From contig JAGXHY010000008.1 in assembly GCA_024635925.1 (NCBI GenBank), positions 1 to 64,000 of the forward strand: a stretch of DNA of 64,000 nt, given 5' to 3'. The notes below the pieces were generated by a model. The model searched no databases, was not told the origin of the DNA, and was given only the letters and a program-made list of their open reading frames with translations. This stretch comes from Bacillota bacterium. Its GTDB lineage: Bacteria > Bacillota > TC1. Shown here piece by piece: positions 1-64,000 of this stretch (position 1 is its first letter; every line of letters begins with the position of its first letter). The position numbers and the translations under genes are program-made.

Positions 1-2
1 TA

Positions 3-83
3 AGGCTGAAGTAGAAAAAATTATTGCTGATGTAAAAGATGGTACGATTGATATAAATGCTCTATATGAAATGAGTAAATAAT
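3..83 (+). CDS. C-terminal end of an unidentified protein (partial)
   Basis: Only the last 26 codons are in the window, ending in TAA, and the gene begins upstream. The visible tail reads KAEVEKIIADVKDGTIDI followed by NALYEMSK. The stretch VEKIIADVKDGTIDI resembles the end of BMP-type substrate-binding lipoproteins of ABC transporters, but so short a tail cannot prove that. A strong terminator follows closely, so this is the last gene of its operon. The reading frame is well supported; the function is a guess. Confidence 0.45.
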
Positions 84-104
84 TAACAAATTATTTCTTA
101 AATT

Positions 105-140
105 AAAAAGATAGCTAAGTTTAAACTTAGCTATCTTTTT
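105..140 (+). terminator. Rho-independent terminator, perfect 18-bp palindrome
   Basis: The arm AAAAAGATAGCTAAGTTT is followed directly by its exact reverse complement, which ends in a run of T. It sits 21 bases after the stop of the partial upstream gene and before radC. Because A runs flank one side and T runs the other, it could stop transcription from either direction. Confidence 0.9.
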
Positions 141-224
141 ATGTACTATGTAAATTATTAATTAATAAAAAATATTATAACCTTTTTTGTTGAAGTAATA
201 TTATAGAAACAAAGGAGGTTTATT

Positions 225-905
225 ATGGAAAAAAAGAAAATTAAAGATATGCCAAAATATTTAAGGCCTAGAGAAAGAGGTTTGGATGTTGGTATGAATA
301 ATTTATCTGATCAGGAAGTTTTAGCCATTATCATTAGATGTGGTTATAGGGAACATACTGCTTTAGATGTATCTGTTAATTTATTACATAAATATGGTTC
401 TTTAAAAAATATTAACAAACTTACTGTGGAAGATTTATGTAAAATTAAAGGCATAGGTAAAGATAAGAGTCTTATGCTTATGGCAGCTTTTGAAATTGGC
501 AGAAGAAGTACTATAGAAAAAGAGCATAAAAAACAAATTCTTTCTTCAAAAGATGCATCTATAGTTTTAGAAAGTAATTTGAGAGGTTTAAATAAAGAGC
601 ATTTCTTAATCCTTATTTTAAATACTAAAAATTTTTTAATTGGTATAGAAACTATTTCAATAGGAAGCCTGAACTCATCAATTGTGCATCCAAGAGAATT
701 ATTTAAAACAGCAATCAATAAAAGTGCAGCAGGAATTATATTAGCCCACAATCATCCTAGTGGTGATGCGACACCTAGCAAAGAGGATATTGAGGTTACT
801 AAGAGAATAAAAAATGGTGGACAATTATTAGGAATAGATGTTATAGATCATATTATAATTGGAGACAATTGTTACTATAGTTTTAAAGAAGAGAAAATAA
901 TTTAA
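225..905 (+). CDS. radC: DNA repair protein RadC (JAB/MPN domain)
   Basis: RadC-family protein of 226 residues, the usual length. The N-terminal half carries a helix-hairpin-helix (LCKIKGIGKDKS, about residues 70-82). The C-terminal half is a JAMM/MPN metal-binding domain with HNHPSGDATPSKED, giving H175, H177 and D188 as likely zinc ligands. The start is fixed by AAAGGAGG seven bases upstream of ATG. In many Firmicutes radC lies just before mreB, as here; the maf gene that often precedes it is absent. The family's biochemical role is unsettled despite its name. Confidence 0.95.
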   Translation: MEKKKIKDMPKYLRPRERGLDVGMNNLSDQEVLAIIIRCGYREHTALDVSVNLLHKYGSLKNINKLTVEDLCKIKGIGKDKSLMLMAAFEIGRRSTIEKEHKKQILSSKDASIVLESNLRGLNKEHFLILILNTKNFLIGIETISIGSLNSSIVHPRELFKTAINKSAAGIILAHNHPSGDATPSKEDIEVTKRIKNGGQLLGIDVIDHIIIGDNCYYSFKEEKII

Positions 906-926
906 AACTATTATCTATTCATTTTT

Positions 927-937
927 TATGTTATAAT
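927..937 (+). promoter_or_regulatory. Extended -10 promoter before mreB
   Basis: TATG-T-TATAAT lies 39 bases before the mreB start codon, in the short gap after radC. It matches the Gram-positive TRTGnTATAAT extended -10. No good -35 hexamer lies at the expected distance. It would drive the whole mreBCD-mrdA-rodA cluster. Confidence 0.65.
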
Positions 938-975
938 TTAAGATGATATATTGTAATATTTGAGAGGGTGGACAT

Positions 976-2019
976 ATGTTTGGATTCAATTTTGGAGTAA
1001 AAGACTTAGGAATAGATTTAGGAACTGCCAATATTCTTGTTTATGTTAGAGAAGAAGGGGTAGTAATGCAAGAACCTTCTGTTGTTGCAGTTGACACTGT
1101 TACAAAAGAAATATTAGCTGTTGGCATTGAAGCTAAACAGATGATTGGAAGAACTCCTGAAAAAATCATAGCTATTAGACCTCTTAAAGATGGTGTTATT
1201 GCTGATTTTGATGTGGCTCAAGCCATGCTAAGATATTTTATTGATAAAGCTAGAGGTAGGTTTAGCTTTTTTAAACCTGTCGTGGTAATAGGGGTACCTT
1301 CTGGTGTAACACCTGTTGAAGAAAGAGCCGTTAAAGAAGCAGCTTTACAAGCAGGAGCTAAAGAAGTACAGTTGATTAAAGAACCTATGGCAGCTGCAAT
1401 TGGAGCAGGACTTCCAGTTGATGAAGCTACGGGTAATATGATTGTAGATATTGGTGGAGGAACAACTGAAGTAGCTGTAATTTCTCTTGGTGGAATTGTT
1501 ACCGATAAATCCTTAAGAGTTGGTGGTGACGCTATGGACACAGCTATAATTAATTTTCTAAAAAGAAAATATAATTTATTAATTGGTGATAGAACGGCTG
1601 AAGAGATTAAGATTAATTTTGGTAGTGCATACTTTCTTGATACACCTGAAGATATTGAAAGAAAGATGTCTAGGTACAGCGTTAGAGGTAGAGACTTGTT
1701 AGAAGGATTACCAAAAACTATAGAAATTACTGGAGAAGAAGTTCGTGATGCTCTTGAAGAGCCATTAGCTAGATTAATTGAATGTGTTAGGTATTGCTTA
1801 GAACATACACCTCCAGAATTATCTTCAGACTTGATAGATAGAGGTATAGTATTAGCTGGTGGAGGCGCTAAACTTTATGGTTTAGATAGGTTGATTAGAG
1901 ATATAACAGGAATGCCAGTTTATGTAGCTGAAGATCCATTATTAGCAGTTGCTAAGGGTACAGGGATTGTTGTGGAAAACTTGGCGATGTGGAGAAAAGT
2001 GTTAGGACATGATAGATAA
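976..2019 (+). CDS. mreB: Rod-shape determining protein MreB, actin-like
   Basis: Bacterial actin homologue of 347 residues that forms membrane-bound filaments directing the elongation machinery of the side wall. The ATP-binding signatures are present: DLGTAN near residue 14 (phosphate 1), IVDIGGGTTEVAVISLGG near 155-172 (phosphate 2) and LAGGGAKL near 292-299 (adenosine). The N-terminus MFGFNFG is hydrophobic, fitting a membrane-contacting end. It heads a tightly packed cluster with mreC two bases downstream. Cells are therefore probably rods. Confidence 0.98.
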   Translation: MFGFNFGVKDLGIDLGTANILVYVREEGVVMQEPSVVAVDTVTKEILAVGIEAKQMIGRTPEKIIAIRPLKDGVIADFDVAQAMLRYFIDKARGRFSFFKPVVVIGVPSGVTPVEERAVKEAALQAGAKEVQLIKEPMAAAIGAGLPVDEATGNMIVDIGGGTTEVAVISLGGIVTDKSLRVGGDAMDTAIINFLKRKYNLLIGDRTAEEIKINFGSAYFLDTPEDIERKMSRYSVRGRDLLEGLPKTIEITGEEVRDALEEPLARLIECVRYCLEHTPPELSSDLIDRGIVLAGGGAKLYGLDRLIRDITGMPVYVAEDPLLAVAKGTGIVVENLAMWRKVLGHDR

Positions 2020-2021
2020 AA

Positions 2022-2906
2022 ATGAAGAACAATTCAACAAATAAAGATAAACGAACTAAAACAATAATGATTGTAGCTTTGATTGCTGTAACAATTTTAA
2101 TTAGAGTAACAAATAATAATACAATAGGCTTGGCACCAGTAGAATCATTTTTTAAAGAAATGCTTTATCCAGCTCAAAATGTTACCAATTCTGCTAGTAA
2201 TGGTGTTGTTAGTTTTTTTAAGGGTTTGGTAGATTATAAGGATGTTAAAGAAGAAAATGATGCTTTGAAAATTGAAATAGCTGATTTAAAATCAGTTAAT
2301 AGTGAATTAATTCAATATAGAGTAGAAAATGAAAATTTAAGATTATTATTAAATATTAAAGAAGTACAAAAAGACTTAACAATAGTAAATGCAGAGGTAA
2401 TTGGAAGAAGTATTAAAGATTGGTATAAGACGGTGACAATTAACAGAGGATATAGTAATGGTATTAGAGAAAATATGCCCGTTGTAAACTATAGTGGGTT
2501 GATTGGAAGGATATCAAGCGTTACTAACTCAACTGCTGAAATAACATTATTAACTGATTCACAATATGGAGCTATTACAGGAGTTACAACAGAAACTGGT
2601 TATCCTGGTATAGTTATTGGTGATGAGACTGGAAGAGGCGGATTACAAATGATTCAAATACCTTCATCAGCCAATATTATGGTTGGTTATGAGGTAGTTA
2701 CATCTGGTTTAGGTGATTTAGGCTATAAAAATATAAAAATTGGGAAAATCAAGGAGATTGTTAATAGCTTAGATGGACTTATGAAGAAAGCTATTATAGA
2801 ACCATATGCTGATTTTGACGATTTGCATTTTGTTGGTGTGATAATAAAACAAGAGATAATAAAAGAAGATATAATTGCAACAACATCAGAAGATGTTGAA
2901 AAGTAG
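2022..2906 (+). CDS. mreC: Rod-shape determining protein MreC
   Basis: Scaffold protein linking MreB inside the cell to wall enzymes outside. The 294 residues show a single transmembrane segment near residues 14-32, a coiled coil near 70-105 (EENDALKIEIADLKSVNSEL and following), and then the beta-rich MreC core with typical motifs such as VINRGYSNGI-like TINRGYSNGI and SGLIGRI. The start follows the mreB stop by two bases with only a weak ribosome binding site, suggesting translational coupling. Confidence 0.95.
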   Translation: MKNNSTNKDKRTKTIMIVALIAVTILIRVTNNNTIGLAPVESFFKEMLYPAQNVTNSASNGVVSFFKGLVDYKDVKEENDALKIEIADLKSVNSELIQYRVENENLRLLLNIKEVQKDLTIVNAEVIGRSIKDWYKTVTINRGYSNGIRENMPVVNYSGLIGRISSVTNSTAEITLLTDSQYGAITGVTTETGYPGIVIGDETGRGGLQMIQIPSSANIMVGYEVVTSGLGDLGYKNIKIGKIKEIVNSLDGLMKKAIIEPYADFDDLHFVGVIIKQEIIKEDIIATTSEDVEK

Positions 2907-2916
2907 GATGAATTTA

Positions 2917-3417
2917 ATGAAAATAATTAAACCTGTCATTTTTTTTATAGTAATATGCCTCGCTTTAATAATCGAGGCTACTTTTTTTTCTAGACTGAAA
3001 ATTTTTGGTGCAAGTTCGAATATAATTTTAGTCATTGTAATTTCTATGTCCTTTTTTATTAGTGAAAGAAGAGCTTTTATCTATGCAGGAATTGCAGGAT
3101 TATTAGAAGATATTTTTATTGGATCAATGATTGGAAGTAATGTTATTGTTTTAATCCTTACTGTTTATTTAGTTAGAACATATTCAAGTAGAATAATAAG
3201 AGAAAATATTATAACACCATTATTTATAATATTTATAAGTTCTTTTACCTACTATGTTTTGATGGCTTTAATAATATTTATAGCAGGTAATAGTCATTTA
3301 TTAAATATTGAATACGTGCAAAATATAATTTTTGGAAGTATTTATAATCTCTTACTAGCTTTAGTCATATATCCAATAAGCTATTTGAGTTTACATAATC
3401 ATAGAGGAGCAAATTAA
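2917..3417 (+). CDS. mreD: Rod-shape determining protein MreD
   Basis: Small integral membrane protein (166 residues from the chosen start) with about five hydrophobic segments, placed between mreC and mrdA as is typical of MreD. An open frame extends upstream to 2875 inside mreC, but the first residues there are charged and unlike the family. ATG at 2917 has AGGATG six bases ahead and begins MKIIKPVIFFIVICLALI, a plausible first membrane segment. ATG 2908 is the alternative. The last base overlaps the mrdA start. Confidence 0.9.
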   Translation: MKIIKPVIFFIVICLALIIEATFFSRLKIFGASSNIILVIVISMSFFISERRAFIYAGIAGLLEDIFIGSMIGSNVIVLILTVYLVRTYSSRIIRENIITPLFIIFISSFTYYVLMALIIFIAGNSHLLNIEYVQNIIFGSIYNLLLALVIYPISYLSLHNHRGAN

Positions 3418-5438
3418 TGTCACAAAAGAAAAGCGCGCATGCTAATATATATACATATTTATTTTTATTTTTAGCTATATTTTTGGTTTTAGCAAGTAGA
3501 CTATTTTATTTACAAATTATAAGCTGGGAAAAATATCAAACACAATCAGCGAGTAATAGTTTGAGATTGATAAACTTACCTACTAAAAGAGGAGATATAC
3601 TTGATTCTAATGGAGAAATTCTAGCTACTAGTGTGCCTATTGCAGTTATATCAATTGATACTAATGCTAAAACTTCTGATAAAGAAATAACAATACATAA
3701 TTTAGCAAGCTTACTCAAACCATTAAGTTATGATGAAAATAAAATATTGGAAACTATTGAAGATGCAAATAAAAAAGGAATCTATGGCAATATAGAAATT
3801 ATTAAAATACCATATGATAAAAGTCAAGGATTAGAAATTATTGGTAAATTTTATGAAAGAGCAAAATATTTACCTTCAGCCACTGTTAATATAATACCCA
3901 CAAGACACTATCCTCTAGGGTCAGTTTTAGGTAATACAATTGGTTACGTAGGCTCTATAAGTCAAGAAGAATACGTTGGAAATGAAGATATATATACATT
4001 AACTGATACAGTAGGAAAACTTGGCATAGAAAGATCGATGGAGATTTATAACAAAGAAGGATATTCAATTACAGGTTTAATGGGGACCAAAGGAACACAA
4101 GCTGTAGAGGTTAATAGTCAAGGTAAGGCTATTAATGTTAAATCTTCTGAAAACACATCTGTACCCGGTGATAATGTTAATTTAACAATTGATATTAGGC
4201 TTCAAGTTGCATTAGAAAAAGAACTTGATCGACAAATAAATATATCTAAAGCAGCAAATAGTAAAGCCGGATCTGGTGCAGCAATAGCATTTAATGTTAA
4301 TACAGGTGAAATTTTAGCAATGTCATCTAAACCTGATTTAAATCCAAATGATTTCCTTGATGGTTTGTCAGATGAAAAAATTAAATATTATCTAGAAAAT
4401 GATCAGTCGCCAATGCTGAACAAAGTAATAAATGTAGCTTATCCACCAGGATCAACTTTTAAAATGATTACAGCTTTATCAGGTCTACATTATAGTGGGC
4501 TAACAGCTGATTATACAGAGACTTGCACCGGAATTTGGAGAAACAATATTCCATGCACTGGAATACATGGAAAAATCAAATTATCAAGAGCTTTAGAGGT
4601 ATCTTGTAATTCATATTTTCAATCATTTGCTGAACAAACAGGCATAGATAACATATCGAAAACAGCAATGCAATTCGGACTTGGTGTTGATACTGGTTTT
4701 ACTGATTTAAAAGGAGTAACAAAAGGATTCTTACCTACTGTAGATGCAAAGGCAGATTATGAAAAAAATTATAGAGATGGAATGGTAAAAAAAATAACCG
4801 AGCAAACATTAAAGGATATAGTTGAAATAAATCAGGATAATTCTTTAACTGCTAGTTTTAAAAAAGAGCAAATAGAAATATTAGAACAAGAAAAAGATAT
4901 TGCTATAGCTAAATATGATAGATACTATCAGGAAAATAAAGATTGGTATATTCATGACACTGATTTGGTATCTATTGGTCAAGGATTGAATAATTATAGT
5001 GTGTTACAATTGGGCGAATATATATCTGCTTTAGCTAATGGTGGAACTAGATATAAACCAACATTGATTAAAAGTGTATCTTCAGATGATGGTAAAAATA
5101 TTTATACTGTAAAACCAATCATCTTAAATAAAGTAGAAATGACAGAAGAAGAAATTAACGAAGTTAAAATCGGTATGAAGCAAGTAATTACTAAAGGTAC
5201 GGCAAGAAGAGTGTTTAGTGGTAGTAATTTATCAGTTGCTGCTAAAACAGGTACAGCTGAAACAGGAAGAGCTGGAGATATAAAAGAATATCATGGAGTC
5301 TTTGTAGCTTATGCACCAGTAGAAAAACCGGAAATTGCAATTGCAGTTGTTGTAGAGTATGCAAAAAACAGTTCTAGTACAGCTGCAGAAGTAGCGAAAG
5401 CAGTTTTTTCAAAATACTTTAGTTTGAAAGGAAATTAA
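3417..5438 (+). CDS. mrdA: Penicillin-binding protein 2, elongation transpeptidase
   Basis: Class B PBP that crosslinks peptidoglycan in the rod complex together with RodA. A signal-anchor helix lies near residues 13-33, followed by the PBP dimerisation domain (residues about 50-240) and the transpeptidase domain. Active-site motifs are STFK (S346, K349), SCN (396-398) and KTG (610-612). At 673 residues it carries a charged, probably coiled-coil insertion of roughly 50 residues between SCN and KTG (about 445-510). It abuts rodA with one base between stop and start; minCDE genes often found here are missing. Confidence 0.96.
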   Translation: MSQKKSAHANIYTYLFLFLAIFLVLASRLFYLQIISWEKYQTQSASNSLRLINLPTKRGDILDSNGEILATSVPIAVISIDTNAKTSDKEITIHNLASLLKPLSYDENKILETIEDANKKGIYGNIEIIKIPYDKSQGLEIIGKFYERAKYLPSATVNIIPTRHYPLGSVLGNTIGYVGSISQEEYVGNEDIYTLTDTVGKLGIERSMEIYNKEGYSITGLMGTKGTQAVEVNSQGKAINVKSSENTSVPGDNVNLTIDIRLQVALEKELDRQINISKAANSKAGSGAAIAFNVNTGEILAMSSKPDLNPNDFLDGLSDEKIKYYLENDQSPMLNKVINVAYPPGSTFKMITALSGLHYSGLTADYTETCTGIWRNNIPCTGIHGKIKLSRALEVSCNSYFQSFAEQTGIDNISKTAMQFGLGVDTGFTDLKGVTKGFLPTVDAKADYEKNYRDGMVKKITEQTLKDIVEINQDNSLTASFKKEQIEILEQEKDIAIAKYDRYYQENKDWYIHDTDLVSIGQGLNNYSVLQLGEYISALANGGTRYKPTLIKSVSSDDGKNIYTVKPIILNKVEMTEEEINEVKIGMKQVITKGTARRVFSGSNLSVAAKTGTAETGRAGDIKEYHGVFVAYAPVEKPEIAIAVVVEYAKNSSSTAAEVAKAVFSKYFSLKGN

Positions 5439-5439
5439 A

Positions 5440-6558
5440 ATGAACAAAGAACTCTGGAAGAAAGCTGATTGGACCTTTATTATTGTAACAATTTTATTAG
5501 CAGGAATTGGTTTTGGTTTAACATTTTCTTCTTCACAAGGAATGGCTGGAAACTTAGTTGTGAGGACTGGTGTATATGTGATTCTTGGCATTATAGGACT
5601 TATACTTATAGCTTCAATAGATTACAATAAATTTAGCGAACTAGAAAAGCCCTTATATGCTATTATGATAATAGTTCTCGTATTAGTATTAATATTTGGT
5701 GTTGAAGTTTATGGAGCAAAAAACTGGATTTATATTGGACCATTTAGTATTCAACCCTCTGAATTTAGCAAGATATTTTTTGTTTTGGCTTTTGGAAACT
5801 ATCTCAATAGACATTATGAAAATGATGGTAGTTGGAAGAGTGTTTTAAAAGCATTATCTTATTCAATAATTCCCTTAATTTTAATATTAATGGAACCTGA
5901 TTTAGGAACAGCTTTAGTATTTTTAGCCATAGTATTTGGTATGTTGTATGCTTCTACGTTAAATAAAAAGTATATAACTATAATTTTATTAGGGGGCTTA
6001 GCTTTTGTTGTTACATGGATTACTTTACATATATCTATAGGACTACCCATTCCTTTAGCTGAATATCAAATACAAAGATTCACAGTCTTTCTTAATCCAT
6101 ATCAAGATGGGCAAAATGGTTTAGGCGCAGGATATAATATAATACAAGCTCTTATAGCAATAGGTTCAGGAGGGCTAGGGGGCAAAGGGATGCTACAAGG
6201 AACACAAGTAGACTTCCTTCCTGTAAAAGAATCTGACTTTATTTTTTCTCTAATTGGCGAGGAATTTGGTTTTATCGGAACTATTGTAATTTTAGTTATA
6301 TATTTTATATTTTTAGTTAAAGCTTTAATTATTGCCTATGAATGTTTAGATCACTATGGTTATGTTGTAGTAATGGGATTCATTAGTATGTTTCTATTCC
6401 ATATAATTCAAAATATTGGGATGAATTTAAGTTTAATGCCTGTAACAGGGATACCATTACCATTTTTAAGTGCTGCCGGCAGTAATCTTTTAGTAAATTT
6501 TTTAGCTTGTGGTATTATAATAAATATAAGTATGCAACGAACTAAAGTAATATTTTAG
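5440..6558 (+). CDS. rodA: Rod-shape glycosyltransferase RodA (SEDS family)
   Basis: SEDS-family peptidoglycan glycosyltransferase, the partner of PBP2. The 372 residues form about ten membrane helices. Family signatures include YGAKNWIYIGPFSIQPSEF, the GLGAGYNIIQALIAIGSGGLGGKG loop (near residues 226-249), VKESDFIFSLIGEEFGF and LMPVTGIPLPFLSAAGS near the C-terminus. Position directly after mrdA favours RodA over FtsW. The last gene of the shape cluster; no clear terminator separates it from the next gene five bases on. Confidence 0.95.
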   Translation: MNKELWKKADWTFIIVTILLAGIGFGLTFSSSQGMAGNLVVRTGVYVILGIIGLILIASIDYNKFSELEKPLYAIMIIVLVLVLIFGVEVYGAKNWIYIGPFSIQPSEFSKIFFVLAFGNYLNRHYENDGSWKSVLKALSYSIIPLILILMEPDLGTALVFLAIVFGMLYASTLNKKYITIILLGGLAFVVTWITLHISIGLPIPLAEYQIQRFTVFLNPYQDGQNGLGAGYNIIQALIAIGSGGLGGKGMLQGTQVDFLPVKESDFIFSLIGEEFGFIGTIVILVIYFIFLVKALIIAYECLDHYGYVVVMGFISMFLFHIIQNIGMNLSLMPVTGIPLPFLSAAGSNLLVNFLACGIIINISMQRTKVIF

Positions 6559-6566
6559 GAGAATTG

Positions 6567-8432
6567 ATGAATATTAGAAAAATAGTATATGAAGAATTAT
6601 TGATGGAAGTAGAAAAGCCAGGTAGATATATAGGTGGAGAATGGAATAGTACTAAAAAGACATTTGAAGAAACTAAATGTCAAATGGTCTTTTGTTTTCC
6701 AGATGTTTATGAAGTGGGGATGTCACATTTAGGCTTACAAATTTTATATGGTTTAGTCAATGATACAACTTCATATTTAATGGAAAGATCTTTTATGCCA
6801 TGGCCAGATATGTATAAGAAAATGGAAGAAAGAGGAATACCATTATACTCATTAGAATCATTTAAACCCTTAAATGAATTCCCTATTGTAGGGTTCACTC
6901 TTCAGTATGAAATGAGTTATACAAACATATTAGCTATGCTTGGATTAGCCAATATACCAATAACCAGTGAAGAAAGAATGGAAGGTAGTCATCCTTTGGT
7001 AATTGCAGGTGGCCCATGTAGTGTTAATCCTGAACCAATAAGCCGCTTTATCGACTTATTTTTAATAGGTGATGGTGAGCTGGTATTACCTGAGATATTA
7101 AAAAAAGTAGCCAACTATCTTTTGGATGGCAAAATAATAAATAGAAAAGAATTACTATTAGAATTAAGTGAATTACAAGGTGTGTATATACCGGCATTCT
7201 TTAAAGAAGAATACGACATTGATGGGAAATACTTAGGAACATATAATATATTTGATAAAAAGGTAAGGGTAAAGAAAACTTTTGTTACTGATTTAGACAA
7301 TGCATATTTTCCTACTAAATTGGTAATTCCCTTTGTTGATGCAATTCATGATCGTATGATGCTTGAAGTCTTAAGAGGATGTACGCATGGTTGTAGATTT
7401 TGCCAAGCAGGTAACTATTACAGACCAGTTAGAGAAAAATCAGTAACTAGATTACTTGATACTGCAGCTAAATTAGTAGTTGAAAGTGGTTATGACGATA
7501 TTTCCCTGACCTCCTTAAGTACAGCAGACTACACAGGTGTCAAGGAACTGGTAGATAAGTTATTAAATAAGTATGAAAAAGATAAAATTAGTATATCATT
7601 ACCTTCTTTAAGAGTAGATACATTTTCAGTTGAGTTAGCTAAAGATATACAAAAAGTAAGGAAAACAGGTTTTACTTTTGCTCCTGAAGCTGGAACACAA
7701 AGGATGAGAGATATTATTAATAAGGGCGTTTCGGAAGAAGATCTTTTGACGTCTGTTGAAGGTGCCTTTAAAGCAGGTTGGCAAAGATTAAAACTCTATT
7801 TCATGATTGGTTTACCTGAAGAAACTGATGAAGATGTTATTGGCATTATTAAATTAGGTAAAAAAGTTCTCGATATGGGTAGAAAAATATCTGGTGGAAA
7901 GAACATTATTGTCACTGTCAGTGTTGCATCATTTGTACCAAAGCCATTTACTGCATTCCAGTGGTTTGGCCAAAATACTAAAGATGAATTGATCAGGAAA
8001 CAATACCTTTTAAAAGAATCAGTTAGAGAATTTGGTAAGGGACTAAAACTTAGTTATCATTATTCAGACTTAAGCGTTCTTGAAGGAATGTTTGCAAGAG
8101 GTGACCGCAGATTAGGTGGAGTATTACAAAGTCTATATGAAAAAGGATCGATGTTTGATAGTTGGGACGAATGGTTCAAGCTTGAAATGTGGAATGAAGC
8201 TTTAGAAGAAAATAGTATAAGTAAAGAAACTTATAGTGAACATTTTTTTAGTGAAACAGAACCAATGTATTGGGATCATATAGATATAGGCGTGAAAAAA
8301 AAATATTTATGGAATGAGTATCAGAAATCTAAAAGTCTTGAAATAACTAGAGACTGTAGACTTGGGTGTACTAATTGTGGTGTTTGTAATGATGAAATTA
8401 GAATGGACATTAAGGGTGAATACCATGGCTAG
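6567..8432 (+). CDS. B12-binding/radical SAM protein, TIGR03960 type
   Basis: Radical SAM enzyme of unknown reaction, a conserved Firmicutes neighbour of rplU-rpmA. The N-terminal part looks like a cobalamin-binding domain (FCFPDVYEVGMSHLGLQILY near residues 42-61). The radical SAM cluster is CTHGCRFC with C272, C276 and C279. A further Cys set, CRLGCTNCGVC, lies near the C-terminus. The start was set at ATG 6567, preceded by AGGAG; a TTG three bases earlier is less likely. It overlaps the next gene, its usual partner, by eight bases. The substrate is not known to me. Confidence 0.9.
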   Translation: MNIRKIVYEELLMEVEKPGRYIGGEWNSTKKTFEETKCQMVFCFPDVYEVGMSHLGLQILYGLVNDTTSYLMERSFMPWPDMYKKMEERGIPLYSLESFKPLNEFPIVGFTLQYEMSYTNILAMLGLANIPITSEERMEGSHPLVIAGGPCSVNPEPISRFIDLFLIGDGELVLPEILKKVANYLLDGKIINRKELLLELSELQGVYIPAFFKEEYDIDGKYLGTYNIFDKKVRVKKTFVTDLDNAYFPTKLVIPFVDAIHDRMMLEVLRGCTHGCRFCQAGNYYRPVREKSVTRLLDTAAKLVVESGYDDISLTSLSTADYTGVKELVDKLLNKYEKDKISISLPSLRVDTFSVELAKDIQKVRKTGFTFAPEAGTQRMRDIINKGVSEEDLLTSVEGAFKAGWQRLKLYFMIGLPEETDEDVIGIIKLGKKVLDMGRKISGGKNIIVTVSVASFVPKPFTAFQWFGQNTKDELIRKQYLLKESVREFGKGLKLSYHYSDLSVLEGMFARGDRRLGGVLQSLYEKGSMFDSWDEWFKLEMWNEALEENSISKETYSEHFFSETEPMYWDHIDIGVKKKYLWNEYQKSKSLEITRDCRLGCTNCGVCNDEIRMDIKGEYHG

Positions 8433-9090
8433 TTATGTAATGGAGTTTTGTGTGCGTGGACCTTTGGCATATTTGTCACATCTTGAACTTATGAAAGTTT
8501 TTAGACAATCCTTTAGAAGAAGTGCCATGCCAATAAGCTTTAGCGAAGGCTTTAATCCCCATATGAAACTATCTTTTGCTATAGCTAAGGGGGTTGGGTT
8601 AGAAAGCGAAGGGGAACTCTTAGAAATTGAAACTGATAGGTATATAGAAGTAAATGATTTCTTAGAAAAAATAAATAAAGTTATTCCTGAAGGATTAAAA
8701 GTAAAGGCATTAAAGGAAAAAACTATATCAACTAAATCCTTAAGCTCAATGCTTAGAAAAGCAAAGTATCTTTTAGAGTATGGTGGTGGGGTAAGTTGTG
8801 ATGAGTATAGAACTATAATCACAGACAAGTTGAATAAGACTGAAATTCTTATGGAAGTGAAAACTAAGAAGAGTATCGGCATAAAAAATATTAAAGAATA
8901 CATTTTAGATTGGGATTTTACTGATACTGGAGTTATTATAGAGGTATATGCTGGAAGTGACAAGAATTTAAGAATTGATAATCTCCTTAAGTATCTTGAC
9001 TTGGAGCTTAAACCAATCAGGTTAAAATTAATAGGTGATAACATACCTATTATTGATAGAATGTCTAAGGAGGAAGAAGATGAAATCTAA
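8425..9090 (+). CDS. TIGR03936/DUF2344 radical-SAM-associated protein
   Basis: About 221 residues from ATG 8425, which has AGGGTGA ahead; an open frame reaching back to 8362 is inside the upstream gene. The sequence contains the family hallmark GPLAYLSHLELMKVFRQSFRR and SFSEGFNPHMKLSFA-type motifs. In many clostridia this domain is fused to, or directly follows, the TIGR03960 radical SAM protein, as here, so the two probably work together. It resembles parts of tRNA-modifying enzymes but no activity can be assigned from sequence. Confidence 0.88.
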   Translation: MASYVMEFCVRGPLAYLSHLELMKVFRQSFRRSAMPISFSEGFNPHMKLSFAIAKGVGLESEGELLEIETDRYIEVNDFLEKINKVIPEGLKVKALKEKTISTKSLSSMLRKAKYLLEYGGGVSCDEYRTIITDKLNKTEILMEVKTKKSIGIKNIKEYILDWDFTDTGVIIEVYAGSDKNLRIDNLLKYLDLELKPIRLKLIGDNIPIIDRMSKEEEDEI

Positions 9091-9745
9091 AATTTTATTT
9101 GGTCTATTATTTGTAGCGGTTGGAGTAGTTTATGGATTGCAAGAACTTGGAATGATAACTGATATTGGATTAACTGCCAATGTTATTTTCCCAATTATTA
9201 TGATTGTTGTAGGTTTAATTATATTATTTAACAACCACAATATCATTTTTGGTGGTATATTGACTTTCCTAGGTTTTGTAAATTTACTTAATGATTGGTA
9301 TCCTCAACTAAACAAAATAATTTTCCCTGGTATATTAGTTATTATCGGTATAGAAATTCTTTTAGGTGGTATTTTCAAAAGAATAGCACGTCCTAGAGAT
9401 AATTTTTCTATAGACAATAATGATGAGATTAATGCTATTGCAGTTCTAGGTGGAGTAGAGAAACAAGTGGTAAGTAAAAACTTCAAAGGTGGAAAGGTTG
9501 ACGCTTTTTTGGGTGGCATTGTTCTTGACTTGACTGAAATCAAATTGACATCAGATGCAATTATTGATGTTAATGCTTTTATGGGTGGTGTTGAGATTAA
9601 ACTTCCATCTAATATTAGAATTAGAAGTGATGTTAATGGTTTTTTAGGTGGTGTAGAAATTAAGCGCAGATCAATAGAAACTAATGGCGAGTATATTTTA
9701 ATCCTTAGGGGCACGGCCATTTTAGGTGGTATTGAAGTAAAGTAA
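9080..9745 (+). CDS. LiaF-like membrane protein with GG-repeat tail
   Basis: 221 residues from ATG 9080, preceded by AAGGAGG. The N-terminal half has about four hydrophobic helices (residues 4-98, DUF5668-like). The C-terminal half holds a repeated short motif of the form xLGGVEIK, with GG pairs at 124-125, 145-146, 169-170, 190-191 and 216-217, as in the cell-wall-active antibiotic response (LiaF/YvqF) domain. Such proteins often sense or restrain envelope stress signalling, but no two-component system is adjacent. It occupies the place where ribonuclease G commonly sits before rplU. It overlaps the preceding gene by 11 bases. Confidence 0.8.
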   Translation: MKSKILFGLLFVAVGVVYGLQELGMITDIGLTANVIFPIIMIVVGLIILFNNHNIIFGGILTFLGFVNLLNDWYPQLNKIIFPGILVIIGIEILLGGIFKRIARPRDNFSIDNNDEINAIAVLGGVEKQVVSKNFKGGKVDAFLGGIVLDLTEIKLTSDAIIDVNAFMGGVEIKLPSNIRIRSDVNGFLGGVEIKRRSIETNGEYILILRGTAILGGIEVK

Positions 9746-9760
9746 ATATAGGGTAATCTA

Positions 9761-9789
9761 TTGCATATGACACTAAAAAAATATATAAT
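9761..9789 (+). promoter_or_regulatory. Promoter for the rplU operon
   Basis: TTGCAT and TATAAT are separated by 17 bases, an almost consensus sigma-A promoter. The predicted transcription start falls near 9796, so the leader would be about 84 bases long and includes the L21-type leader element. Confidence 0.7.
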
Positions 9790-9795
9790 AACATT

Positions 9796-9876
9796 AGTGT
9801 CGTTTGTAAACCCCGTAAAAAAGGTTTTTAAAGACAAAAGTCTACCTTGATAGGGAGTCTTAAGCGAAGGAGGTGC
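9796..9876 (+). ncRNA. Probable L21 leader (ribosomal protein autoregulation)
   Basis: The segment between promoter and rplU contains AAACC/GGTTT (9808-9827) and AGAC-AAAA-GTCT (9832-9843) hairpins, then the CTTGATAGGGAGTCTTAAGC stretch and a strong AAGGAGGTG. The AAGAC at 9831-9835 could instead pair with GTCTT at 9857-9861, giving two mutually exclusive folds. The place and the GGGAGT...GCGAAGGAGGTG pattern recall the Firmicutes L21 leader family. Assignment is from memory of that motif and was not scored with a covariance model. Confidence 0.6.
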
Positions 9877-9879
9877 CAT

Positions 9880-10212
9880 ATGTACGCAATAATTAAAAAT
9901 GGTGGTAAACAATATAAAGTTGTTGAAGGAGACACACTTCAACTTGAGAAAATAAATGCTGAAGTAGGAAGCTTGTTAAAAGATAGTAAAGTTCTTTTAG
10001 TAGCAAACGGAGAAAGCTTAGAAATAGGAACTCCAGAAGTTAAAGATGCTGAAGTAGTTTTAAAAGTAGTTTCTCATGGAAAAGGCGAAAAAGTTTTAGT
10101 CTATAAGTATAAAGCAAAAAAGAATTATAGAAGAAAGCAAGGTCACAGACAACCTTATACAGAAGTTATGGTTGAGAGTATTGCTCTTAATTCTGATAAA
10201 TCAGCTGAATAG
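9880..10212 (+). CDS. rplU: 50S ribosomal protein L21
   Basis: L21, a 23S rRNA-binding protein of the large subunit. The N-terminus [18 protein letters not shown] and the basic segment [19 protein letters not shown] are diagnostic. The start is ATG 9880, seven bases after AAGGAGGT; the open frame continues upstream to 9847 but without family similarity. At 110 residues it is slightly longer than the usual 102-105. First gene of the rplU-prp-rpmA operon. Confidence 0.97.
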
Positions 10213-10214
10213 TA

Positions 10215-10547
10215 ATGATAAAAGTTACTGTTTACAGGGATAAACTTGGAAACTGGACTGGTTTTAAGTCTGAAGGACATGCTATGCATGGCGGTAATAG
10301 CAAGTATGATTTAGTTTGTGCTGCAATATCCATGCATCTGCAAACTATAGAATATAGTTTGACAAAATTTATAAAAAAAATTAGTGTTAAAAAAAATGAT
10401 GGCTATTTAGAATTGATTTTTCAAAGTAATGAAGATATAAGACTCGGGGGAATAGAATATATTTTCCTTAACGGCATAGAAATTCTTCATGAAAATTATA
10501 AAAATTCAATAAAGGTCCACAATAAGGAGGTGGAGTTTCATGTTTAA
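10215..10547 (+). CDS. prp: Ribosomal-processing cysteine protease Prp
   Basis: Prp removes the N-terminal extension of L27 in Firmicutes. The 110-residue protein begins with an Ig-like strand and has the catalytic pair H22 (GHAMHGG) and C35 (YDLVCAAIS), spaced as in the family. It lies between rplU and rpmA, starts two bases after the L21 stop, and overlaps the L27 gene by eight bases. The L27 encoded next carries the expected cleavage extension, which supports function. Confidence 0.95.
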
Positions 10548-10821
10548 ATTAGAACTTCAACTATTTGCTCACAAAAAGGGGCAAGGTAGTTCAAGAAACG
10601 GTCGTGATAGCAATGCACAACGACTTGGTGTAAAAAGAGGCGATGGTAGTATAGTTAAATCAGGAAATATTTTAGTTAGACAAAGAGGTACTAAAATTCA
10701 TCCTGGCATAAATGTTGGAATAGGTAAAGACGATACTTTATTTGCATTAATCGATGGTGTTGTACACTTCGAAAGAAAAGGTAGAGATAAAAAACAAGCT
10801 AGTATTTATGCAGCCCAATAA
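10540..10821 (+). CDS. rpmA: 50S ribosomal protein L27 with cleavable N-terminus
   Basis: L27 of 93 residues; its mature N-terminus reaches the peptidyl transferase centre. The first nine residues MFKLELQLF are the Firmicutes extension that Prp removes, leaving [15 protein letters not shown] as the mature start. The conserved body includes [25 protein letters not shown]-type sequence (near residues 29-53). ATG 10540 follows AAGGAGG. A terminator lies 11 bases after the stop. Confidence 0.97.
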
Positions 10822-10831
10822 TTTCAAAATT

Positions 10832-10857
10832 AACACTCCCTCAAGGGAGTGTTTTAT
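10832..10857 (+). terminator. Terminator after rpmA
   Basis: AACACTCCCT pairs with AGGGAGTGTT and is followed by TTTAT. It separates the ribosomal protein operon from obg, which starts 16 bases later without an obvious promoter of its own, so obg probably depends on read-through. Confidence 0.85.
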
Positions 10858-10872
10858 CTTTAAGGAGAAAAA

Positions 10873-12135
10873 ATGTTTTATGATAGAGCAAAGATTTATA
10901 TAAAAGCTGGTGACGGTGGTAATGGAATGGTATCTTTTAGGCGTGAAAAATATGTGCCTGAAGGTGGACCAAATGGTGGTGATGGCGGTATTGGTGGAAA
11001 TATATATATTCAAGGCGACAATAATTTAACAACAATGATTGATTTCAAATATAGAAAAAACTATAAAGCCGATAAAGGTGATAATGGTAGAAGTAGTAAT
11101 ATGCATGGTAAAAATGCTCCTGATAAAATCATCAAAGTACCTTTAGGTACAATGGTAAAAGATGATACTGGAGAAGTTGTCGCTGATATAATTGAGGATG
11201 GACAAAAACTGTTAGTTGCAAACGGAGGACGTGGAGGCCGAGGTAATGCAAGATTTATGACCAATAAAAATAAAGAACCTAAATTCGCGGAAAATGGAGC
11301 TCCTGGAGAAGAGCTTTGGTTAAACTTAGAATTAAAACTTATTGCTGATGTTGGGATCGCTGGCTATCCTAATGCTGGTAAATCAACCCTAATTAGTAGT
11401 GTTTCAAAAGCTAAGCCTAAAATTGCAGATTACCCATTTACAACTTTGGCACCTCATTTAGGAGTGGTAGAAGTTGGAGACGATAGTTTTGTATTAGCAG
11501 ATATACCTGGATTAATTGATGGTGCGAGTAAAGGTATAGGACTAGGACATGATTTTTTAAAACACTTAGAAAGAACAAAACTAATTATTCATTTAATTGA
11601 TGGAAATAGTTTTGAGAGATCAATCTATGAAGAATATAAAAATATAAATATGGAATTAACTTTTTTTAATGATGAATTAGGCGATAAAAGGCAAATAATT
11701 GCTATAAATAAAATTGATATACCAGGGGTTGAAGAAAAGGCTGATGAATTTATAGCCAAAATGAAAGAAGAAGGCTATACTGATGAAATATTCAAGATTT
11801 CAGCTGTTGCAAGAATTGGCTTAGATCCACTGATGTTAAAGACTCTTGAAATGGTAAGAACTTCACAACCTTCTGTTATATTTAAAGAAGAACATAAAAT
11901 TACATCTTTAAAAGAAAAACCACTTAATATCGAAATTATTGATGGTGTTTTTGAAGTTACTGGTGATGATGTATTTAGAGTATTTAAAATGGCTTACTTG
12001 GCTAGTGATGAAGGGATTATGCGTTTTCACAGGGCACTAGTTAGTATTGGTGTTGACGCACTTCTAAAAGAAAAAGGTGTAAAAGATGGAGATACAGTAA
12101 GAATTTATGATACAGAATTTGATTATATAGATTAA
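10873..12135 (+). CDS. obg: GTPase Obg (ribosome assembly)
   Basis: Essential GTPase acting in 50S maturation and stress signalling. Three domains are visible in 420 residues: the glycine-rich Obg fold (1-158, with repeated GGxGGxGG patterns such as GGPNGGDGGIGGN), the G domain with P-loop GYPNAGKST (near 164-172), switch DIPGL and NKID, and the C-terminal OCT domain (about 340-420). AAGGAG precedes the ATG. Location after rpmA is the standard arrangement. Confidence 0.97.
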   Translation: MFYDRAKIYIKAGDGGNGMVSFRREKYVPEGGPNGGDGGIGGNIYIQGDNNLTTMIDFKYRKNYKADKGDNGRSSNMHGKNAPDKIIKVPLGTMVKDDTGEVVADIIEDGQKLLVANGGRGGRGNARFMTNKNKEPKFAENGAPGEELWLNLELKLIADVGIAGYPNAGKSTLISSVSKAKPKIADYPFTTLAPHLGVVEVGDDSFVLADIPGLIDGASKGIGLGHDFLKHLERTKLIIHLIDGNSFERSIYEEYKNINMELTFFNDELGDKRQIIAINKIDIPGVEEKADEFIAKMKEEGYTDEIFKISAVARIGLDPLMLKTLEMVRTSQPSVIFKEEHKITSLKEKPLNIEIIDGVFEVTGDDVFRVFKMAYLASDEGIMRFHRALVSIGVDALLKEKGVKDGDTVRIYDTEFDYID

Positions 12136-12172
12136 AAAATATATAATTATTAATGAGGAAAATGGAGGATAT

Positions 12173-12466
12173 ATGTTAACTGGAAAACAAAAAAGATATT
12201 TAAGAGGATTAGCAACTCTTTTAAATCCTGTTGCTATCGTAGGCAAAGAAGGATTTACACCTGAAGTGATTAAAGAAATAAAAAATGGAATAAAAGCCAA
12301 TGAGTTAATTAAAATAAAAATTGGTAAAAATTCACCTAATGAAAAAATGGAAATTAAAACTATGATTGAAGAAAAGTTTAACGTAGATATAGTACAAATT
12401 ATTGGGAATAGCATAGTCTTATTTAAGAGTAAAGGTAAAAAAGAAACAAGTTATAAATTACCGTAG
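12173..12466 (+). CDS. yhbY: YhbY-family (CRM domain) RNA-binding protein
   Basis: A 97-residue CRM-domain protein associated with pre-50S ribosomes. Family features include LTGKQKRYLRGLATLLNPVA, the VGKEGFTPEVI stretch and the terminal QIIGNSIVLFK. ATG 12173 is preceded by ATGGAGG. It sits between obg and proB as in many clostridia and probably shares the obg transcript. Confidence 0.93.
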   Translation: MLTGKQKRYLRGLATLLNPVAIVGKEGFTPEVIKEIKNGIKANELIKIKIGKNSPNEKMEIKTMIEEKFNVDIVQIIGNSIVLFKSKGKKETSYKLP

Positions 12467-12476
12467 GATGTGTAAT

Positions 12477-13607
12477 ATGAAGATTGATTATGGACGTGAA
12501 ATAAAAAGAGTTATAGTTAAGGTTGGTACTAGCACCTTAACCCATGTAAATGGAACAATTAACATTAAAAAATTAGAACAATTAGTTAGAGGATTGGCTG
12601 ATATTAGCAATAGAGGGTATGAAGTGATTCTTGTTTCTTCTGGTGCAGTAGGTGCTGGAGTTGGTAAATTACAAAAAAAGAAAAAACCTACTACACTTCC
12701 TGAAAAACAAGCAATTGCTGCTATTGGTCAAGTGACTTTAATGCATATTTATGAAAAGTTTTTTGGAGAGTATAATAAGGTAGTTGGTCAGGTATTATTG
12801 ACAAGGGATGACTTAGTAGACCGGAAAAGAAATCTGAATGCTAAAAATACACTACTTGCTCTATTGCAACTAGGAGCCATTCCAATAATTAATGAAAATG
12901 ACACTGTTGCAGTGGATGAAATTAAAGTAGGGGATAATGATAGACTAGCTGCGTTTGTTGCATCATTAATTGATGCAGATTTATTAATAATTTTGTCTGA
13001 TGTGGATGGCTTATATACAGCAAATCCAGCAACATGCAAAGATGGTGTTTTAATAGATAAGGTTGAAAAAATTACGCCAGAAATTGAAGCATATGGTGGT
13101 TGTGAAGGTTCATCATTTGGTACAGGTGGAATGAAAACTAAACTTGAAGCAGCTAAAATTGGTACAGCTGCAGGTGTTTTTGTTGTTATTGGTAATGGAA
13201 ATGAAAAGAATCTTATATCCGATGTTATAAAAGGTGATTTTAAGGGAACTATTTTTATTCCTCATAATAAGAAAATTCACACAAAGAAAAAATGGTTACT
13301 ATTGTCATCAAAACCTAAAGGTTCGGTCACTATTGATGATGGAGCCCAAGTTGCATTGTTAAAAGATGGCAAAAGTTTATTAGCTATTGGAATAGTACAG
13401 GTAGATGGTAATTTTGAAGCTGATTCAGTTATTAGTATTAAAAATACACAAGATATAGAAATCGGACGAGGTATAACTTACTATAATAGTAAAAATATTG
13501 ATAAAATTAAAGGATTTAAAAACAAAGACATTACTAAAATTCTAGAAAGTGAATATGAGTATGATAATGTTATCCATAGAGACAACATGTCAGTAATAAG
13601 AATGTAA
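12477..13607 (+). CDS. proB: Glutamate 5-kinase
   Basis: First enzyme of proline synthesis, phosphorylating glutamate with ATP. The amino-acid kinase domain has VKVGTST, SSGAVGAGVGKL, NENDTVAVDE and VGDNDRLAAFVA motifs, followed by a C-terminal PUA domain (about residues 275-360). ATG 12477 has AGGATG six bases upstream; ATG 12468 is nearer the yhbY stop and less well placed. proA follows ten bases after the stop. With no proC in the window, the last step is encoded elsewhere. Confidence 0.95.
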   Translation: MKIDYGREIKRVIVKVGTSTLTHVNGTINIKKLEQLVRGLADISNRGYEVILVSSGAVGAGVGKLQKKKKPTTLPEKQAIAAIGQVTLMHIYEKFFGEYNKVVGQVLLTRDDLVDRKRNLNAKNTLLALLQLGAIPIINENDTVAVDEIKVGDNDRLAAFVASLIDADLLIILSDVDGLYTANPATCKDGVLIDKVEKITPEIEAYGGCEGSSFGTGGMKTKLEAAKIGTAAGVFVVIGNGNEKNLISDVIKGDFKGTIFIPHNKKIHTKKKWLLLSSKPKGSVTIDDGAQVALLKDGKSLLAIGIVQVDGNFEADSVISIKNTQDIEIGRGITYYNSKNIDKIKGFKNKDITKILESEYEYDNVIHRDNMSVIRM

Positions 13608-13617
13608 GGGGTTTATT

Positions 13618-14868
13618 ATGTTAAAAAAAATTATTGAAGAACAATGTAAGTCTGGTAAAAGTGCATCATACGAGTTATCATCAGTATCAATAAAGCTAAG
13701 AAATATAGCATTACAAGAAATGGCTACCTCGCTGAGAAAGAATGTTAGATTAATTTTAGCCGAGAATTTAATAGATATGGATAATGGTAAAGCTGAGGGA
13801 CTTAGTCAATCCTTATTAGATAGATTAATGCTTAATACAGACAGAGTTGAAGCGATGGCTAATGGTCTTGAATCATTAGCAAAGCTTGAAGATCCTATAG
13901 GTCAGGTTAGAAAAATGTGGAAGAGACCTAATGGGTTAGAAATCGCATCGGTTACTGTACCTTTAGGCTTGATAGCAATGATTTATGAAGCCCGACCTAA
14001 TGTTACTGTTGAAGCTGCTGGACTATGTATAAAAACAGGAAATGCAGTTATATTAAAAGGTAGTTCTACAGCCTATCATTCAAATAAAATATTAACTGCT
14101 TTACTAGTTAAAGGTGCAGACAAAGCAGGTTTGCCAAATGAATCAATTCAAATTATTGACTCAAAAGATAGAGAATCAGTTAATATATTAATGAAATTAA
14201 ATAAATTAGTTGATGTAATTATACCAAGAGGTGGAGCAGGCTTAATATCAAATGTAGTAAATAATTCTACTGTGCCAGTCATTGAAACAGGAATCGGAAA
14301 TTGTCATGCTTATGTGGATGATAAAGCTCAATTTGATATGGCCATGGATATTATTATTAATGGTAAGATCCAGAGGCCTAGTGTTTGTAACTCTTTAGAG
14401 AAAGTTTTAGTGCATAAGGATATCGCTAAAGATTTTCTGCCTGCACTTGAATTAAAGTTGATTGAAAATACCGTGGAAATTAGAGCATGTGAAAAAAGCA
14501 GAAAAATTTTAAAAAGCGGATTACCAATTACAGAGGAAGAGCTTTACAAGGAATACTTAGATTATATAATTGGTATTGTAATAGTTGATGATGTTTTTGA
14601 TGCTGTAAATCATATAAATAAATATGGATCAAAACACTCAGAAGTTATTATTACTGATAGTTACAAAACGGGAAAAATTTTCCAGCAATTAGTAGATTCA
14701 TCTTGTATCTATCATAATGCTTCTACCAGATTTTCAGATGGAGAGATGTTTGGCTTTGGAGCAGAAATAGGTATTAGTACACAAAAAATGCATGCTAGAG
14801 GACCTATGGGCTTAGAAGCACTAACAAGTATGAAATATATAATTAATGGTGATGGTCAGGTAAGATAA
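13618..14868 (+). CDS. proA: Gamma-glutamyl phosphate reductase
   Basis: NADPH-dependent reductase converting glutamyl-5-phosphate to the semialdehyde that cyclises toward proline. The aldehyde-dehydrogenase-like fold shows VPLGLIAMIYEARPNVTVEA, KGSSTAYHSN, IPRGGAGLI, the catalytic-cysteine region QRPSVCNSLEKV (near residue 260) and ARGPMGLEALTS near the end. At 416 residues it is normal length. Its stop and the nadD start overlap by one base. Confidence 0.96.
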   Translation: MLKKIIEEQCKSGKSASYELSSVSIKLRNIALQEMATSLRKNVRLILAENLIDMDNGKAEGLSQSLLDRLMLNTDRVEAMANGLESLAKLEDPIGQVRKMWKRPNGLEIASVTVPLGLIAMIYEARPNVTVEAAGLCIKTGNAVILKGSSTAYHSNKILTALLVKGADKAGLPNESIQIIDSKDRESVNILMKLNKLVDVIIPRGGAGLISNVVNNSTVPVIETGIGNCHAYVDDKAQFDMAMDIIINGKIQRPSVCNSLEKVLVHKDIAKDFLPALELKLIENTVEIRACEKSRKILKSGLPITEEELYKEYLDYIIGIVIVDDVFDAVNHINKYGSKHSEVIITDSYKTGKIFQQLVDSSCIYHNASTRFSDGEMFGFGAEIGISTQKMHARGPMGLEALTSMKYIINGDGQVR

Positions 14869-15470
14869 TGAAAAGAATAGGTTTGTTTGGAGGCACCTTT
14901 AATCCAATACATAATGGCCATTTACAGCTTGCTGAAGGGGTGCTGAAGCTCTTCAAACTAGATTATATATATTTTATACCTACTGGATTATCTTATCACA
15001 AGGAAGTCGAATATATTCCTAGCTCAAAAGATAGACTTAAAATGTTGGAATTGGCTACAGAAGAAAATGATAGCTTTTTAATATCTGATTGTGACATTAA
15101 AAGACCTGGACCAACATATACAATTGATACAATAAAAGATATGAATGAATTAGAACCTGAGGCTGAATTCTATTGGGTTATGGGATCAGATTCATTTGTG
15201 AATATTTTAAAATGGAAAGATTTAAAGGGGATAGGTAAGTCTGTTACTTTTCTAGTTGCTCTAAGAGCTGGTGAAAACAAGACATTTGTTGAGGCATATA
15301 GAGATTCATTACCTTTTCATTTAAAAGAAAAAGTTATTCTATTTGAGTGGCCTATACAAAATATTAGCTCAAACAAAATAAAAAAAACAATTATTGACAA
15401 AAAATACTTACCTAAAAGTGTTTATGAATATATTAAATTAAAAGGATTATATCATGGAACAATTAAATGA
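14868..15470 (+). CDS. nadD: Nicotinate-nucleotide adenylyltransferase
   Basis: Makes deamido-NAD from nicotinate mononucleotide and ATP. The 200 residues contain the nucleotidyltransferase signature GGTFNPIHNGH (residues 8-18) and ISSNKIKKTI, the usual ISSTxIR-type motif, near residue 170. The order nadD-yqeK-rsfS is typical of Firmicutes. It overlaps yqeK by 17 bases, implying coupled translation. Confidence 0.95.
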   Translation: MKRIGLFGGTFNPIHNGHLQLAEGVLKLFKLDYIYFIPTGLSYHKEVEYIPSSKDRLKMLELATEENDSFLISDCDIKRPGPTYTIDTIKDMNELEPEAEFYWVMGSDSFVNILKWKDLKGIGKSVTFLVALRAGENKTFVEAYRDSLPFHLKEKVILFEWPIQNISSNKIKKTIIDKKYLPKSVYEYIKLKGLYHGTIK

Positions 15471-16050
15471 AATTATACTTAAAATAGAGAATGAATACAA
15501 ATCTTTACTTTTAGAAATGAAATTATCAGATAAAAGGAAAAAACATATAGAGGGCTGTGTAGAATTAGCTTATTCTTTAGCTGGATTGTATAATATTGAT
15601 CAATATAAGGCAGTTTTAGCAGCCTTACTACATGATTTTTTTAAAGAATTAAATAATAAGGACATTATAGAAAAAGCTAAAAGATTAAATATAGATATTA
15701 GTGATTTTGAAGTAAGGTTTCCAAGAGTACTTCATGGGAAGGTGGCTGCCTCTTATTTCTTAGATAGAGGATTGATTAAAGATAAATATATTTTAGAAGC
15801 AATTAGACATCATACATTAGGAGCAGCTAATGTATCAGAATTAACAAAACTACTTTTTATAGTTGATGCAACAGAAAAGCATAGAGAATATGAGGGTGTA
15901 GTTGAATTAAGGAAAGGTATTGAAGAAAAAAATTTAGATGAAGCATATATTTTAGTTTTAAAAAAAACAATTATTGATATGATAATTAAAAATAAGGTCT
16001 TAGCTCCTTCCACAATTGGAGCATATAACTATATGATGGAGGTTAATTAA
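15454..16050 (+). CDS. yqeK: YqeK-family HD-domain hydrolase
   Basis: Members of this HD family hydrolyse symmetric diadenosine tetraphosphate. The 198 residues show the HD pair in LLHDFFKEL (near residues 57-65), a second histidine set in RHHTLGAANVSELTKL, and IVDATEKHREYEGV. Its place between nadD and rsfS supports the name. A ribosome binding site-like AAAAGGATT lies inside nadD upstream of the start. Confidence 0.92.
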   Translation: MEQLNEIILKIENEYKSLLLEMKLSDKRKKHIEGCVELAYSLAGLYNIDQYKAVLAALLHDFFKELNNKDIIEKAKRLNIDISDFEVRFPRVLHGKVAASYFLDRGLIKDKYILEAIRHHTLGAANVSELTKLLFIVDATEKHREYEGVVELRKGIEEKNLDEAYILVLKKTIIDMIIKNKVLAPSTIGAYNYMMEVN

Positions 16051-16373
16051 TGACAGGTTATGAAAAAAGTTTAATAGTTGAAAAAGTATTAAATGAAAAA
16101 AAAGGTATAGATGTAAAAATTATAGATCTAGCTGGTATTAGCATTATAGCAGATTGTTTTGTAATTGCGACGGGAATGAATAAAAAGCATATTGGGACTT
16201 TGGCTGATTATTGTGAAGATGCTTTAGAGGAAAAAGGAATAAAGAAACTTCGCAGAGAAAAATCAAACGATTGGGTTCTAATTGATTTTGGTGATCTAAT
16301 TGTACATGTGTTTGATCAAGAAGCTAGGAATAAATATAGCTTAGAAGATCTTTGGTCAGGGAATTTAAAGTAG
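16050..16373 (+). CDS. rsfS: Ribosomal silencing factor RsfS
   Basis: RsfS (DUF143/Iojap) binds L14 and blocks subunit joining when nutrients are short. The 107 residues carry VKIIDLAGISIIADCFVIATG, the RREKSNDWVLIDFGDLIVHVF core and the terminal YSLEDLW motif. GGAGG lies eight bases before the ATG, and the start overlaps the yqeK stop by one base. A regulatory LCP gene often found between yqeK and rsfS is absent here. Confidence 0.95.
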   Translation: MTGYEKSLIVEKVLNEKKGIDVKIIDLAGISIIADCFVIATGMNKKHIGTLADYCEDALEEKGIKKLRREKSNDWVLIDFGDLIVHVFDQEARNKYSLEDLWSGNLK

Positions 16374-16398
16374 TAAAAAAACAATTAATACTTAGTAT

Positions 16399-16438
16399 AA
16401 AAACCTCCTTTGTTTAAATATAAACAAAGGAGGTTTTT
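16399..16438 (+). terminator. Terminator whose 3' arm contains the comEA SD
   Basis: AAAAACCTCCTTTGTTTA pairs over 18 bases with TAAACAAAGGAGGTTTTT around an AATA loop. The T run ends two bases before the comEA ATG, and the AAAGGAGG in the 3' arm is the only ribosome binding site for comEA. The element would therefore end rsfS transcription and hide the comEA start on any transcript that reads through. Confidence 0.85.
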
Positions 16439-16440
16439 AT

Positions 16441-17022
16441 ATGAATAATTTTTTAGCTTTAGAAAAAAAAAACCAGATGATAAGTATTTTTATTATATTA
16501 ATACTTATTGTTTCACTCGGCTATTATTTTGGTAATTTGTCAAAAAGCAGGTTAGCTTATAATAATAATAAATCTGGTATTATAAGTGATCAAAATGAAA
16601 ATATTAATAATGATGAGTTATTATTAATAGTAAATATTAAAGGAGCTGTTAAGAATCCAGGGATTTATGAATTTCCAGACAAGTCAAGAGTTAATGATGC
16701 AGTTTTAAAAGCTATCCCATTAGAAAAAGCAGATTTAGTAACATTAAATTTAGCAATGTTTTTGCAGGATGAACAGGATATATATATTCCTTTTATTGAT
16801 GATGATGAAAGTACAGAAGAAAAAAAAGATAAACTTACTAGTATTAATAAAGCTGACGAGGATGAACTTGAAAACGTACCTGGAATTGGTCCAGTGATGG
16901 CTAAAAACATTATTATCCAAAGAGATAAAATTGGTAGATTTCAATCTATAGAAGCTTTATTAAATGTTTCTGGAATAGGTGAAAAAACATTAGAAAAAAT
17001 GCGACCATATATTAAGCTGTAA
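16441..17022 (+). CDS. comEA: Competence protein ComEA, DNA receptor
   Basis: Membrane-anchored double-stranded DNA-binding protein of the uptake machinery. The 193 residues show one transmembrane helix (about 12-30), a SLBB domain (about 58-115, LLIVNIKGAVKNPGIYEF) and two helix-hairpin-helix motifs at the end (LENVPGIGPVMAKNI, LNVSGIGEKTLEKM). GGAGG is seven bases upstream of ATG but inside a hairpin. It overlaps comEC by one base; comEB is absent. Confidence 0.93.
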   Translation: MNNFLALEKKNQMISIFIILILIVSLGYYFGNLSKSRLAYNNNKSGIISDQNENINNDELLLIVNIKGAVKNPGIYEFPDKSRVNDAVLKAIPLEKADLVTLNLAMFLQDEQDIYIPFIDDDESTEEKKDKLTSINKADEDELENVPGIGPVMAKNIIIQRDKIGRFQSIEALLNVSGIGEKTLEKMRPYIKL

Positions 17023-19256
17023 TGGAGGAAAAGGAAAACTCTTTAATTTTAATGCTTTCTTTTATTGCTGGAATAATTTCTAGTATGAAAAACGTTGGTA
17101 AAGTTAATATTATATTATTAATGATTTTAATTATAATTCTTACTAAAAAATGTGAGCTCTTAAAAATTACAAATAAAAAATTTGCTTTTACTGGATTGTT
17201 GATATTAACAATGTTCCTTTTTGGGTGGATACGAGGTTATATATTTGAGGTAAACTATAATAATACTATTAAAGCAGATTTATATTATGAAAATAGAGCT
17301 GTAGTAAAAAAAATTATGAAGAAAGATTTATATACTATTAAGTTAAATGAAAGTCCTAATTGTTTGGTAGTATTAAGATCAAAACAGAAATTAATACCTG
17401 GTATGCAAATATCCTTAACATGCTTATTAGAAGTCCCAAAAGATTCTTTAAATAGAGGAGGATTTTCATATAAAGAATACTTAAAATATAGAAATATTGA
17501 ATTTATTACTAATTCAGAAGAAATTAGATATTTAAAACAAATTAAAAATATAGATTATTACTTATACAAATATCAAATAAAATATTTAAATCAATTAAGA
17601 AAATATCTTGGTAATAGAATAAGGTTTATTGACAGTATATTTCTTGGAAATAGTAAAAGTATGAATGAAAATGAAATTAATACTTGGAGAAACATGGGAA
17701 TACTTCATTTGCAAGCAGTTTCAGGTTCCCAAATTGGTGCGACTCTTGATATATTGATGTTTATTTTTATTTTAACTCCAAAAAAAGGACTAACTAAGTA
17801 TGTTCTATTTACTATTCCTTTACTTACATATGGATTGATGACTAACAGTCCATCTGTTTGGAGAGCTATTTTATATATAATTGTTATAAAAATTTTACAA
17901 ATAAATAATAGAAATAAATTAGATATGCTTGCCTTGATGTTTACTATGATTATTTTATTAGTTATAAATCCCGGGATGTTATATCAAATATCTTTTCAAT
18001 TATCTTATGTAATAACTATTGGATTATTGTTGTTTAAAGATAATATTTTAAGGATTAACAATAAATTTCACAAGATAATATATGTTGGTTTTTTAAGTAT
18101 TATTTTTGCCTGGCCACTTTTGATCCAATACTTCCAAGAAGTATCATTATTTGGCATAATCTTTACTCCTTTATTTGCACCATTTATTCAGTTAATTATT
18201 TTCATTAGTTGTATATTGATGTTTTTACCCTTTGCAATTGTTTTCTTAAAACCTTTAGTCTTTTTTCTTAATATACTTTTAATTATATTGGAAGGAATAA
18301 CTACATTCTCCAGTAAAATTGATTTTTTAATAGTTAGAGGTAAGCCATGGGGGTTTTTAATAATAAGTATTTTCTATATTTATTTAGTATTTTGGAATAA
18401 TAAAAAATTTAAATTAAAATATAAGCATCTTTTTCCATTAATTTTTGCCAGTCTAATAATTTGGAATAATTTTAGTAATTTCATAGATAATGAAAATATT
18501 TGTGTAACCTTTATCAATGTAGGTCAAGGAGACTGTATATTAATTGAATGTAAAGATACTAGAAAAGTAATATTAATTGATGGTGGAGCTAAAAATAACT
18601 TTATAGATATGGGCGAGAAGGAACTGTTACCATATTTGAAAAGAAAAGGTATAAATAAAATAGATTATTTAATTAGTACACATAGTGATAATGATCACCG
18701 GGGTGGTTTAGAAAGTGTTCTTAAATATTGCGAAGTATCAGAAATATTAATCCCTTATAATAATAATGATGAATACCTAGATTGGATTTCTAAATATAAT
18801 GGTAAGGTAAAAGAAATAAATCAAGGATATAAAATAATTTTAGGAGATACAATTATTGATATATTGAATCCGTTAAAAATAAAAAAGGATTTAGATAGTA
18901 ATTCTAAATCAATTGTTTTAAGTTTAAATTATTATAACTCAAATATATTACTCACTGCAGATTGTGATTTAGACGTTCTAGAAAGACTTATTATAGATGA
19001 CTATAGTTTTGATATTGTGAAAGCACCACATCATGGCAGTAAATATTCTTACAAGAAAAATATATATAGTCAATTAAAGGTTAAAAGCGTAATATTCTCA
19101 GTTGGAAAGAACTTATATGGTCATCCTAGCAAAGAAATAATCAATGACCTGAATATTGCAAATATTGACTATTATCGTACAGACTACGATAAAGATATAG
19201 TAATTAAGTTAAAACGTAATGAGATAGATATTAATGATAAGAAATATCTAGAATGA
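17022..19256 (+). CDS. comEC: Competence protein ComEC/Rec2, DNA channel
   Basis: Forms the membrane channel that brings single-stranded DNA into the cell. The 744 residues show an N-terminal hydrophobic pair plus OB-like DUF4131 region (to about 165), the polytopic Competence domain (about 200-480; WRNMGILHLQAVSGSQIG), and a C-terminal metallo-beta-lactamase domain with HSDNDH at 554-559, VNVGQGDC-like FINVGQGDC and KAPHHGSKYS. All parts look intact, so a working DNA-uptake channel is plausible if pilus genes exist elsewhere. Confidence 0.95.
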   Translation: MEEKENSLILMLSFIAGIISSMKNVGKVNIILLMILIIILTKKCELLKITNKKFAFTGLLILTMFLFGWIRGYIFEVNYNNTIKADLYYENRAVVKKIMKKDLYTIKLNESPNCLVVLRSKQKLIPGMQISLTCLLEVPKDSLNRGGFSYKEYLKYRNIEFITNSEEIRYLKQIKNIDYYLYKYQIKYLNQLRKYLGNRIRFIDSIFLGNSKSMNENEINTWRNMGILHLQAVSGSQIGATLDILMFIFILTPKKGLTKYVLFTIPLLTYGLMTNSPSVWRAILYIIVIKILQINNRNKLDMLALMFTMIILLVINPGMLYQISFQLSYVITIGLLLFKDNILRINNKFHKIIYVGFLSIIFAWPLLIQYFQEVSLFGIIFTPLFAPFIQLIIFISCILMFLPFAIVFLKPLVFFLNILLIILEGITTFSSKIDFLIVRGKPWGFLIISIFYIYLVFWNNKKFKLKYKHLFPLIFASLIIWNNFSNFIDNENICVTFINVGQGDCILIECKDTRKVILIDGGAKNNFIDMGEKELLPYLKRKGINKIDYLISTHSDNDHRGGLESVLKYCEVSEILIPYNNNDEYLDWISKYNGKVKEINQGYKIILGDTIIDILNPLKIKKDLDSNSKSIVLSLNYYNSNILLTADCDLDVLERLIIDDYSFDIVKAPHHGSKYSYKKNIYSQLKVKSVIFSVGKNLYGHPSKEIINDLNIANIDYYRTDYDKDIVIKLKRNEIDINDKKYLE

Positions 19257-19265
19257 TGATATAAT
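19257..19265 (+). promoter_or_regulatory. Extended -10 promoter for holA
   Basis: TGATATAAT begins directly after the comEC stop and ends 24 bases before the holA ATG. No convincing -35 is visible. It would give holA a transcript independent of the competence genes, but the start site would be close to the ribosome binding site, leaving a very short leader. Confidence 0.5.
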
Positions 19266-19289
19266 AGATTAAGATAGGAGAGGTGTGTA

Positions 19290-20222
19290 ATGCAAAAAGA
19301 TTTACCGATAATGATATATTTTGGAGAGAATGAGTATGAACTAAATAAAAGTATTGAGAATCTTAGGAAAAAAACAGATTCAAGAATTATAGAAGTTAAT
19401 GATGGGTTAGATTTCCAGGACTTAATTGATATATTAAATACTCCAGCCTTATTTGAAGGTAATTTAATTTATAAAATTACTAATGAAAATATTTTAAATG
19501 ATGATAAAAATATTGATGTTTTAAAAGAGTATATAAACAATCCATCTCCATTTTCAAAAGGAGTTATTATAGCTAAAAAAATAGACTTTAGAAAAAAGGC
19601 ACCAAAGTATTTTAAAGAAAAAAAGTTGTTACTTGAGTTTTCTATAAAAAAAGGTTATGAACTGAGAAAGTGGATCAAGGAATATTTATGGCATCATGGT
19701 TATAATATTGCTGATGATGCAGTCGCTTACATAATTGAAATTGTTGGTGAAAATCAAATTATGATAGAAAATGAAATGAATAAAATATTTATTTATGAAC
19801 CAGATAATAAGAATATAGAGATAAAAGATCTTGAAGATTTTATAACTAATAGTTTCCAAAGTAATATATTTAATCTATTAGATAATATTTTTAACGAACG
19901 TAGCAAAATGCTTACCGCATTAGAAAATTTATTTAAATTAAAACAACCAGTTTCTTTGATTATTTATATGATTATTAGAGAATTAAGGTTGATATTACAC
20001 ATGAAATGGTATCTAAAAGAAAAATATAGAGAAGAAAAAATTGCAAGTTTATTAAAAATGAATGTATATTTTGCAAAGAAAAAAATTGGAATATCCAGAA
20101 AGTTAACATTTGCTGAAGTTTTTAAATATTTACAATTATTTTATGATCTTGAAGAAAAAATAAAGTCTGGGGAAGGTGAAGGGAAGTCATTGCTAAAAAG
20201 TACTTTATTATCTATAAAATAA
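19290..20222 (+). CDS. holA: DNA polymerase III delta subunit
   Basis: Clamp-loader delta subunit that opens the sliding clamp. The 310-residue protein starts with the family pattern PIMIYFGENEYELNKSIE and has the AAA-like middle domain (WIKEYLWHHGYNIADDAVAY near 130-150) and helical C-terminal collar ending in GEGEGKSLLKSTLLSI. holA next to rpsT in opposite orientation is a standard Firmicutes arrangement. GGAGAGG precedes the start. Confidence 0.95.
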   Translation: MQKDLPIMIYFGENEYELNKSIENLRKKTDSRIIEVNDGLDFQDLIDILNTPALFEGNLIYKITNENILNDDKNIDVLKEYINNPSPFSKGVIIAKKIDFRKKAPKYFKEKKLLLEFSIKKGYELRKWIKEYLWHHGYNIADDAVAYIIEIVGENQIMIENEMNKIFIYEPDNKNIEIKDLEDFITNSFQSNIFNLLDNIFNERSKMLTALENLFKLKQPVSLIIYMIIRELRLILHMKWYLKEKYREEKIASLLKMNVYFAKKKIGISRKLTFAEVFKYLQLFYDLEEKIKSGEGEGKSLLKSTLLSIK

Positions 20223-20247
20223 AAAAGCCTTCATTATGAAGGCTTTT
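20223..20247. terminator. Bidirectional terminator between holA and rpsT
   Basis: AAAAGCCTTCA and TGAAGGCTTTT form an 11-bp stem with a TTA loop, with A runs on one side and T runs on the other. It lies between two converging genes and can serve both. Confidence 0.88.
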
Positions 20248-20258
20248 ACTATTATTTA

Positions 20259-20513
20259 TTAAACATTGAATTTTTTTTGTAAACGGGAGATTTTTCTTGC
20301 AGCTGTTTTATTATGAATGATGCCTTTTTGAGCCATTTTATCAATAACACTAATAGTTTTATTTAAAATTGTCTCTTTATTTTCATCACTTGCTAAAATA
20401 GCAGTGTTTAACTTCTTAACTTGATTTCTCATAGCTGATCTCTTTTGAGAATTAACAATATTTCTTTGTTCAGCTATCAAAGCACGTTTTTTTGATGACT
20501 TTATGTTTGCCAT
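20259..20513 (-). CDS. rpsT: 30S ribosomal protein S20
   Basis: S20 binds 16S rRNA early in small-subunit assembly. The 84 residues begin MANIKSSKKRALIAEQRN and contain the lysine- and arginine-rich helical pattern NKTAARKISRLQKKF. A GGGAGGTG ribosome binding site lies upstream on the minus strand. The sporulation genes gpr and spoIIP, which follow rpsT in many spore formers, are not here. Confidence 0.97.
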   Translation of the reverse strand: MANIKSSKKRALIAEQRNIVNSQKRSAMRNQVKKLNTAILASDENKETILNKTISVIDKMAQKGIIHNKTAARKISRLQKKFNV

Positions 20514-20550
20514 TCTTTCACCTCCCTATAATACTTAAACTACAACAGTA

Positions 20551-20579
20551 ATTATACCACTCCATATTTTAAAAAGCAA
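20551..20579 (-). promoter_or_regulatory. Promoter for rpsT
   Basis: On the minus strand TTGCTT and TATAAT are separated by 17 bases, and TGG precedes the -10, giving an extended -10. The transcript would start near 20544, about 30 bases before the rpsT start codon. Confidence 0.7.
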
Positions 20580-20586
20580 TATTAAA

Positions 20587-21504
20587 TTATTTATTATTTA
20601 AATCAAAATCTGTTTCTTGGTACACGTAATAATTTATCCAATTTGCATATAATAGATTTGCATGACTTCTCCAAGAAACTTTAATATTTTTTTTCGGGTT
20701 GTTATCTTCAAAGTATGAAACTGGGATATCGATATCTAAGCCCTTATTATAATCTCTTAAATATTCTAGGGCAAGAGTTTCCTTATCATATTCAGGGTGT
20801 CCAGTTATATATAATCTGCGACGATCTTTTGATGCGATTATATGTGGTCCAGCTATTTCGGAGTTTGCTATAATTTCTAAATCATCATTTTCAAGTAATT
20901 CTTCAAGAACTATTTCTGTGTTTCTTGAATGTGGGGCGTTGAAGTAATCATCAAAACCTCGTGTTATTTTAGCAGTTTTATTAATAACCTTATGATTATA
21001 AATGCCAGATAACTTTTGTTTAAGAGGACGTTTATTTATGTTATGGTAATGATATAGTGCAGCTTGAGCTGACCAACAAATAAACATACAAGAATAAATT
21101 TTTTCATGTGCCCAATCAAGAATTTCTGTGAATTCTCTCCAATAGTCAATATCTTCAAAATCCATTAGTTCTATAGGCGCTCCCGTAACTATCATTGCAT
21201 CAAATCGTTTATTATAAACTTCATTAAAGGTAGAGTAGAAGGAGTCTAAATGACTTTTAGGAGTATTTTTAGATTCGTGGCTTGCCATTTGCATAAATGT
21301 TAACTCTAATTGTATTAGATTATTACTTAATAATCTAAGTATTTGAGTTTCAGTAACAATTTTTGTTGGCATTAAATTTAGAATTAATATTTGTAAAGGC
21401 CTAATGTCTTGAGTAGTTGCTCTTCTTTTATTCATAACAAATATATTTTCTTTATTTAATTGTTCAGTTGCTGGTAAATGTTCAGGTATAATTACAGGAC
21501 TCAT
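20587..21504 (-). CDS. metA: Homoserine O-acyltransferase MetA (probably acetyl)
   Basis: Activates homoserine for methionine synthesis. The 305-residue protein has the catalytic cysteine C143 in FICWSAQAAL and the H-x-E pair in TGHPEYDKETL. Residue 112, in TGAPIELMDF, is Glu. In studied MetA proteins, Glu at this place (Glu111 in Bacillus cereus numbering) goes with acetyl-CoA use, while Gly goes with succinyl-CoA, so O-acetylhomoserine is the predicted product. A SAM-I riboswitch lies upstream, giving repression when S-adenosylmethionine is plentiful. Confidence 0.94.
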   Translation of the reverse strand: MSPVIIPEHLPATEQLNKENIFVMNKRRATTQDIRPLQILILNLMPTKIVTETQILRLLSNNLIQLELTFMQMASHESKNTPKSHLDSFYSTFNEVYNKRFDAMIVTGAPIELMDFEDIDYWREFTEILDWAHEKIYSCMFICWSAQAALYHYHNINKRPLKQKLSGIYNHKVINKTAKITRGFDDYFNAPHSRNTEIVLEELLENDDLEIIANSEIAGPHIIASKDRRRLYITGHPEYDKETLALEYLRDYNKGLDIDIPVSYFEDNNPKKNIKVSWRSHANLLYANWINYYVYQETDFDLNNK

Positions 21505-21532
21505 ATGTACCTCCGTATAATGATAATATTAT

Positions 21533-21559
21533 CAAAAAAAAATCTTCCCACAGGAAGAT
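21533..21559 (-). terminator. Riboswitch-controlled terminator of metA
   Basis: On the minus strand ATCTTCC and GGAAGAT form a stem followed by nine U. Its 5' arm overlaps CATCTT, which can instead pair with AAGATG (plus 21581-21586) at the 3' edge of the aptamer, giving a competing antiterminator. Confidence 0.85.
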
Positions 21560-21576
21560 GAGAAATTAGATTAGAC

Positions 21577-21670
21577 AATCCATCTTGCAGTTAAACTGTA
21601 GGAGTTAGCACCTTGCTTTGCAGGTTGCTGAGGTTTCATAGGGCCTATCCCTTCACCTCTCTTGATGATT
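21577..21670 (-). promoter_or_regulatory. SAM-I (S-box) riboswitch aptamer before metA
   Basis: The minus strand reads ATCAAGAGAGGTGAAGGG, then AGGCCCTATGAAACCTCAG, CAACCTGCAAAGCAAGGTGC and TAACTCC, matching the S-box core in order, including the GATGAAACC-like, CAGCAACC and AAGGTGCTAA elements. P1 is closed by AATCATC with GATGGATT. Downstream lie mutually exclusive antiterminator and terminator stems, so SAM binding should cause premature termination. The regulated gene metA fits the methionine role. Confidence 0.95.
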
Positions 21671-21676
21671 AATTTA

Positions 21677-21706
21677 ATTATATAACATTTATGGCAAATT
21701 TGTAAA
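21677..21706 (-). promoter_or_regulatory. Likely promoter for the metA leader
   Basis: TTTACA and TATAAT are separated by 18 bases on the minus strand, just upstream of the riboswitch aptamer. The predicted start near 21670 coincides with the first paired base of P1. Confidence 0.6.
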
Positions 21707-21828
21707 TGAAAATTAGTAAAATACTAGTTTAATTATTGATTTTATTTAAGACTCGTAGAAATTCAAGTTAGATTTATAAGTAATAATCATAATATTAATA
21801 GCCTATTGATATTTTACTAAGAGCTTTT

Positions 21829-21839
21829 TATGATATAAT
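21829..21839 (+). promoter_or_regulatory. Extended -10 promoter for recA
   Basis: TATG-A-TATAAT matches the Gram-positive TRTGnTATAAT motif exactly; no good -35 is present. It lies 62 bases before the recA start codon. Confidence 0.65.
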
Positions 21840-21901
21840 AATTATATTGTGAAAATAATAGAAATAGAATAATATTATCATATAAGAAGAGGAGTATATT
21901 T

Positions 21902-22924
21902 ATGGAAAAAGAAAAAGAAAAAGTACTTGAGATTGCCCTTAGCCAAATAGAAAAACAATTTGGAAAAGGTAGTATAATGAGATTAGGTGATGGTGGTAAT
22001 TATAGAAATATCGAAGCTATTTCTACTGGGATATTGCCTTTAGATGTTGCTATTGGAATAGGTGGCTATCCAAAGGGAAGAATAATAGAAATATATGGAC
22101 CAGAATCATCGGGAAAAACTACAGTTTCCTTACATGCAGTTGCCTCAATTCAAAAAAATGGAGGAACAGCTGCCTTTATCGATGCTGAGCATGCCTTAGA
22201 TCCTGTATATGCCAGGAATTTAGGAGTAAATACTGAAGAACTACTTGTATCTCAACCAGATACTGGAGAACAAGGATTAGAGATTTGTGAAGCTCTAGTT
22301 AGGAGTGGAGCAGTAGATATTATTATTGTAGATTCTGTAGCGGCCTTAGTTCCAAGAGCCGAAATTGATGGTGAAATGGGTGATTCCCATATGGGGCTAC
22401 AAGCTAGATTAATGTCTCAAGCTTTAAGGAAATTAGCTGGAGTTGTAAATAAATCTAATACTATAATTATTTTTATAAATCAATTAAGAGAAAAAATCGG
22501 AGTGATGTTTGGTAATCCTGAAACAACAACAGGAGGACGTGCACTAAAATTTTATTCCTCAGTAAGAATTGATGTAAGAAGAATTGATAACATTAAAAAA
22601 GGTGTTGATATGATTGGTGTGAGAACAAAGGCTAAAGTAGTTAAAAATAAAGTTGCTCCACCTTTTAAAGTAGCAGAATTTGATATAATGTATGGTGAGG
22701 GTGTTACTAAAGAGGGTTGTGTTCTTGATATGGCTGCAGATCTTGATATTATTCAAAAAGCTGGATCTTGGTACAATTATGGTGATGATAAGTTAGGTCA
22801 AGGCAGAGATAATTCGAAGCTTTATTTGAAACAACATCCAGATATGCTCCAAGAAATAGAAGAAAAGGTTATGGCTAAATCATTACATATAATATCTGAA
22901 GATGATAACAAGGTAAATGCGTAG
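21902..22924 (+). CDS. recA: Recombinase RecA
   Basis: Strand-exchange protein and co-protease of the SOS response. The 340 residues include the P-loop GPESSGKTT (near 66-74), [28 protein letters not shown], the DNA-binding loop region [21 protein letters not shown] and a short acidic C-terminus. GAGGAG precedes ATG. recX overlaps its end by eight bases. No recognisable LexA box lies upstream, so SOS control, if any, would use another site. Confidence 0.98.
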
Positions 22925-23354
22925 TTTAAAAGAATATTCTATATATTTACTCAGTAAAAGAGATTATGGTGTTAAAGAACTAGAGAGAAAGCTTGCAGTA
23001 AAAGGGTATGAGTCTGAAGAAATAGAAAAAATTATACAATACTATATAAGTATTGGCTATCTTGATGACGATAAACTAGTCCCTAAAATAATAACTTATC
23101 AGATTAGTAGGGAAAAAAATAAAAGACAAATAGAAAAGTATTTGATTGGAAAGGGATTTGATAACCAATTGATCAAATCCCATATAAGTAAAATTAATTT
23201 TGATGAAATTGAAAACGCCATACTTGAAAAACAAATAATAAAATACTTAAAATCAAGTAAACCAATATCGAAAGAAAAAATACTAAGTAGATTACTTAGT
23301 AAAGGATATTCCTATTCTAGTATTAAAAAAATATTGGATAAACTTAATGAATAA
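22917..23354 (+). CDS. recX: RecA regulator RecX
   Basis: RecX binds and restrains RecA filaments. The 145-residue protein is made of three-helix repeats typical of the family: [22 protein letters not shown] at the start, [12 protein letters not shown] in the middle and [16 protein letters not shown] at the end. Sequence similarity in this family is low, but the overlap with the end of recA makes the call firm. It is slightly shorter than many RecX proteins. Confidence 0.9.
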
Positions 23355-23371
23355 GTTATATTGTCTTGACA

Positions 23372-23399
23372 TTGACATACATTTTTTCTAAAATAAAAT
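23372..23399 (+). promoter_or_regulatory. Promoter for the rny leader
   Basis: A consensus TTGACA (a second TTGACA overlaps six bases upstream) is followed after 16 bases by TAAAAT. Transcription would start near 23406 and make a leader of about 180 bases. A TATAAT at 23462-23467 lacks a -35 and is a weaker alternative. Confidence 0.6.
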
Positions 23400-23499
23400 A
23401 TAGATGAATATAAATATTTGTAAAAAAGAAACTCGACTATATAATTGTATAGTATTTTATATATAATATATAAGTTAATAAAAGAGGAAAAATTAAGAG

Positions 23500-23532
23500 A
23501 TGCAAAGAGCATACTACTTTTTTACGTTTTAG
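23500..23532 (+). CDS. Possible leader peptide MQRAYYFFTF
   Basis: A ten-codon frame, ATG to TAG, encodes MQRAYYFFTF and ends exactly one base before the 5' arm of the terminator ahead of rny. Five of ten residues are aromatic. An in-frame stop lies two codons upstream, so ATG 23500 is the only start. The nearest ribosome binding site-like AGAGG is about 12 bases away, which is long, and ATGC-AAAGA-GCAT can fold over the start codon. Expression is therefore uncertain; the arrangement resembles ribosome-controlled attenuators. Confidence 0.35.
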   Translation: MQRAYYFFTF

Positions 23533-23566
23533 CATGTTAGATATATTCATCTAACATGTTTTTTTA
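23533..23566 (+). terminator. Terminator or attenuator in the rny leader
   Basis: CATGTTAGAT and ATCTAACATG form a perfect ten-base stem around ATATTC, followed by eight T. It lies five bases before the rny ribosome binding site and downstream of a consensus promoter, so it must be passed for rny to be expressed from that promoter. It also ends recA-recX transcripts. Confidence 0.85.
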
Positions 23567-23584
23567 ATTTAAGGAGGAAAGAAG

Positions 23585-25138
23585 ATGGATTTTATACTAC
23601 CAATATTAATAGCCGTAGCAACAATAATAATAGGGTTTATAATAGGTTATATTTTAAGAAGAAACATAGCTGAAGGAAAATTAAACAATGCAACTTTAAA
23701 GGCTAATGAAATTATAGATTTAGCAAAAAAAGAAGCGCTTACCAAACAAAAAGAAGCTATTGTTGAGGCTAAAGAACAAATACAAAAAATGAAAGAAAAG
23801 ATGCATGAAGAAATCACCAAAGAGCAAAGAGACAGAAAAAGCGAATGGGGACAAGTAGAAAAAAGATTGCATGATAAAGAGGATATGTTAGATAAAAAAC
23901 AGAATACTCTAGATACAAGAGAAGAAACTATACATAAACAGGAAGAAATTACTGTTGGCTTAGCTGATAAAACGAAAAAATTACATGATGAACAGTTAAA
24001 TAAGTTACAAGAAATTTCTGGAGTTACTGTAGAAAAGGCCAAAGAATACTTGCTTAACAATGTTGAACAAGAAATAAGAGGAGAAACTGCTTTTTTAATC
24101 AGAGAAATTAAAGAAAAAGCAAAAGAAGAAGCTGATAAAGAAGCGAAAGAAATAGTTATGAGAGCTATACAAAGATGTGCAACCGATCATGTAGCAGAGG
24201 CAACTGTTTATGTTGTTTCATTGCCAAATGATGAAATGAAAGGCAGAATTATTGGTAGAGAAGGAAGAAACATCAGGACTATTGAAACATTGACAGGGGT
24301 AGATTTAATAATTGATGATACACCTGAAGCTGTTGTTTTATCAGGTTTTGATCCTGTAAGAAGAGAAATTGCTAGAATTACATTGGAAAAACTTATAACA
24401 GATGGGCGTATACATCCGGGTAGAATCGAAGAAACTTACGAAAAAGCAAAGCTTGAAGTTGAAAAAGAAATAAAAGAAGCTGGAGAACAAGCTCTACTAG
24501 AGGTTGGTATAAGTAGAATTCACCCAGAATTAGTTAAATTAATTGGACGACTAAAATATAGAACTAGTTATGGACAAAATATATTGAAACATTCTTTAGA
24601 AGTTGCACATTTATCTGCAAATCTAGCCTATGACTTAGGAGCTGACCCTGATATTGCTAGAAGAGCGGGTCTTTTACATGATATTGGTAAAGGTGTAGAT
24701 CATGAAATAGAAGGAACACATGTAGAAATAGGTGTGAATCTACTACATAAATACAAAGAAAATAATTCAGTTATTCATGCAGTAGAAGCTCATCATGAAG
24801 ATGTAGAAGCTCAAACAATGGAAGCTGCTATTATACAAATTGCTGATGCTTTATCGGCTGCAAGACCTGGTGCAAGAAGAGAAACATTAGAATCTTATAT
24901 CAAACGTTTACAAAAACTTGAAGAAATCGCTGATGGTTTTGATGGGGTAGAAAAATCCTATGCTATTCAAGCAGGACGTGAAGTAAGAATAATGGTGAAA
25001 CCAGAAGCAATTGATGACTTAGAAGCGATAAATCTAACAAGATCAATTGTCAAGGAAATTGAATCAGAAATGGATTATCCTGGACAAATAAAAGTTATGG
25101 TAATAAGAGAAACAAGATCGATTGAATATGCTAAATAA
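23585..25138 (+). CDS. rny: Ribonuclease Y
   Basis: Membrane-anchored endoribonuclease that starts mRNA decay in Firmicutes. The 517 residues show an N-terminal membrane helix (about 2-25), a long coiled coil (about 30-200), a KH domain ([15 protein letters not shown] near 220) and an HD domain with H365-D366 in [12 protein letters not shown]. The N-terminal basic RRN follows the anchor. AAGGAGGAAAGAAG precedes ATG. A terminator-containing leader suggests regulated expression. Confidence 0.97.
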
Positions 25139-25163
25139 AACTTATAGAAATTTGGTTTAAAAT

Positions 25164-25940
25164 ATGAAATTATTATACTTTGGCGACATAATAGGAAAAA
25201 ATGGTTTGCGTGCGCTAGATAAGTTCCTTTCAACTTATTTAAAGGAAAATGATATTGACTTTATTTTTGCTAATGGCGAAAATCTAGCAGGTGGTAAAGG
25301 TATAACTAAAAAATACTTTTTAGAAGCAAAAAGAATTGGAATAGATGGTGTGTCTACAGGTAATCATGTATTTGATAAAAGAGAAATATATGGTCAATTA
25401 AAAGAAATACCAGAAATTATAAGACCTTTAAATTATCCAGTGGGTACCCCAGGGAAAGGCTTTCATATATTTATGAAAAAAAATATGAAAGTAGGGTTAA
25501 TAAATGTTTGTGGAAGAGTGTTTATGAAAACTTTAGATTGTCCATTTAGAAGCATAGAAGCAATTATTGGTAGTTTAAGAAATGAATGTGAGACGATTAT
25601 TGTTGATATTCATGGGGAAGCAACTAGCGAAAAAAAAGCTTTGGGCTATTTTATTGATGGGAAAGTAACAGCAGTTTTAGGAACACATACGCATACACAA
25701 ACAAATGATTCTCAATTTTTACCTAATAAGACTTTTTATATGACTGATCTCGGTATGGTTGGGGCTAAAACAAGTGTTTTAGGTGTAAAGAAAGAAGTGA
25801 TTATTAATCACTTTCTGACAAGTATGCCGTTTGCACTTGAAGTTGCAGAAGAAGGCCTAGCCACAATTAATGGTATTGAATTAGATATTGATGTTGATAG
25901 TAAAGTTACAAGTTATAAAGTAATCAATCAAGATGTATGA
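25164..25940 (+). CDS. YmdB-type metallophosphoesterase (TIGR00282)
   Basis: Homologue of Bacillus YmdB, a calcineurin-like phosphodiesterase acting on cyclic nucleotides or RNA and affecting biofilm and motility choice. In 258 residues, metal-site motifs include YFGDIIGKNG, ANGENLAGGKG, STGNHVFDK, VDIHGEATSEK and GTHTHTQTND. It follows rny at 25 bases, the same pairing as ymdA-ymdB in Bacillus. The ribosome binding site is weak, suggesting dependence on the upstream gene. Confidence 0.92.
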   Translation: MKLLYFGDIIGKNGLRALDKFLSTYLKENDIDFIFANGENLAGGKGITKKYFLEAKRIGIDGVSTGNHVFDKREIYGQLKEIPEIIRPLNYPVGTPGKGFHIFMKKNMKVGLINVCGRVFMKTLDCPFRSIEAIIGSLRNECETIIVDIHGEATSEKKALGYFIDGKVTAVLGTHTHTQTNDSQFLPNKTFYMTDLGMVGAKTSVLGVKKEVIINHFLTSMPFALEVAEEGLATINGIELDIDVDSKVTSYKVINQDV

Positions 25941-25971
25941 TTAATAACAGTTATATAAGGAGGCAGTCACA

Positions 25972-26235
25972 ATGGAAGTTTTAAAAGTGTCAACTTCATC
26001 AAAACCTAATCTAGTAGCAGGTGCGCTTGCTGCAATGGTAAGGGAAAATGGAATAGCAGAAATACAAACAATTGGAGCAGGAGCTTTAAATCAAGCTATT
26101 AAAGCAATTGCTATTACTAGAAGCTTTGTAGCACCAGGTGGTATTGATATAGTCTGTATTCCTGCTTTTATAGATGTCGAAATTGATGGTGAAAAGAGAA
26201 CAGCTATAAAACTTATTGTTGAAGCAAGAAAATAA
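25972..26235 (+). CDS. spoVS: Stage V sporulation protein S
   Basis: Alba-like small protein of 87 residues, very highly conserved: VLKVSTSSKPNLVAGALA at the start, then IGAGALNQAIKAIAITR and IPAFIDVEIDGEKRTAIKLI. In Bacillus it affects septation and coat assembly. SpoVS also occurs in bacteria that do not form spores, so its presence alone does not show sporulation. AAGGAGG precedes ATG, and a terminator follows. Confidence 0.96.
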   Translation: MEVLKVSTSSKPNLVAGALAAMVRENGIAEIQTIGAGALNQAIKAIAITRSFVAPGGIDIVCIPAFIDVEIDGEKRTAIKLIVEARK

Positions 26236-26254
26236 TTAAGTTAGAAAATTATTT

Positions 26255-26282
26255 AAAACTGCAGGTTTTCCTGTAGTTTTTT
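26255..26282 (+). terminator. Terminator after spoVS
   Basis: AAAACTGCAGG pairs with CCTGTAGTTTT (one G-T pair) around TTTT and runs into further T. It separates spoVS from alaS. Confidence 0.8.
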
Positions 26283-26301
26283 AATGATAAAATACTTATT
26301 A

Positions 26302-26312
26302 TTTGATACAAT
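26302..26312 (+). promoter_or_regulatory. Possible extended -10 promoter for alaS
   Basis: TTTG-A-TACAAT lies 27 bases before the alaS start, one base off the TATAAT consensus and with TG one base ahead. There is no room for a T-box, and none is seen. Confidence 0.45.
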
Positions 26313-26338
26313 AGAAATAAGTAAAAAGGAGATAATAT

Positions 26339-28969
26339 ATGTATACAACTGAGCAAATCAGAGAAAGCTTTCTTAAATATTTTGAAAACAAACAACATCA
26401 AAGGATATCGAGCTCATCATTAATTCCTGGGGAAGATCCAACATTGATGTTTGTGAATGCTGGCATGGTGCAATTTAAGAATGTCTTTTTAGGTTTGGAA
26501 GAAAGGGCATATAAAAGAGCAACTTCATCACAGAAGTGTTTGAGAATTAGTGGAAAACATAATGATTTTGAAGCTGTTGGTAGAACTCCTAGACATCATA
26601 CATTTTTTGAAATGCTTGGAAATTTTTCTTTTGGAGATTATTTTAAAAAGGAAGCTATTGAATATGCTTGGGAGTTTTTAACAAAAGAATTAAAATTGCC
26701 CAAAGAACAATTATGGGTAACAATATATGAAAAGGATGAAGAATCAGGGAGTCTGTGGAAGTCTTTAACTGACATAGAACCTGATCGAATAGTAAAGCTA
26801 GGGGAAAAAGATAATTTTTGGTCTATGGGTGATATTGGTCCTTGTGGGCCGTGTACAGAAATTCATTTTGATCGAGGTGAAAAATATTCTTGCGGAGAAA
26901 AATGTGGACTTGGTAAATGTGAATGCGATAGAATAACTGAAATTTGGAATTTAGTATTCATGGAATTTAACAGAGATGAAAAAGGTGTTTTACAACCACT
27001 TCCTAAACCAAGTGTAGATACTGGTATGGGATTAGAAAGAATAGCTGCAGTAATGCAATCAGTAGATAGTAACTACGATACTGATATATTCCAACCCATT
27101 ATAAAAAAAATTGAGAAATTAACCGAAATAGAATATTATAATAATGAAGAAGGATTTCCATTTAGAGTAATAGCTGATCATATTCGTTCAAGTTCTTTTT
27201 TAATTGCCGATGGCGTATTGCCGAGCAATGAAGGTAGAGGGTATATTTTAAGAAGAATACTAAGAAGAGCAGTAAGGTATGGTAAAAGTTTAAATTTAAA
27301 TAGACCCTTCTTATATATACTTGTGGATACTTTAATTGATGTTATGGGCAGTGCTTATAGTGAATTAGCTGAAAAACGAGATTTTATAATAAAAGTGCTA
27401 AAGGTAGAAGAAGAAAGATTTTTAGAAACATTAAATGATGGTATTATACATACGGAAAAAATTCTTAATCAAATGAGAAAAGAAAAAAGGCTTGTAATGA
27501 CAGGGAAAGAAGCTTTTTTACTATATGATACATATGGATTTCCAGTTGAATTAACTGAGGATGTTGTTAAAGAAAATAATTTTAGTTTAGATAGAGTGGG
27601 ATTTATTCAAACTATGGCTAAACAAAAAGAATTAACAAGAAAAAGTAGTAGTAGAAATGATTTTAAACAAAATATAGCTTTAGCTAATGAGTTAATTAAA
27701 TTGCAAGAGACAGTTTTCACTGGTTATGATAGTATGAAGGAGGAAACACAAATATTATCTATATTTTCTTTGAAGGGTGAAAAAATGGAGAAAATAGTTT
27801 TAGATGATAAAGTTATATTAATTACAAACAGAACACCTTTTTATGGTGAAAGTGGTGGACAAACTGGAGATACTGGTAAGATTTATTTGAAGGACCTTCA
27901 TGTTGGAGATGTTATTGATTCAAAAAAATCAACTGATGGTAGAATTTATCATATAGCAAAATTTAATAGTGTTTTTGATATAAATAAAAAAATAATATTA
28001 AAGGTTAACAAGTTTAGGCGAGAAGCGATAATGAGAAATCATTCTGCTACTCATTTATTACATAAAGCCTTAAATCAAGTTTTAGGTAAACATGCTGTCC
28101 AAAAAGGTTCTTTTGTTGATGATAAGTATCTTAGATTTGATTTTTCTCATTTTGAAAACTTAACAAAAAAAGAAATTGAAATTATTGAAGATTTAGTTAA
28201 TCAATTTATTTTAGAACATGTTGATGTCAAATTTCAAAATTTACCTATTTTGGAAGCTAAAAAAATAGGGGCTACTGCTATTTTTGGAGAAAAGTATGGG
28301 GATGAAGTAAGAGTTGTAACTATGGGTGATACATCCTTAGAATTTTGTGGAGGAACACATGTTAGCAATTCTAGTCATATTGGTAGCTTTAAAATATTAA
28401 ATGAAAGTAGTATAGGTGCAGGGTTAAGAAGGATTGAAGCTTGTACAGGCTTAGAAACTATTAAAAAAAGTAGAGAGGCTGACTACTTGATTCATGAACT
28501 AAGTAAACATTTAAAGGTTCCACCTAAAGAACTTAATTCAAAAATAGTTAATTTGCAAAAAGAATTAAAGGAACTTACCTTCGAAAAACAAAAATTAAAT
28601 ATGAACTTAGCAAAAAAGGCAGTTACTAAATCAATAGAGAAAGTAGAAGAAATTAATGGTATACCTGTTCTTATTGAAGAGTTTTCTGGTAAGTCTATGG
28701 ATGAATTAAGACAGATTTCTGATATGTATAGAGATAAATTAGGTTCAATCTTAGTCGTATTAGGATCAAAAGAAAAGGATAGAGTAAATCTATTAATTTC
28801 AGCAACAAAAGATTTAGTTAAAAAAAATATAAGTGCAGGGAGTATAATTAAAGCTATAGCACCAATTGTTGGAGGAGGAGGCGGTGGCAGGCCAGACATG
28901 GCACAAGCCGGAGGCAAAATTCCTGGTAAACTAACACAAGCATTAATGGAAGTGAAAAATATTTTGTGA
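26339..28969 (+). CDS. alaS: Alanyl-tRNA synthetase
   Basis: Class II synthetase charging tRNA-Ala. In 876 residues: the catalytic domain (TRHHTFFEMLGNFSFGDYF-type motif near 80-100), the editing domain with zinc ligands HSATH (H568, H572) and CGGTH (C670, H674), and the C-terminal C-Ala domain ending in GGGGGGRPDMAQAGG. All parts are present, so self-editing should work. AAAAAGGAG precedes ATG. ireB and ruvX follow as in most Firmicutes. Confidence 0.98.
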   Translation: MYTTEQIRESFLKYFENKQHQRISSSSLIPGEDPTLMFVNAGMVQFKNVFLGLEERAYKRATSSQKCLRISGKHNDFEAVGRTPRHHTFFEMLGNFSFGDYFKKEAIEYAWEFLTKELKLPKEQLWVTIYEKDEESGSLWKSLTDIEPDRIVKLGEKDNFWSMGDIGPCGPCTEIHFDRGEKYSCGEKCGLGKCECDRITEIWNLVFMEFNRDEKGVLQPLPKPSVDTGMGLERIAAVMQSVDSNYDTDIFQPIIKKIEKLTEIEYYNNEEGFPFRVIADHIRSSSFLIADGVLPSNEGRGYILRRILRRAVRYGKSLNLNRPFLYILVDTLIDVMGSAYSELAEKRDFIIKVLKVEEERFLETLNDGIIHTEKILNQMRKEKRLVMTGKEAFLLYDTYGFPVELTEDVVKENNFSLDRVGFIQTMAKQKELTRKSSSRNDFKQNIALANELIKLQETVFTGYDSMKEETQILSIFSLKGEKMEKIVLDDKVILITNRTPFYGESGGQTGDTGKIYLKDLHVGDVIDSKKSTDGRIYHIAKFNSVFDINKKIILKVNKFRREAIMRNHSATHLLHKALNQVLGKHAVQKGSFVDDKYLRFDFSHFENLTKKEIEIIEDLVNQFILEHVDVKFQNLPILEAKKIGATAIFGEKYGDEVRVVTMGDTSLEFCGGTHVSNSSHIGSFKILNESSIGAGLRRIEACTGLETIKKSREADYLIHELSKHLKVPPKELNSKIVNLQKELKELTFEKQKLNMNLAKKAVTKSIEKVEEINGIPVLIEEFSGKSMDELRQISDMYRDKLGSILVVLGSKEKDRVNLLISATKDLVKKNISAGSIIKAIAPIVGGGGGGRPDMAQAGGKIPGKLTQALMEVKNIL

Positions 28970-28982
28970 TTGGAGGTCAGTT

Positions 28983-29231
28983 ATGAATTCAATGGAAAAT
29001 ACTGTAAGATTTACAGGTGAAGAAATGGCAGAACAGACTATTAAGGAGGTTCTTGGAAAGGTCTATCAAGCGTTAGAAGAAAAAGGTTATAACCCTATTA
29101 ATCAAATATCAGGGTATTTGTTATCAGGCGATCCTGCATATATAACTAGTTATAATAATGCTAGAGCTTTAATTCATCAAATTGATAGAGATGATATAAT
29201 AAGACATTTAGTAAGATCTTATTTAAAATAA
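28983..29231 (+). CDS. ireB: IreB-family regulatory phosphoprotein
   Basis: An 82-residue UPF0297 protein. In Enterococcus faecalis IreB is phosphorylated by the PASTA kinase IreK and controls cephalosporin resistance. Family features ENTVRFTGEE, VYQALEEKGYNPINQISGYLLSGDPAYITSYNNAR and IIRHLVRSYL-type motifs are all visible. The threonines near the N-terminus (in ENTVRFTG) are the likely phosphorylation region. It overlaps the ruvX start by one base. Confidence 0.94.
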   Translation: MNSMENTVRFTGEEMAEQTIKEVLGKVYQALEEKGYNPINQISGYLLSGDPAYITSYNNARALIHQIDRDDIIRHLVRSYLK

Positions 29232-29635
29232 TGAGATTTATAGGATTGGATTATGGTCAAAAAAGAATTGGAATTGCAATTAGTGACTTATCTAATACAA
29301 TCGCATCAACGTACACGGTTTTAATTAATAACAAAAATTTAATAAATGAATTACAAAATATTGTTATTAAAGAAAAAATCACTCATATAGTGATAGGTCT
29401 GCCTCTTCATATGAATGGAGATAAAGGGGATAAGGCAAAATTAGTAGAAGAGTTTGGAAATAGTATAAAAAGTAACTTAGAACTAGAAATAATTTATGAA
29501 GATGAAAGATTAACCACAGTTTCTGCAGAGAGAATATTAATTGAAGGTTCTGTTAGAAGAAATAAAAGAAAAAGTAAGATTGATGCTTTAGCTGCAACAT
29601 TCATACTTCAAAAACATCTTGATAAGCAAAAATGA
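29231..29635 (+). CDS. ruvX: Holliday junction resolvase-like RuvX (YqgF)
   Basis: RNase H-fold nuclease implicated in pre-16S rRNA processing and possibly Holliday junction resolution. The 134 residues contain RFIGLDYGQKRIGIAISD at the start (first catalytic Asp), VIGLPLHMNGDKGDKA, YEDERLTTVSAE and the final KSKIDALAATFILQ with another acidic site. Length and gene order alaS-ireB-ruvX are standard. Confidence 0.94.
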   Translation: MRFIGLDYGQKRIGIAISDLSNTIASTYTVLINNKNLINELQNIVIKEKITHIVIGLPLHMNGDKGDKAKLVEEFGNSIKSNLELEIIYEDERLTTVSAERILIEGSVRRNKRKSKIDALAATFILQKHLDKQK

Positions 29636-29660
29636 CACAAATCATAATTTATGCTATAAT
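29632..29660 (+). promoter_or_regulatory. Promoter before the DUF1292 gene
   Basis: ATGACA and TATAAT are 17 bases apart, and the -10 is extended by TATG-C, matching TRTGnTATAAT. It overlaps the ruvX stop codon and lies 33 bases before the next start. Confidence 0.65.
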
Positions 29661-29692
29661 TAACGAAATTGCAAAGAGGAAGGAATAATATC

Positions 29693-30001
29693 ATGGAAAA
29701 TATTGATGAAAAAGATGTCGTAATATTGACTGATGAAGAAGGCTTAGAACATCAGTTTATTATAGTAGACATGGTTGAAGTAGAAACTGGAGTTTATGCC
29801 ATGTTAATGCCATTAGAAATTGAAGGCGAAGATGATGATTACTATGTAATTATGAAAGTAATAAAAGAAGATGATGAAGAAGTATTGATGACAATTGAGG
29901 ATGATGATGAGTATAAAGCAGTAGCTCAAGCAATTGAAGAACTATACTCAGAAGAAAATGAAGAAGATCAAGAAATTATTGACTCAATTAGTGATCAGTA
30001 A
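29693..30001 (+). CDS. DUF1292 (YrzB-like) acidic protein
   Basis: A 102-residue protein in the place where Firmicutes carry DUF1292. It has the typical VILTDEEGLEHQF and YAMLMPLEIEGEDDDYYV pattern and a very acidic C-terminal half. ATG 29693 is chosen over the upstream TTG 29669 because AGAGGAAGGAA lies ahead of it and family members begin near there. Function is unknown. Confidence 0.9.
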   Translation: MENIDEKDVVILTDEEGLEHQFIIVDMVEVETGVYAMLMPLEIEGEDDDYYVIMKVIKEDDEEVLMTIEDDDEYKAVAQAIEELYSEENEEDQEIIDSISDQ

Positions 30002-30017
30002 ATTTAGAGGTGGTTAA

Positions 30018-31100
30018 TTGAGAAATAAGAAGGTTATAGTTCAAAGTGCTCGTTCAGGTAGGTCAAGAAGAAATAATAATAAGAAAAATAGCAATATAAA
30101 AATAGCTTTAATTTTTATATTGCTATTTGCTATAGTAATTGGCGGGATTAATGTTGCGAATTCACTTAGCAAACCCAATATTAAAGGGGAAGTGATTTTT
30201 ACAATTGATAAAGGTTCAAGTTTAAGTGAAATAAGTAATGTATTAAAAGAAAATGAGATTATTAAATCACCAACAGCCTTTAAAATTTATTGTAGATTAT
30301 TTGCAGATAGTACTAAATTTAAAGCAGGTTTTTATAAAATTGATAGACCAATAAATATGAAAAATTTAACTAAACTCTTAAATAAAGGGACTAATATCGA
30401 ACAAGGTGTTAAAGTTACAATACCAGAAGGTTTTGTTATTACTCAAATAGCATCATTATTTGAAAGCAAAGATTTAGGTAATAAAAATGAGTTTTTAGAC
30501 TTAGCTAAGACTGGAGAATTTGATTATGAATTCTTACAATTTGAAGCTAGTTCGTCTTTGAAATATAAGCTTGAAGGTTTTATTTATCCTGATACATATT
30601 ATTTCTTTGAAGACGCTACTAGTGAAGATATTATCGAAATTTTATTAAATACATTTGAAAAAAAAGTTTGGGAAAAACTTAAAACAGCCTCAAATGAAAA
30701 AGGATATAATCATTTACAATTATTAACAATAGCTTCAATAGTTGAAAAAGAAGCTGTAGTAGATAATGAAAGAGATAAAATAGCCGGGGTTTTCTTTAAT
30801 CGATTAGAGATTGATATGAGTCTACAGTCATGTGCTACAGTTCAATATGCATTGAATAAAGAAAAATTTTCTAAAGTTGTCACACTTGAAGAAACACAAA
30901 TTCCTTCGCCTTATAATACATATAGATATCCAGGTCTTCCACCTGGACCAATAAGTAACCCAGGTATTAAATCAATTGAAGCTGTTATTAATCCAGATAC
31001 AAATAAGTATTTGTATTTCGTAGCTAAAGGAGATGGTTCCCATTATTTCAGTCTAACATACGATGAACATTTAGAGGCAATCCAAAAATATCTAAAATAA
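30018..31100 (+). CDS. mltG: Endolytic transglycosylase MltG
   Basis: Cleaves nascent glycan strands and so sets peptidoglycan chain length. The 360-residue protein starts with TTG after GAGGTGG, has a basic N-terminus, a membrane helix (about 27-47), a LysM-like region and the YceG domain with LEGFIYPDTYYFF and the catalytic glutamate E243 in IASIVEKEA. LQSCATVQYAL and PGLPPGPISNPG are also family motifs. Full length. Confidence 0.96.
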   Translation: MRNKKVIVQSARSGRSRRNNNKKNSNIKIALIFILLFAIVIGGINVANSLSKPNIKGEVIFTIDKGSSLSEISNVLKENEIIKSPTAFKIYCRLFADSTKFKAGFYKIDRPINMKNLTKLLNKGTNIEQGVKVTIPEGFVITQIASLFESKDLGNKNEFLDLAKTGEFDYEFLQFEASSSLKYKLEGFIYPDTYYFFEDATSEDIIEILLNTFEKKVWEKLKTASNEKGYNHLQLLTIASIVEKEAVVDNERDKIAGVFFNRLEIDMSLQSCATVQYALNKEKFSKVVTLEETQIPSPYNTYRYPGLPPGPISNPGIKSIEAVINPDTNKYLYFVAKGDGSHYFSLTYDEHLEAIQKYLK

Positions 31101-31111
31101 AGGAAAAATAA

Positions 31112-32323
31112 ATGAATTATATAGAAGTATTGTCTCCTGCAGGAAATTTAGAAAAATTGAAAATAGCTTATCTATATGGAGCAGATGCAGTTTATGTAGG
31201 TGGTAAAGAATTTAGTTTAAGATCAAAAGCAGGGAATTTTGATCTGGAACAATTAAAAGAAGCAAAAAAAATAAGCATTCAATTGGGTAAAAAAATATAC
31301 ATAGCTTTAAATATTTTTGCTCACAATGATGACTTAAATCCTATAATAGAATATTTAAAAAAACTTGATTCTATAAAGTTGGATGCAATGATAATTTCTG
31401 ATCCAGGTATTATTTATTTAGCAAAAAAATATGCTCCTAATACACCTATACATTTAAGTACACAAAGTAACACATTAAATTGGGCAGGTTGCCAGTTCTG
31501 GCTTGAACAAGGTTTAGAGCGAGTAGTTTTAGGAAGAGAAGTAACATTAAATGAAATGGCCAATATAAACAAAAAAACAGAAGTGGAACTAGAAGCGTTT
31601 GTTCATGGTGCAATGTGTATGGCTTATTCTGGAAGATGTATGTTAAGTATGCATTTGACTGGTAAAAGCGCTAATAGTGGTAGTTGTACACATCCTTGTA
31701 GATGGGAATATTATGTAGTTGAAAAACAAAGAAATGATCAATTTATGCCTATAGAAGAAGATGAAAGAGGTACTTATATATTTAACTCAAAAGATTTATG
31801 TATGTTACCTTATTTAGAAAAATTTATTGATGCTGGTGTTAAGAGTCTTAAAATTGAAGGCAGAATGAAGAGCATTCATTATGTGGCTACTGTTACTAAA
31901 GCATATAGAGAAGCTGTGGATGTTATTGAAAATAGTGGAGATTTCAAAGCAGCAATTCCAAGACTTATGAATGAATTAAATGGAATTGGGGAAAGAGAAT
32001 ATACAACAGGTTTTTATCTTGAAGAAAAAGATGATAATATGCAACAATATGAACCATTAAAAGTTGAAAAAAATATTAAATTCGTTGGAAAGGTATTAGA
32101 AATATTTGATAACGAAATACTAATAGAACAAAGAAACAAGTTTCTTGTTGGAGATACTTTAGAAATATTAGTGCCTATTGGCGAAAATATAAATATTAAA
32201 ATTTTGAGTATTGTTAACGAATTGGGAGACTATGTTGATAGTGCTCCCCACCCAAAAGAAAAATTATTAATAAATAAGGTTCCAGGAATAGTAATTGGTT
32301 CATTATTAAGGATTAGGAGTTAG
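31112..32323 (+). CDS. U32-family protein, probable tRNA hydroxylation enzyme
   Basis: Peptidase U32 family, of which Bacillus YrrO and E. coli TrhP (YegQ) act in tRNA wobble-uridine hydroxylation rather than proteolysis. The 403 residues have ADAVYVGGKEFSLRSKAGNF near the start and the cysteine set HGAMCMAYSGRCMLS with SGSCTHPCRWEY, likely cluster ligands. The C-terminal beta domain is present (about 325-400). Position after mltG matches yrrN/yrrO in Bacillus; only one copy is here. Confidence 0.88.
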   Translation: MNYIEVLSPAGNLEKLKIAYLYGADAVYVGGKEFSLRSKAGNFDLEQLKEAKKISIQLGKKIYIALNIFAHNDDLNPIIEYLKKLDSIKLDAMIISDPGIIYLAKKYAPNTPIHLSTQSNTLNWAGCQFWLEQGLERVVLGREVTLNEMANINKKTEVELEAFVHGAMCMAYSGRCMLSMHLTGKSANSGSCTHPCRWEYYVVEKQRNDQFMPIEEDERGTYIFNSKDLCMLPYLEKFIDAGVKSLKIEGRMKSIHYVATVTKAYREAVDVIENSGDFKAAIPRLMNELNGIGEREYTTGFYLEEKDDNMQQYEPLKVEKNIKFVGKVLEIFDNEILIEQRNKFLVGDTLEILVPIGENINIKILSIVNELGDYVDSAPHPKEKLLINKVPGIVIGSLLRIRS

Positions 32324-32324
32324 A

Positions 32325-32825
32325 ATGATAAATTTAAAACCAGATTACTTTGTAAATGATATATATGATATAGATTTTACTGTTTTGAAAAATCATCGAA
32401 TAAATTCAATGCTATTAGATTTAGATAATACTTTGGTGCCATTTAAAATAAACAAACCAGATAATAAAGTTATTGAATGGATTAATAAAGCAAAAAAAGA
32501 AGGATTTAAGATTTGTGTAGTTTCTAATGCATACCCAAGAAGAGCACAAATAATTGCTAATTTATTAGAACTTCCAGTTATATATATGGCTAAAAAGCCA
32601 TTTAAAAAGGGAGTAGTTGATAGTTTAAAAATACTAGATAGCACTAATAAAGAGGCAATATTAGTTGGAGATCAAATTTTTACTGATATATTAGCAGCTA
32701 AACTAGCAGGAGTTAAATGTATTTTAGTGGAACCAATAACTAAGAGCGATTTTTTTATGACCAAAATATACAGAGTTTTTGAGTTTTTTGTTAAAAGACA
32801 TTTAATCAAGGAGAAAATGAAGTAA
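32325..32825 (+). CDS. YqeG-family HAD-IIIA phosphatase
   Basis: HAD phosphatase of 166 residues. The nucleophile motif is LLDLDNTLVPF (DxD), followed by VVSNAYPRRA, a lysine in MAKKPFKKG and VGDQIFTDI (acidic motif). In Bacillus yqeG precedes yqeH-aroE; here yqeH is absent and aroE follows directly with one-base overlap. The physiological substrate is unknown; some relatives act on phosphatidylglycerophosphate. Confidence 0.92.
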   Translation: MINLKPDYFVNDIYDIDFTVLKNHRINSMLLDLDNTLVPFKINKPDNKVIEWINKAKKEGFKICVVSNAYPRRAQIIANLLELPVIYMAKKPFKKGVVDSLKILDSTNKEAILVGDQIFTDILAAKLAGVKCILVEPITKSDFFMTKIYRVFEFFVKRHLIKEKMK

Positions 32826-33676
32826 TGCGAAACTTACTAGGTATTATCGGAAAACCTTTAGGACATAGCCTTTCACCATTACTGCATAATAAGGCCATAG
32901 AAAAGTTAGAAGCAAATTATAAATATGAAAGTTGGGAACTAGACCATTCAGAATTAGAACAATTTTTAAAGAGAGTCAAAGAAAATGAGAGTTTAGTCTC
33001 AGGATTTAATGTTACAATTCCATACAAAGAAGAAATAATGAATTTTTTAGATGAACTTGATCCATTAGCAAGTAAACTAAAAGCCGTAAATACTGTCAAA
33101 TATGAAAATGGAAAATTAAAAGGTTATAATACAGATGGGTTAGGGCTTCTAGAAACATTGAATAAAAACAATGTAAAATATGAAAATAAAAATATTTTGA
33201 TTTTGGGCAGTGGCGGTGCATGTAAAGGTGTCGCCTTATTTTTAGCAAATAAAAATATTGGTGAAATTGATATAGTTGCAAGAAATATAAAAGAGGGTTC
33301 TTTTATAAGGGATGAATTAATTAAGATGGAAGTTCCCAGTAAATTTATTTTATGGGAAAATTTATCAGTTTTAGATGTTGAAGAATATCAAATTATTATT
33401 CAAACTACTCCTATAGGCATGAAAGAAAATGATGTTGAAATAGATTTTCCATATTCAAAATTGACAAGTCGGCATACAATGCTTGATATTATTTATAATC
33501 CTATTGAAACAAAATTTTTAAAGAGCGGAAAAAAATATGGAGCTAGCTGTATAAATGGGCTAGAAATGCTGGTATATCAAGGTTTCTATAGTTTCAAAAT
33601 TTGGACTGGCTTAGAAGAAGACACAGATTTAATGTTAGAAGTAGCATTGGAAAAACTTGGAGGCAAGTGTGAATAA
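32825..33676 (+). CDS. aroE: Shikimate dehydrogenase
   Basis: NADPH-dependent reduction of 3-dehydroshikimate, fourth step of the chorismate pathway. The 283 residues carry IGKPLGHSLSPLLHN (substrate serines), NVTIPYK with the catalytic lysine, NTDGLG, the nucleotide loop ILGSGGACKGVALFL and NGLEMLVYQG near the end. It overlaps aroK by eight bases. Confidence 0.96.
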   Translation: MRNLLGIIGKPLGHSLSPLLHNKAIEKLEANYKYESWELDHSELEQFLKRVKENESLVSGFNVTIPYKEEIMNFLDELDPLASKLKAVNTVKYENGKLKGYNTDGLGLLETLNKNNVKYENKNILILGSGGACKGVALFLANKNIGEIDIVARNIKEGSFIRDELIKMEVPSKFILWENLSVLDVEEYQIIIQTTPIGMKENDVEIDFPYSKLTSRHTMLDIIYNPIETKFLKSGKKYGASCINGLEMLVYQGFYSFKIWTGLEEDTDLMLEVALEKLGGKCE

Positions 33677-34187
33677 TATTATTTTAATTGGCTTTATGGC
33701 TGTTGGAAAAACAACGATTAGTAAATACCTAAAAGGAATATTTGGTTATTCACTATTTGATATTGACAAAATAATTGAAAAAGAAGAAAAGTTATCAATA
33801 ACTGAAATATTTCAAAAAAAAGGCGAAGAATATTTTAGAACGATAGAAAAAAAAATAGCACTAAGATTACTACATCGAAATAATAATATTATAAGTACAG
33901 GTGGTGGTCTTTTTCTTAATGATGAAATAAGGGAACTGGCCTTGAAAAATAATTTTGTTGTATTTCTTGACTTGGATATTGTTGAAGTATATAAAAGAGT
34001 AAATAGAAATGATTTCAGACCTTTAGCTAAAGGAAAAACTTTAATAGAGTTAAAAGAAATTTACGAAAAAAGATTACCTCTATATCTTAAAGCCAATGTG
34101 CGTATTAGCACTGATAATAAAAAACCTAACCAAATTGCCGAAGAAATTAAAGAAAAATATTATAAATGGTTAAATAAGGAGCTTTAA
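33669..34187 (+). CDS. aroK: Shikimate kinase
   Basis: Phosphorylates shikimate, fifth step toward chorismate. From GTG 33669 (TTGGAGG five bases upstream) the protein has 172 residues, P-loop GFMAVGKTT at 8-16, the FDID site, ISTGGGLF and a lid region with RPLAKG. An upstream TTG at 33657 is part of that ribosome binding site and is not the likely start. Confidence 0.94.
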   Translation: MNNIILIGFMAVGKTTISKYLKGIFGYSLFDIDKIIEKEEKLSITEIFQKKGEEYFRTIEKKIALRLLHRNNNIISTGGGLFLNDEIRELALKNNFVVFLDLDIVEVYKRVNRNDFRPLAKGKTLIELKEIYEKRLPLYLKANVRISTDNKKPNQIAEEIKEKYYKWLNKEL

Positions 34188-34188
34188 T

Positions 34189-35571
34189 ATGATTGATAAA
34201 ATTATACTTGAAAAGACAATAGAAAAATTAACATCTAAAGGTTGTGAATTTGCAGAAATTTATTTTGAATCAAAAAGCACTTTAGGTTTAGTTCTTGATA
34301 ATAAAAAAATAGAAAGAATAACTAGAGGCAGTAGAATGGGTGCTGGGTTAAGAGTTATTTATAATGGAAGAACCTATTTTGCTTTTACAGAAGATTTGAG
34401 TGAAAAAGCGTTGTTTAAAATTGCTAATGATTTGGCTAATAAAGAAACTGGGAATAATATACTGAAAGAATCAAATTATACTCTTGATGAAGGCTTATCT
34501 GATTACTGGTATAGCCAAAATATAGATAAAGGTACATTAAAAGAAAAAGCAAACTTACTTCTACATTTGAATAATCTAGCTTGGAAAGACAAAGGCTCCT
34601 TAACACAATTAACATTATCGTATGGAGATGTAAATCAAGATATATTTATTATGAATTCTAATGGAGTATATATTCAAGATACAAGACCAAGAACTAAGGC
34701 TATTATTCAAGGTGTTTTTCAAAAGAATAATAAAATCCAAAGTGCATATGATGTAGTTGGAGCTCTTGGTGATTATAGTTATATAAAAACAAGAGATATG
34801 GACAAATTATTAACAGGTGTCAAAGTAAAAGGTGAAAACTTATTAAAAGCAAAAGAAGCACCTAGTGGTACGATGCCAGTCGTTGTATCAGGTGAAGCTG
34901 GAGGAACTATGGTTCATGAGGCATGCGGTCATGGACTAGAGGCAGATATAGTAAAAAGAGGTATGTCAGTATATGGGAATAAAATAGGTCAAAAAGTAGC
35001 ATCAGAATTAATTACTGTTGTAGATGATGGAACAATTAAAGGACGGTATGGTTCTAGTTTTTTTGATGATGAAGGAACTAAAACTAGAGAAAATATTTTG
35101 ATTGAAGATGGAATGCTAAAAGGGTACATGAGTGATTTACAATCAGCTAAAGAACTCAATATCAAACCTAGTGGGAATGGTAGAAGAGAAAGTTATCAGT
35201 CCTTGCCTATAACTAGAATGACTAATACTTATATAAGAAAAGGAAAAGAAAGCAAGGAAAATATAATATCTTCTGTTAGTAATGGTTTATTTGTTAAACA
35301 TATGGGTGGAGGACAAGTTAATACTGCAACTGGAGATTTTGTTTTTGAAGTTTCTGAAGGATATATGATAAGAAATGGAAAGATAGGAGAACAAGTTAGA
35401 GGTGCTACTTTAATTGGTAATGGACCTGAAGTATTAAATGAAATAGATATGGTTGGCAATGATTTTGGATATTCACTTGGCACATGTGGCAAAGATGGAC
35501 AAGGGGCTCCCGTAGCAGATGGTCAGCCAACTTTAAGAATACCTAATTTAGTTGTAGGGGGTACAAATTAA
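34189..35571 (+). CDS. tldD: Metalloprotease TldD
   Basis: Zinc metalloprotease subunit of the TldD/TldE pair, which degrades unfolded peptides and processes some modified peptides. The 460 residues include the metal motif HEACGH (H243, E244, H248) and the conserved GGGQVNTATGDF and CGKDGQGAPVADGQPTLRI near the C-terminus. tldE starts at the last base of this gene. The pair lies between aroK and aroQ. Confidence 0.95.
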   Translation: MIDKIILEKTIEKLTSKGCEFAEIYFESKSTLGLVLDNKKIERITRGSRMGAGLRVIYNGRTYFAFTEDLSEKALFKIANDLANKETGNNILKESNYTLDEGLSDYWYSQNIDKGTLKEKANLLLHLNNLAWKDKGSLTQLTLSYGDVNQDIFIMNSNGVYIQDTRPRTKAIIQGVFQKNNKIQSAYDVVGALGDYSYIKTRDMDKLLTGVKVKGENLLKAKEAPSGTMPVVVSGEAGGTMVHEACGHGLEADIVKRGMSVYGNKIGQKVASELITVVDDGTIKGRYGSSFFDDEGTKTRENILIEDGMLKGYMSDLQSAKELNIKPSGNGRRESYQSLPITRMTNTYIRKGKESKENIISSVSNGLFVKHMGGGQVNTATGDFVFEVSEGYMIRNGKIGEQVRGATLIGNGPEVLNEIDMVGNDFGYSLGTCGKDGQGAPVADGQPTLRIPNLVVGGTN

Positions 35572-36887
35572 TGAAAAATCTTACAGATGCTATTGATTAT
35601 GGATTAAGCAAGGGTTGTAAAGATGTGGAATTATATGTTGAAAAAAGCGAGGAATTAAACGTAGAGATAAGACTAGGAGAAATTGATAAATATCAAGAAT
35701 CTAAATCTCAAGGCATAGGGATAAGAGTTATAGTAGGGGACAGACAAAGTTTAGTATATGGTACTAGCGATAAAATAGTTGATTTACAAAAAGGTATTAA
35801 TGAAGCTATTGAAATCATAGAATTTATGGATGAAGATGAAATTGTATTAAATGGTAACGAGCAATTTCAAAGAACAATAGAAAGTACAAACATTTTAGAT
35901 ACAACATTTGAAGATAAAGTTAAATATATAATAAAACAAGAAGAAGATGGTATTAGCAAAAAGGCTGATAAAGCATTAGTTGAAAGTACTATATATGACG
36001 AAAATAAATATTCTAAATTAATTATAAACTCTAGAGGATTAATGAAAAAAGAGTCTGGTAGTTATTGTGGCAGTTCAATTTCTCTTGCAATTAATAAAGA
36101 AGGTGTTAATGAAACAGGTTATTCTTACTATTATACTAGAGACTTTAATGAACTTTTAAAGCAAGATCTAGGTAAGGAAGCATATGCAAAGGCTTATGAA
36201 ATGATTGGTGCTGGAATGGTAAGTACACAAAAATATTTAACTCTTTTTACTCCAGATGTTGTTGTTGACTTGATGAGGCTATTAGCCTATTCTTTTAATG
36301 GAGAAAATATTTATAAAGGTAAATCCTTATTTAAAGATAAATTAGGAGAAAAAGTAATTTCAGATAAATTAAATATTGTTGATAATGGCTTGGAAATTGG
36401 AGCTTTAGGTTTTAGTCATTTCGATGGTGATGGCATTAATATTCGAGAAAATAGAATAATTGATAAAGGCATATTTTCGGGTGGTTTATATAATTTATCT
36501 ATAGCCCAAAAATTAGGTCTAAAAACTACTGGTAATGCATCAAGATCATATGGTTCTTTGCCAAGTATTGGCTATCATAATTTGTATATAGAAAATGGAA
36601 ATACAAAAATTGCTGAGATGGTGAAAGAAATGAATAATGGAATAATAATTAAAGAACTAATGGGACTGCATATGGCAAATCCTATTACAGGTGAATTTTC
36701 TTTAGGAGCATCAGGACTAAAAGTTATTAATGGTAAAATTTCAAGTGGATTTAGAGGAGTAACAATTTCTGGCAACATACTAGAAATACTCTCAAATGTA
36801 TTAGCTATAGGTGATGATTTTCAAAGGAGAACATCAGTCGGCGCACCATCTTTATTAATCCAAGATGTGATAGTCAGCGGTAGTTAA
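35571..36887 (+). CDS. tldE: TldE/PmbA, non-catalytic partner of TldD
   Basis: The 438-residue partner shares the fold of TldD but lacks the HExxxH motif. Visible features are GIGIRVIVGDRQSLVYGTSD, GFSHFDGDGINIRENRII, GNASRSYGSLPS and MANPITGEFSLGASG. It probably forms a heterodimer with the upstream product. AroQ follows after a promoter-bearing gap of 50 bases. Confidence 0.94.
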   Translation: MKNLTDAIDYGLSKGCKDVELYVEKSEELNVEIRLGEIDKYQESKSQGIGIRVIVGDRQSLVYGTSDKIVDLQKGINEAIEIIEFMDEDEIVLNGNEQFQRTIESTNILDTTFEDKVKYIIKQEEDGISKKADKALVESTIYDENKYSKLIINSRGLMKKESGSYCGSSISLAINKEGVNETGYSYYYTRDFNELLKQDLGKEAYAKAYEMIGAGMVSTQKYLTLFTPDVVVDLMRLLAYSFNGENIYKGKSLFKDKLGEKVISDKLNIVDNGLEIGALGFSHFDGDGINIRENRIIDKGIFSGGLYNLSIAQKLGLKTTGNASRSYGSLPSIGYHNLYIENGNTKIAEMVKEMNNGIIIKELMGLHMANPITGEFSLGASGLKVINGKISSGFRGVTISGNILEILSNVLAIGDDFQRRTSVGAPSLLIQDVIVSGS

Positions 36888-36898
36888 AAGCATCTATT

Positions 36899-36909
36899 TA
36901 TGATATAAT
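36899..36909 (+). promoter_or_regulatory. Extended -10 promoter for aroQ
   Basis: TATG-A-TATAAT, identical to the recA element, lies 28 bases before the aroQ start. No clear -35. Confidence 0.6.
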
Positions 36910-36937
36910 TTGAAAAAGAGATAAAAAGAGGAAAATT

Positions 36938-37372
36938 ATGAAGATATTAATTGTTAATGGTCCGAATTTAAACGCATTAGGACAAAGGGAAAAAGATATT
37001 TATGGTACAGATACTTTGGAAGACCTTGAAAATCAATGTATATCATATGGAGCATCAAATGGAATAGAAGTTCTTGTTTATCAATCTAATATTGAAGGGG
37101 AGATTATCAACTACCTTTATAAGATGAAAGATATTGTTAATTATATTATAATTAACCCTGGAGCTTTGACACATTATGGTTATTCTTTAAGAGATTGTAT
37201 TTCAGCTATAGAAAATGATGTACTTGAAGTGCATTTATCTAATATTGATAATAGAGAAGAGTTTAGAAAAACCTCTGTAATTACTCCAGTAGCCTGTGGT
37301 AAAATATCTGGATTAGGTAAAGAAGGATATATACTTGCTATAAACTACTTTATTTTGAAAAATGAAAAGTAA
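36938..37372 (+). CDS. aroQ: 3-Dehydroquinate dehydratase, type II
   Basis: Third step of the chorismate pathway. The 144 residues begin with ILIVNGPNLNALGQREKDIYG, including the arginine-tyrosine active-site loop, and continue with YQSNIEGEIINYLY, INPGALTHYGYSLRDCI and EVHLSNIDNREEFRKTS, all diagnostic of the type II dodecameric enzyme. The order aroQ-M24 peptidase-efp matches aroQ-papA-efp in Bacillus. Confidence 0.96.
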   Translation: MKILIVNGPNLNALGQREKDIYGTDTLEDLENQCISYGASNGIEVLVYQSNIEGEIINYLYKMKDIVNYIIINPGALTHYGYSLRDCISAIENDVLEVHLSNIDNREEFRKTSVITPVACGKISGLGKEGYILAINYFILKNEK

Positions 37373-38417
37373 TAGTATATTAAAAATACAAAAGTGTTTG
37401 TTAAATGATGCATACTTGTTTACTACTAAAAATAATATAAATTATCTATTAGAAATTGGGAATTTTGAAGGCAATCTATTAATAACAAAAAATGATGTAA
37501 TATTTTTTACAGATTTCAGATATTTTGAAGAAGCTAGTAAAGAACTACCTATAGAGGTTGTTAACTTTTTGGGAAAGAAACTTGAGTGCATAAATATGCA
37601 CATAAAAAGATTAGGAATAACTAAGATATATTTCGAAAAAGATTTGCCATATATTCAAGCTATATCAAATCAAAAATTTTTTAAATCAAAAGCTGTTTCA
37701 TATGAAATGGGCTTATCTCTAATAGATGAATTAAGATTAATAAAAAATGAAAACGAAATCGTATTACTTAAAAAAAGCGCAGATATTAATAATGAAATAT
37801 TCAAAAGACTACTAAAAGAAGTTAAATTAGGGGTTACTGAAATAGAGTTAAAGTGCTTTTTAGAAAATCAAATTAGAAAACTTGGTGGTGAGGGAAGTAG
37901 TTTCGACTTGATAGTACTTTTTGGAAAAAAGAGTAGTATGCCTCACGGTATTTCAGGCGAGTCTAAGTTAAGTTACAATACACCAATTTTAATTGATATA
38001 GGTGTTAATTATAAAGGTTATGCCTCAGATATGACTAGAACAATTTACTTTGGTAAACCAGATAAAGAGTTTTTAGATATATATAAAATAGTTAAAGATG
38101 TTCAAAAAAAAGCATTAGATTTGGTCAAACCTGGCACAAGAATAAAAGACATTGACCAAATGGTTAAGGATACTTTAGCTATTAAAGGGTATGTTTTAGG
38201 TCATAGCACTGGACATGGTGTTGGATTAGACATACATGAAGCCCCATTTATTAATGTTAATAATGAGAGCTTACTTGAAAAGAACATGGTTATAACAATT
38301 GAACCTGGTATATATATTAATAATAAATTTGGTATAAGAATTGAAGATTTAGTTTTAGTTACAAATAATGGATATGAAATATTATCAAATATAGATAAAG
38401 AACTAATTGTTGTATAA
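37362..38417 (+). CDS. M24-family aminopeptidase (Xaa-Pro type)
   Basis: Pita-bread metallopeptidase of 351 residues, probably an Xaa-Pro dipeptidase or aminopeptidase. The metal ligands are seen in LIDIGVNYKGYASDMTRT (two Asp), GHSTGHGVGLDIHE (His), TIEPGIYI (Glu) and GIRIEDLVLV (Glu). An N-terminal creatinase domain spans about 1-125. It overlaps aroQ by 11 bases and precedes efp, matching the Bacillus papA position. Confidence 0.93.
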   Translation: MKSNSILKIQKCLLNDAYLFTTKNNINYLLEIGNFEGNLLITKNDVIFFTDFRYFEEASKELPIEVVNFLGKKLECINMHIKRLGITKIYFEKDLPYIQAISNQKFFKSKAVSYEMGLSLIDELRLIKNENEIVLLKKSADINNEIFKRLLKEVKLGVTEIELKCFLENQIRKLGGEGSSFDLIVLFGKKSSMPHGISGESKLSYNTPILIDIGVNYKGYASDMTRTIYFGKPDKEFLDIYKIVKDVQKKALDLVKPGTRIKDIDQMVKDTLAIKGYVLGHSTGHGVGLDIHEAPFINVNNESLLEKNMVITIEPGIYINNKFGIRIEDLVLVTNNGYEILSNIDKELIVV

Positions 38418-38433
38418 TGAAAGGAGATTTTAA

Positions 38434-38994
38434 TTGATATCTACAAGTGATTTTAAAACAGGAATGACTATAGAATTTGATAATGAACTATTTACAATTG
38501 TGGAATTTCAACATGTTAAACCAGGAAAAGGCGCTGCATTTGTACGTACAAAATTAAAAAATAGACGATCAGGTGCTATAGTTGAAAAAACATTTAGATC
38601 AGGCGAAAAGGTCGAGAAAGCACATTTAGAAAAGAAAGAAATGCAGTATTTATATAATGAAGGTGATGTATATAACTTTATGAATACTGAAACTTATGAT
38701 CAAATTTCATTATCAGCTATTCAATTAGGTGAAGATAACATTAAATTTTTAAAAGAAAATATGATGATACAAGTTATGTTTTATGGTGAAGAGACAATAG
38801 GTGTTGATTTACCAACAACAGTAATACTAAAAGTTGTTGAAACAGAACCTGGAGTAAAAGGGGATACAGCATCAAATGTTACGAAAGCTGCTACTGTAGA
38901 AACTGGAGCAATAATTAAAGTTCCAATGTTTGTTAATGAAGGTGATGAATTAGTTATAGATACACGAAATGGCGATTATATATCAAGAAATTAA
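38434..38994 (+). CDS. efp: Elongation factor P
   Basis: Rescues ribosomes stalled on polyproline. The 186-residue protein begins at TTG with AAAGGAG upstream, giving [16 protein letters not shown]. The tip of domain I is KPGKGAAF with K32, the residue often modified in Firmicutes. The end [18 protein letters not shown] is typical. In Bacillus and many clostridia the spoIIIA operon follows efp; here asp23 comes 19 bases later. Confidence 0.96.
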
Positions 38995-39013
38995 AATTTA
39001 GGAGGAATTATTT

Positions 39014-39391
39014 ATGAGTGAAACAGAAAAAAACACACAATCAGGTAAAATTAAAATTGCTGATAATGTGGCGGCAGCTATCGCAAATATTGCTGCACAA
39101 GAAGTTGAAGGTGTGGTAAAGGTTATAGGTAGCTCTACTTCCCAAATATCAGAAATGTTTGGAAAAAAGAATTTATCTAAAGGCGTAAAAATTAATATGA
39201 ATGAAGAAGGAACTAATATAGAATTAGCATTAGTTATTGTTCATGGCATCAATATAGTTCAAATTGCTGAGCAAGTACAAAAAAATGTTAAAGAAGCAGT
39301 AGAGTCTATGACAGGTATTATTGTAAAAAATGTTGATATCACTATAAGTGATATTGTATTTGAAGAAAAAAAAGAGGAAGTAAAGGAGTAA
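39014..39391 (+). CDS. Asp23/Gls24 envelope stress protein
   Basis: A 125-residue DUF322 protein like Bacillus YqhY. It shows IADNVAAAIANIAAQEVEGV at the start and VQIAEQVQKNVKEAVESMTG in the second half. The membrane-anchored partner AmaP is encoded three bases downstream, so the pair may assemble at the membrane. AGGAGG precedes ATG. YqhY affects fatty-acid synthesis control in Bacillus; that role here is an inference. Confidence 0.93.
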   Translation: MSETEKNTQSGKIKIADNVAAAIANIAAQEVEGVVKVIGSSTSQISEMFGKKNLSKGVKINMNEEGTNIELALVIVHGINIVQIAEQVQKNVKEAVESMTGIIVKNVDITISDIVFEEKKEEVKE

Positions 39392-39394
39392 ATT

Positions 39395-39895
39395 ATGATT
39401 AGACGAATTTTGTCTATACTTATTCTTTTTATTATTGTAGTTTTAACTTTTGCAGAAACAATGGTATGGTTATTAGATATAGATTTAAATCTATCAAATA
39501 ATTATATTAATTTAGGAGTTTTTGCTCTATCATTACTCACCTTATTCATTTTATCAGGTGGTAGCAACAAAAAAGAATCTCAGAAGAAAATTTATATCAA
39601 GCAAGATAAAGATAGTGTAATAATCACTGAAAATGCTATTAATCAAATGGTAGAAAATGCAATTAATAAAGTTTCTGAAGTTATGTCAAGCGATATTAAA
39701 ATTAGTTATAATAAAGAAAAGAAAATTACCTTAAAAGTTGCTCTTGTTTTAGATGTTGGTAGTAATCTTCCTAAAGTCACAGAAAATGTTGAACAAAATG
39801 TTCGGCAAGTATTTATTGGATTAATGGAAGAAAACTTTGAAAGTGTGCAAGTAGTTATTAAAGGATTTAGAGATGGATCAACAAATATAAAGTAA
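39395..39895 (+). CDS. amaP: AmaP-type membrane anchor of Asp23
   Basis: 166 residues with two membrane helices (about 4-26 and 36-56) and then an Asp23-like soluble domain (ITENAINQMVENAINKVSEV, VEQNVRQVFIGLMEENF). In Staphylococcus AmaP anchors Asp23 to the membrane. Adjacent to the asp23 gene, supporting the pairing. The second domain shares the asp23 fold, so it could also self-associate. Confidence 0.9.
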   Translation: MIRRILSILILFIIVVLTFAETMVWLLDIDLNLSNNYINLGVFALSLLTLFILSGGSNKKESQKKIYIKQDKDSVIITENAINQMVENAINKVSEVMSSDIKISYNKEKKITLKVALVLDVGSNLPKVTENVEQNVRQVFIGLMEENFESVQVVIKGFRDGSTNIK

Positions 39896-39915
39896 ATTTA
39901 AAGACGAGGTGCTAA

Positions 39916-40323
39916 GTGAGCAGAAGAGAGTCTAGAGTGTATGCTATGGAAATAATTTACCAAAAAGAATTAGGAACTTATGAAAATTTAGGACAACTAA
40001 AAGTTAACATGAAAATTAAAGATGAAATTTTTGGTAATACTTTGATAGATAAGATGGAAGTAGATAAAGAATCCATAGTTAAAAATATAAATAATTGCTT
40101 AATGGACTGGAGTTTTACTAGACTTGGTTTTTTAGAACGTAGTATTCTATTATTAGGATTTACAGAAATGAATAAATTTCAAGAAATACCTTTACACGTT
40201 TCTTTAGACGAATGGGTTGACATAACTAAAGAATATTGTGGTGAAGATGCAAAGAAATTAGTAAATGGTGTGTTAAACAAATACAAAAATATTTTAATAC
40301 AAGATGGAATAAGAATTGATTAA
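39916..40323 (+). CDS. nusB: Transcription antitermination factor NusB
   Basis: RNA-binding factor for rRNA antitermination, paired with NusE. The 135 residues start with GTG (SRRESRVYAMEIIYQKEL, the family opening) and contain FLERSILLLGFTEM and the conserved YCGEDAKKLVNGVLNKY. GACGAGG lies before the start. A strong terminator follows, closing the aroQ-to-nusB transcript. Confidence 0.95.
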   Translation: MSRRESRVYAMEIIYQKELGTYENLGQLKVNMKIKDEIFGNTLIDKMEVDKESIVKNINNCLMDWSFTRLGFLERSILLLGFTEMNKFQEIPLHVSLDEWVDITKEYCGEDAKKLVNGVLNKYKNILIQDGIRID

Positions 40324-40351
40324 GTTGTATTATTAAATTATAGCAAAGAAG

Positions 40352-40381
40352 AAACTATCACACCGTGTGGTAGTTTTTTTT
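40352..40381 (+). terminator. Terminator after nusB
   Basis: AAACTATCACAC pairs with GTGTGGTAGTTT (one T-G pair) with a minimal loop and is followed by further T. Confidence 0.88.
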
Positions 40382-40579
40382 AAAGAAATATTATGTAATA
40401 TATAATAATGTTAATATAAATATTATGTTATAAGTCTATTGTCAATTTCCTTAAAAAATGTTAATCTATCTTTTAGCGGGATATTGAAAAGACTAATAAA
40501 ATTATAAATATATAGTTTCAAATTTAGTTTAAATAAAGGCCGATTTATAGTCATTATCTTGATAAAAAATTATTGCTAG

Positions 40580-40592
40580 TGATGTGACATCA
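40580..40592. promoter_or_regulatory. Palindrome TGATGT-G-ACATCA, possible operator
   Basis: A perfect six-base inverted repeat around one base in the gene-free gap, about 140 bases before nfnA. Size and symmetry suit a dimeric repressor or activator site, but it does not match a site I can name with confidence. Confidence 0.35.
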
Positions 40593-40599
40593 AATAAAA

Positions 40600-40632
40600 A
40601 AATGAAAAAATTATTTATTAGTTTTTTCATTT
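40600..40632. repeat. Inverted repeat, possible weak terminator
   Basis: AAATGAAAAAA pairs with TTTTTTCATTT over 11 bases with an 11-base loop. The stem has only one G-C pair and no downstream T run, so termination would be weak. Confidence 0.4.
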
Positions 40633-40733
40633 AGTATTGTGTTTCGAAGCAAATAAGTTTGCAAGAAAACAAATTTTAGTTACTGCTCTTTATATTATAT
40701 GAGCAGATTAATCTTAAGGAGGACTTCTCAAAA

Positions 40734-41561
40734 ATGTATAAAATTGTAAAAAAAGAGATGCTCAATCCTAGTGTGGTTTTAATGGATGTATATGCACCAG
40801 ATATCGCTAGGGTATGTAAAGCAGGACAATTTATTGTTCTAAGAATTGATGAGGTAGGAGAAAGAATACCTTTGACAATAGCTGATTTTTTTCCAGAAGA
40901 AGGATTAGTTAGAATTGTTACTCAAGCTGTAGGATATACAAGTCGTAAATTAATGAATATGAGCCAAGGGGACAGTTTTCTTGATTTTATTGGACCACTT
41001 GGTCAAGAGAGTGAAATTGAAAATTATGGAACTGTATTATGCGTTTGTGGTGGTTTAGGTATTGCTCCGATGTTTCCAATTGCTAGAGCACTTAAAAAAG
41101 CTGGGAACAAAGTGATTACTGTTGTTGGTGCAAGAAATAAAGAACTATTAATTTGGGAAGATATTTTAAAAGAAGTTAGTGACGAATTCTACATAACAAC
41201 TGATGATGGTTCATGTGGAACAAAAGGGCTATGCACTATTGTTACTAAAGAAATATTAGATAGAGAAAAAATTGATCATGCATGGGCTATAGGACCTGTG
41301 ATTATGATGAAATTTACAGCTCTTTTAACAAAAGAATACAATGTTCCTACTACTGTTAGTATGAATCCAATAATGGTAGATGGTACAGGTATGTGTGGGG
41401 CATGTAGATTGGAAGTTGATGGTAAGACAAAATTCGCTTGTGTTGATGGTCCAGAATTTGATGGACATAAAGTCAATTGGGATCTTTCTATGAAAAGAAT
41501 GAATATATATAAAGCTAAGGAAGCAATTTCTTTAGAAAAAGCTATAAAGGGAGGTTTTTAA
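40734..41561 (+). CDS. nfnA: NfnAB ferredoxin-NADP reductase, subunit A
   Basis: FAD- and [2Fe-2S]-containing subunit of the electron-bifurcating NADH-dependent ferredoxin:NADP oxidoreductase. The 275 residues show the flavin motif ERIPLTIADF, the nucleotide-binding CVCGGLGIAPMFPIARAL and the cluster motif DGTGMCGACRLEV with C221, C224 and C236. NfnB lies one base downstream. AAGGAGG precedes ATG. It could be taken for a dihydroorotate dehydrogenase electron-transfer subunit, but the partner gene argues for Nfn. Confidence 0.92.
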   Translation: MYKIVKKEMLNPSVVLMDVYAPDIARVCKAGQFIVLRIDEVGERIPLTIADFFPEEGLVRIVTQAVGYTSRKLMNMSQGDSFLDFIGPLGQESEIENYGTVLCVCGGLGIAPMFPIARALKKAGNKVITVVGARNKELLIWEDILKEVSDEFYITTDDGSCGTKGLCTIVTKEILDREKIDHAWAIGPVIMMKFTALLTKEYNVPTTVSMNPIMVDGTGMCGACRLEVDGKTKFACVDGPEFDGHKVNWDLSMKRMNIYKAKEAISLEKAIKGGF

Positions 41562-41562
41562 A

Positions 41563-42954
41563 ATGGCACTAAATTTAAATAGAGTGGATATGCCAAACAG
41601 AGATCCGAATGCTAGAAACAAAGACTTTATAGAAGTTGCTGAAGGTTATGATGTAGCTATGGCTGAAGAAGAAGCCAGCAGATGTTTGAATTGTAAGAAA
41701 CCACTATGTAGAAGTGGTTGTCCAGTAAATATAGATATTCCAAGATTTATTAATCAAGTTACAAAAAAAGATTATGACGCCGCATATTATACGTTAAAAG
41801 AATTTAGTCTTTTACCAGCTGTTTGTGGAAGAGTATGTCCTCAGGAACATCAGTGCGAAGGTGCATGTATTTTAAATCCTAAAAAAGGAGCAATTGGTAT
41901 TGGTAGACTAGAAAGATATGTAGCTGATAAATTTAGAGAAAGCGGTAAAGAGGAAGCTTTAAAAAAAGAAGCACCGACAGGTAAAAAAGTTGCAGTTCTT
42001 GGTGGAGGACCAGCTGGATTATCCTGTGCTTATGACTTAGCTAAATTAGGTCATGAAGTTACTATCTTTGAAGCACTACACACCTTAGGAGGCGTGTTAA
42101 TGTATGGTATTCCTGAATTTAGACTACCCAAGAATATTGTTGAAAAAGAAATAGAAAACATAGAAAAGCTTGGGGTGAAAATAGAAATAAATAGTGTTGC
42201 AGGAAGAGTTAATACTGTGGAAAAATTAATGAAAGAAGATGGTTTTGATGCTGTGTTTATTGCTACAGGTGCAGGCTTGCCATACTTTTTAAATATTCCT
42301 GGTGAAAATTTAAATGAAGTTTACTCTGCTAATGAATATTTAACTAGAATTAATCTTATGAAAGCCTATAAATTCCCTGAATATGATACTCCAGTTTTTG
42401 TTGGAGATAAAGTAGCTGTGATAGGGGCTGGTAATGTGGCTATGGATGCAGCAAGAGTCTCTAAAAGACTTGGAGCTAAAGAGGTTTACATAGTCTATAG
42501 ACGTTCTAAAGATGAAGTGCCAGCTAGACTTGAGGAATTAGAGCATGCAGAAGAAGAGGGCATAAAATTACAACTATTAACTAGTCCTATTGAAGTGTTA
42601 GGTGATGATAATGGTCATGTTACTGGATTACGTTGTGTTAGTTATGAATTAGGAGAACCTGATGAAAGTGGAAGAAGGAAACCAGTTGAAATACCAAACT
42701 CAGAGTTTGATATGCCTATAGATATGGTCGTTATGGCAATAGGCCAAGGACCTAATCCTCTATTATTGGAAACTGCTAAGGGTTTAGATTTAAACAAAAG
42801 AGGTAATATTATAGCAGATGACTATGGAAAGACTTCTATTGATGGAGTTTTTGCTGGTGGAGATATTGTTACAGGCGCAGCAACAGTTATACTAGCCATG
42901 GGAGCAGGTAAAAATACTGCTGCTAGCATTCATGAATATTTGATGAGTAAATAG
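41563..42954 (+). CDS. nfnB: NfnAB subunit B (glutamate synthase small-subunit-like)
   Basis: Large subunit with two [4Fe-4S] clusters, FAD and the NADPH site. The N-terminal cysteine clusters are CLNCKKPLCRSGCPVNIDIP and CGRVCPQEHQCEGAC (about residues 38-110). FAD motif VAVLGGGPAGLSCAYDLAKL and the second nucleotide motif VAVIGAGNVAMDAARVSKRL follow. The 463-residue length fits NfnB, and no glutamate synthase large subunit is adjacent. The complex moves electrons between NADH, ferredoxin and NADPH in anaerobes. Confidence 0.93.
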   Translation: MALNLNRVDMPNRDPNARNKDFIEVAEGYDVAMAEEEASRCLNCKKPLCRSGCPVNIDIPRFINQVTKKDYDAAYYTLKEFSLLPAVCGRVCPQEHQCEGACILNPKKGAIGIGRLERYVADKFRESGKEEALKKEAPTGKKVAVLGGGPAGLSCAYDLAKLGHEVTIFEALHTLGGVLMYGIPEFRLPKNIVEKEIENIEKLGVKIEINSVAGRVNTVEKLMKEDGFDAVFIATGAGLPYFLNIPGENLNEVYSANEYLTRINLMKAYKFPEYDTPVFVGDKVAVIGAGNVAMDAARVSKRLGAKEVYIVYRRSKDEVPARLEELEHAEEEGIKLQLLTSPIEVLGDDNGHVTGLRCVSYELGEPDESGRRKPVEIPNSEFDMPIDMVVMAIGQGPNPLLLETAKGLDLNKRGNIIADDYGKTSIDGVFAGGDIVTGAATVILAMGAGKNTAASIHEYLMSK

Positions 42955-43002
42955 GTTATAAATAATTAAAATATATTAAGTTACATTTAAGGAGGAAATT
43001 AT

Positions 43003-43854
43003 ATGTCAGTAAATTTATTAGATGGGAAATCCATTGCTAAAGATATTAGAGAAGAGGTTAAAGCAGAAGTTGTTGCTTTAAAAGAACAAGGTGTTGAACC
43101 TAAAATGGCAGTAATACTATGTGGAGATGATCCTGCTAGTGTTTTTTATGCACAAAGCAAAGAAAAAGCAGCAGCTAAAGTTGGAATTGGCTTTGAATTC
43201 TATAATCTTCCAGCTTCTACCCCAGAAGAAGACCTACTAGCATTAGTTGATAAATTAAACAAAGATGAAGCAGTACATGGAGTTATGATTGAATTACCTC
43301 TACCTAAACATATAAATAAAGAGTTAGTAATGGAAGCAGTTTTACCTGAAAAGGATGTTGATGGAATACACCCTAAAAACAGAGGTTATATTTTAAGTGA
43401 TGGACCTGGTTTATTTCCAGCAACACCGCAAAGTTGCATTGAACTATTATTGAGAAGTGGTGTTGAAATTAAAGGTAAACATGCAGTTATAGTTGGACGT
43501 GGAGAAACTGTAGGTAAACCTTTAGTATTCTTATTATTAAAACATAACCCAACTATCACTATATGTCATTCAAGAACAGTAGATTTAGCTTCATTTATAA
43601 AACAAGCTGATATAGTAATTGCTGCAGTCGGCAGACCTAAGATGATTACAAAAGATATGATCAAGCCTGGTGCCATCGTGGTAGATGCCGGTATAAATGA
43701 AATAGAAGGTGGATATTGTGGCGATGTTGATTTTGATGAAGTAAAAGATGTTGCTAGTTTGATTTCTCCAGTGCCAGGTGGTGTTGGGTCTTTAACTACA
43801 GCTATCATATTCAAGAATTTATTAAAAGGTTTAAAAATACAAAAAGGATTATAA
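43003..43854 (+). CDS. folD: Methylene-THF dehydrogenase/cyclohydrolase FolD
   Basis: Interconverts methylene-, methenyl- and formyl-tetrahydrofolate. The 283 residues contain VFYAQSKEKAAAKVGI with the catalytic Tyr-Lys pair, VHGVMIELPLPKHI, PEKDVDGIHPKN, VGRGETVGKPL and PVPGGVGSLTTAI. AAGGAGG precedes ATG. Placement after nfnAB, which can supply or consume NADPH, and before a cyclodeaminase suggests a one-carbon redox module. Confidence 0.96.
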   Translation: MSVNLLDGKSIAKDIREEVKAEVVALKEQGVEPKMAVILCGDDPASVFYAQSKEKAAAKVGIGFEFYNLPASTPEEDLLALVDKLNKDEAVHGVMIELPLPKHINKELVMEAVLPEKDVDGIHPKNRGYILSDGPGLFPATPQSCIELLLRSGVEIKGKHAVIVGRGETVGKPLVFLLLKHNPTITICHSRTVDLASFIKQADIVIAAVGRPKMITKDMIKPGAIVVDAGINEIEGGYCGDVDFDEVKDVASLISPVPGGVGSLTTAIIFKNLLKGLKIQKGL

Positions 43855-43864
43855 GGGGTAGAAA

Positions 43865-44494
43865 ATGAATAAATATTTTGATAAATCATATAGAGAAATA
43901 TTAGCGGAAGCTAAGTCATCTAAACCAACTCCAGGTGGAGGAAGTGCGTCGGCAATAGTTGCATGTATGGGAAATGCTATGGTATCGATGGTAGCTAATC
44001 TTACATCAGGAAAAGAAAAATATGCTGAACATCAAGAAAAAATTGATGCTTTACTAATAAAAACAGAAGATATAATGGAGAGATTAGAAGACTTAGTAGA
44101 TCAAGATATGCAAGTTTTCAGTAAGTTTATGACAGCTATTAAAATGCCTAAAAATAATGAAGAAGAAAAATCAGTCAGATCAAAAGCTATGGAAGCTGCA
44201 AGTATAGTAGCTACAGAAGTTCCATTAAATATTGCTGAAACTTGTGTGGAAATAATTGTTCTGTCTGCAGAAATATGTTCATATGGAAATAAGGGCGCTA
44301 TTAGTGATGTTGGTATTGGAGCATATGTTGCAGAATCAGCAATGTATGGAGCGATTTTAAGTGTTGATATTAATCTAGGTGGAATCAAAAATGAAGCTTT
44401 TGTTAAAGAAACTACACAGAAAAGAAACGAATTGATTGAAAAAGCAACAAAAGCAAGGGAAAAGGCGATTACTATTGTAAGAGAAAGAATGTAG
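43865..44494 (+). CDS. Cyclodeaminase/cyclohydrolase family protein (FchA-like)
   Basis: FTCD_C-domain protein of 209 residues, related to formiminotetrahydrofolate cyclodeaminase and methenyl-THF cyclohydrolase FchA. Diagnostic features are SSKPTPGGGSASAIVACMGNAM at the start and SDVGIGAYVAESAMYGAILSVDINL near residue 140. Next to folD it most likely makes or uses methenyl-THF; which of the two reactions cannot be decided from sequence. A terminator follows directly. Confidence 0.88.
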   Translation: MNKYFDKSYREILAEAKSSKPTPGGGSASAIVACMGNAMVSMVANLTSGKEKYAEHQEKIDALLIKTEDIMERLEDLVDQDMQVFSKFMTAIKMPKNNEEEKSVRSKAMEAASIVATEVPLNIAETCVEIIVLSAEICSYGNKGAISDVGIGAYVAESAMYGAILSVDINLGGIKNEAFVKETTQKRNELIEKATKAREKAITIVRERM

Positions 44495-44505
44495 TTTAAT
44501 ATATT

Positions 44506-44537
44506 AAAGAGTAGTAAATATTTACTACTCTTTTTTT
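44506..44537 (+). terminator. Terminator after the cyclodeaminase gene
   Basis: AAAGAGTAGTAAA and TTTACTACTCTTT form a 13-base perfect stem with a two-base loop and run into TTTT. Confidence 0.9.
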
Positions 44538-44562
44538 ATATTTATGTATTTAGAAATATATT

Positions 44563-44573
44563 TTTGGTATAAT
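44563..44573 (+). promoter_or_regulatory. Extended -10 promoter for xseA
   Basis: TTTG-G-TATAAT lies 28 bases before the xseA start. It carries the TG extension and a perfect -10 but no clear -35. Confidence 0.55.
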
Positions 44574-44601
44574 TGTAAGCATATGATTGAGGTGATATAG
44601 G

Positions 44602-45828
44602 ATGGTAGATACTTTAGAAAAAGAAATTAGAACTATTACTGTCAAAGAATTAAATGATTATGTTAAGAGTATTCTAGAAAATGATCAAATTATAAGCAAT
44701 ATTTGGATTAAAGGAGAAATTTCTAATTTAAAACATGCTATGTCTGGTCACTATTATTTTACTTTAAAAGATGATGAAGCTAGTATTTCTGTTGCCCTTT
44801 TTAAAACATATGCAAATAATCTTAAATCAAAACTAAAAGTAGGACAGGAAGTATTAATAAAAGGTAAAATTTCTATATATCAAAAGACCGGTAGTTACCA
44901 ACTATATGCCCAGTACATCGAGGAAATTGGAATGGGGAATATATTTCTGCAAATAGAACAACTAAAACAAAAACTACAAAAAGAGGGTCTATTTGATAGT
45001 AAATATAAAAAGGTATTGCCAGATAAAGTTGAAAGAATTGGTGTGGTAACTTCAAGTAAAGGTGCTGTCATTCATGACATTCAAAAAGTAGTTAATAAAA
45101 GAAACCCTTTTGTTGAAATAATTATTTATCCAGTAACTGTACAAGGAAATACAGCAGCTGAAGAAATAATAAAAGGAATTGAGATATTTAACAGATATAA
45201 AAAAATTGATATAATTATTGTTGGCCGAGGTGGAGGCAGTTTAGAAGATTTAATGGCCTTTAATAGTGAAAATGTTTTAAGAGCTATCTTTGCATCAAAA
45301 ATTCCAGTTATTTCTGCTGTTGGTCACCAAACTGATACTACATTATGTGATTATGTTGCTGATATAAGAGGGGCGACTCCATCTCATGCAGCAGAAATTG
45401 CAACTATTAGTTTATCAGATAATTTCATTTGGTTAAAAAATAGACTAAAAACAAATTATAAAAGAATCAGTAGATTAATTAATGAGTATTATATAAATCA
45501 AGACCTTATTATTGAGAAATTTAAAGTATTCTCAAGCAAAAAGGACTTATTAGAAAAAAAATTAGAAACAAGTTTTAAAAGTATCGAAAGTAATTATAAA
45601 AGACTAATAGAATTAAATAAAAAAAATCTTATGCATCAGGGTGAAAAACTTAATTTACTAAGTCCATTATCAATATTAACAAAAGGCTATTCCATAGTAT
45701 ATGATGATCAAAAAAAAATTATAACAGATTCAAACATGATAAATATTGGAGAATATATAGATATTAGGATGATTAAGGGTACAATTAAATGTTTGGTTGA
45801 AGGAAAGGAATACTTTGATGAAAAATAA
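44602..45828 (+). CDS. xseA: Exodeoxyribonuclease VII large subunit
   Basis: Catalytic subunit of exonuclease VII. The 408 residues have an N-terminal OB fold (ISNIWIKGEISNLKHAMSGHYYFTLKD), the nuclease region VVTSSKGAVIHDI, IIVGRGGGSLEDLMAFN and SAVGHQTDTTLCDYVADIRGATPSHAAE, and a C-terminal coiled coil. The small subunit gene overlaps by 11 bases. GAGGTGATAT lies ahead of the ATG. Confidence 0.96.
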   Translation: MVDTLEKEIRTITVKELNDYVKSILENDQIISNIWIKGEISNLKHAMSGHYYFTLKDDEASISVALFKTYANNLKSKLKVGQEVLIKGKISIYQKTGSYQLYAQYIEEIGMGNIFLQIEQLKQKLQKEGLFDSKYKKVLPDKVERIGVVTSSKGAVIHDIQKVVNKRNPFVEIIIYPVTVQGNTAAEEIIKGIEIFNRYKKIDIIIVGRGGGSLEDLMAFNSENVLRAIFASKIPVISAVGHQTDTTLCDYVADIRGATPSHAAEIATISLSDNFIWLKNRLKTNYKRISRLINEYYINQDLIIEKFKVFSSKKDLLEKKLETSFKSIESNYKRLIELNKKNLMHQGEKLNLLSPLSILTKGYSIVYDDQKKIITDSNMINIGEYIDIRMIKGTIKCLVEGKEYFDEK

Positions 45829-46039
45829 TAAAAAGTTTATTGAGTTAATGGCAGAATTAGAAAATATAGTAAGTGATTTAGAAAAAGATGACTTAGATAT
45901 TGAAGATGGCTTATTAAAGTTTGAACAAGGATTAAAACTTTTTAGACTATGCCAAGACAAATTAAATAATATTGAAGCCAAAACAAAAGTTTTAAAAGAA
46001 GAAAATGAAGAGTTCTTTTTAGATAATTTGGAGGAATGA
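45818..46039 (+). CDS. xseB: Exodeoxyribonuclease VII small subunit
   Basis: A 73-residue helical protein. FIELMAELENIVSDLEKDDL, then LEDGLLKFEQGLKL-like IEDGLLKFEQGLKL and a short acidic tail are the XseB pattern. ATG 45818 is preceded by AAGGAAAGG; a TTG at 45797 would add seven residues not seen in relatives. It binds the XseA coiled coil. Overlap with the next gene implies coupled translation. Confidence 0.93.
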   Translation: MKNNKKFIELMAELENIVSDLEKDDLDIEDGLLKFEQGLKLFRLCQDKLNNIEAKTKVLKEENEEFFLDNLEE

Positions 46040-46932
46040 TGTCATTAGAATTTTTAAAGGAATATGAAATAATAATTAATGAAAATATTAAATTTAATCT
46101 TGATAAGATTAGAAATTTAGATAAAAGCCAATCATCGATTATAGATGGTATGGAATATGCATTATTATCAGGTGGTAAAAGGATTAGACCTGCACTATGT
46201 ATTTTAGGATCTTTAATTGGTGGTTTAGAAAAATCAAAAGTCTTAAACTTTGCTTCAGGTATTGAATTTATACACACTTATTCTTTAGTTCATGATGATT
46301 TACCTGGTATGGATAATGATAGTCTAAGAAGAGGCAAACCTACTTGTCACCTTAAATATAGTGTGGGAGAGGCTATACTTATTGGAGACTCATTATTGAC
46401 ACATGGAATTTTATTATTACTAGATAGTATTGACGGTGTTAGATTGGAAAATCAAATAAAAGCTACAAGGTTAATGCTAGAAGCTATAGGATTATTAGGA
46501 ATGATAGGAGGTCAGTCAGCCGACTTAAAGCAAGAAAAATCTTGTGACTGTGGTTTAAAAGAATTAGAATATATACATAAGCATAAAACAGGCAAATTAT
46601 TAGAAGGTGCTCTTTTAAGTGGTGCTTTATTAGCTAATAGCAGTGAAAATATCCTTAATGATCTTTTAGGCTATGGTAAAAGTTTTGGATTAGCATTTCA
46701 AATCACTGATGATATTTTAGACCTAACATCAAGTGTTGAAGAATTAGGAAAACCAATTGGTAGTGATTTAAAAAATGAAAAACTAACTTATTTGAAAATA
46801 TTTGGAGCAAAGAAAGCAAAAGAAATGGCTTTTTTGGAAGTAAAAGAATGTAAAAATCATATTAGTAAGTATGGAGTTTACGGCAACTATTTAAGTGAAT
46901 TAGCTGATTATTTATTAGAAAGAAGAAAGTAG
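46039..46932 (+). CDS. ispA: Polyprenyl (farnesyl) diphosphate synthase
   Basis: Chain-elongating prenyltransferase supplying precursors for undecaprenyl phosphate and quinone-type isoprenoids. The 297-residue protein has the first aspartate-rich motif VHDDLPGMDND, GGKRIRPAL, the second motif FQITDDILD and a HKTGKLLEGAL motif. Start ATG 46039 has GGAGG four bases ahead; ATG 46036 is too close to it. dxs, which commonly follows, is missing; plsX comes next. Confidence 0.93.
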   Translation: MSLEFLKEYEIIINENIKFNLDKIRNLDKSQSSIIDGMEYALLSGGKRIRPALCILGSLIGGLEKSKVLNFASGIEFIHTYSLVHDDLPGMDNDSLRRGKPTCHLKYSVGEAILIGDSLLTHGILLLLDSIDGVRLENQIKATRLMLEAIGLLGMIGGQSADLKQEKSCDCGLKELEYIHKHKTGKLLEGALLSGALLANSSENILNDLLGYGKSFGLAFQITDDILDLTSSVEELGKPIGSDLKNEKLTYLKIFGAKKAKEMAFLEVKECKNHISKYGVYGNYLSELADYLLERRK

Positions 46933-46940
46933 GATTTATT

Positions 46941-47930
46941 ATGGTTAAAATTGCTTTTGATGTTATGGGTGGAGATTTAGGATATAAGGAGATGATCAAA
47001 GGTGCTATTATGGCCAATGATAAAGATATTGAAATAATACTTGTTGGTGATGAGAAACTTATTAAAAAAGAAATTGTTAAATATGATAAAGTTAAACATC
47101 TTTCCATAGTGCATGCTGGAGAAATAATAGGTATGGAAGAAGAACCAGCTACAGCTTATAAAGAAAAACGTGATGCTTCAATAACTGTAGCTACAAGATT
47201 AGTTAAAGATGGTTTTGCAGATGCAGTTATATCTGCAGGAAGTACTGGAGCGCAAATGACTGCTGGTATTTTTGTGCTTGGTAGAATTAAAAATATTAAA
47301 AGGCCAGCAATTGCTACCTACTATCCAACAGCTAATGGGATAAAGATTTTATTAGATGCAGGTGCAACACCTGATTGTGATAAAGAAAATATCCATCAAT
47401 TTGCTTTAATGGCTTCTATTTTTGGAGAAAGTTTTTTAAAGATGGTAAACCCATCAGTCGGCTTATTGAATATTGGGTCAGAAGATAAAAAAGGGAATAT
47501 GTTATATAAAGAATCATTTAAATTATTAAAAGCTGATAAAAACTTAAATTTTTATGGTAATGTTGAAGGTAGAGATGTACCAAAAGGCATTGTCGATATT
47601 GTTGTTTGTGATGGATTTGTGGGTAATATTGTTTTGAAACTTATGGAAGGCTTATCTTCAGTTTTACTTAATCAAATAAAAGAAAATATTAATAGTAAAT
47701 TAATATATAAATTGGGTGCCATATTATCTAAAGGAGCATATAGAGAAATAAAGTCACAATTAGATTATACAGAATACGGTGGAGCTCCACTATTAGGACT
47801 TAAAGGAGTATCTATGATTAGCCATGGAAGTTCTGATGCCAAAACTATGATGAATGCAATATATGCTAGTAAAAGAGCAGTTGAAAGTAAATTTAATGAA
47901 GAATTAAATAAGTATTTTGAAGGAGAATAA
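46941..47930 (+). CDS. plsX: Phosphate acyltransferase PlsX
   Basis: Makes acyl-phosphate from acyl-ACP for phospholipid synthesis. The 329 residues show IAFDVMGGDLGYKEMIKGA at the start, EEPATAYKEKRDASI, SAGSTGAQMTAG, NVEGRDVPKGIVDIVVCDGFVGNIVLK and YGGAPLLGLKGV. In many Firmicutes acpP, and often fabD, lie between plsX and rnc; here rnc follows after three bases. Confidence 0.96.
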   Translation: MVKIAFDVMGGDLGYKEMIKGAIMANDKDIEIILVGDEKLIKKEIVKYDKVKHLSIVHAGEIIGMEEEPATAYKEKRDASITVATRLVKDGFADAVISAGSTGAQMTAGIFVLGRIKNIKRPAIATYYPTANGIKILLDAGATPDCDKENIHQFALMASIFGESFLKMVNPSVGLLNIGSEDKKGNMLYKESFKLLKADKNLNFYGNVEGRDVPKGIVDIVVCDGFVGNIVLKLMEGLSSVLLNQIKENINSKLIYKLGAILSKGAYREIKSQLDYTEYGGAPLLGLKGVSMISHGSSDAKTMMNAIYASKRAVESKFNEELNKYFEGE

Positions 47931-47933
47931 GAA

Positions 47934-48632
47934 GTGTTAGAAACTACTGTAGAATGTCAAAATTCATTTTTAACTTATGGCATAGATATAAAAAATCCTA
48001 ATATTTTAGAAATGGCTTTAACTCATCCCACATATTCTTACGAACATGGATTAAAAGATAATAATCAAAGATTAGAATTTTTAGGTGACACAGTACTTTC
48101 ATTAATTATTGTTGAGTACCTTTATCATAAATATCCTCAAAGACAAGAAGGTGAGTTATCAAAGATTAAAAGTGTTGTTGTTTCAGGAGAAACGTTAGCT
48201 AAAGCCGCTAGAAAATTTAAACTGTATGATTATATATTAATAGGTAAAGGGGAAGAAAAAGTAGGGGGAAGATATAGGGATTCAGTTTTAGCAGATGCAT
48301 TTGAGGCAATACTTGCAGCTATCTATCTAGATTTAGGTTTTGAAAAAGTCAAAGAATTTATTTTTCAAATTTTAAATGAAATAATTGAAGAAATAGTTAC
48401 AAAAGGTGTTAAAGATTATAAAACAATTTTACAAGAACTATTACAAAAGGATTATAAAAAAAGTGTTGAATATAAAGTTTTAGCTGAAAAAGGACCTGAC
48501 CATAATAAAGTGTTTACAGTAGGTCTTTTATGGGAAGAACAAATCATTGCAATTGGTCTTGGAAAAAGTAAAAAAGAAGCCGAAAGACAAGGTGCTAAAA
48601 TAGCTATTGAATATTTTTTAAACAAAGAATAG
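47934..48632 (+). CDS. rnc: Ribonuclease III
   Basis: Double-strand-specific endoribonuclease in rRNA processing. From GTG with AAGGAG upstream the protein has 232 residues: the RNase III domain with NQRLEFLGDTVLSLI and DSVLADAFEAILAAIYLD (catalytic acidic residues), then a double-stranded RNA-binding domain (YKTILQELLQKDYKKSVEY and GKSKKEAERQGAKIAIEYF). smc follows nine bases later, the usual partner. Confidence 0.96.
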   Translation: MLETTVECQNSFLTYGIDIKNPNILEMALTHPTYSYEHGLKDNNQRLEFLGDTVLSLIIVEYLYHKYPQRQEGELSKIKSVVVSGETLAKAARKFKLYDYILIGKGEEKVGGRYRDSVLADAFEAILAAIYLDLGFEKVKEFIFQILNEIIEEIVTKGVKDYKTILQELLQKDYKKSVEYKVLAEKGPDHNKVFTVGLLWEEQIIAIGLGKSKKEAERQGAKIAIEYFLNKE

Positions 48633-48641
48633 GAGTGTACA

Positions 48642-51600
48642 GTGTTTTTAAAAAGTTTTGATATACATGGTTTTAAATCATTTAAAGATAGAACTAAATT
48701 AGACTTTAGTGATGGCATAACTACAATAGTTGGGCCTAATGGTAGTGGAAAAAGTAATATTGCTGATGCTTTTAGATGGGTTTTAGGTGAACAAAAAATT
48801 AAAGCACTAAGGGGTAATAAAGGTGAAGACGTTATATTTGGTGGTACAAAAGTACATAAAGCCCTTGGGGTTGCTTCAGTTTATATGAATATAGATAATC
48901 ATGATCATCTATTAAATATACCTTATGAAGAAGTTAAAATAGGTCGTAAAATATACAGATCAGGCGAAAGTGAATATTCAATTAATGGAAAAAACTGTAG
49001 ACTAAAAGATATACATGAACTCTTTAATGATACAGGTCTTGGAAAAGATTCATTTTCAATTATTGGACAAGGAGAAATAGAAAAGATACTAAATGCCAAG
49101 CCTGAAGACCGTAGAGGTATTATTGAAGAATTGGCTGGTATTGTCAAATACAGAAATAGAAAAGAAGAATCTTTGAGAAAAATAGATCATTCTGAAATTA
49201 ATTTAAGACGTATCTTAGATATAATAGAGGAACTTGAAAATAATTATGATCTACTAGAAGACTCAGCAAAAAAAGCTAAATATTATATTGAAATAAAAGA
49301 GCTAGCAGATAAACTTGAATTAAATTTAATTCTCAATGATATATATGATGGTGATTTAGAACTTGAAACATATACAGAAGAAGTAAATAGTTTAAAGGAC
49401 AATATAACTAAAGGCGAAACTGAGTTAAGACAAATGGAAGCAAGTTACGAAAAAAATAATATGAATTTGATGAGTATTGAAGAAAATTCAAAAAATAATA
49501 GAAATAAGCTTATGGAATTAAAAGATTCTGTAAATGCCTTAAATACAGAAATTATAACGGTTGATAATACTATTTCAAATAATAAAGATAAAATAGAAGG
49601 ATTAAATGAAGAAATAGCTGATATAGAAAACAAAAGTTTAAACCTTGAAATGATTTATAAGGATAAAATTGAGAGAAAAGCAAAATGGACAGAACTTAAA
49701 ATCGAAAAGAACAAGTTTATTAAAGAACTTGATATTAAAATGCAAAAAATTACTAAAGATAAAAACAGTTTATTAGAAATAGGAGAAGATATAAGATATG
49801 CTCTTATAGATATATTTCAGGATATAGCTGTTCTTCATAATGAGATAAAATCAGTAGTTGATGAAGAAAAAGCACTAGTGAATAAAGAACAGGATAGTAT
49901 TAACGAAAGAAATGCACTTGAGTTTTATAAAAAGGATTTAAATGAAAGTTTAAATCTAAAATCAAAAGATTTATTTAACTTTGAAAAGAATCAAGAAACG
50001 TTTATTAAAGAAAAAAATGAATTAGAAGAACAAAAAGAAAATTTTATATTAAAAAAAGAAACTTTAACTGAGGAAAGAATCCAATTAAGTGAGAAATACC
50101 AGCATATTAATTCTAGATACAAAGCCTTAAAAGAAATACAAAGAGATTATCAAGGCTATTATGCAGGTGTGAAAAGTGTTTTGCAAAAAAGAGATAATGG
50201 GTCTTTAAATGGTATTTGTGGTGTTGTAGGAGAACTGATAAAAGTTGATATAAAATTTGAAAAAGCCTTAGAAATTGCTTTAGGTGGTTCATTACAAGAT
50301 GTAATAGTAAATGATGTTAATTCAGCAAAAAATGCAATTGAATTATTAAAGAAAGAAGAAAAAGGACGAGCAACTTTCTTACCTCTAGATGTTGTTAAAC
50401 CTAGAAAATTACATCAAGAATATCTTAAACTATTAAATGAAGAAGGGGTCTATGACATAGGTAGTAAACTAGTAAAGATAGACGACAAGTATAAAGTTGC
50501 AATAGAAAATCTACTTGGTAATGTTGTAATAGTCGATAATATGAAAATTGGTATAAAAATTTCTAAATTATCTAATCAGTCATTGAAAATAGTTACACTT
50601 TCTGGAGATCAATTCAATCCTGGGGGAGCTATGTCAGGAGGACATAGTGGTAAATCAAACAGTGTTTTAAGTAGAAATAGACAAGTTGAAGAATTAAGTG
50701 AAGAAGTAAATGGATTAAAAAAGAAACTTGATGAAACAATCAACAAGATAGAAATAATTAACCATCAGTTATACCCTTTAGAAGGGAAAATTAATGCCAA
50801 AATTATTAAATTGAAAGAAATTAATGATAATAATATAAATTTAAAACATGATATCGATTTGCGAAAACAAGAGATCAGTAATATTAGTGAAAAAATTGAT
50901 TTAATGGAATATAATGTTGAAAATATTACTGATGAAATGGTAGGCTTAAATAAGGAAAAGATATTGCTTAATAAAAAGCTTGAAGAAAAAGAACTAGAAA
51001 AAGAGAGTAAAGAAAAGGTCAAAGCTGGAAGAGAACAGCAGGTTAAAGATTTAGATACTACAATAGAAGTGATTAATGATGAAATATTAGAAGAAAAACT
51101 TGCTCTTAATACATTAATAGAGAAAGAAAAAGCGTTTAACGAATCTTTAGAAGCTTATTATAATGAACAACAAGATATAAAGACATTAGTAAATAAAAAG
51201 TATGGAATACTTAATGACTGTCAAACATTAATTAATAATATGAAAATCCGAAAAGAAGAAGTGGTAAATTTAGCAGAATCAAGAGAAGAAGACTTTTTAG
51301 AATTGCAACAACTATTAAACCAAGAGGATTCCTCAAAAGATGAATTATTATCAGTAAATATGGCATTAGATAAAACAATTAAAGAAAATAATAAAAAATT
51401 AAAAATTATTGAAGAAAGTTTCCATCAATTAGAAATAAAAATTGCGAAAATTGAAACTGATAAAACTAATAAGATTACAATTCTTCAAGAAAAATTTCAA
51501 TTTTTACCATATGAAGTAATGGATAAAAGAGAAGTTATAGAAGATAAGAAATCTTATGTTCGTGATTTAAAAACGTATCAACAAAAAATAAATAATCTTG

Positions 51601-52214
51601 GAATTGTTAATATAGGTGCGATTGAAGAGTTTGATAGAGTATGTGAAAGACTAACATTTTTAAAAACCCAAGAACAAGATTTAAGAAAAACAATTGATAG
51701 TTTAATACATATTATTGAGGATATTGATAAAATAATGACAATAAGGTTTATTGAATCTTTTGATATGTTAAATACAACTTTCAGAGAAACATATTGTGCT
51801 TTATTTAATGGCGGAGAAGCCTATATTGAATTAACAGAAAAAAATGATATCCTCAATTCAGGAATAGAAATATTTTCTAAACCTCCAGGTAAGACTCCTA
51901 AAAACATGTCAATGCTTTCAGGAGGTGAAAGAGCATTAACTGCACTAGCATTGCTCTTTTCATTATTAAAAATTAAACCTAGTCCTTTATGTATTATTGA
52001 TGAAGCAGATGCATCTTTAGATGAGCGAAATGTAGCAAACTTTGCAAATTATTTAAAAAGTTATTCTAATAAAACCCAATTTGTAGTTATATCACATAGA
52101 CAGGGTACAATAGAAGAATCTGATAATCTTTATGGAGTTACAATGAATAAAAGTGGAATTTCAAAATTAATCTCTGTTAGTTTAGAAAAACAAAGGAGGG
52201 TGAAAAATGCTTGA
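48642..52214 (+). CDS. smc: Chromosome partition protein SMC
   Basis: Condensin ATPase that organises the chromosome. At 1190 residues it shows the Walker A GPNGSGKSN (near 33-41), two long coiled coils, a hinge (about 505-680) with GGAMSGG nearby, the signature LSGGERALTALALLFSLL and Walker B CIIDEADASLDERN. It starts at GTG six bases after AGGAG. The ftsY gene overlaps its end by eight bases. Confidence 0.97.
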   Translation: MFLKSFDIHGFKSFKDRTKLDFSDGITTIVGPNGSGKSNIADAFRWVLGEQKIKALRGNKGEDVIFGGTKVHKALGVASVYMNIDNHDHLLNIPYEEVKIGRKIYRSGESEYSINGKNCRLKDIHELFNDTGLGKDSFSIIGQGEIEKILNAKPEDRRGIIEELAGIVKYRNRKEESLRKIDHSEINLRRILDIIEELENNYDLLEDSAKKAKYYIEIKELADKLELNLILNDIYDGDLELETYTEEVNSLKDNITKGETELRQMEASYEKNNMNLMSIEENSKNNRNKLMELKDSVNALNTEIITVDNTISNNKDKIEGLNEEIADIENKSLNLEMIYKDKIERKAKWTELKIEKNKFIKELDIKMQKITKDKNSLLEIGEDIRYALIDIFQDIAVLHNEIKSVVDEEKALVNKEQDSINERNALEFYKKDLNESLNLKSKDLFNFEKNQETFIKEKNELEEQKENFILKKETLTEERIQLSEKYQHINSRYKALKEIQRDYQGYYAGVKSVLQKRDNGSLNGICGVVGELIKVDIKFEKALEIALGGSLQDVIVNDVNSAKNAIELLKKEEKGRATFLPLDVVKPRKLHQEYLKLLNEEGVYDIGSKLVKIDDKYKVAIENLLGNVVIVDNMKIGIKISKLSNQSLKIVTLSGDQFNPGGAMSGGHSGKSNSVLSRNRQVEELSEEVNGLKKKLDETINKIEIINHQLYPLEGKINAKIIKLKEINDNNINLKHDIDLRKQEISNISEKIDLMEYNVENITDEMVGLNKEKILLNKKLEEKELEKESKEKVKAGREQQVKDLDTTIEVINDEILEEKLALNTLIEKEKAFNESLEAYYNEQQDIKTLVNKKYGILNDCQTLINNMKIRKEEVVNLAESREEDFLELQQLLNQEDSSKDELLSVNMALDKTIKENNKKLKIIEESFHQLEIKIAKIETDKTNKITILQEKFQFLPYEVMDKREVIEDKKSYVRDLKTYQQKINNLGIVNIGAIEEFDRVCERLTFLKTQEQDLRKTIDSLIHIIEDIDKIMTIRFIESFDMLNTTFRETYCALFNGGEAYIELTEKNDILNSGIEIFSKPPGKTPKNMSMLSGGERALTALALLFSLLKIKPSPLCIIDEADASLDERNVANFANYLKSYSNKTQFVVISHRQGTIEESDNLYGVTMNKSGISKLISVSLEKQRRVKNA

Positions 52215-53121
52215 TAAATGGTTGAATGGATTAAAAAAAACTCAAGAAAATATTTTAGGAAGGTTAAATGCCTTAATAAAAATTGGACCTACGATTAGTG
52301 AGTTATTTTATGAAAATCTTGAAGAAATTCTAATAAGTTCTGATATTGGCGTAAAAACCTCTATGGAACTAGTAGCGACTCTAAAAGATGAAGTCAAAAA
52401 AGATAAAATTAAAGATACTCAAGAAGCAATTAATAAATTACGTGAATTAATACTTGGTATAGTAAAAGTTAACAATTCTGAACTAAATATTAGTCCGGAA
52501 GGTCTATCTGTGTATTTATTTATAGGCGTAAATGGTGTGGGTAAGACAACTACTGTAGCCAAAGTTGGTAATTTATTACAAAAAAGAGGCTTGAAAGTCA
52601 TGTTTTCTGCTGGTGATACTTTTAGAGCGGGAGCTATAAAACAATTAAAGATTTGGGGAGAAAGCTTAGATATACCTGTTATATCACAACAAGAAGGTAG
52701 TGATCCGGCAGCTGTAATTTTCGATAGTATTGAAGCAGCAAAAGCTAGAGGCATTGATGTATTACTTATTGATACCGCTGGCAGATTACATAATAAAAAA
52801 AATCTTATGGAAGAAATAAAAAAAATTAATAAAGTAATTGAACGTGAAGATGGAAGAAAACCAGAAGAAATATTTCTAGTCATAGATAGTGGAACTGGTC
52901 AAAATGCTCTTGCTTCTGCAGAAGAATTTATTAAAAATGTTCCTGATATTACTGGTTTAATTTTAACAAAACTTGATGGAACTGCAAAAGGTGGTATGGC
53001 AATACCTTTGATTAAAGATTTGGATATTCCAATAAAGTTTGTTTGTCTAGGTGAAAATGTTAAAGACATATCTGAATTTATTCCAGAAAAATTTATAGAA
53101 GGCATATTAGGAGAGGTATAA
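52207..53121 (+). CDS. ftsY: Signal recognition particle receptor FtsY
   Basis: SRP GTPase receptor at the membrane. The 304 residues consist of the N and G domains, with P-loop GVNGVGKTTT (near 107-116), DTFRAGA, DTAGRLHNKKNLMEE, TKLDGTAKGG and GLGEN-like CLGENVKDISEF. An acidic A domain is lacking, normal for Firmicutes. AAAGGAGGG precedes ATG. The ylxM-ffh genes that often follow are absent. Confidence 0.96.
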   Translation: MLDKWLNGLKKTQENILGRLNALIKIGPTISELFYENLEEILISSDIGVKTSMELVATLKDEVKKDKIKDTQEAINKLRELILGIVKVNNSELNISPEGLSVYLFIGVNGVGKTTTVAKVGNLLQKRGLKVMFSAGDTFRAGAIKQLKIWGESLDIPVISQQEGSDPAAVIFDSIEAAKARGIDVLLIDTAGRLHNKKNLMEEIKKINKVIEREDGRKPEEIFLVIDSGTGQNALASAEEFIKNVPDITGLILTKLDGTAKGGMAIPLIKDLDIPIKFVCLGENVKDISEFIPEKFIEGILGEV

Positions 53122-53126
53122 CATTA

Positions 53127-54431
53127 ATGGGTTATTTATTCAAAAACATTTCTATTATTACAATAGATTCAAACAAACCGGAAGTGATAATTGGAGACTT
53201 ATTAGTAGAAGGTTCAAAGATTTCTAAAATTGGAACAAAGATTCCTAAAAGTGCTCATAAAGTAATAGAAGGAAAAAATCTGCTTGTGATGCCTGGTTTT
53301 ATAAATACCCATGCACACGTATCAATGTCCTTATTACGTGGTTATGGTGATGATTTAGAGCTGTTTGAATGGCTTTCTAGCAGAATATGGCCTATAGAAT
53401 CCAAGTTAACTAAAAAAGATGTTTATATTGGAGCTAAGCTTGGCATAGCAGAGATGATTTTATCAGGGACGACTACTTTTCTAGATATGTATCAAGATAT
53501 GGAAATGGTTGGGAAAGCATGTCAAGAAATTGGTATAAGAGGCCATATAAGTAGAGGTACTATATATACTGGAAATGAAAAGTTAGATCACGCAGCACTA
53601 TTACAATTAGAAGAACTAATTGATCAATACCATAATTATGATGATGGCAGAATAAAAGTGCTAGCTGGTCCACATGCTATATACACTAATAATAAGGAAT
53701 TTTTAAAAGCTCAATTAGAAATAGCAAATAGAAGAAATATAGGAGTAAATATTCATGTTTCTGAAACAGAGAAAGAAAATGAAGATGCATTACTAACATT
53801 AGGGAAAACACCAATTTCTTATCTTGATGAAATTGGTCTATTAGATGCTCCTTATGTAGTAGCATCACATATGGTTTATTTAACTGAGGAAGACCAATTA
53901 ATTGTTAAAAATAAGAATATTGGGATTGCACATAATCCGAAAAGTAATCTTAAATTAGGATCAGGGATAGCTAACATACAAAAATACAGAAATAAAGGTA
54001 TAAATGTAGGGATAGGGACTGATGGTGCAGCTTCAAATAATAATCTTGATATGTTAAACGAACTCCAATATGCGTCATTGTTACAAAAAGGGTTAAATCG
54101 TGATGCAACAGCTTTAAGTGCTTTTGAAACACTAAAAATGGCTACAATTGGTGGAGCAAAAGTCTTAAATATAAATGATAGAGTAGGAATGTTAAAAGAA
54201 GGTTATGATGCGGATCTAATAATGTTTGATATGAATCAACCACACTTCTATCCAATAGAAAATAGCCATATTTCAAAAATTGTATATAGCGCTAAGTCCT
54301 CTGATATTGTTTTAACAATGGTTAAAGGAAAGATTTTAATGCGAAATAGAGATTTGACGACAATAGATTTAGAAAAAACATATAAGGAAGTTTCTAAAAT
54401 TATGGAAAGGGTATATAAAGAAAATGATTAA
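53127..54431 (+). CDS. mtaD: Methylthioadenosine/S-adenosylhomocysteine deaminase-like amidohydrolase
   Basis: Amidohydrolase of 434 residues in the MtaD/SsnA group. Metal and substrate motifs are NTHAHVSMSLLRGYGDDLEL, AGPHAIYTN, VNIHVSETEKE, VASHMVYLTEED and GIGTDGAASNNNLDMLNE. Deamination of methylthioadenosine or S-adenosylhomocysteine is the best-supported role, fitting methionine-cycle salvage; related deaminases cannot be excluded. It overlaps the ACT-domain gene by eight bases. Confidence 0.86.
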   Translation: MGYLFKNISIITIDSNKPEVIIGDLLVEGSKISKIGTKIPKSAHKVIEGKNLLVMPGFINTHAHVSMSLLRGYGDDLELFEWLSSRIWPIESKLTKKDVYIGAKLGIAEMILSGTTTFLDMYQDMEMVGKACQEIGIRGHISRGTIYTGNEKLDHAALLQLEELIDQYHNYDDGRIKVLAGPHAIYTNNKEFLKAQLEIANRRNIGVNIHVSETEKENEDALLTLGKTPISYLDEIGLLDAPYVVASHMVYLTEEDQLIVKNKNIGIAHNPKSNLKLGSGIANIQKYRNKGINVGIGTDGAASNNNLDMLNELQYASLLQKGLNRDATALSAFETLKMATIGGAKVLNINDRVGMLKEGYDADLIMFDMNQPHFYPIENSHISKIVYSAKSSDIVLTMVKGKILMRNRDLTTIDLEKTYKEVSKIMERVYKEND

Positions 54432-54840
54432 ACAATTATCTATGTTTTTAAAAAATCAACCAGGTGAACTGGAAAAAATAATATCAGCATTTAATGATAA
54501 TAATATTAAGATTATTGCTATGTGTATAACAGATACTAATGAAAATGGCATCTTTAGAGTAATAGTTGATAAGCCATTAAAAGCTGAAAGAACATTAAAA
54601 AAAATCGGGGTAAATAATTACACTAGTAGGGTTTTGATAGTTGGTATCACAAAAATAAAAAAATTATTTAATGAGATGAATTCTAATAAATTAAATGTAG
54701 AATATATGTATACCATGGATAGTAATAAACTAGTAATAAAATTTGATAATTTGGAAAAAGGTTATGAAATTTTATTTAGTTTGGGTTATAAACTTTTAGG
54801 AGAAAACGATATATTTGTGGAGGAAAGTAATGAAAATTGA
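54424..54840 (+). CDS. ACT-domain protein (tandem ACT)
   Basis: A 138-residue protein with two ACT-like repeats: LSMFLKNQPGELEKIISAFN at 5-24 and a second half from about 70. ACT domains usually bind amino acids. It lies immediately before hisC and overlaps it by 11 bases, so an amino-acid-sensing role for that transcript or enzyme is possible but unproven. No catalytic domain is attached. Confidence 0.82.
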   Translation: MIKQLSMFLKNQPGELEKIISAFNDNNIKIIAMCITDTNENGIFRVIVDKPLKAERTLKKIGVNNYTSRVLIVGITKIKKLFNEMNSNKLNVEYMYTMDSNKLVIKFDNLEKGYEILFSLGYKLLGENDIFVEESNEN

Positions 54841-55930
54841 ATGGAAAGGTAGAGAGGCTATAAATAACATTAAACCATACTCTCCAGGAAAAGCTATTGA
54901 TGAAGTGAAAAAAGAATTTGGCTTGAAAAATATTTATAAAATGGCTTCAAATGAAAATCCTCTAGGACCATCACAATTAGCAATTGAAGCAATAAAAAAT
55001 AATACTAGCAATATACATATTTATCCAGATGGTTGTTCTCTACTATTGAAAGAATCGATAGCAAAGAAAAATAACATTAATACTCAACAAATTATTGTAG
55101 GTAATGGTTCAGATGAAATTATTAAACTTTTAGGTGAAAGTTTCCTTGAAAAAGGAGATACAATTATAATGGGGGAACCTTCATTTTCTGAATATGATTA
55201 CATTGGGAATTTAATGGGTGCAAAGGTAAAAAAAATACCTTTAGTAAATTTTGCTTTTGACTTGGAAGAAATATTGGATAATCTAGATGACTCTGTGAAA
55301 ATCATTGCTTTATGTAATCCTAATAACCCTACAGGAACAGTGATAGAAAAAGATGAATTAATAAGTTTTATTGATAGAGTACCAGAAAAAATAATAGTTG
55401 TTTTAGATGAAGCATATAAAGAATATGCTGGTGATAATTTCTATAGTGGGCTTAATTTTATAAAGAAAGAAAAAAATAATGTATTAATTCTAAATACATT
55501 TTCTAAAATATATGGGTTAGCTGCTTTAAGAGTAGGCTATGGAATAGGGAGTGAATCTTTAATTAGTTGGATTACTAGAGCAAAAGAACCTTTTAATGTA
55601 AATGTACTTGCTCAAGTAGGGGCTATGGCTGCTTTAGAGGATATCGAACATTTAAAACGATCTATTGCTTTAAATGATTCAGGTAAAGCTTTTTTATATA
55701 AAGAATTTTCTGAAAGAAACTTTGATTACAGTCCTAGTGGAGCCAATTTTATCTGGGTTGATATAAAAAATGATAGTAAAAAGGTTTTTGATGGTTTACT
55801 AAAAAAAGGAATCATAATTCGACCAGGATATGTTTTTGGAGCAGATAACCATATACGTGTAACAATAGATAAACCTGAGATTAATAGATACTTTTTAGAT
55901 ATGTTAGATGAAGTAATAAGAGAAATATAG
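54830..55930 (+). CDS. hisC: Histidinol-phosphate aminotransferase family
   Basis: PLP-dependent class II aminotransferase of 366 residues from ATG 54830, preceded by GTGGAGG. Features include SNENPLGPSQLAIEAI, CNPNNPTGT, the DEAYKEY motif and PLP lysine K226 in NTFSKIYGLAALRVGYG. No other his genes are nearby, and the ACT protein precedes it, so it might serve aromatic or phenylpyruvate transamination, a known side role of HisC proteins. Confidence 0.88.
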   Translation: MKIEWKGREAINNIKPYSPGKAIDEVKKEFGLKNIYKMASNENPLGPSQLAIEAIKNNTSNIHIYPDGCSLLLKESIAKKNNINTQQIIVGNGSDEIIKLLGESFLEKGDTIIMGEPSFSEYDYIGNLMGAKVKKIPLVNFAFDLEEILDNLDDSVKIIALCNPNNPTGTVIEKDELISFIDRVPEKIIVVLDEAYKEYAGDNFYSGLNFIKKEKNNVLILNTFSKIYGLAALRVGYGIGSESLISWITRAKEPFNVNVLAQVGAMAALEDIEHLKRSIALNDSGKAFLYKEFSERNFDYSPSGANFIWVDIKNDSKKVFDGLLKKGIIIRPGYVFGADNHIRVTIDKPEINRYFLDMLDEVIREI

Positions 55931-55940
55931 TGGAGGCAAA

Positions 55941-56711
55941 ATGACAGTAGGAGTTTTTGATTCTGGAATCGGTGGGATGACAGTTGTAAGAGAAATAAGA
56001 AAAAGATTTCCCAATGAAAAAATCATATATTTTGGAGATACTAAAAGAGTTCCTTATGGAGAGAAAACAAAAGAAGAATTAATAAATTTTTCTGAACAAA
56101 TAGTTAGTTTTCTAATAAGTCAAGGTGCAAAAGTCATTGTTGATGCTTGTAATACTACTTCAGCATTGGCTTTACCTTATTTAAAAACTAAATTTGATAT
56201 CCCTATAATCGGCGTTTTAGAACCTGGTGCGAATAAAGCTGTTGATGAAGCAATTAAAAAAATTGGCGTAATAGCAACTTCTGCTACTATTAATAGTAAA
56301 TGCTATCAGAATAGTATTGGTTATTTAAATTCTGATATAGAGGTAACAGCTGTAGCCTGTCCTAAACTTGTTGGATTTATTGAAGATGGTGACTTAGATT
56401 CGGATTATTTAAAGCAAGTTTTAAATAGTTATTTAAACACGATTTTTTTAAATAATTGTGATACATTGGTTTTAGGTTGTACACATTATCCGTTTTTAAG
56501 CAAAACTATTGGAGAAATAATCGGAGATGAAATTAAATTGATTGATCCTGCAGTTTCTACTGTAGATAATCTAGAAAAATATTTAGATGGTTCTAATGGT
56601 GAAGAGATTTGTTATGTAAGTGGTGATAATTATAGTTTTATCAATACGTTAATGAAAATTTACCCTGAACATGGTTTTGAAAAAATAATTGAATTTGATC
56701 CAATTAAGTAA
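55941..56711 (+). CDS. murI: Glutamate racemase
   Basis: Makes D-glutamate for peptidoglycan. The 256 residues contain VFDSGIGGMTV with D7 and S8, the catalytic cysteines C70 (DACNTTSA) and C180 (LGCTHYPFL), and GDTKRVPYGEK. GTGGAGG lies before ATG. Its frame does not overlap the next gene. Confidence 0.96.
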   Translation: MTVGVFDSGIGGMTVVREIRKRFPNEKIIYFGDTKRVPYGEKTKEELINFSEQIVSFLISQGAKVIVDACNTTSALALPYLKTKFDIPIIGVLEPGANKAVDEAIKKIGVIATSATINSKCYQNSIGYLNSDIEVTAVACPKLVGFIEDGDLDSDYLKQVLNSYLNTIFLNNCDTLVLGCTHYPFLSKTIGEIIGDEIKLIDPAVSTVDNLEKYLDGSNGEEICYVSGDNYSFINTLMKIYPEHGFEKIIEFDPIK

Positions 56712-56721
56712 GGAGCATTAT

Positions 56722-57426
56722 ATGAGAGTAGTAAGTCTTAAAAAAGTAGCTTTAAAGTATCCAGAAGGTTCATGTTTAATCAATATGGGAGATACAATTG
56801 TACTTGCAACAGCCTCTATTGAAGAAAAAGTCCCCCCTTTTTTAGTAGGTACAGGAAAAGGTTGGGTTACAGCAGAATATAATATGTTGCCAAGATCTAA
56901 TAAACATCGAAAGATTAGAAGTAATAATCTGATAAAACCGGATGGAAGAGCATTAGAAATACAAAGGTTAATAGGCAGAGCATTAAGAACTGCTGTAGAT
57001 AGAAAATTATTGGGTGAAAGAACAATCATTATTGATTGTGACGTTATCCAAGCTGATGGGGGAACTAGAACTGCTTCTATCAATGCAGGTTTTGTAGCCC
57101 TCCATGAAGCTTGTAAATACTTAATAGATACAAAAATTATAAAAAAATTTCCAATAAGGTTTTTTGTTGGAGCGGTGAGCGTTGGTAAAGTTGGTTCAAA
57201 ATATATTCAAGACTTATGTTATGCTGAAGATAGTAAAGCTATAGTTGATATGAATATAGTCTTGAATGAATATGGTGATTTTATAGAATTACAAGGTTCA
57301 GGTGAAGAAGATGTTTATTCAAAAGATGATTTAGATAAATTGATATTGTTGGCACAAAAAGGTATAAAAGAAATTATCAAAATACAAAAGGAAGTAGTTA
57401 ATGAAGATAGTATTAGCGACATATAA
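56722..57426 (+). CDS. rph: Ribonuclease PH, short N-terminus
   Basis: Phosphorolytic 3' exonuclease that trims tRNA. The 234 residues include VLATASIEEKVPPFLVGTGK, GWVTAEYNMLPRS, RALEIQRLIGRALR, IDCDVIQADGGTRTASI and FIELQGSGEE. The protein begins MRVVSLKKVALKYPEGS and lacks about ten residues of the usual N-terminal MRxDGRxxDELRP stretch. The start at ATG 56722 has AAGGAG ahead; in-frame sequence upstream does not supply the missing motif. Confidence 0.93.
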   Translation: MRVVSLKKVALKYPEGSCLINMGDTIVLATASIEEKVPPFLVGTGKGWVTAEYNMLPRSNKHRKIRSNNLIKPDGRALEIQRLIGRALRTAVDRKLLGERTIIIDCDVIQADGGTRTASINAGFVALHEACKYLIDTKIIKKFPIRFFVGAVSVGKVGSKYIQDLCYAEDSKAIVDMNIVLNEYGDFIELQGSGEEDVYSKDDLDKLILLAQKGIKEIIKIQKEVVNEDSISDI

Positions 57427-57976
57427 TAAACATAAATTGTTAGAAATTAAGTCACTTATTGGAAATTCTGATATTGAATTAGTTTGTTTAGATGATATAG
57501 GATTTAATGAAGAGATAGTAGAAGATGGTAAGAGTTTTATAGAAAATGCTTTAATAAAAGCCGAAACCATTTATGAAAAATATAAAATCCCAACATTAGC
57601 AGATGATTCTGGTATTTGTATTGATGCCTTAGGAGGCAAACCCGGCATCTATTCTGCAAGGTTTGCAGGAGAAAATACAAATTCCCAAGATAAAAATAAA
57701 ATAATTATTGAAATGTTAGAAGGTAAATTGAATAGAAATGCTCATTATACATGTGCATTAGCATATGTTACAGAAAACGAAAAGTTTATCATAGAAAAAT
57801 ATTGTCATGGAACAATAATTGAAAAAGAAACGGGAATTAACGGATTTGGTTATGATCCAATTTTTTATTTAGAATCCTACGGGAAAACATTAGGCGAAAT
57901 TACATTACAAGAAAAAAACAAAATTAGTCATAGAGGGAAAGCTTTTAAGGAATTTAAAAAATATATAGAAATTTAA
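57401..57976 (+). CDS. rdgB: XTP/dITP diphosphatase (RdgB/HAM1)
   Basis: Removes non-canonical purine nucleotides from the pool. The 191 residues show IVLATYNKHKLLEIKSLI, LADDSGICIDALGGKPGIYSARFAG and GFGYDPIFYLESYGKTLGE, then SHRGKA. It overlaps rph by 26 bases, the largest overlap in the window, and the two genes are commonly adjacent. A terminator follows. Confidence 0.95.
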   Translation: MKIVLATYNKHKLLEIKSLIGNSDIELVCLDDIGFNEEIVEDGKSFIENALIKAETIYEKYKIPTLADDSGICIDALGGKPGIYSARFAGENTNSQDKNKIIIEMLEGKLNRNAHYTCALAYVTENEKFIIEKYCHGTIIEKETGINGFGYDPIFYLESYGKTLGEITLQEKNKISHRGKAFKEFKKYIEI

Positions 57977-58005
57977 AATAGCATAGTTTTATCTATGCTA
58001 TTTTA
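57974..58005 (+). terminator. Terminator after rdgB
   Basis: TAAAATAGCATAG pairs with CTATGCTATTTTA over 13 bases with a short TTTTAT loop. It overlaps the rdgB stop codon. Confidence 0.85.
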
Positions 58006-58013
58006 AATATAAC

Positions 58014-58042
58014 TTAAAAAAAATATTAAAAAGTAGTATAAT
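58014..58042 (+). promoter_or_regulatory. Possible promoter for lepA
   Basis: TTAAAA and TATAAT are 17 bases apart, with the -10 32 bases before the lepA start codon. The -35 matches four of six consensus bases. Confidence 0.55.
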
Positions 58043-58074
58043 GATAGAATAGGTGAAAAATTATGAGGTGAATA

Positions 58075-59880
58075 ATGACTGACTTAAGCAATATAAGAAA
58101 TTTTTGTATTATAGCACATATAGACCACGGTAAATCGACTTTGGCAGATAGACTAATAGAACACACTGGAGCTGTTGAAAAAAGAGATATTACTAAACAA
58201 ATGCTAGATCAAATGGATTTAGAACAAGAACGTGGAATTACAATAAAATTACAAGCAGTAAAAATGAAATACATAGGAGTTGATGGTAAGGAATATTTAT
58301 TAAATTTAATAGATACTCCAGGCCATGTAGATTTTACATATGAAGTTTCTAGAAGCTTAGCCGCTTGTGAAGGTGCATTACTAGTAGTAGATGCTTCACA
58401 AGGAATTGAAGCACAAACTTTAGCTAATGTATATTTAGCATTGGAGAATAATTTGGAAATTATTCCTGTAATTAATAAGATTGATCTACCTAGTGCTGAA
58501 CCAGAAAAAGTAAAACAAGAAATAGAGGATATAATAGGTTTAGATACTTCAAATGTTGTTTTAACTTCAGCAAAGACCGGTGCAGGAACTAGTGAAATCT
58601 TAGAAGCAATTGTTAAATATGTTCCTGAACCAGTAGGAGACTATGAGGCTCCATTAAAAGCATTAATATTCGATTCAAACTTCGATGCCTATAAAGGAGC
58701 ATTATCTTATGTTAGGATTATAGATGGAATTGTAAAAAAAGGAATGAAAATAAAGATGTTTGCTACAGGAAAGGAATTTGAGGTTACTGAAGTTGGAATA
58801 TTTGAACCTTTACATAGAATTGTAGATACTTTGAAAGCTGGAGAGGTTGGCTATATAGCTGCTAGTATTAAAAAAGTTGCTGACACTAGAGTTGGGGATA
58901 CAATCACAAGTGCATTAAATCCATGTAAAGAGCCATTAGAAGGCTATAAAAAAGCAGTGCCTATGGTTTACTGTGGTTTATATCCAATTGACAATGATAA
59001 ATACAATGAGTTGAAAGATGCTTTGGAAAAGTTACAACTAAATGATGCATCTTTACTATTTGATCCAGAAACTTCATCTGCGTTAGGTTTCGGATTTAGA
59101 TGTGGATTTTTAGGCTTATTACATATGGAAATTGTACAAGAACGTTTAGAAAGAGAGTATGGTTTATCATTAATTACAACAGCTCCAAGTGTTGTATTTA
59201 TTGTTCATAAAACAGATGGAACAACTATGAAAATCGATAGCCCTGCATTACTACCTGATATCAGAACAGTTGAATATTTGGAAGAACCAATAGTTAAGGC
59301 ATCTATAATGGTGCCAAATGATTATGTTGGGAGTGTTATGGATTTATGTCAAGATAAAAGAGGAGTATTTATAAATATGGAATATATAACTCCTAAAAGA
59401 GTTGTTTTAAGCTATAAGTTACCTTTAGGTGAGATTATTTATGACTTTTTTGATCAACTAAAATCTCGTACAAAAGGCTATGCTAGTTTAGATTATGAAC
59501 TAGCTGGACATGAAAAATCGAGTTTAGTAAAATTAGATATTCTATTAGCAGGAGAAATTATTGATGCATTATCTTGCATTGTACATAAAGATAAAGCATA
59601 TTACAGGGGTAGAGCATTGGTTAGTAAATTAAGACAGTTAATACCAAGACAGTTATTCGAAGTTCCTATTCAAGCAGCAATTGGAAGTAAAGTAATAGCT
59701 AGAGAGACAGTAAAGGCTATGAGAAAAGATGTTCTTGAAAAATGCTATGGGGGAGATATTTCTAGAAAGAGAAAACTTCTTGAAAAACAGAAGGAAGGTA
59801 AAAAAAGAATGAAACAAGTTGGTAGAATAGAAGTACCACAAGAAGCATTTATGGCAGTATTAAGTTTAGATGATGAATAA
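58075..59880 (+). CDS. lepA: Elongation factor 4 (LepA)
   Basis: Ribosome-associated GTPase back-translocating or assisting initiation. The 601 residues begin with a G domain containing [14 protein letters not shown] (near 14-27), [22 protein letters not shown] and NKID, followed by EF-G-like domains and the LepA-specific C-terminal domain with [28 protein letters not shown] precedes ATG. Its stop overlaps hemW. Confidence 0.97.
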
Positions 59881-60994
59881 TGAAGTTGGAATTTATATTC
59901 ATATTCCATTTTGTCTAAAAAAATGTAATTATTGTGATTTTGTTTCTTTTTCGAGTTATGAGTTTGAAGAAAATTATTTTAAGAAACTACTTAAGGAAAT
60001 TGATATAAGGAATAGTAATACAAAAAAAATTAAAACAATTTATTTTGGAGGAGGAACACCTTCATCTGTAAAGACTAAAAATATAAGAAATACTATTTTA
60101 CAATTGAAAGAAAAATTTGATTTATCAAATTTAGAAGAAATGACTATTGAAGTAAACCCAGGAATTTGTAATAATGATAACATACAAGAATACTATGATA
60201 TGGGTTTCAATAGATTATCAATTGGAGTACAAACATTTGATGAAGTTATGTTGAAGAAATTGGGAAGGATTCATAATAAGGAAGATATTTATAATACTAT
60301 CAATATGGCAAGAATAGTAGGTTTTAAAAATATATCTATTGATTTGATGTATGGACTACCTGATGATAGTCTTAAAAGATTACAGAGCGATATGGAGTTA
60401 GCTATGAATTTAGACCTTCAACATATTTCTACTTATGGATTAATAATTGAACCTAATACGAAATTTGAAAAAGATTTTAAAAATGGCTTGCTAAAGCTGC
60501 CAAGCGAAGAAATACTTTTAGAAATGAGAGAATTAATAAATGAAAAAGTTAATTATTATGGATTTAATCATTATGAAATTGCTAATTATGCAAAAAGCTC
60601 ATATGAATCTAAACATAATCTAATATATTGGAATAATAATGATTATTACGGATTTGGTGTGAATAGTACTACAAAAGTGAATGGGATTAGATTTACGAAT
60701 GAACCTAATCTAAATAATTATATTAATTCATATAAATTTGAGAAATATAATTTAGAAGTATTGACTGATGAAATTGTGATTGAGGAAGGTATATTTCTAG
60801 GCTTAAGAAAAATTGCTGGTATTGACTTAGAATGTTTTCTTAACAGATATAATATAGATATTAAACAGAAATATAAAAAAGTTATTGATGAATTATTAGA
60901 AATCAAAGCTATAAGATTAAATGATAAAACACTAAAACTCACTAATTTTGGAATTGAAATTTCAAATTATTGCATGTCAAAGTTTTTATCATAA
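59870..60994 (+). CDS. hemW: HemW, radical SAM heme chaperone
   Basis: Radical SAM protein of 374 residues. The cluster motif CLKKCNYC (C15, C19, C22) is in [13 protein letters not shown], followed by [15 protein letters not shown] and [10 protein letters not shown] and the C-terminal HemW domain. It is often annotated as coproporphyrinogen III oxidase; the HemW type carries heme instead. The start is ATG 59870 or 59873, with poor ribosome binding sequence, consistent with coupling to lepA. Confidence 0.92.
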
Positions 60995-61003
60995 GGAGAA
61001 AAA

Positions 61004-64000
61004 ATGGAAACGTTAAGATTAGGTATGGATGTAGGTTCAACAACAGTAAAAGTTGTTGTAGTTGATAAAGAGGACAAATGTTTATTCAAGTCATATGAAC
61101 GTCATTATTCAGAAATTTTAAAAACGGGTATTGAAATGTTAAAAAAGGTTATGGTAATATTTCCGGATTATTCTTTTAAAATGATGTTTAGTGGTTCAGG
61201 AGGGATGGGACTAGCAGAAAAACTAAAAATGCCATTCGTACAAGAAGTTATTGCTTTGACAGAAGCAATAGAAAAATATATACCACAAACTGACGTTGCA
61301 ATTGAACTAGGTGGTGAAGATGCTAAGATTACTTATCTTGGGGCAAGTAGCGAACAGAGAATGAATGGTGTTTGTGCAGGAGGGACAGGAGCATTTATTG
61401 ATCAAATGGCTCAACTATTACAAGTTGAAGTAAACGAATTAAATGAAATGGCAAAAAACTATAATTCAATTTATCCTATAGCTTCAAGATGTGGGGTATT
61501 TGCTAAATCAGATGTTCAACCATTAATAAATGAGGGAGCTGACGTTTCTGATATTGCGGTCTCAATTTTCCAGGCAGTTGTTAACCAAACTATTAGTGGG
61601 TTGGCTTGTGGAAGACCAATTCGCGGCAAGGTTGCATTTTTAGGGGGACCACTAACCTTTATGTCTGAATTAAGAAATAGATTTATAGAAGTACTAAAAT
61701 TATCAGATGAAGATATTGTGTTTCCAGAAAACTCTCAATATTTTGTTGCTCTAGGAACAGCAGAATTAGTAAAAAATGAAGAAAGAGAATTTACATTATC
61801 TGATGTTTTAGATGCTATTGCTGAAAGAGATATTTCATCAGAAAATATTTCAACATTACCACCATTATTTAAAGATGAAGAAGAATATAACTTGTTTAAA
61901 ACGCGTCATGCTAAAGCTAAAGTTGATAAGGTAGAATTTGAAAATAGTACTCCTCCATATTTTCTTGGAATTGATGCTGGTTCTACAACCAGTAAAATGG
62001 CGTTGATGGATAATAATGGTGCTTTAATATGGTCATTTTATGGCAGTAATGAAGGTAAGCCATTGTCAAATATTGTCTTACAATTGTTGAATTTATATAA
62101 ATCGATTCCTAAATTAAAAATAGCTAGAGCTGGAGTAACGGGATATGGAGAAGGATTGATTAAAGCTGCCTTACAAGTCGATGAAGGTGAAATAGAAACT
62201 GTAGCTCATTTCAAAGCAGCAAATTTCTTTCAACCTGGAGTTGATTTTATACTTGATATAGGTGGTCAAGATATGAAATCCTTACAAGTTAGAGATGGAG
62301 TTATTACTAGTATTATGTTAAATGAAGCCTGTTCTTCAGGATGTGGATCATTTATTGAAACTTATGCTAATTCATTATCATTATCTATTAAAGATTTTGC
62401 ACAGAAAGCATTGTTATCTCCAAATCCTGTTGATCTTGGAACTAGGTGTACAGTATTTATGAACTCTAAGATCAAACAAGCACAAAAAGATGGTGCTAGT
62501 GTAGGCGATATTTCTGCTGGTGTTTCTTATTCAGTTATTAAAAACGCACTATACAAAGTTATAAAAATGAAAAATACTGCAGAATTAGGAGAAAAAGTTG
62601 TAGTCCAAGGGGGTACATTCTATAATGATGCTGTTTTAAGAGCTTTTGAATTAATTATTGAAAGAGAAGTTGTAAGACCTGATATTGCAGGTATTATGGG
62701 CGCTTTTGGTATGGCATTAATCGCAAAAGAAAGATATTGTGAAGATGAAGAAAGTATACTCTTAGGTCAAGATGATCTTATTAATTTTAATTATGTAAAT
62801 GATATGAAACGTTGTGGGTTATGCGGAAATAATTGTTTATTAACAATTAGTACATTTCCAACTGGTGACTTTTTTGTTTCAGGTAATAGATGTGAAAGAG
62901 GAGCAGGTATTGCAGAAGATGCTAAAAACAAGTTGCCTAATGTTTATGAATATACCTATAATAGATTATTTAAATATTATCATCCTCTAGATAAAGTTCT
63001 TGCTAGACGTGGAACCATTGGTATCCCTAGAGCCCTCAATATGTATGCACATTATCCTTTATGGTTCACGTTTTTTACTGAATTAGGTTTTAGAGTAGAA
63101 TTATCAAATAGAAGTTCTAAAAAGGTCTATGAGTCAGGAATGGATTCAATACCATCAGAATCAATGTGTTATCCAGCGAAAATAACTAATGGACATATTA
63201 TGAACTTGCTAAAAAAAGGAGTTAAAACTATTTTTTATCCATCTATACCTTATGATATTAAGGAAGAGGAAACTGCAGAAAACCACTATAACTGTCCTAT
63301 CGTGACAAGTTATCCTGAAGTTATTGAAAATAATATTGATGATATTAGAAATGATGATATTACATTTATTCATCCATTTTTACCAATATATAATCAAAAG
63401 AAGATGACGGTTAGGTTATATGAAGCACTAAAGAAAGATTTTAATATAAGTAAAAAAGAAATTAATTTTGCGTTAGAAAAAGCTTATGATGAACTAGATA
63501 GATATAAAAGAGATATAGAAGAAAAAGGCAAAGATATAGTTAATAAAATGCATGATAAAGGAATGCGGGGGATTGTTTTAGCAGGCAGGCCATATCATGT
63601 CGACCCAGAAATTCATCACGGAATACCCGAGATGATGACACAACTTGGTTTAGTAGTATTATCTGAAGAATCAATTTCTAAATTAGCAGAAGATAAAGAT
63701 CATTTAAGAGTTGTAAATCAGTGGGTTTACCATTCAAGATTATATAATGCAGCAGAGTTTGTTAAGAATGAACCTAATATAGAACTTGTTCAATTAACAT
63801 CATTTGGTTGTGGCTTGGATGCAATAACTACCGATCAAGTTAAAGAAATACTTGATCGAAATGGTAAGCTTTATACCTTGATAAAAATTGATGAAATTAA
63901 TAATTTAGGAGCAGCACGTATTAGGGCAAGATCATTACTTGCAGCTATGAATGCTAGAACCCAAAATACTGAAGACTTTATTAAAAAGCCTGTATTGGAA
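61004..64000 (+). CDS. Giant 2-hydroxyacyl-CoA dehydratase activase (3' partial)
   Basis: The first 999 codons of a large protein; no stop is reached. Two activase (BcrAD/BadFG/HgdC-type) ATPase domains occur in tandem, each with an ATP motif ([10 protein letters not shown] near 7-16; [10 protein letters not shown] near 323-332). Likely cluster cysteines are C124/C163 in the first and C443/C482 in the second. A CGLCGNNC cluster and a DUF2229-like region follow. In this family the ATPase drives electrons to a dehydratase or reductase component. AAGGAG lies seven bases before ATG 61004. Whole proteins of this type are usually about 1400 residues. Confidence 0.9.

Follow-up and report, generated by a model that had tools for sequence, protein, structure and literature searches.

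The comEA locus

The window, by which the whole stretch of 64,000 nucleotides analysed is meant, has a G+C content of 29% and belongs to a genome of 1.43 Mb. Its comEA locus comprises the following features.

16050–16373, + strand: rsfS (PF02410), directly upstream of the comEA leader; its transcript would run into the hairpin
16395–16442, + strand: comEA leader hairpin of 22 bp; core AACCTCCTTTGTTT (16402–16415) with AAACAAAGGAGGTT (16422–16435)
16426–16433, + strand: comEA Shine–Dalgarno sequence (SD) AAAGGAGG, within the 3′ arm
16434–16440, + strand: T-rich stretch between the comEA SD and the start codon, possible terminator tail
16441–17022, + strand: comEA (HHH_3, E = 1.4e-20; SLBB, 26.9 bits versus a cut-off of 27)
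17022–19256, + strand: comEC (PF03772 Competence, Lactamase_B); its start overlaps the comEA stop
19290–20222: holA, after comEC with a gap of 33 bp

The sample consisted of ten genomes of the class: five of the genus (G000–G004, the window lying in G000), one of a second genus of the same family (G005) and four of another family. Because the N-terminus of the protein is conserved among relatives, the ATG at 16441 is taken as the right comEA start. Since PF02481 (DprA) and PF00437 (type IV pilus ATPase family) have matches in all five genomes of the genus, DNA uptake by the genus is plausible. The comEA of G005 is 33% identical over residues 3–133. The comEA and radC frames of G005 (G005:C1; L127 and L131) are interrupted in the assembly, although the hairpins of both leaders are preserved; owing to the interruptions, which may reflect decay or sequencing error, G005 is a weaker witness for function. 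holA is needed for growth in model bacteria, and some RNA must therefore cross or start in the comEA region.

The comEA hairpin is the sole hairpin between rsfS and comEA, and its 5′ arm (16395–16416), loop of 4 nt (16417–16420) and 3′ arm (16421–16442) form 22 perfect pairs, including the A and U of the AUG. An earlier sequence-only reading of this DNA had correctly placed the SD in the 3′ arm of a perfect hairpin directly before the comEA ATG, but had given the stem as 18 bases, where 22 pairs are found. Its statement that this is the only SD of comEA agrees with our inspection, in which no second SD word was seen before the start, and its proposal that read-through RNA would pair the SD is borne out by folding, with an unpaired probability of 0.001. 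The 121-nt comEA fold (−33.2 kcal/mol, z = −7.2) was equalled by none of 200 shuffles, and in the local fold (z = −7.8) none of 100 shuffles was as low. Among 63 starts in the window, 62 of them with an SD-like word, comEA had the lowest unpaired probability and the lowest energy (−28.0), with the radC SD second least accessible (0.013); the starts were picked by script, and a few of them, such as that of comEC, are not the likely ones.

The hairpin also has the form of an intrinsic terminator, a GC-containing stem followed by a U tract, and it was listed as terminator-like in a scan of 10500–22000 that found 8 sites versus 3.2 expected. In all six comEA leaders of the family 4–6 T lie immediately 3′ of GGAGG.

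The radC leader

A second instance of the arrangement, missed by the sequence-only reading together with the GTAAA element that both leaders share at nearly fixed spacing, lies at the start of the window.

107–141, + strand: in G000, a further terminator-like hairpin that is distinct from the radC leader and lies upstream of it; from sequence and fold
179–220, + strand: radC leader hairpin, AACCTTTTTTGTT (179–191) with AACAAAGGAGGTT (208–220); kept in six of six family genomes
211–218, + strand: radC SD AAAGGAGG, within the 3′ arm
225–905, + strand: radC (PF04002 and UPF0758_N); precedes an MreB gene

The radC SD is locked by folding in all five genomes of the genus (unpaired probability 0.000–0.148) and in G005 (0.001), where the SD is altered to AAAGGAAG and matched by a CTTCCTTT arm. 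The gene upstream of radC is Rex-like in G001 and G004, a BMP lipoprotein gene in G002, of Mur-ligase type in G003 and ArsD-like in G005 (Pfam on four of the six genomes; G004 and the cut frame of G000 by eye), and because it differs between species the leader module belongs to radC. By inspection, the tail after the radC hairpin has 3–5 T, mostly interrupted, starts with ATA in G003 and is weaker than that of comEA. Since the upstream gene varies and the tail is less terminator-like, SD sequestration is the trait common to both leaders. The terminator named in the sequence-only reading thus stands as far as the scan and the T run go, but as a secondary feature.

Conservation of the pairing

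Folding pairs the SD in all twelve leaders (comEA and radC of G000–G005). The comEA hairpin is present in the five genomes of the genus, with SD unpaired probabilities of 0.001–0.005, and in G005 (0.001). The sequence-only reading had staked itself on the persistence of both arms in relatives; the 5′ arm is indeed kept with compensating changes, and its loss, which was to count against the reading, was not seen.

In nine leaders, standard pairs fill 98.3% of the pair cells, and three pairs are changed on both sides, which was reached by 2 of 500 shuffles; the covariation score was reached by none of 500, the shuffles ignoring relatedness. The covariance model and this pair count omit radC_G003 and comEA_G005, which were dropped after an 11-leader MAFFT alignment had misplaced radC_G003, as well as radC_G005. 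These three leaders change more, with GTGT/ACAC in comEA_G005, TGCTT/AAGCA in radC_G003, and both SD and arm in radC_G005. Judged from these sequences, it is the pairing, and not the letters, that is under selection. By sequence and folding, a predicted SD lock in read-through RNA is well supported.

Shared upstream elements and the candidate RNA start

Upstream of the hairpins lie the following elements.

16373–16377, + strand: GTAAA element of comEA, its distance to the CCT of the 5′ arm being 31 nt; could be a −35 region or the site of an activator
150–154, + strand: GTAAA element of radC, likewise 31 nt upstream of its CCT
16383–16390, + strand: AATTAATA block, common to comEA and radC at equal spacing
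16396–16401, + strand: TATAAA, candidate −10 box; RNA would begin near 16408, within the 5′ arm

GTAAA is present in all twelve leaders and stands 31 nt from CCT in nine, 30 nt in two and 27 nt in one, while CCT and the SD core lie anywhere from 24 to 51 nt apart. A promoter that starts RNA inside the arm needs rigid upstream spacing, and the near-fixed GTAAA-to-CCT distance fits such a start. In comEA the element lies over the rsfS stop codon in four genomes of the genus, in the end of rsfS in G003 and past the stop in G005, and because its place relative to this stop varies, codon constraint fails to explain it. Identity between comEA and radC is 0.73 in the AATTAATA block versus 0.28–0.30 upstream. 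In distant radC pairs, conservation starts sharply at ATGTAAA: identity is 0.26–0.32 upstream, 0.89 in the three bases before GTAAA and 1.00 in GTAAA, then 0.46 and 0.29, the positions 19–31 that hold the −10 slot being at background (0.29). With a matrix trained on comEA leaders alone, the radC_G000 site comes 12th among 127,928 window positions, and with a radC-trained matrix comEA comes 81st, in a test that ran without radC_G003 and radC_G005, in which comEA_G005 entered one base out of register, and for which the shared motif had been spotted beforehand. GTAAA matches TTGACA poorly.

The slot of TATAAA reads TATAAA, TATATG, TAGAAA, AAGTTT and TATTAA in the comEA leaders of the genus (5, 4, 4, 2 and 4 of six −10 matches in G000, G004, G001, G002 and G003) and TATTAT, TATTAT, TATAAT, ATACCA and TAAATT in the radC leaders (5, 5, 6, 0 and 4), with 2 and 2 in the leaders of G005; radC_G002 has TATACC one base off slot −8, where its match is 0. 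A hexamer scan of the twelve leaders picked out no single favoured −10 slot: slots −24, −20 and −8 share the highest mean, 3.58 of six matches, a maximum that 30 of 2000 shuffles reach. A sigma-70 scan was uninformative (72 sites versus 75.4 expected). The TATAAA on which the sequence-only reading had built is thus where it was said to be, but it is no more than a candidate −10 box, the slot being variable across species and two other slots tying with it.

When RNA from the ten leaders of the genus was folded from successive starts, GGAGG was open at 0.00–0.01 from CCT+0, and from CCT+6 at 0.79–0.94 in radC and 0.24–0.51 in comEA; with starts further in, openness fell back to 0.11 in comEA_G001 and 0.24 in radC_G003. 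The earlier proposal that a start inside the 5′ arm frees the SD is therefore sustained in silico in graded form, starts 4–6 nt in leaving the SD wholly or partly free. A start at CCT+4 to CCT+6 would often be a pyrimidine. The AATTAATA block, which is better shared by the two genes, could itself be the −10 box, in which case RNA would begin immediately 5′ of the hairpin and its SD would be locked.

Specificity and other paired starts

A covariance model built on nine leaders recovers 11 of the 12 and misses radC_G005. Inspection of 12 weaker matches to it gave no convincing further gene leader, and at E ≤ 0.001 there were no matches in the four non-family genomes of the class. With Rfam 15, neither leader in the window reaches a gathering score; the only match there is a SAM riboswitch (21577–21671, − strand), which lies upstream of a homoserine O-succinyltransferase gene (20587–21504, − strand) and is preceded by TTTACA-18-TATAAT.

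Outside the family, 25 further comEA loci were folded from starts chosen by script (L006–L030). Eight had no SD-like word, and in three of the remaining 17 (L006, L011 and L024) the SD was unpaired below 0.02. Of these three only L011 belongs to the same class, and L012, a neighbour from its genus, is open (0.615); outside the class, similar pairing is seen at 2 of the 14 further comEA starts that have an SD word. Independent comEA locks may exist outside the family. For radC, the leaders L128–L130, from three of the class's four non-family genomes, have SD unpaired probabilities of 0.14–0.33, the broken-up radC of G008 being left out. The dprA starts are open (0.38–0.64). So are most starts of the PF00437 ATPase genes, which were taken from the longest ORF near the match and are doubtful; L086 (0.079) and L089 (0.017) are the ones that are not.

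A CCTCC-GGAGG-TG pattern gave 45 matches in the five genomes of the genus versus 37 for its reversed control and covers comEA in five of five and radC in three of five, the other two having CCTCT or CCTTT. A further recurring pair (G002 and G004) was rejected as lying within a reading frame, and the rest were judged by eye. A looser CTCCT-AGGAG pattern gave 83 matches in six genomes versus 38 for the control. Among the recurring matches checked, rpsN and one more were set aside because they overlap the end of a frame upstream, rplI (0.37–0.38) and cmk (0.14–0.96) because the SD is not strongly locked, and one recurring match because it is, by eye, inside gcvT-like coding sequence.

Two other genes have a similar geometry. 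At deoC in four genomes of the genus (G000:C20:131344–131384, L195; L193, L196 and L178), CTCCT stands just upstream of a TATAAT box and an AGGAG SD stands downstream; the SD is unpaired at 0.001–0.042 in the full RNA and at 0.79–0.91 in RNA from the promoter. Given the short stem and a nearby divergent gene, this lock may be incidental. A membrane-protein gene of 199–204 aa, which looks like an ECF-type S component, is preceded by CTCCT-TG(C/T)TATACT and then an AGGAG SD in G001 (L224), G004 (L225) and G003 (L226), and its SD is unpaired at 0.013–0.043 in the longer RNA, with deoC-like geometry and short stems. The strong gene-start hairpin module recurs only at comEA and radC among the matches checked, and it may have weaker relatives; deoC and the membrane-protein gene may use this geometry in weaker form within the genus.

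Several other hairpins were noted in passing. Upstream of a gene for a 354-aa BMP-like lipoprotein (L055 and L053), the SD is partly paired with TCCTT in a long hairpin (0.25–0.30 unpaired). In G000 a TATAAT box stands directly before this TCCTT, which is the geometry proposed for comEA. This leader matched no Rfam family at gathering score, and a close homologue of the gene was found only in G000 and G002 among the six family genomes. The BMP-like lipoprotein family as such is large, with 13 matches in G000 and 17 in G002 over many contigs. In G004 (L222) and G003 (L223), short ORFs, one of them transposase-like by eye, follow a CTCCT...AAGGAG hairpin (0.008 and 0.169 unpaired); these hairpins resemble the known self-protection of insertion sequences. 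A palindrome at G005:C1:469708–469750 has an SD and an ATG on both strands, and the ORFs that follow are only 48 and 24 aa.

Discussion

In the explanation that we favour, which we consider to have an even chance of being right, comEA and radC carry a start-site-gated translation lock like that of phage T4 I-TevI. The leader module would consist of a GTAAA promoter or activator element, in most cases a AATTAATA-like block, a near-fixed gap, and a hairpin with the only SD in its 3′ arm. RNA begun upstream of the module would have its SD paired in the conserved stem. The gene's own promoter would instead start RNA inside the 5′ arm, for comEA at about 16406–16410, so that CCTCC is absent and GGAGG is open; if GTAAA is a −35 region, this start would lie 4–6 nt inside the arm. 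RNA leaking from rsfS, or from the gene upstream of radC, would then yield no ComEA or RadC, and only RNA from the dedicated promoter would be translated. The comEA hairpin may additionally end most rsfS transcripts. The internal start, a regulator and the effect on translation are the steps that we infer. The hairpins probably keep RNA leaking from neighbouring genes untranslated, and the 'off-by-default' switch for competence proposed in the sequence-only reading would follow as a further inference.

We put forward more tentatively, as somewhat short of an even chance, the broader claim of a family-wide 'read-through lock' for competence, in which a promoter and a hairpin precede two unrelated DNA-uptake-associated genes and only RNA from a competence promoter inside the hairpin is translatable. 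The weaker deoC and membrane-protein gene cases and the background identity at the −10 slot pull the odds in opposite ways.

The most serious competitor is a switch opened in trans, in which RNA starts upstream of the hairpin, for example with AATTAATA as the −10 box, and a protein, a small RNA or a helicase, produced when needed, opens the leaders of both genes. One element on two genes suggests a shared factor, no block apart from GTAAA is shared better than AATTAATA, and the GTTGAA(A/G)TAATATT kept apically in four of the five radC leaders of the genus is a possible binding site; however, the apical parts of comEA and radC differ, folds of −13 to −28 kcal/mol would be costly to open, and no Rfam family was found at gathering score at either leader. 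Such a switch has no need for fixed spacing between GTAAA and the arm, and radC has no conserved −35 element where its promoter would require one. We regard it as unlikely, at perhaps half the weight of an even call. The same fixed spacing is left unexplained if the hairpin is a plain terminator that ends the rsfS operon, with the GGAGG arm doubling as the SD through tight gene packing. This would suit the position of the comEA hairpin directly 3′ of rsfS, its terminator-like score and the T run in all six leaders, but radC is equally locked with a weaker tail and changing upstream genes, G000 has a separate terminator-like hairpin upstream of radC, and comEA would still require an RNA with an open SD; we consider a plain terminator improbable. 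The poorest fit is a site that acts at the DNA level, with the palindrome as the operator through which a regulator controls comEA and radC, the hairpin in the RNA being incidental. The motif is common to two genes and is a near-perfect inverted repeat in the DNA, but an operator should keep its letters, whereas in radC_G003, comEA_G003 and both G005 leaders the arm letters co-vary and pairing is kept, and the loop ranges from 4 to 34 nt. We hold this very improbable.

A start-site-gated lock on comEA could let read-through RNA supply downstream holA without making ComEA. If the proposal is true, a strategy of phages and transposons is used in core chromosomal genes, and two competence-associated genes of an uncultured clade are linked by a cis RNA lock, whose presence on both is an independent sign that the cell handles the pair as a unit. 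It would show how DNA-uptake genes could stay silent in transcribed neighbourhoods, would offer a culture-free sequence tag for their control (GTAAA, about 31 nt, SD hairpin) and would be a test case for start-site-gated translation beyond phages and transposons.

IS10/Tn10 and IS200 are reportedly protected from external transcription, and in them, as in the leaders described here, RNA structure over the start region is said to keep read-through transcripts untranslated; unlike comEA and radC, the genes concerned are transposase genes. In Legionella, RocR/RocC exerts post-transcriptional repression of comEC, comEA, comFC and comM (PMC7811196). Competence genes are thus silenced after transcription there as here, but RocR is a small RNA that acts in trans, together with a protein chaperone, whereas the lock proposed here would work in cis on comEA and radC and belongs to a different phylum. 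Both genes are late-competence genes in S. pneumoniae (PMC6560143), and radC is competence-induced in several bacteria and dispensable for transformation where tested (PMC4630621). The ComX and ComK regulons are transcriptional, and an SD lock is unmentioned in the parts of these two sources consulted; radC precedes mreB here too. No description of a cis lock on comEA or radC was recognised in the literature searched, which covers few subscription papers.

The closest likeness is to phage T4. According to PMC2988022, I-TevI, I-TevII, I-TevIII, segB and Aeh1 mobE have a hairpin over the ribosome-binding site in long transcripts that RNA from the late promoter cannot form, and sequestration of the site is also named for T4 soc, e, 39, 25 and 26. 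As in the I-TevI group so described, a consensus SD lies in a very stable hairpin directly before the AUG in RNA from upstream promoters. Unlike that group, the genes here are chromosomal, are associated with competence and belong to uncultured bacteria; their promoter is a putative one, and the module stands before two unrelated genes.
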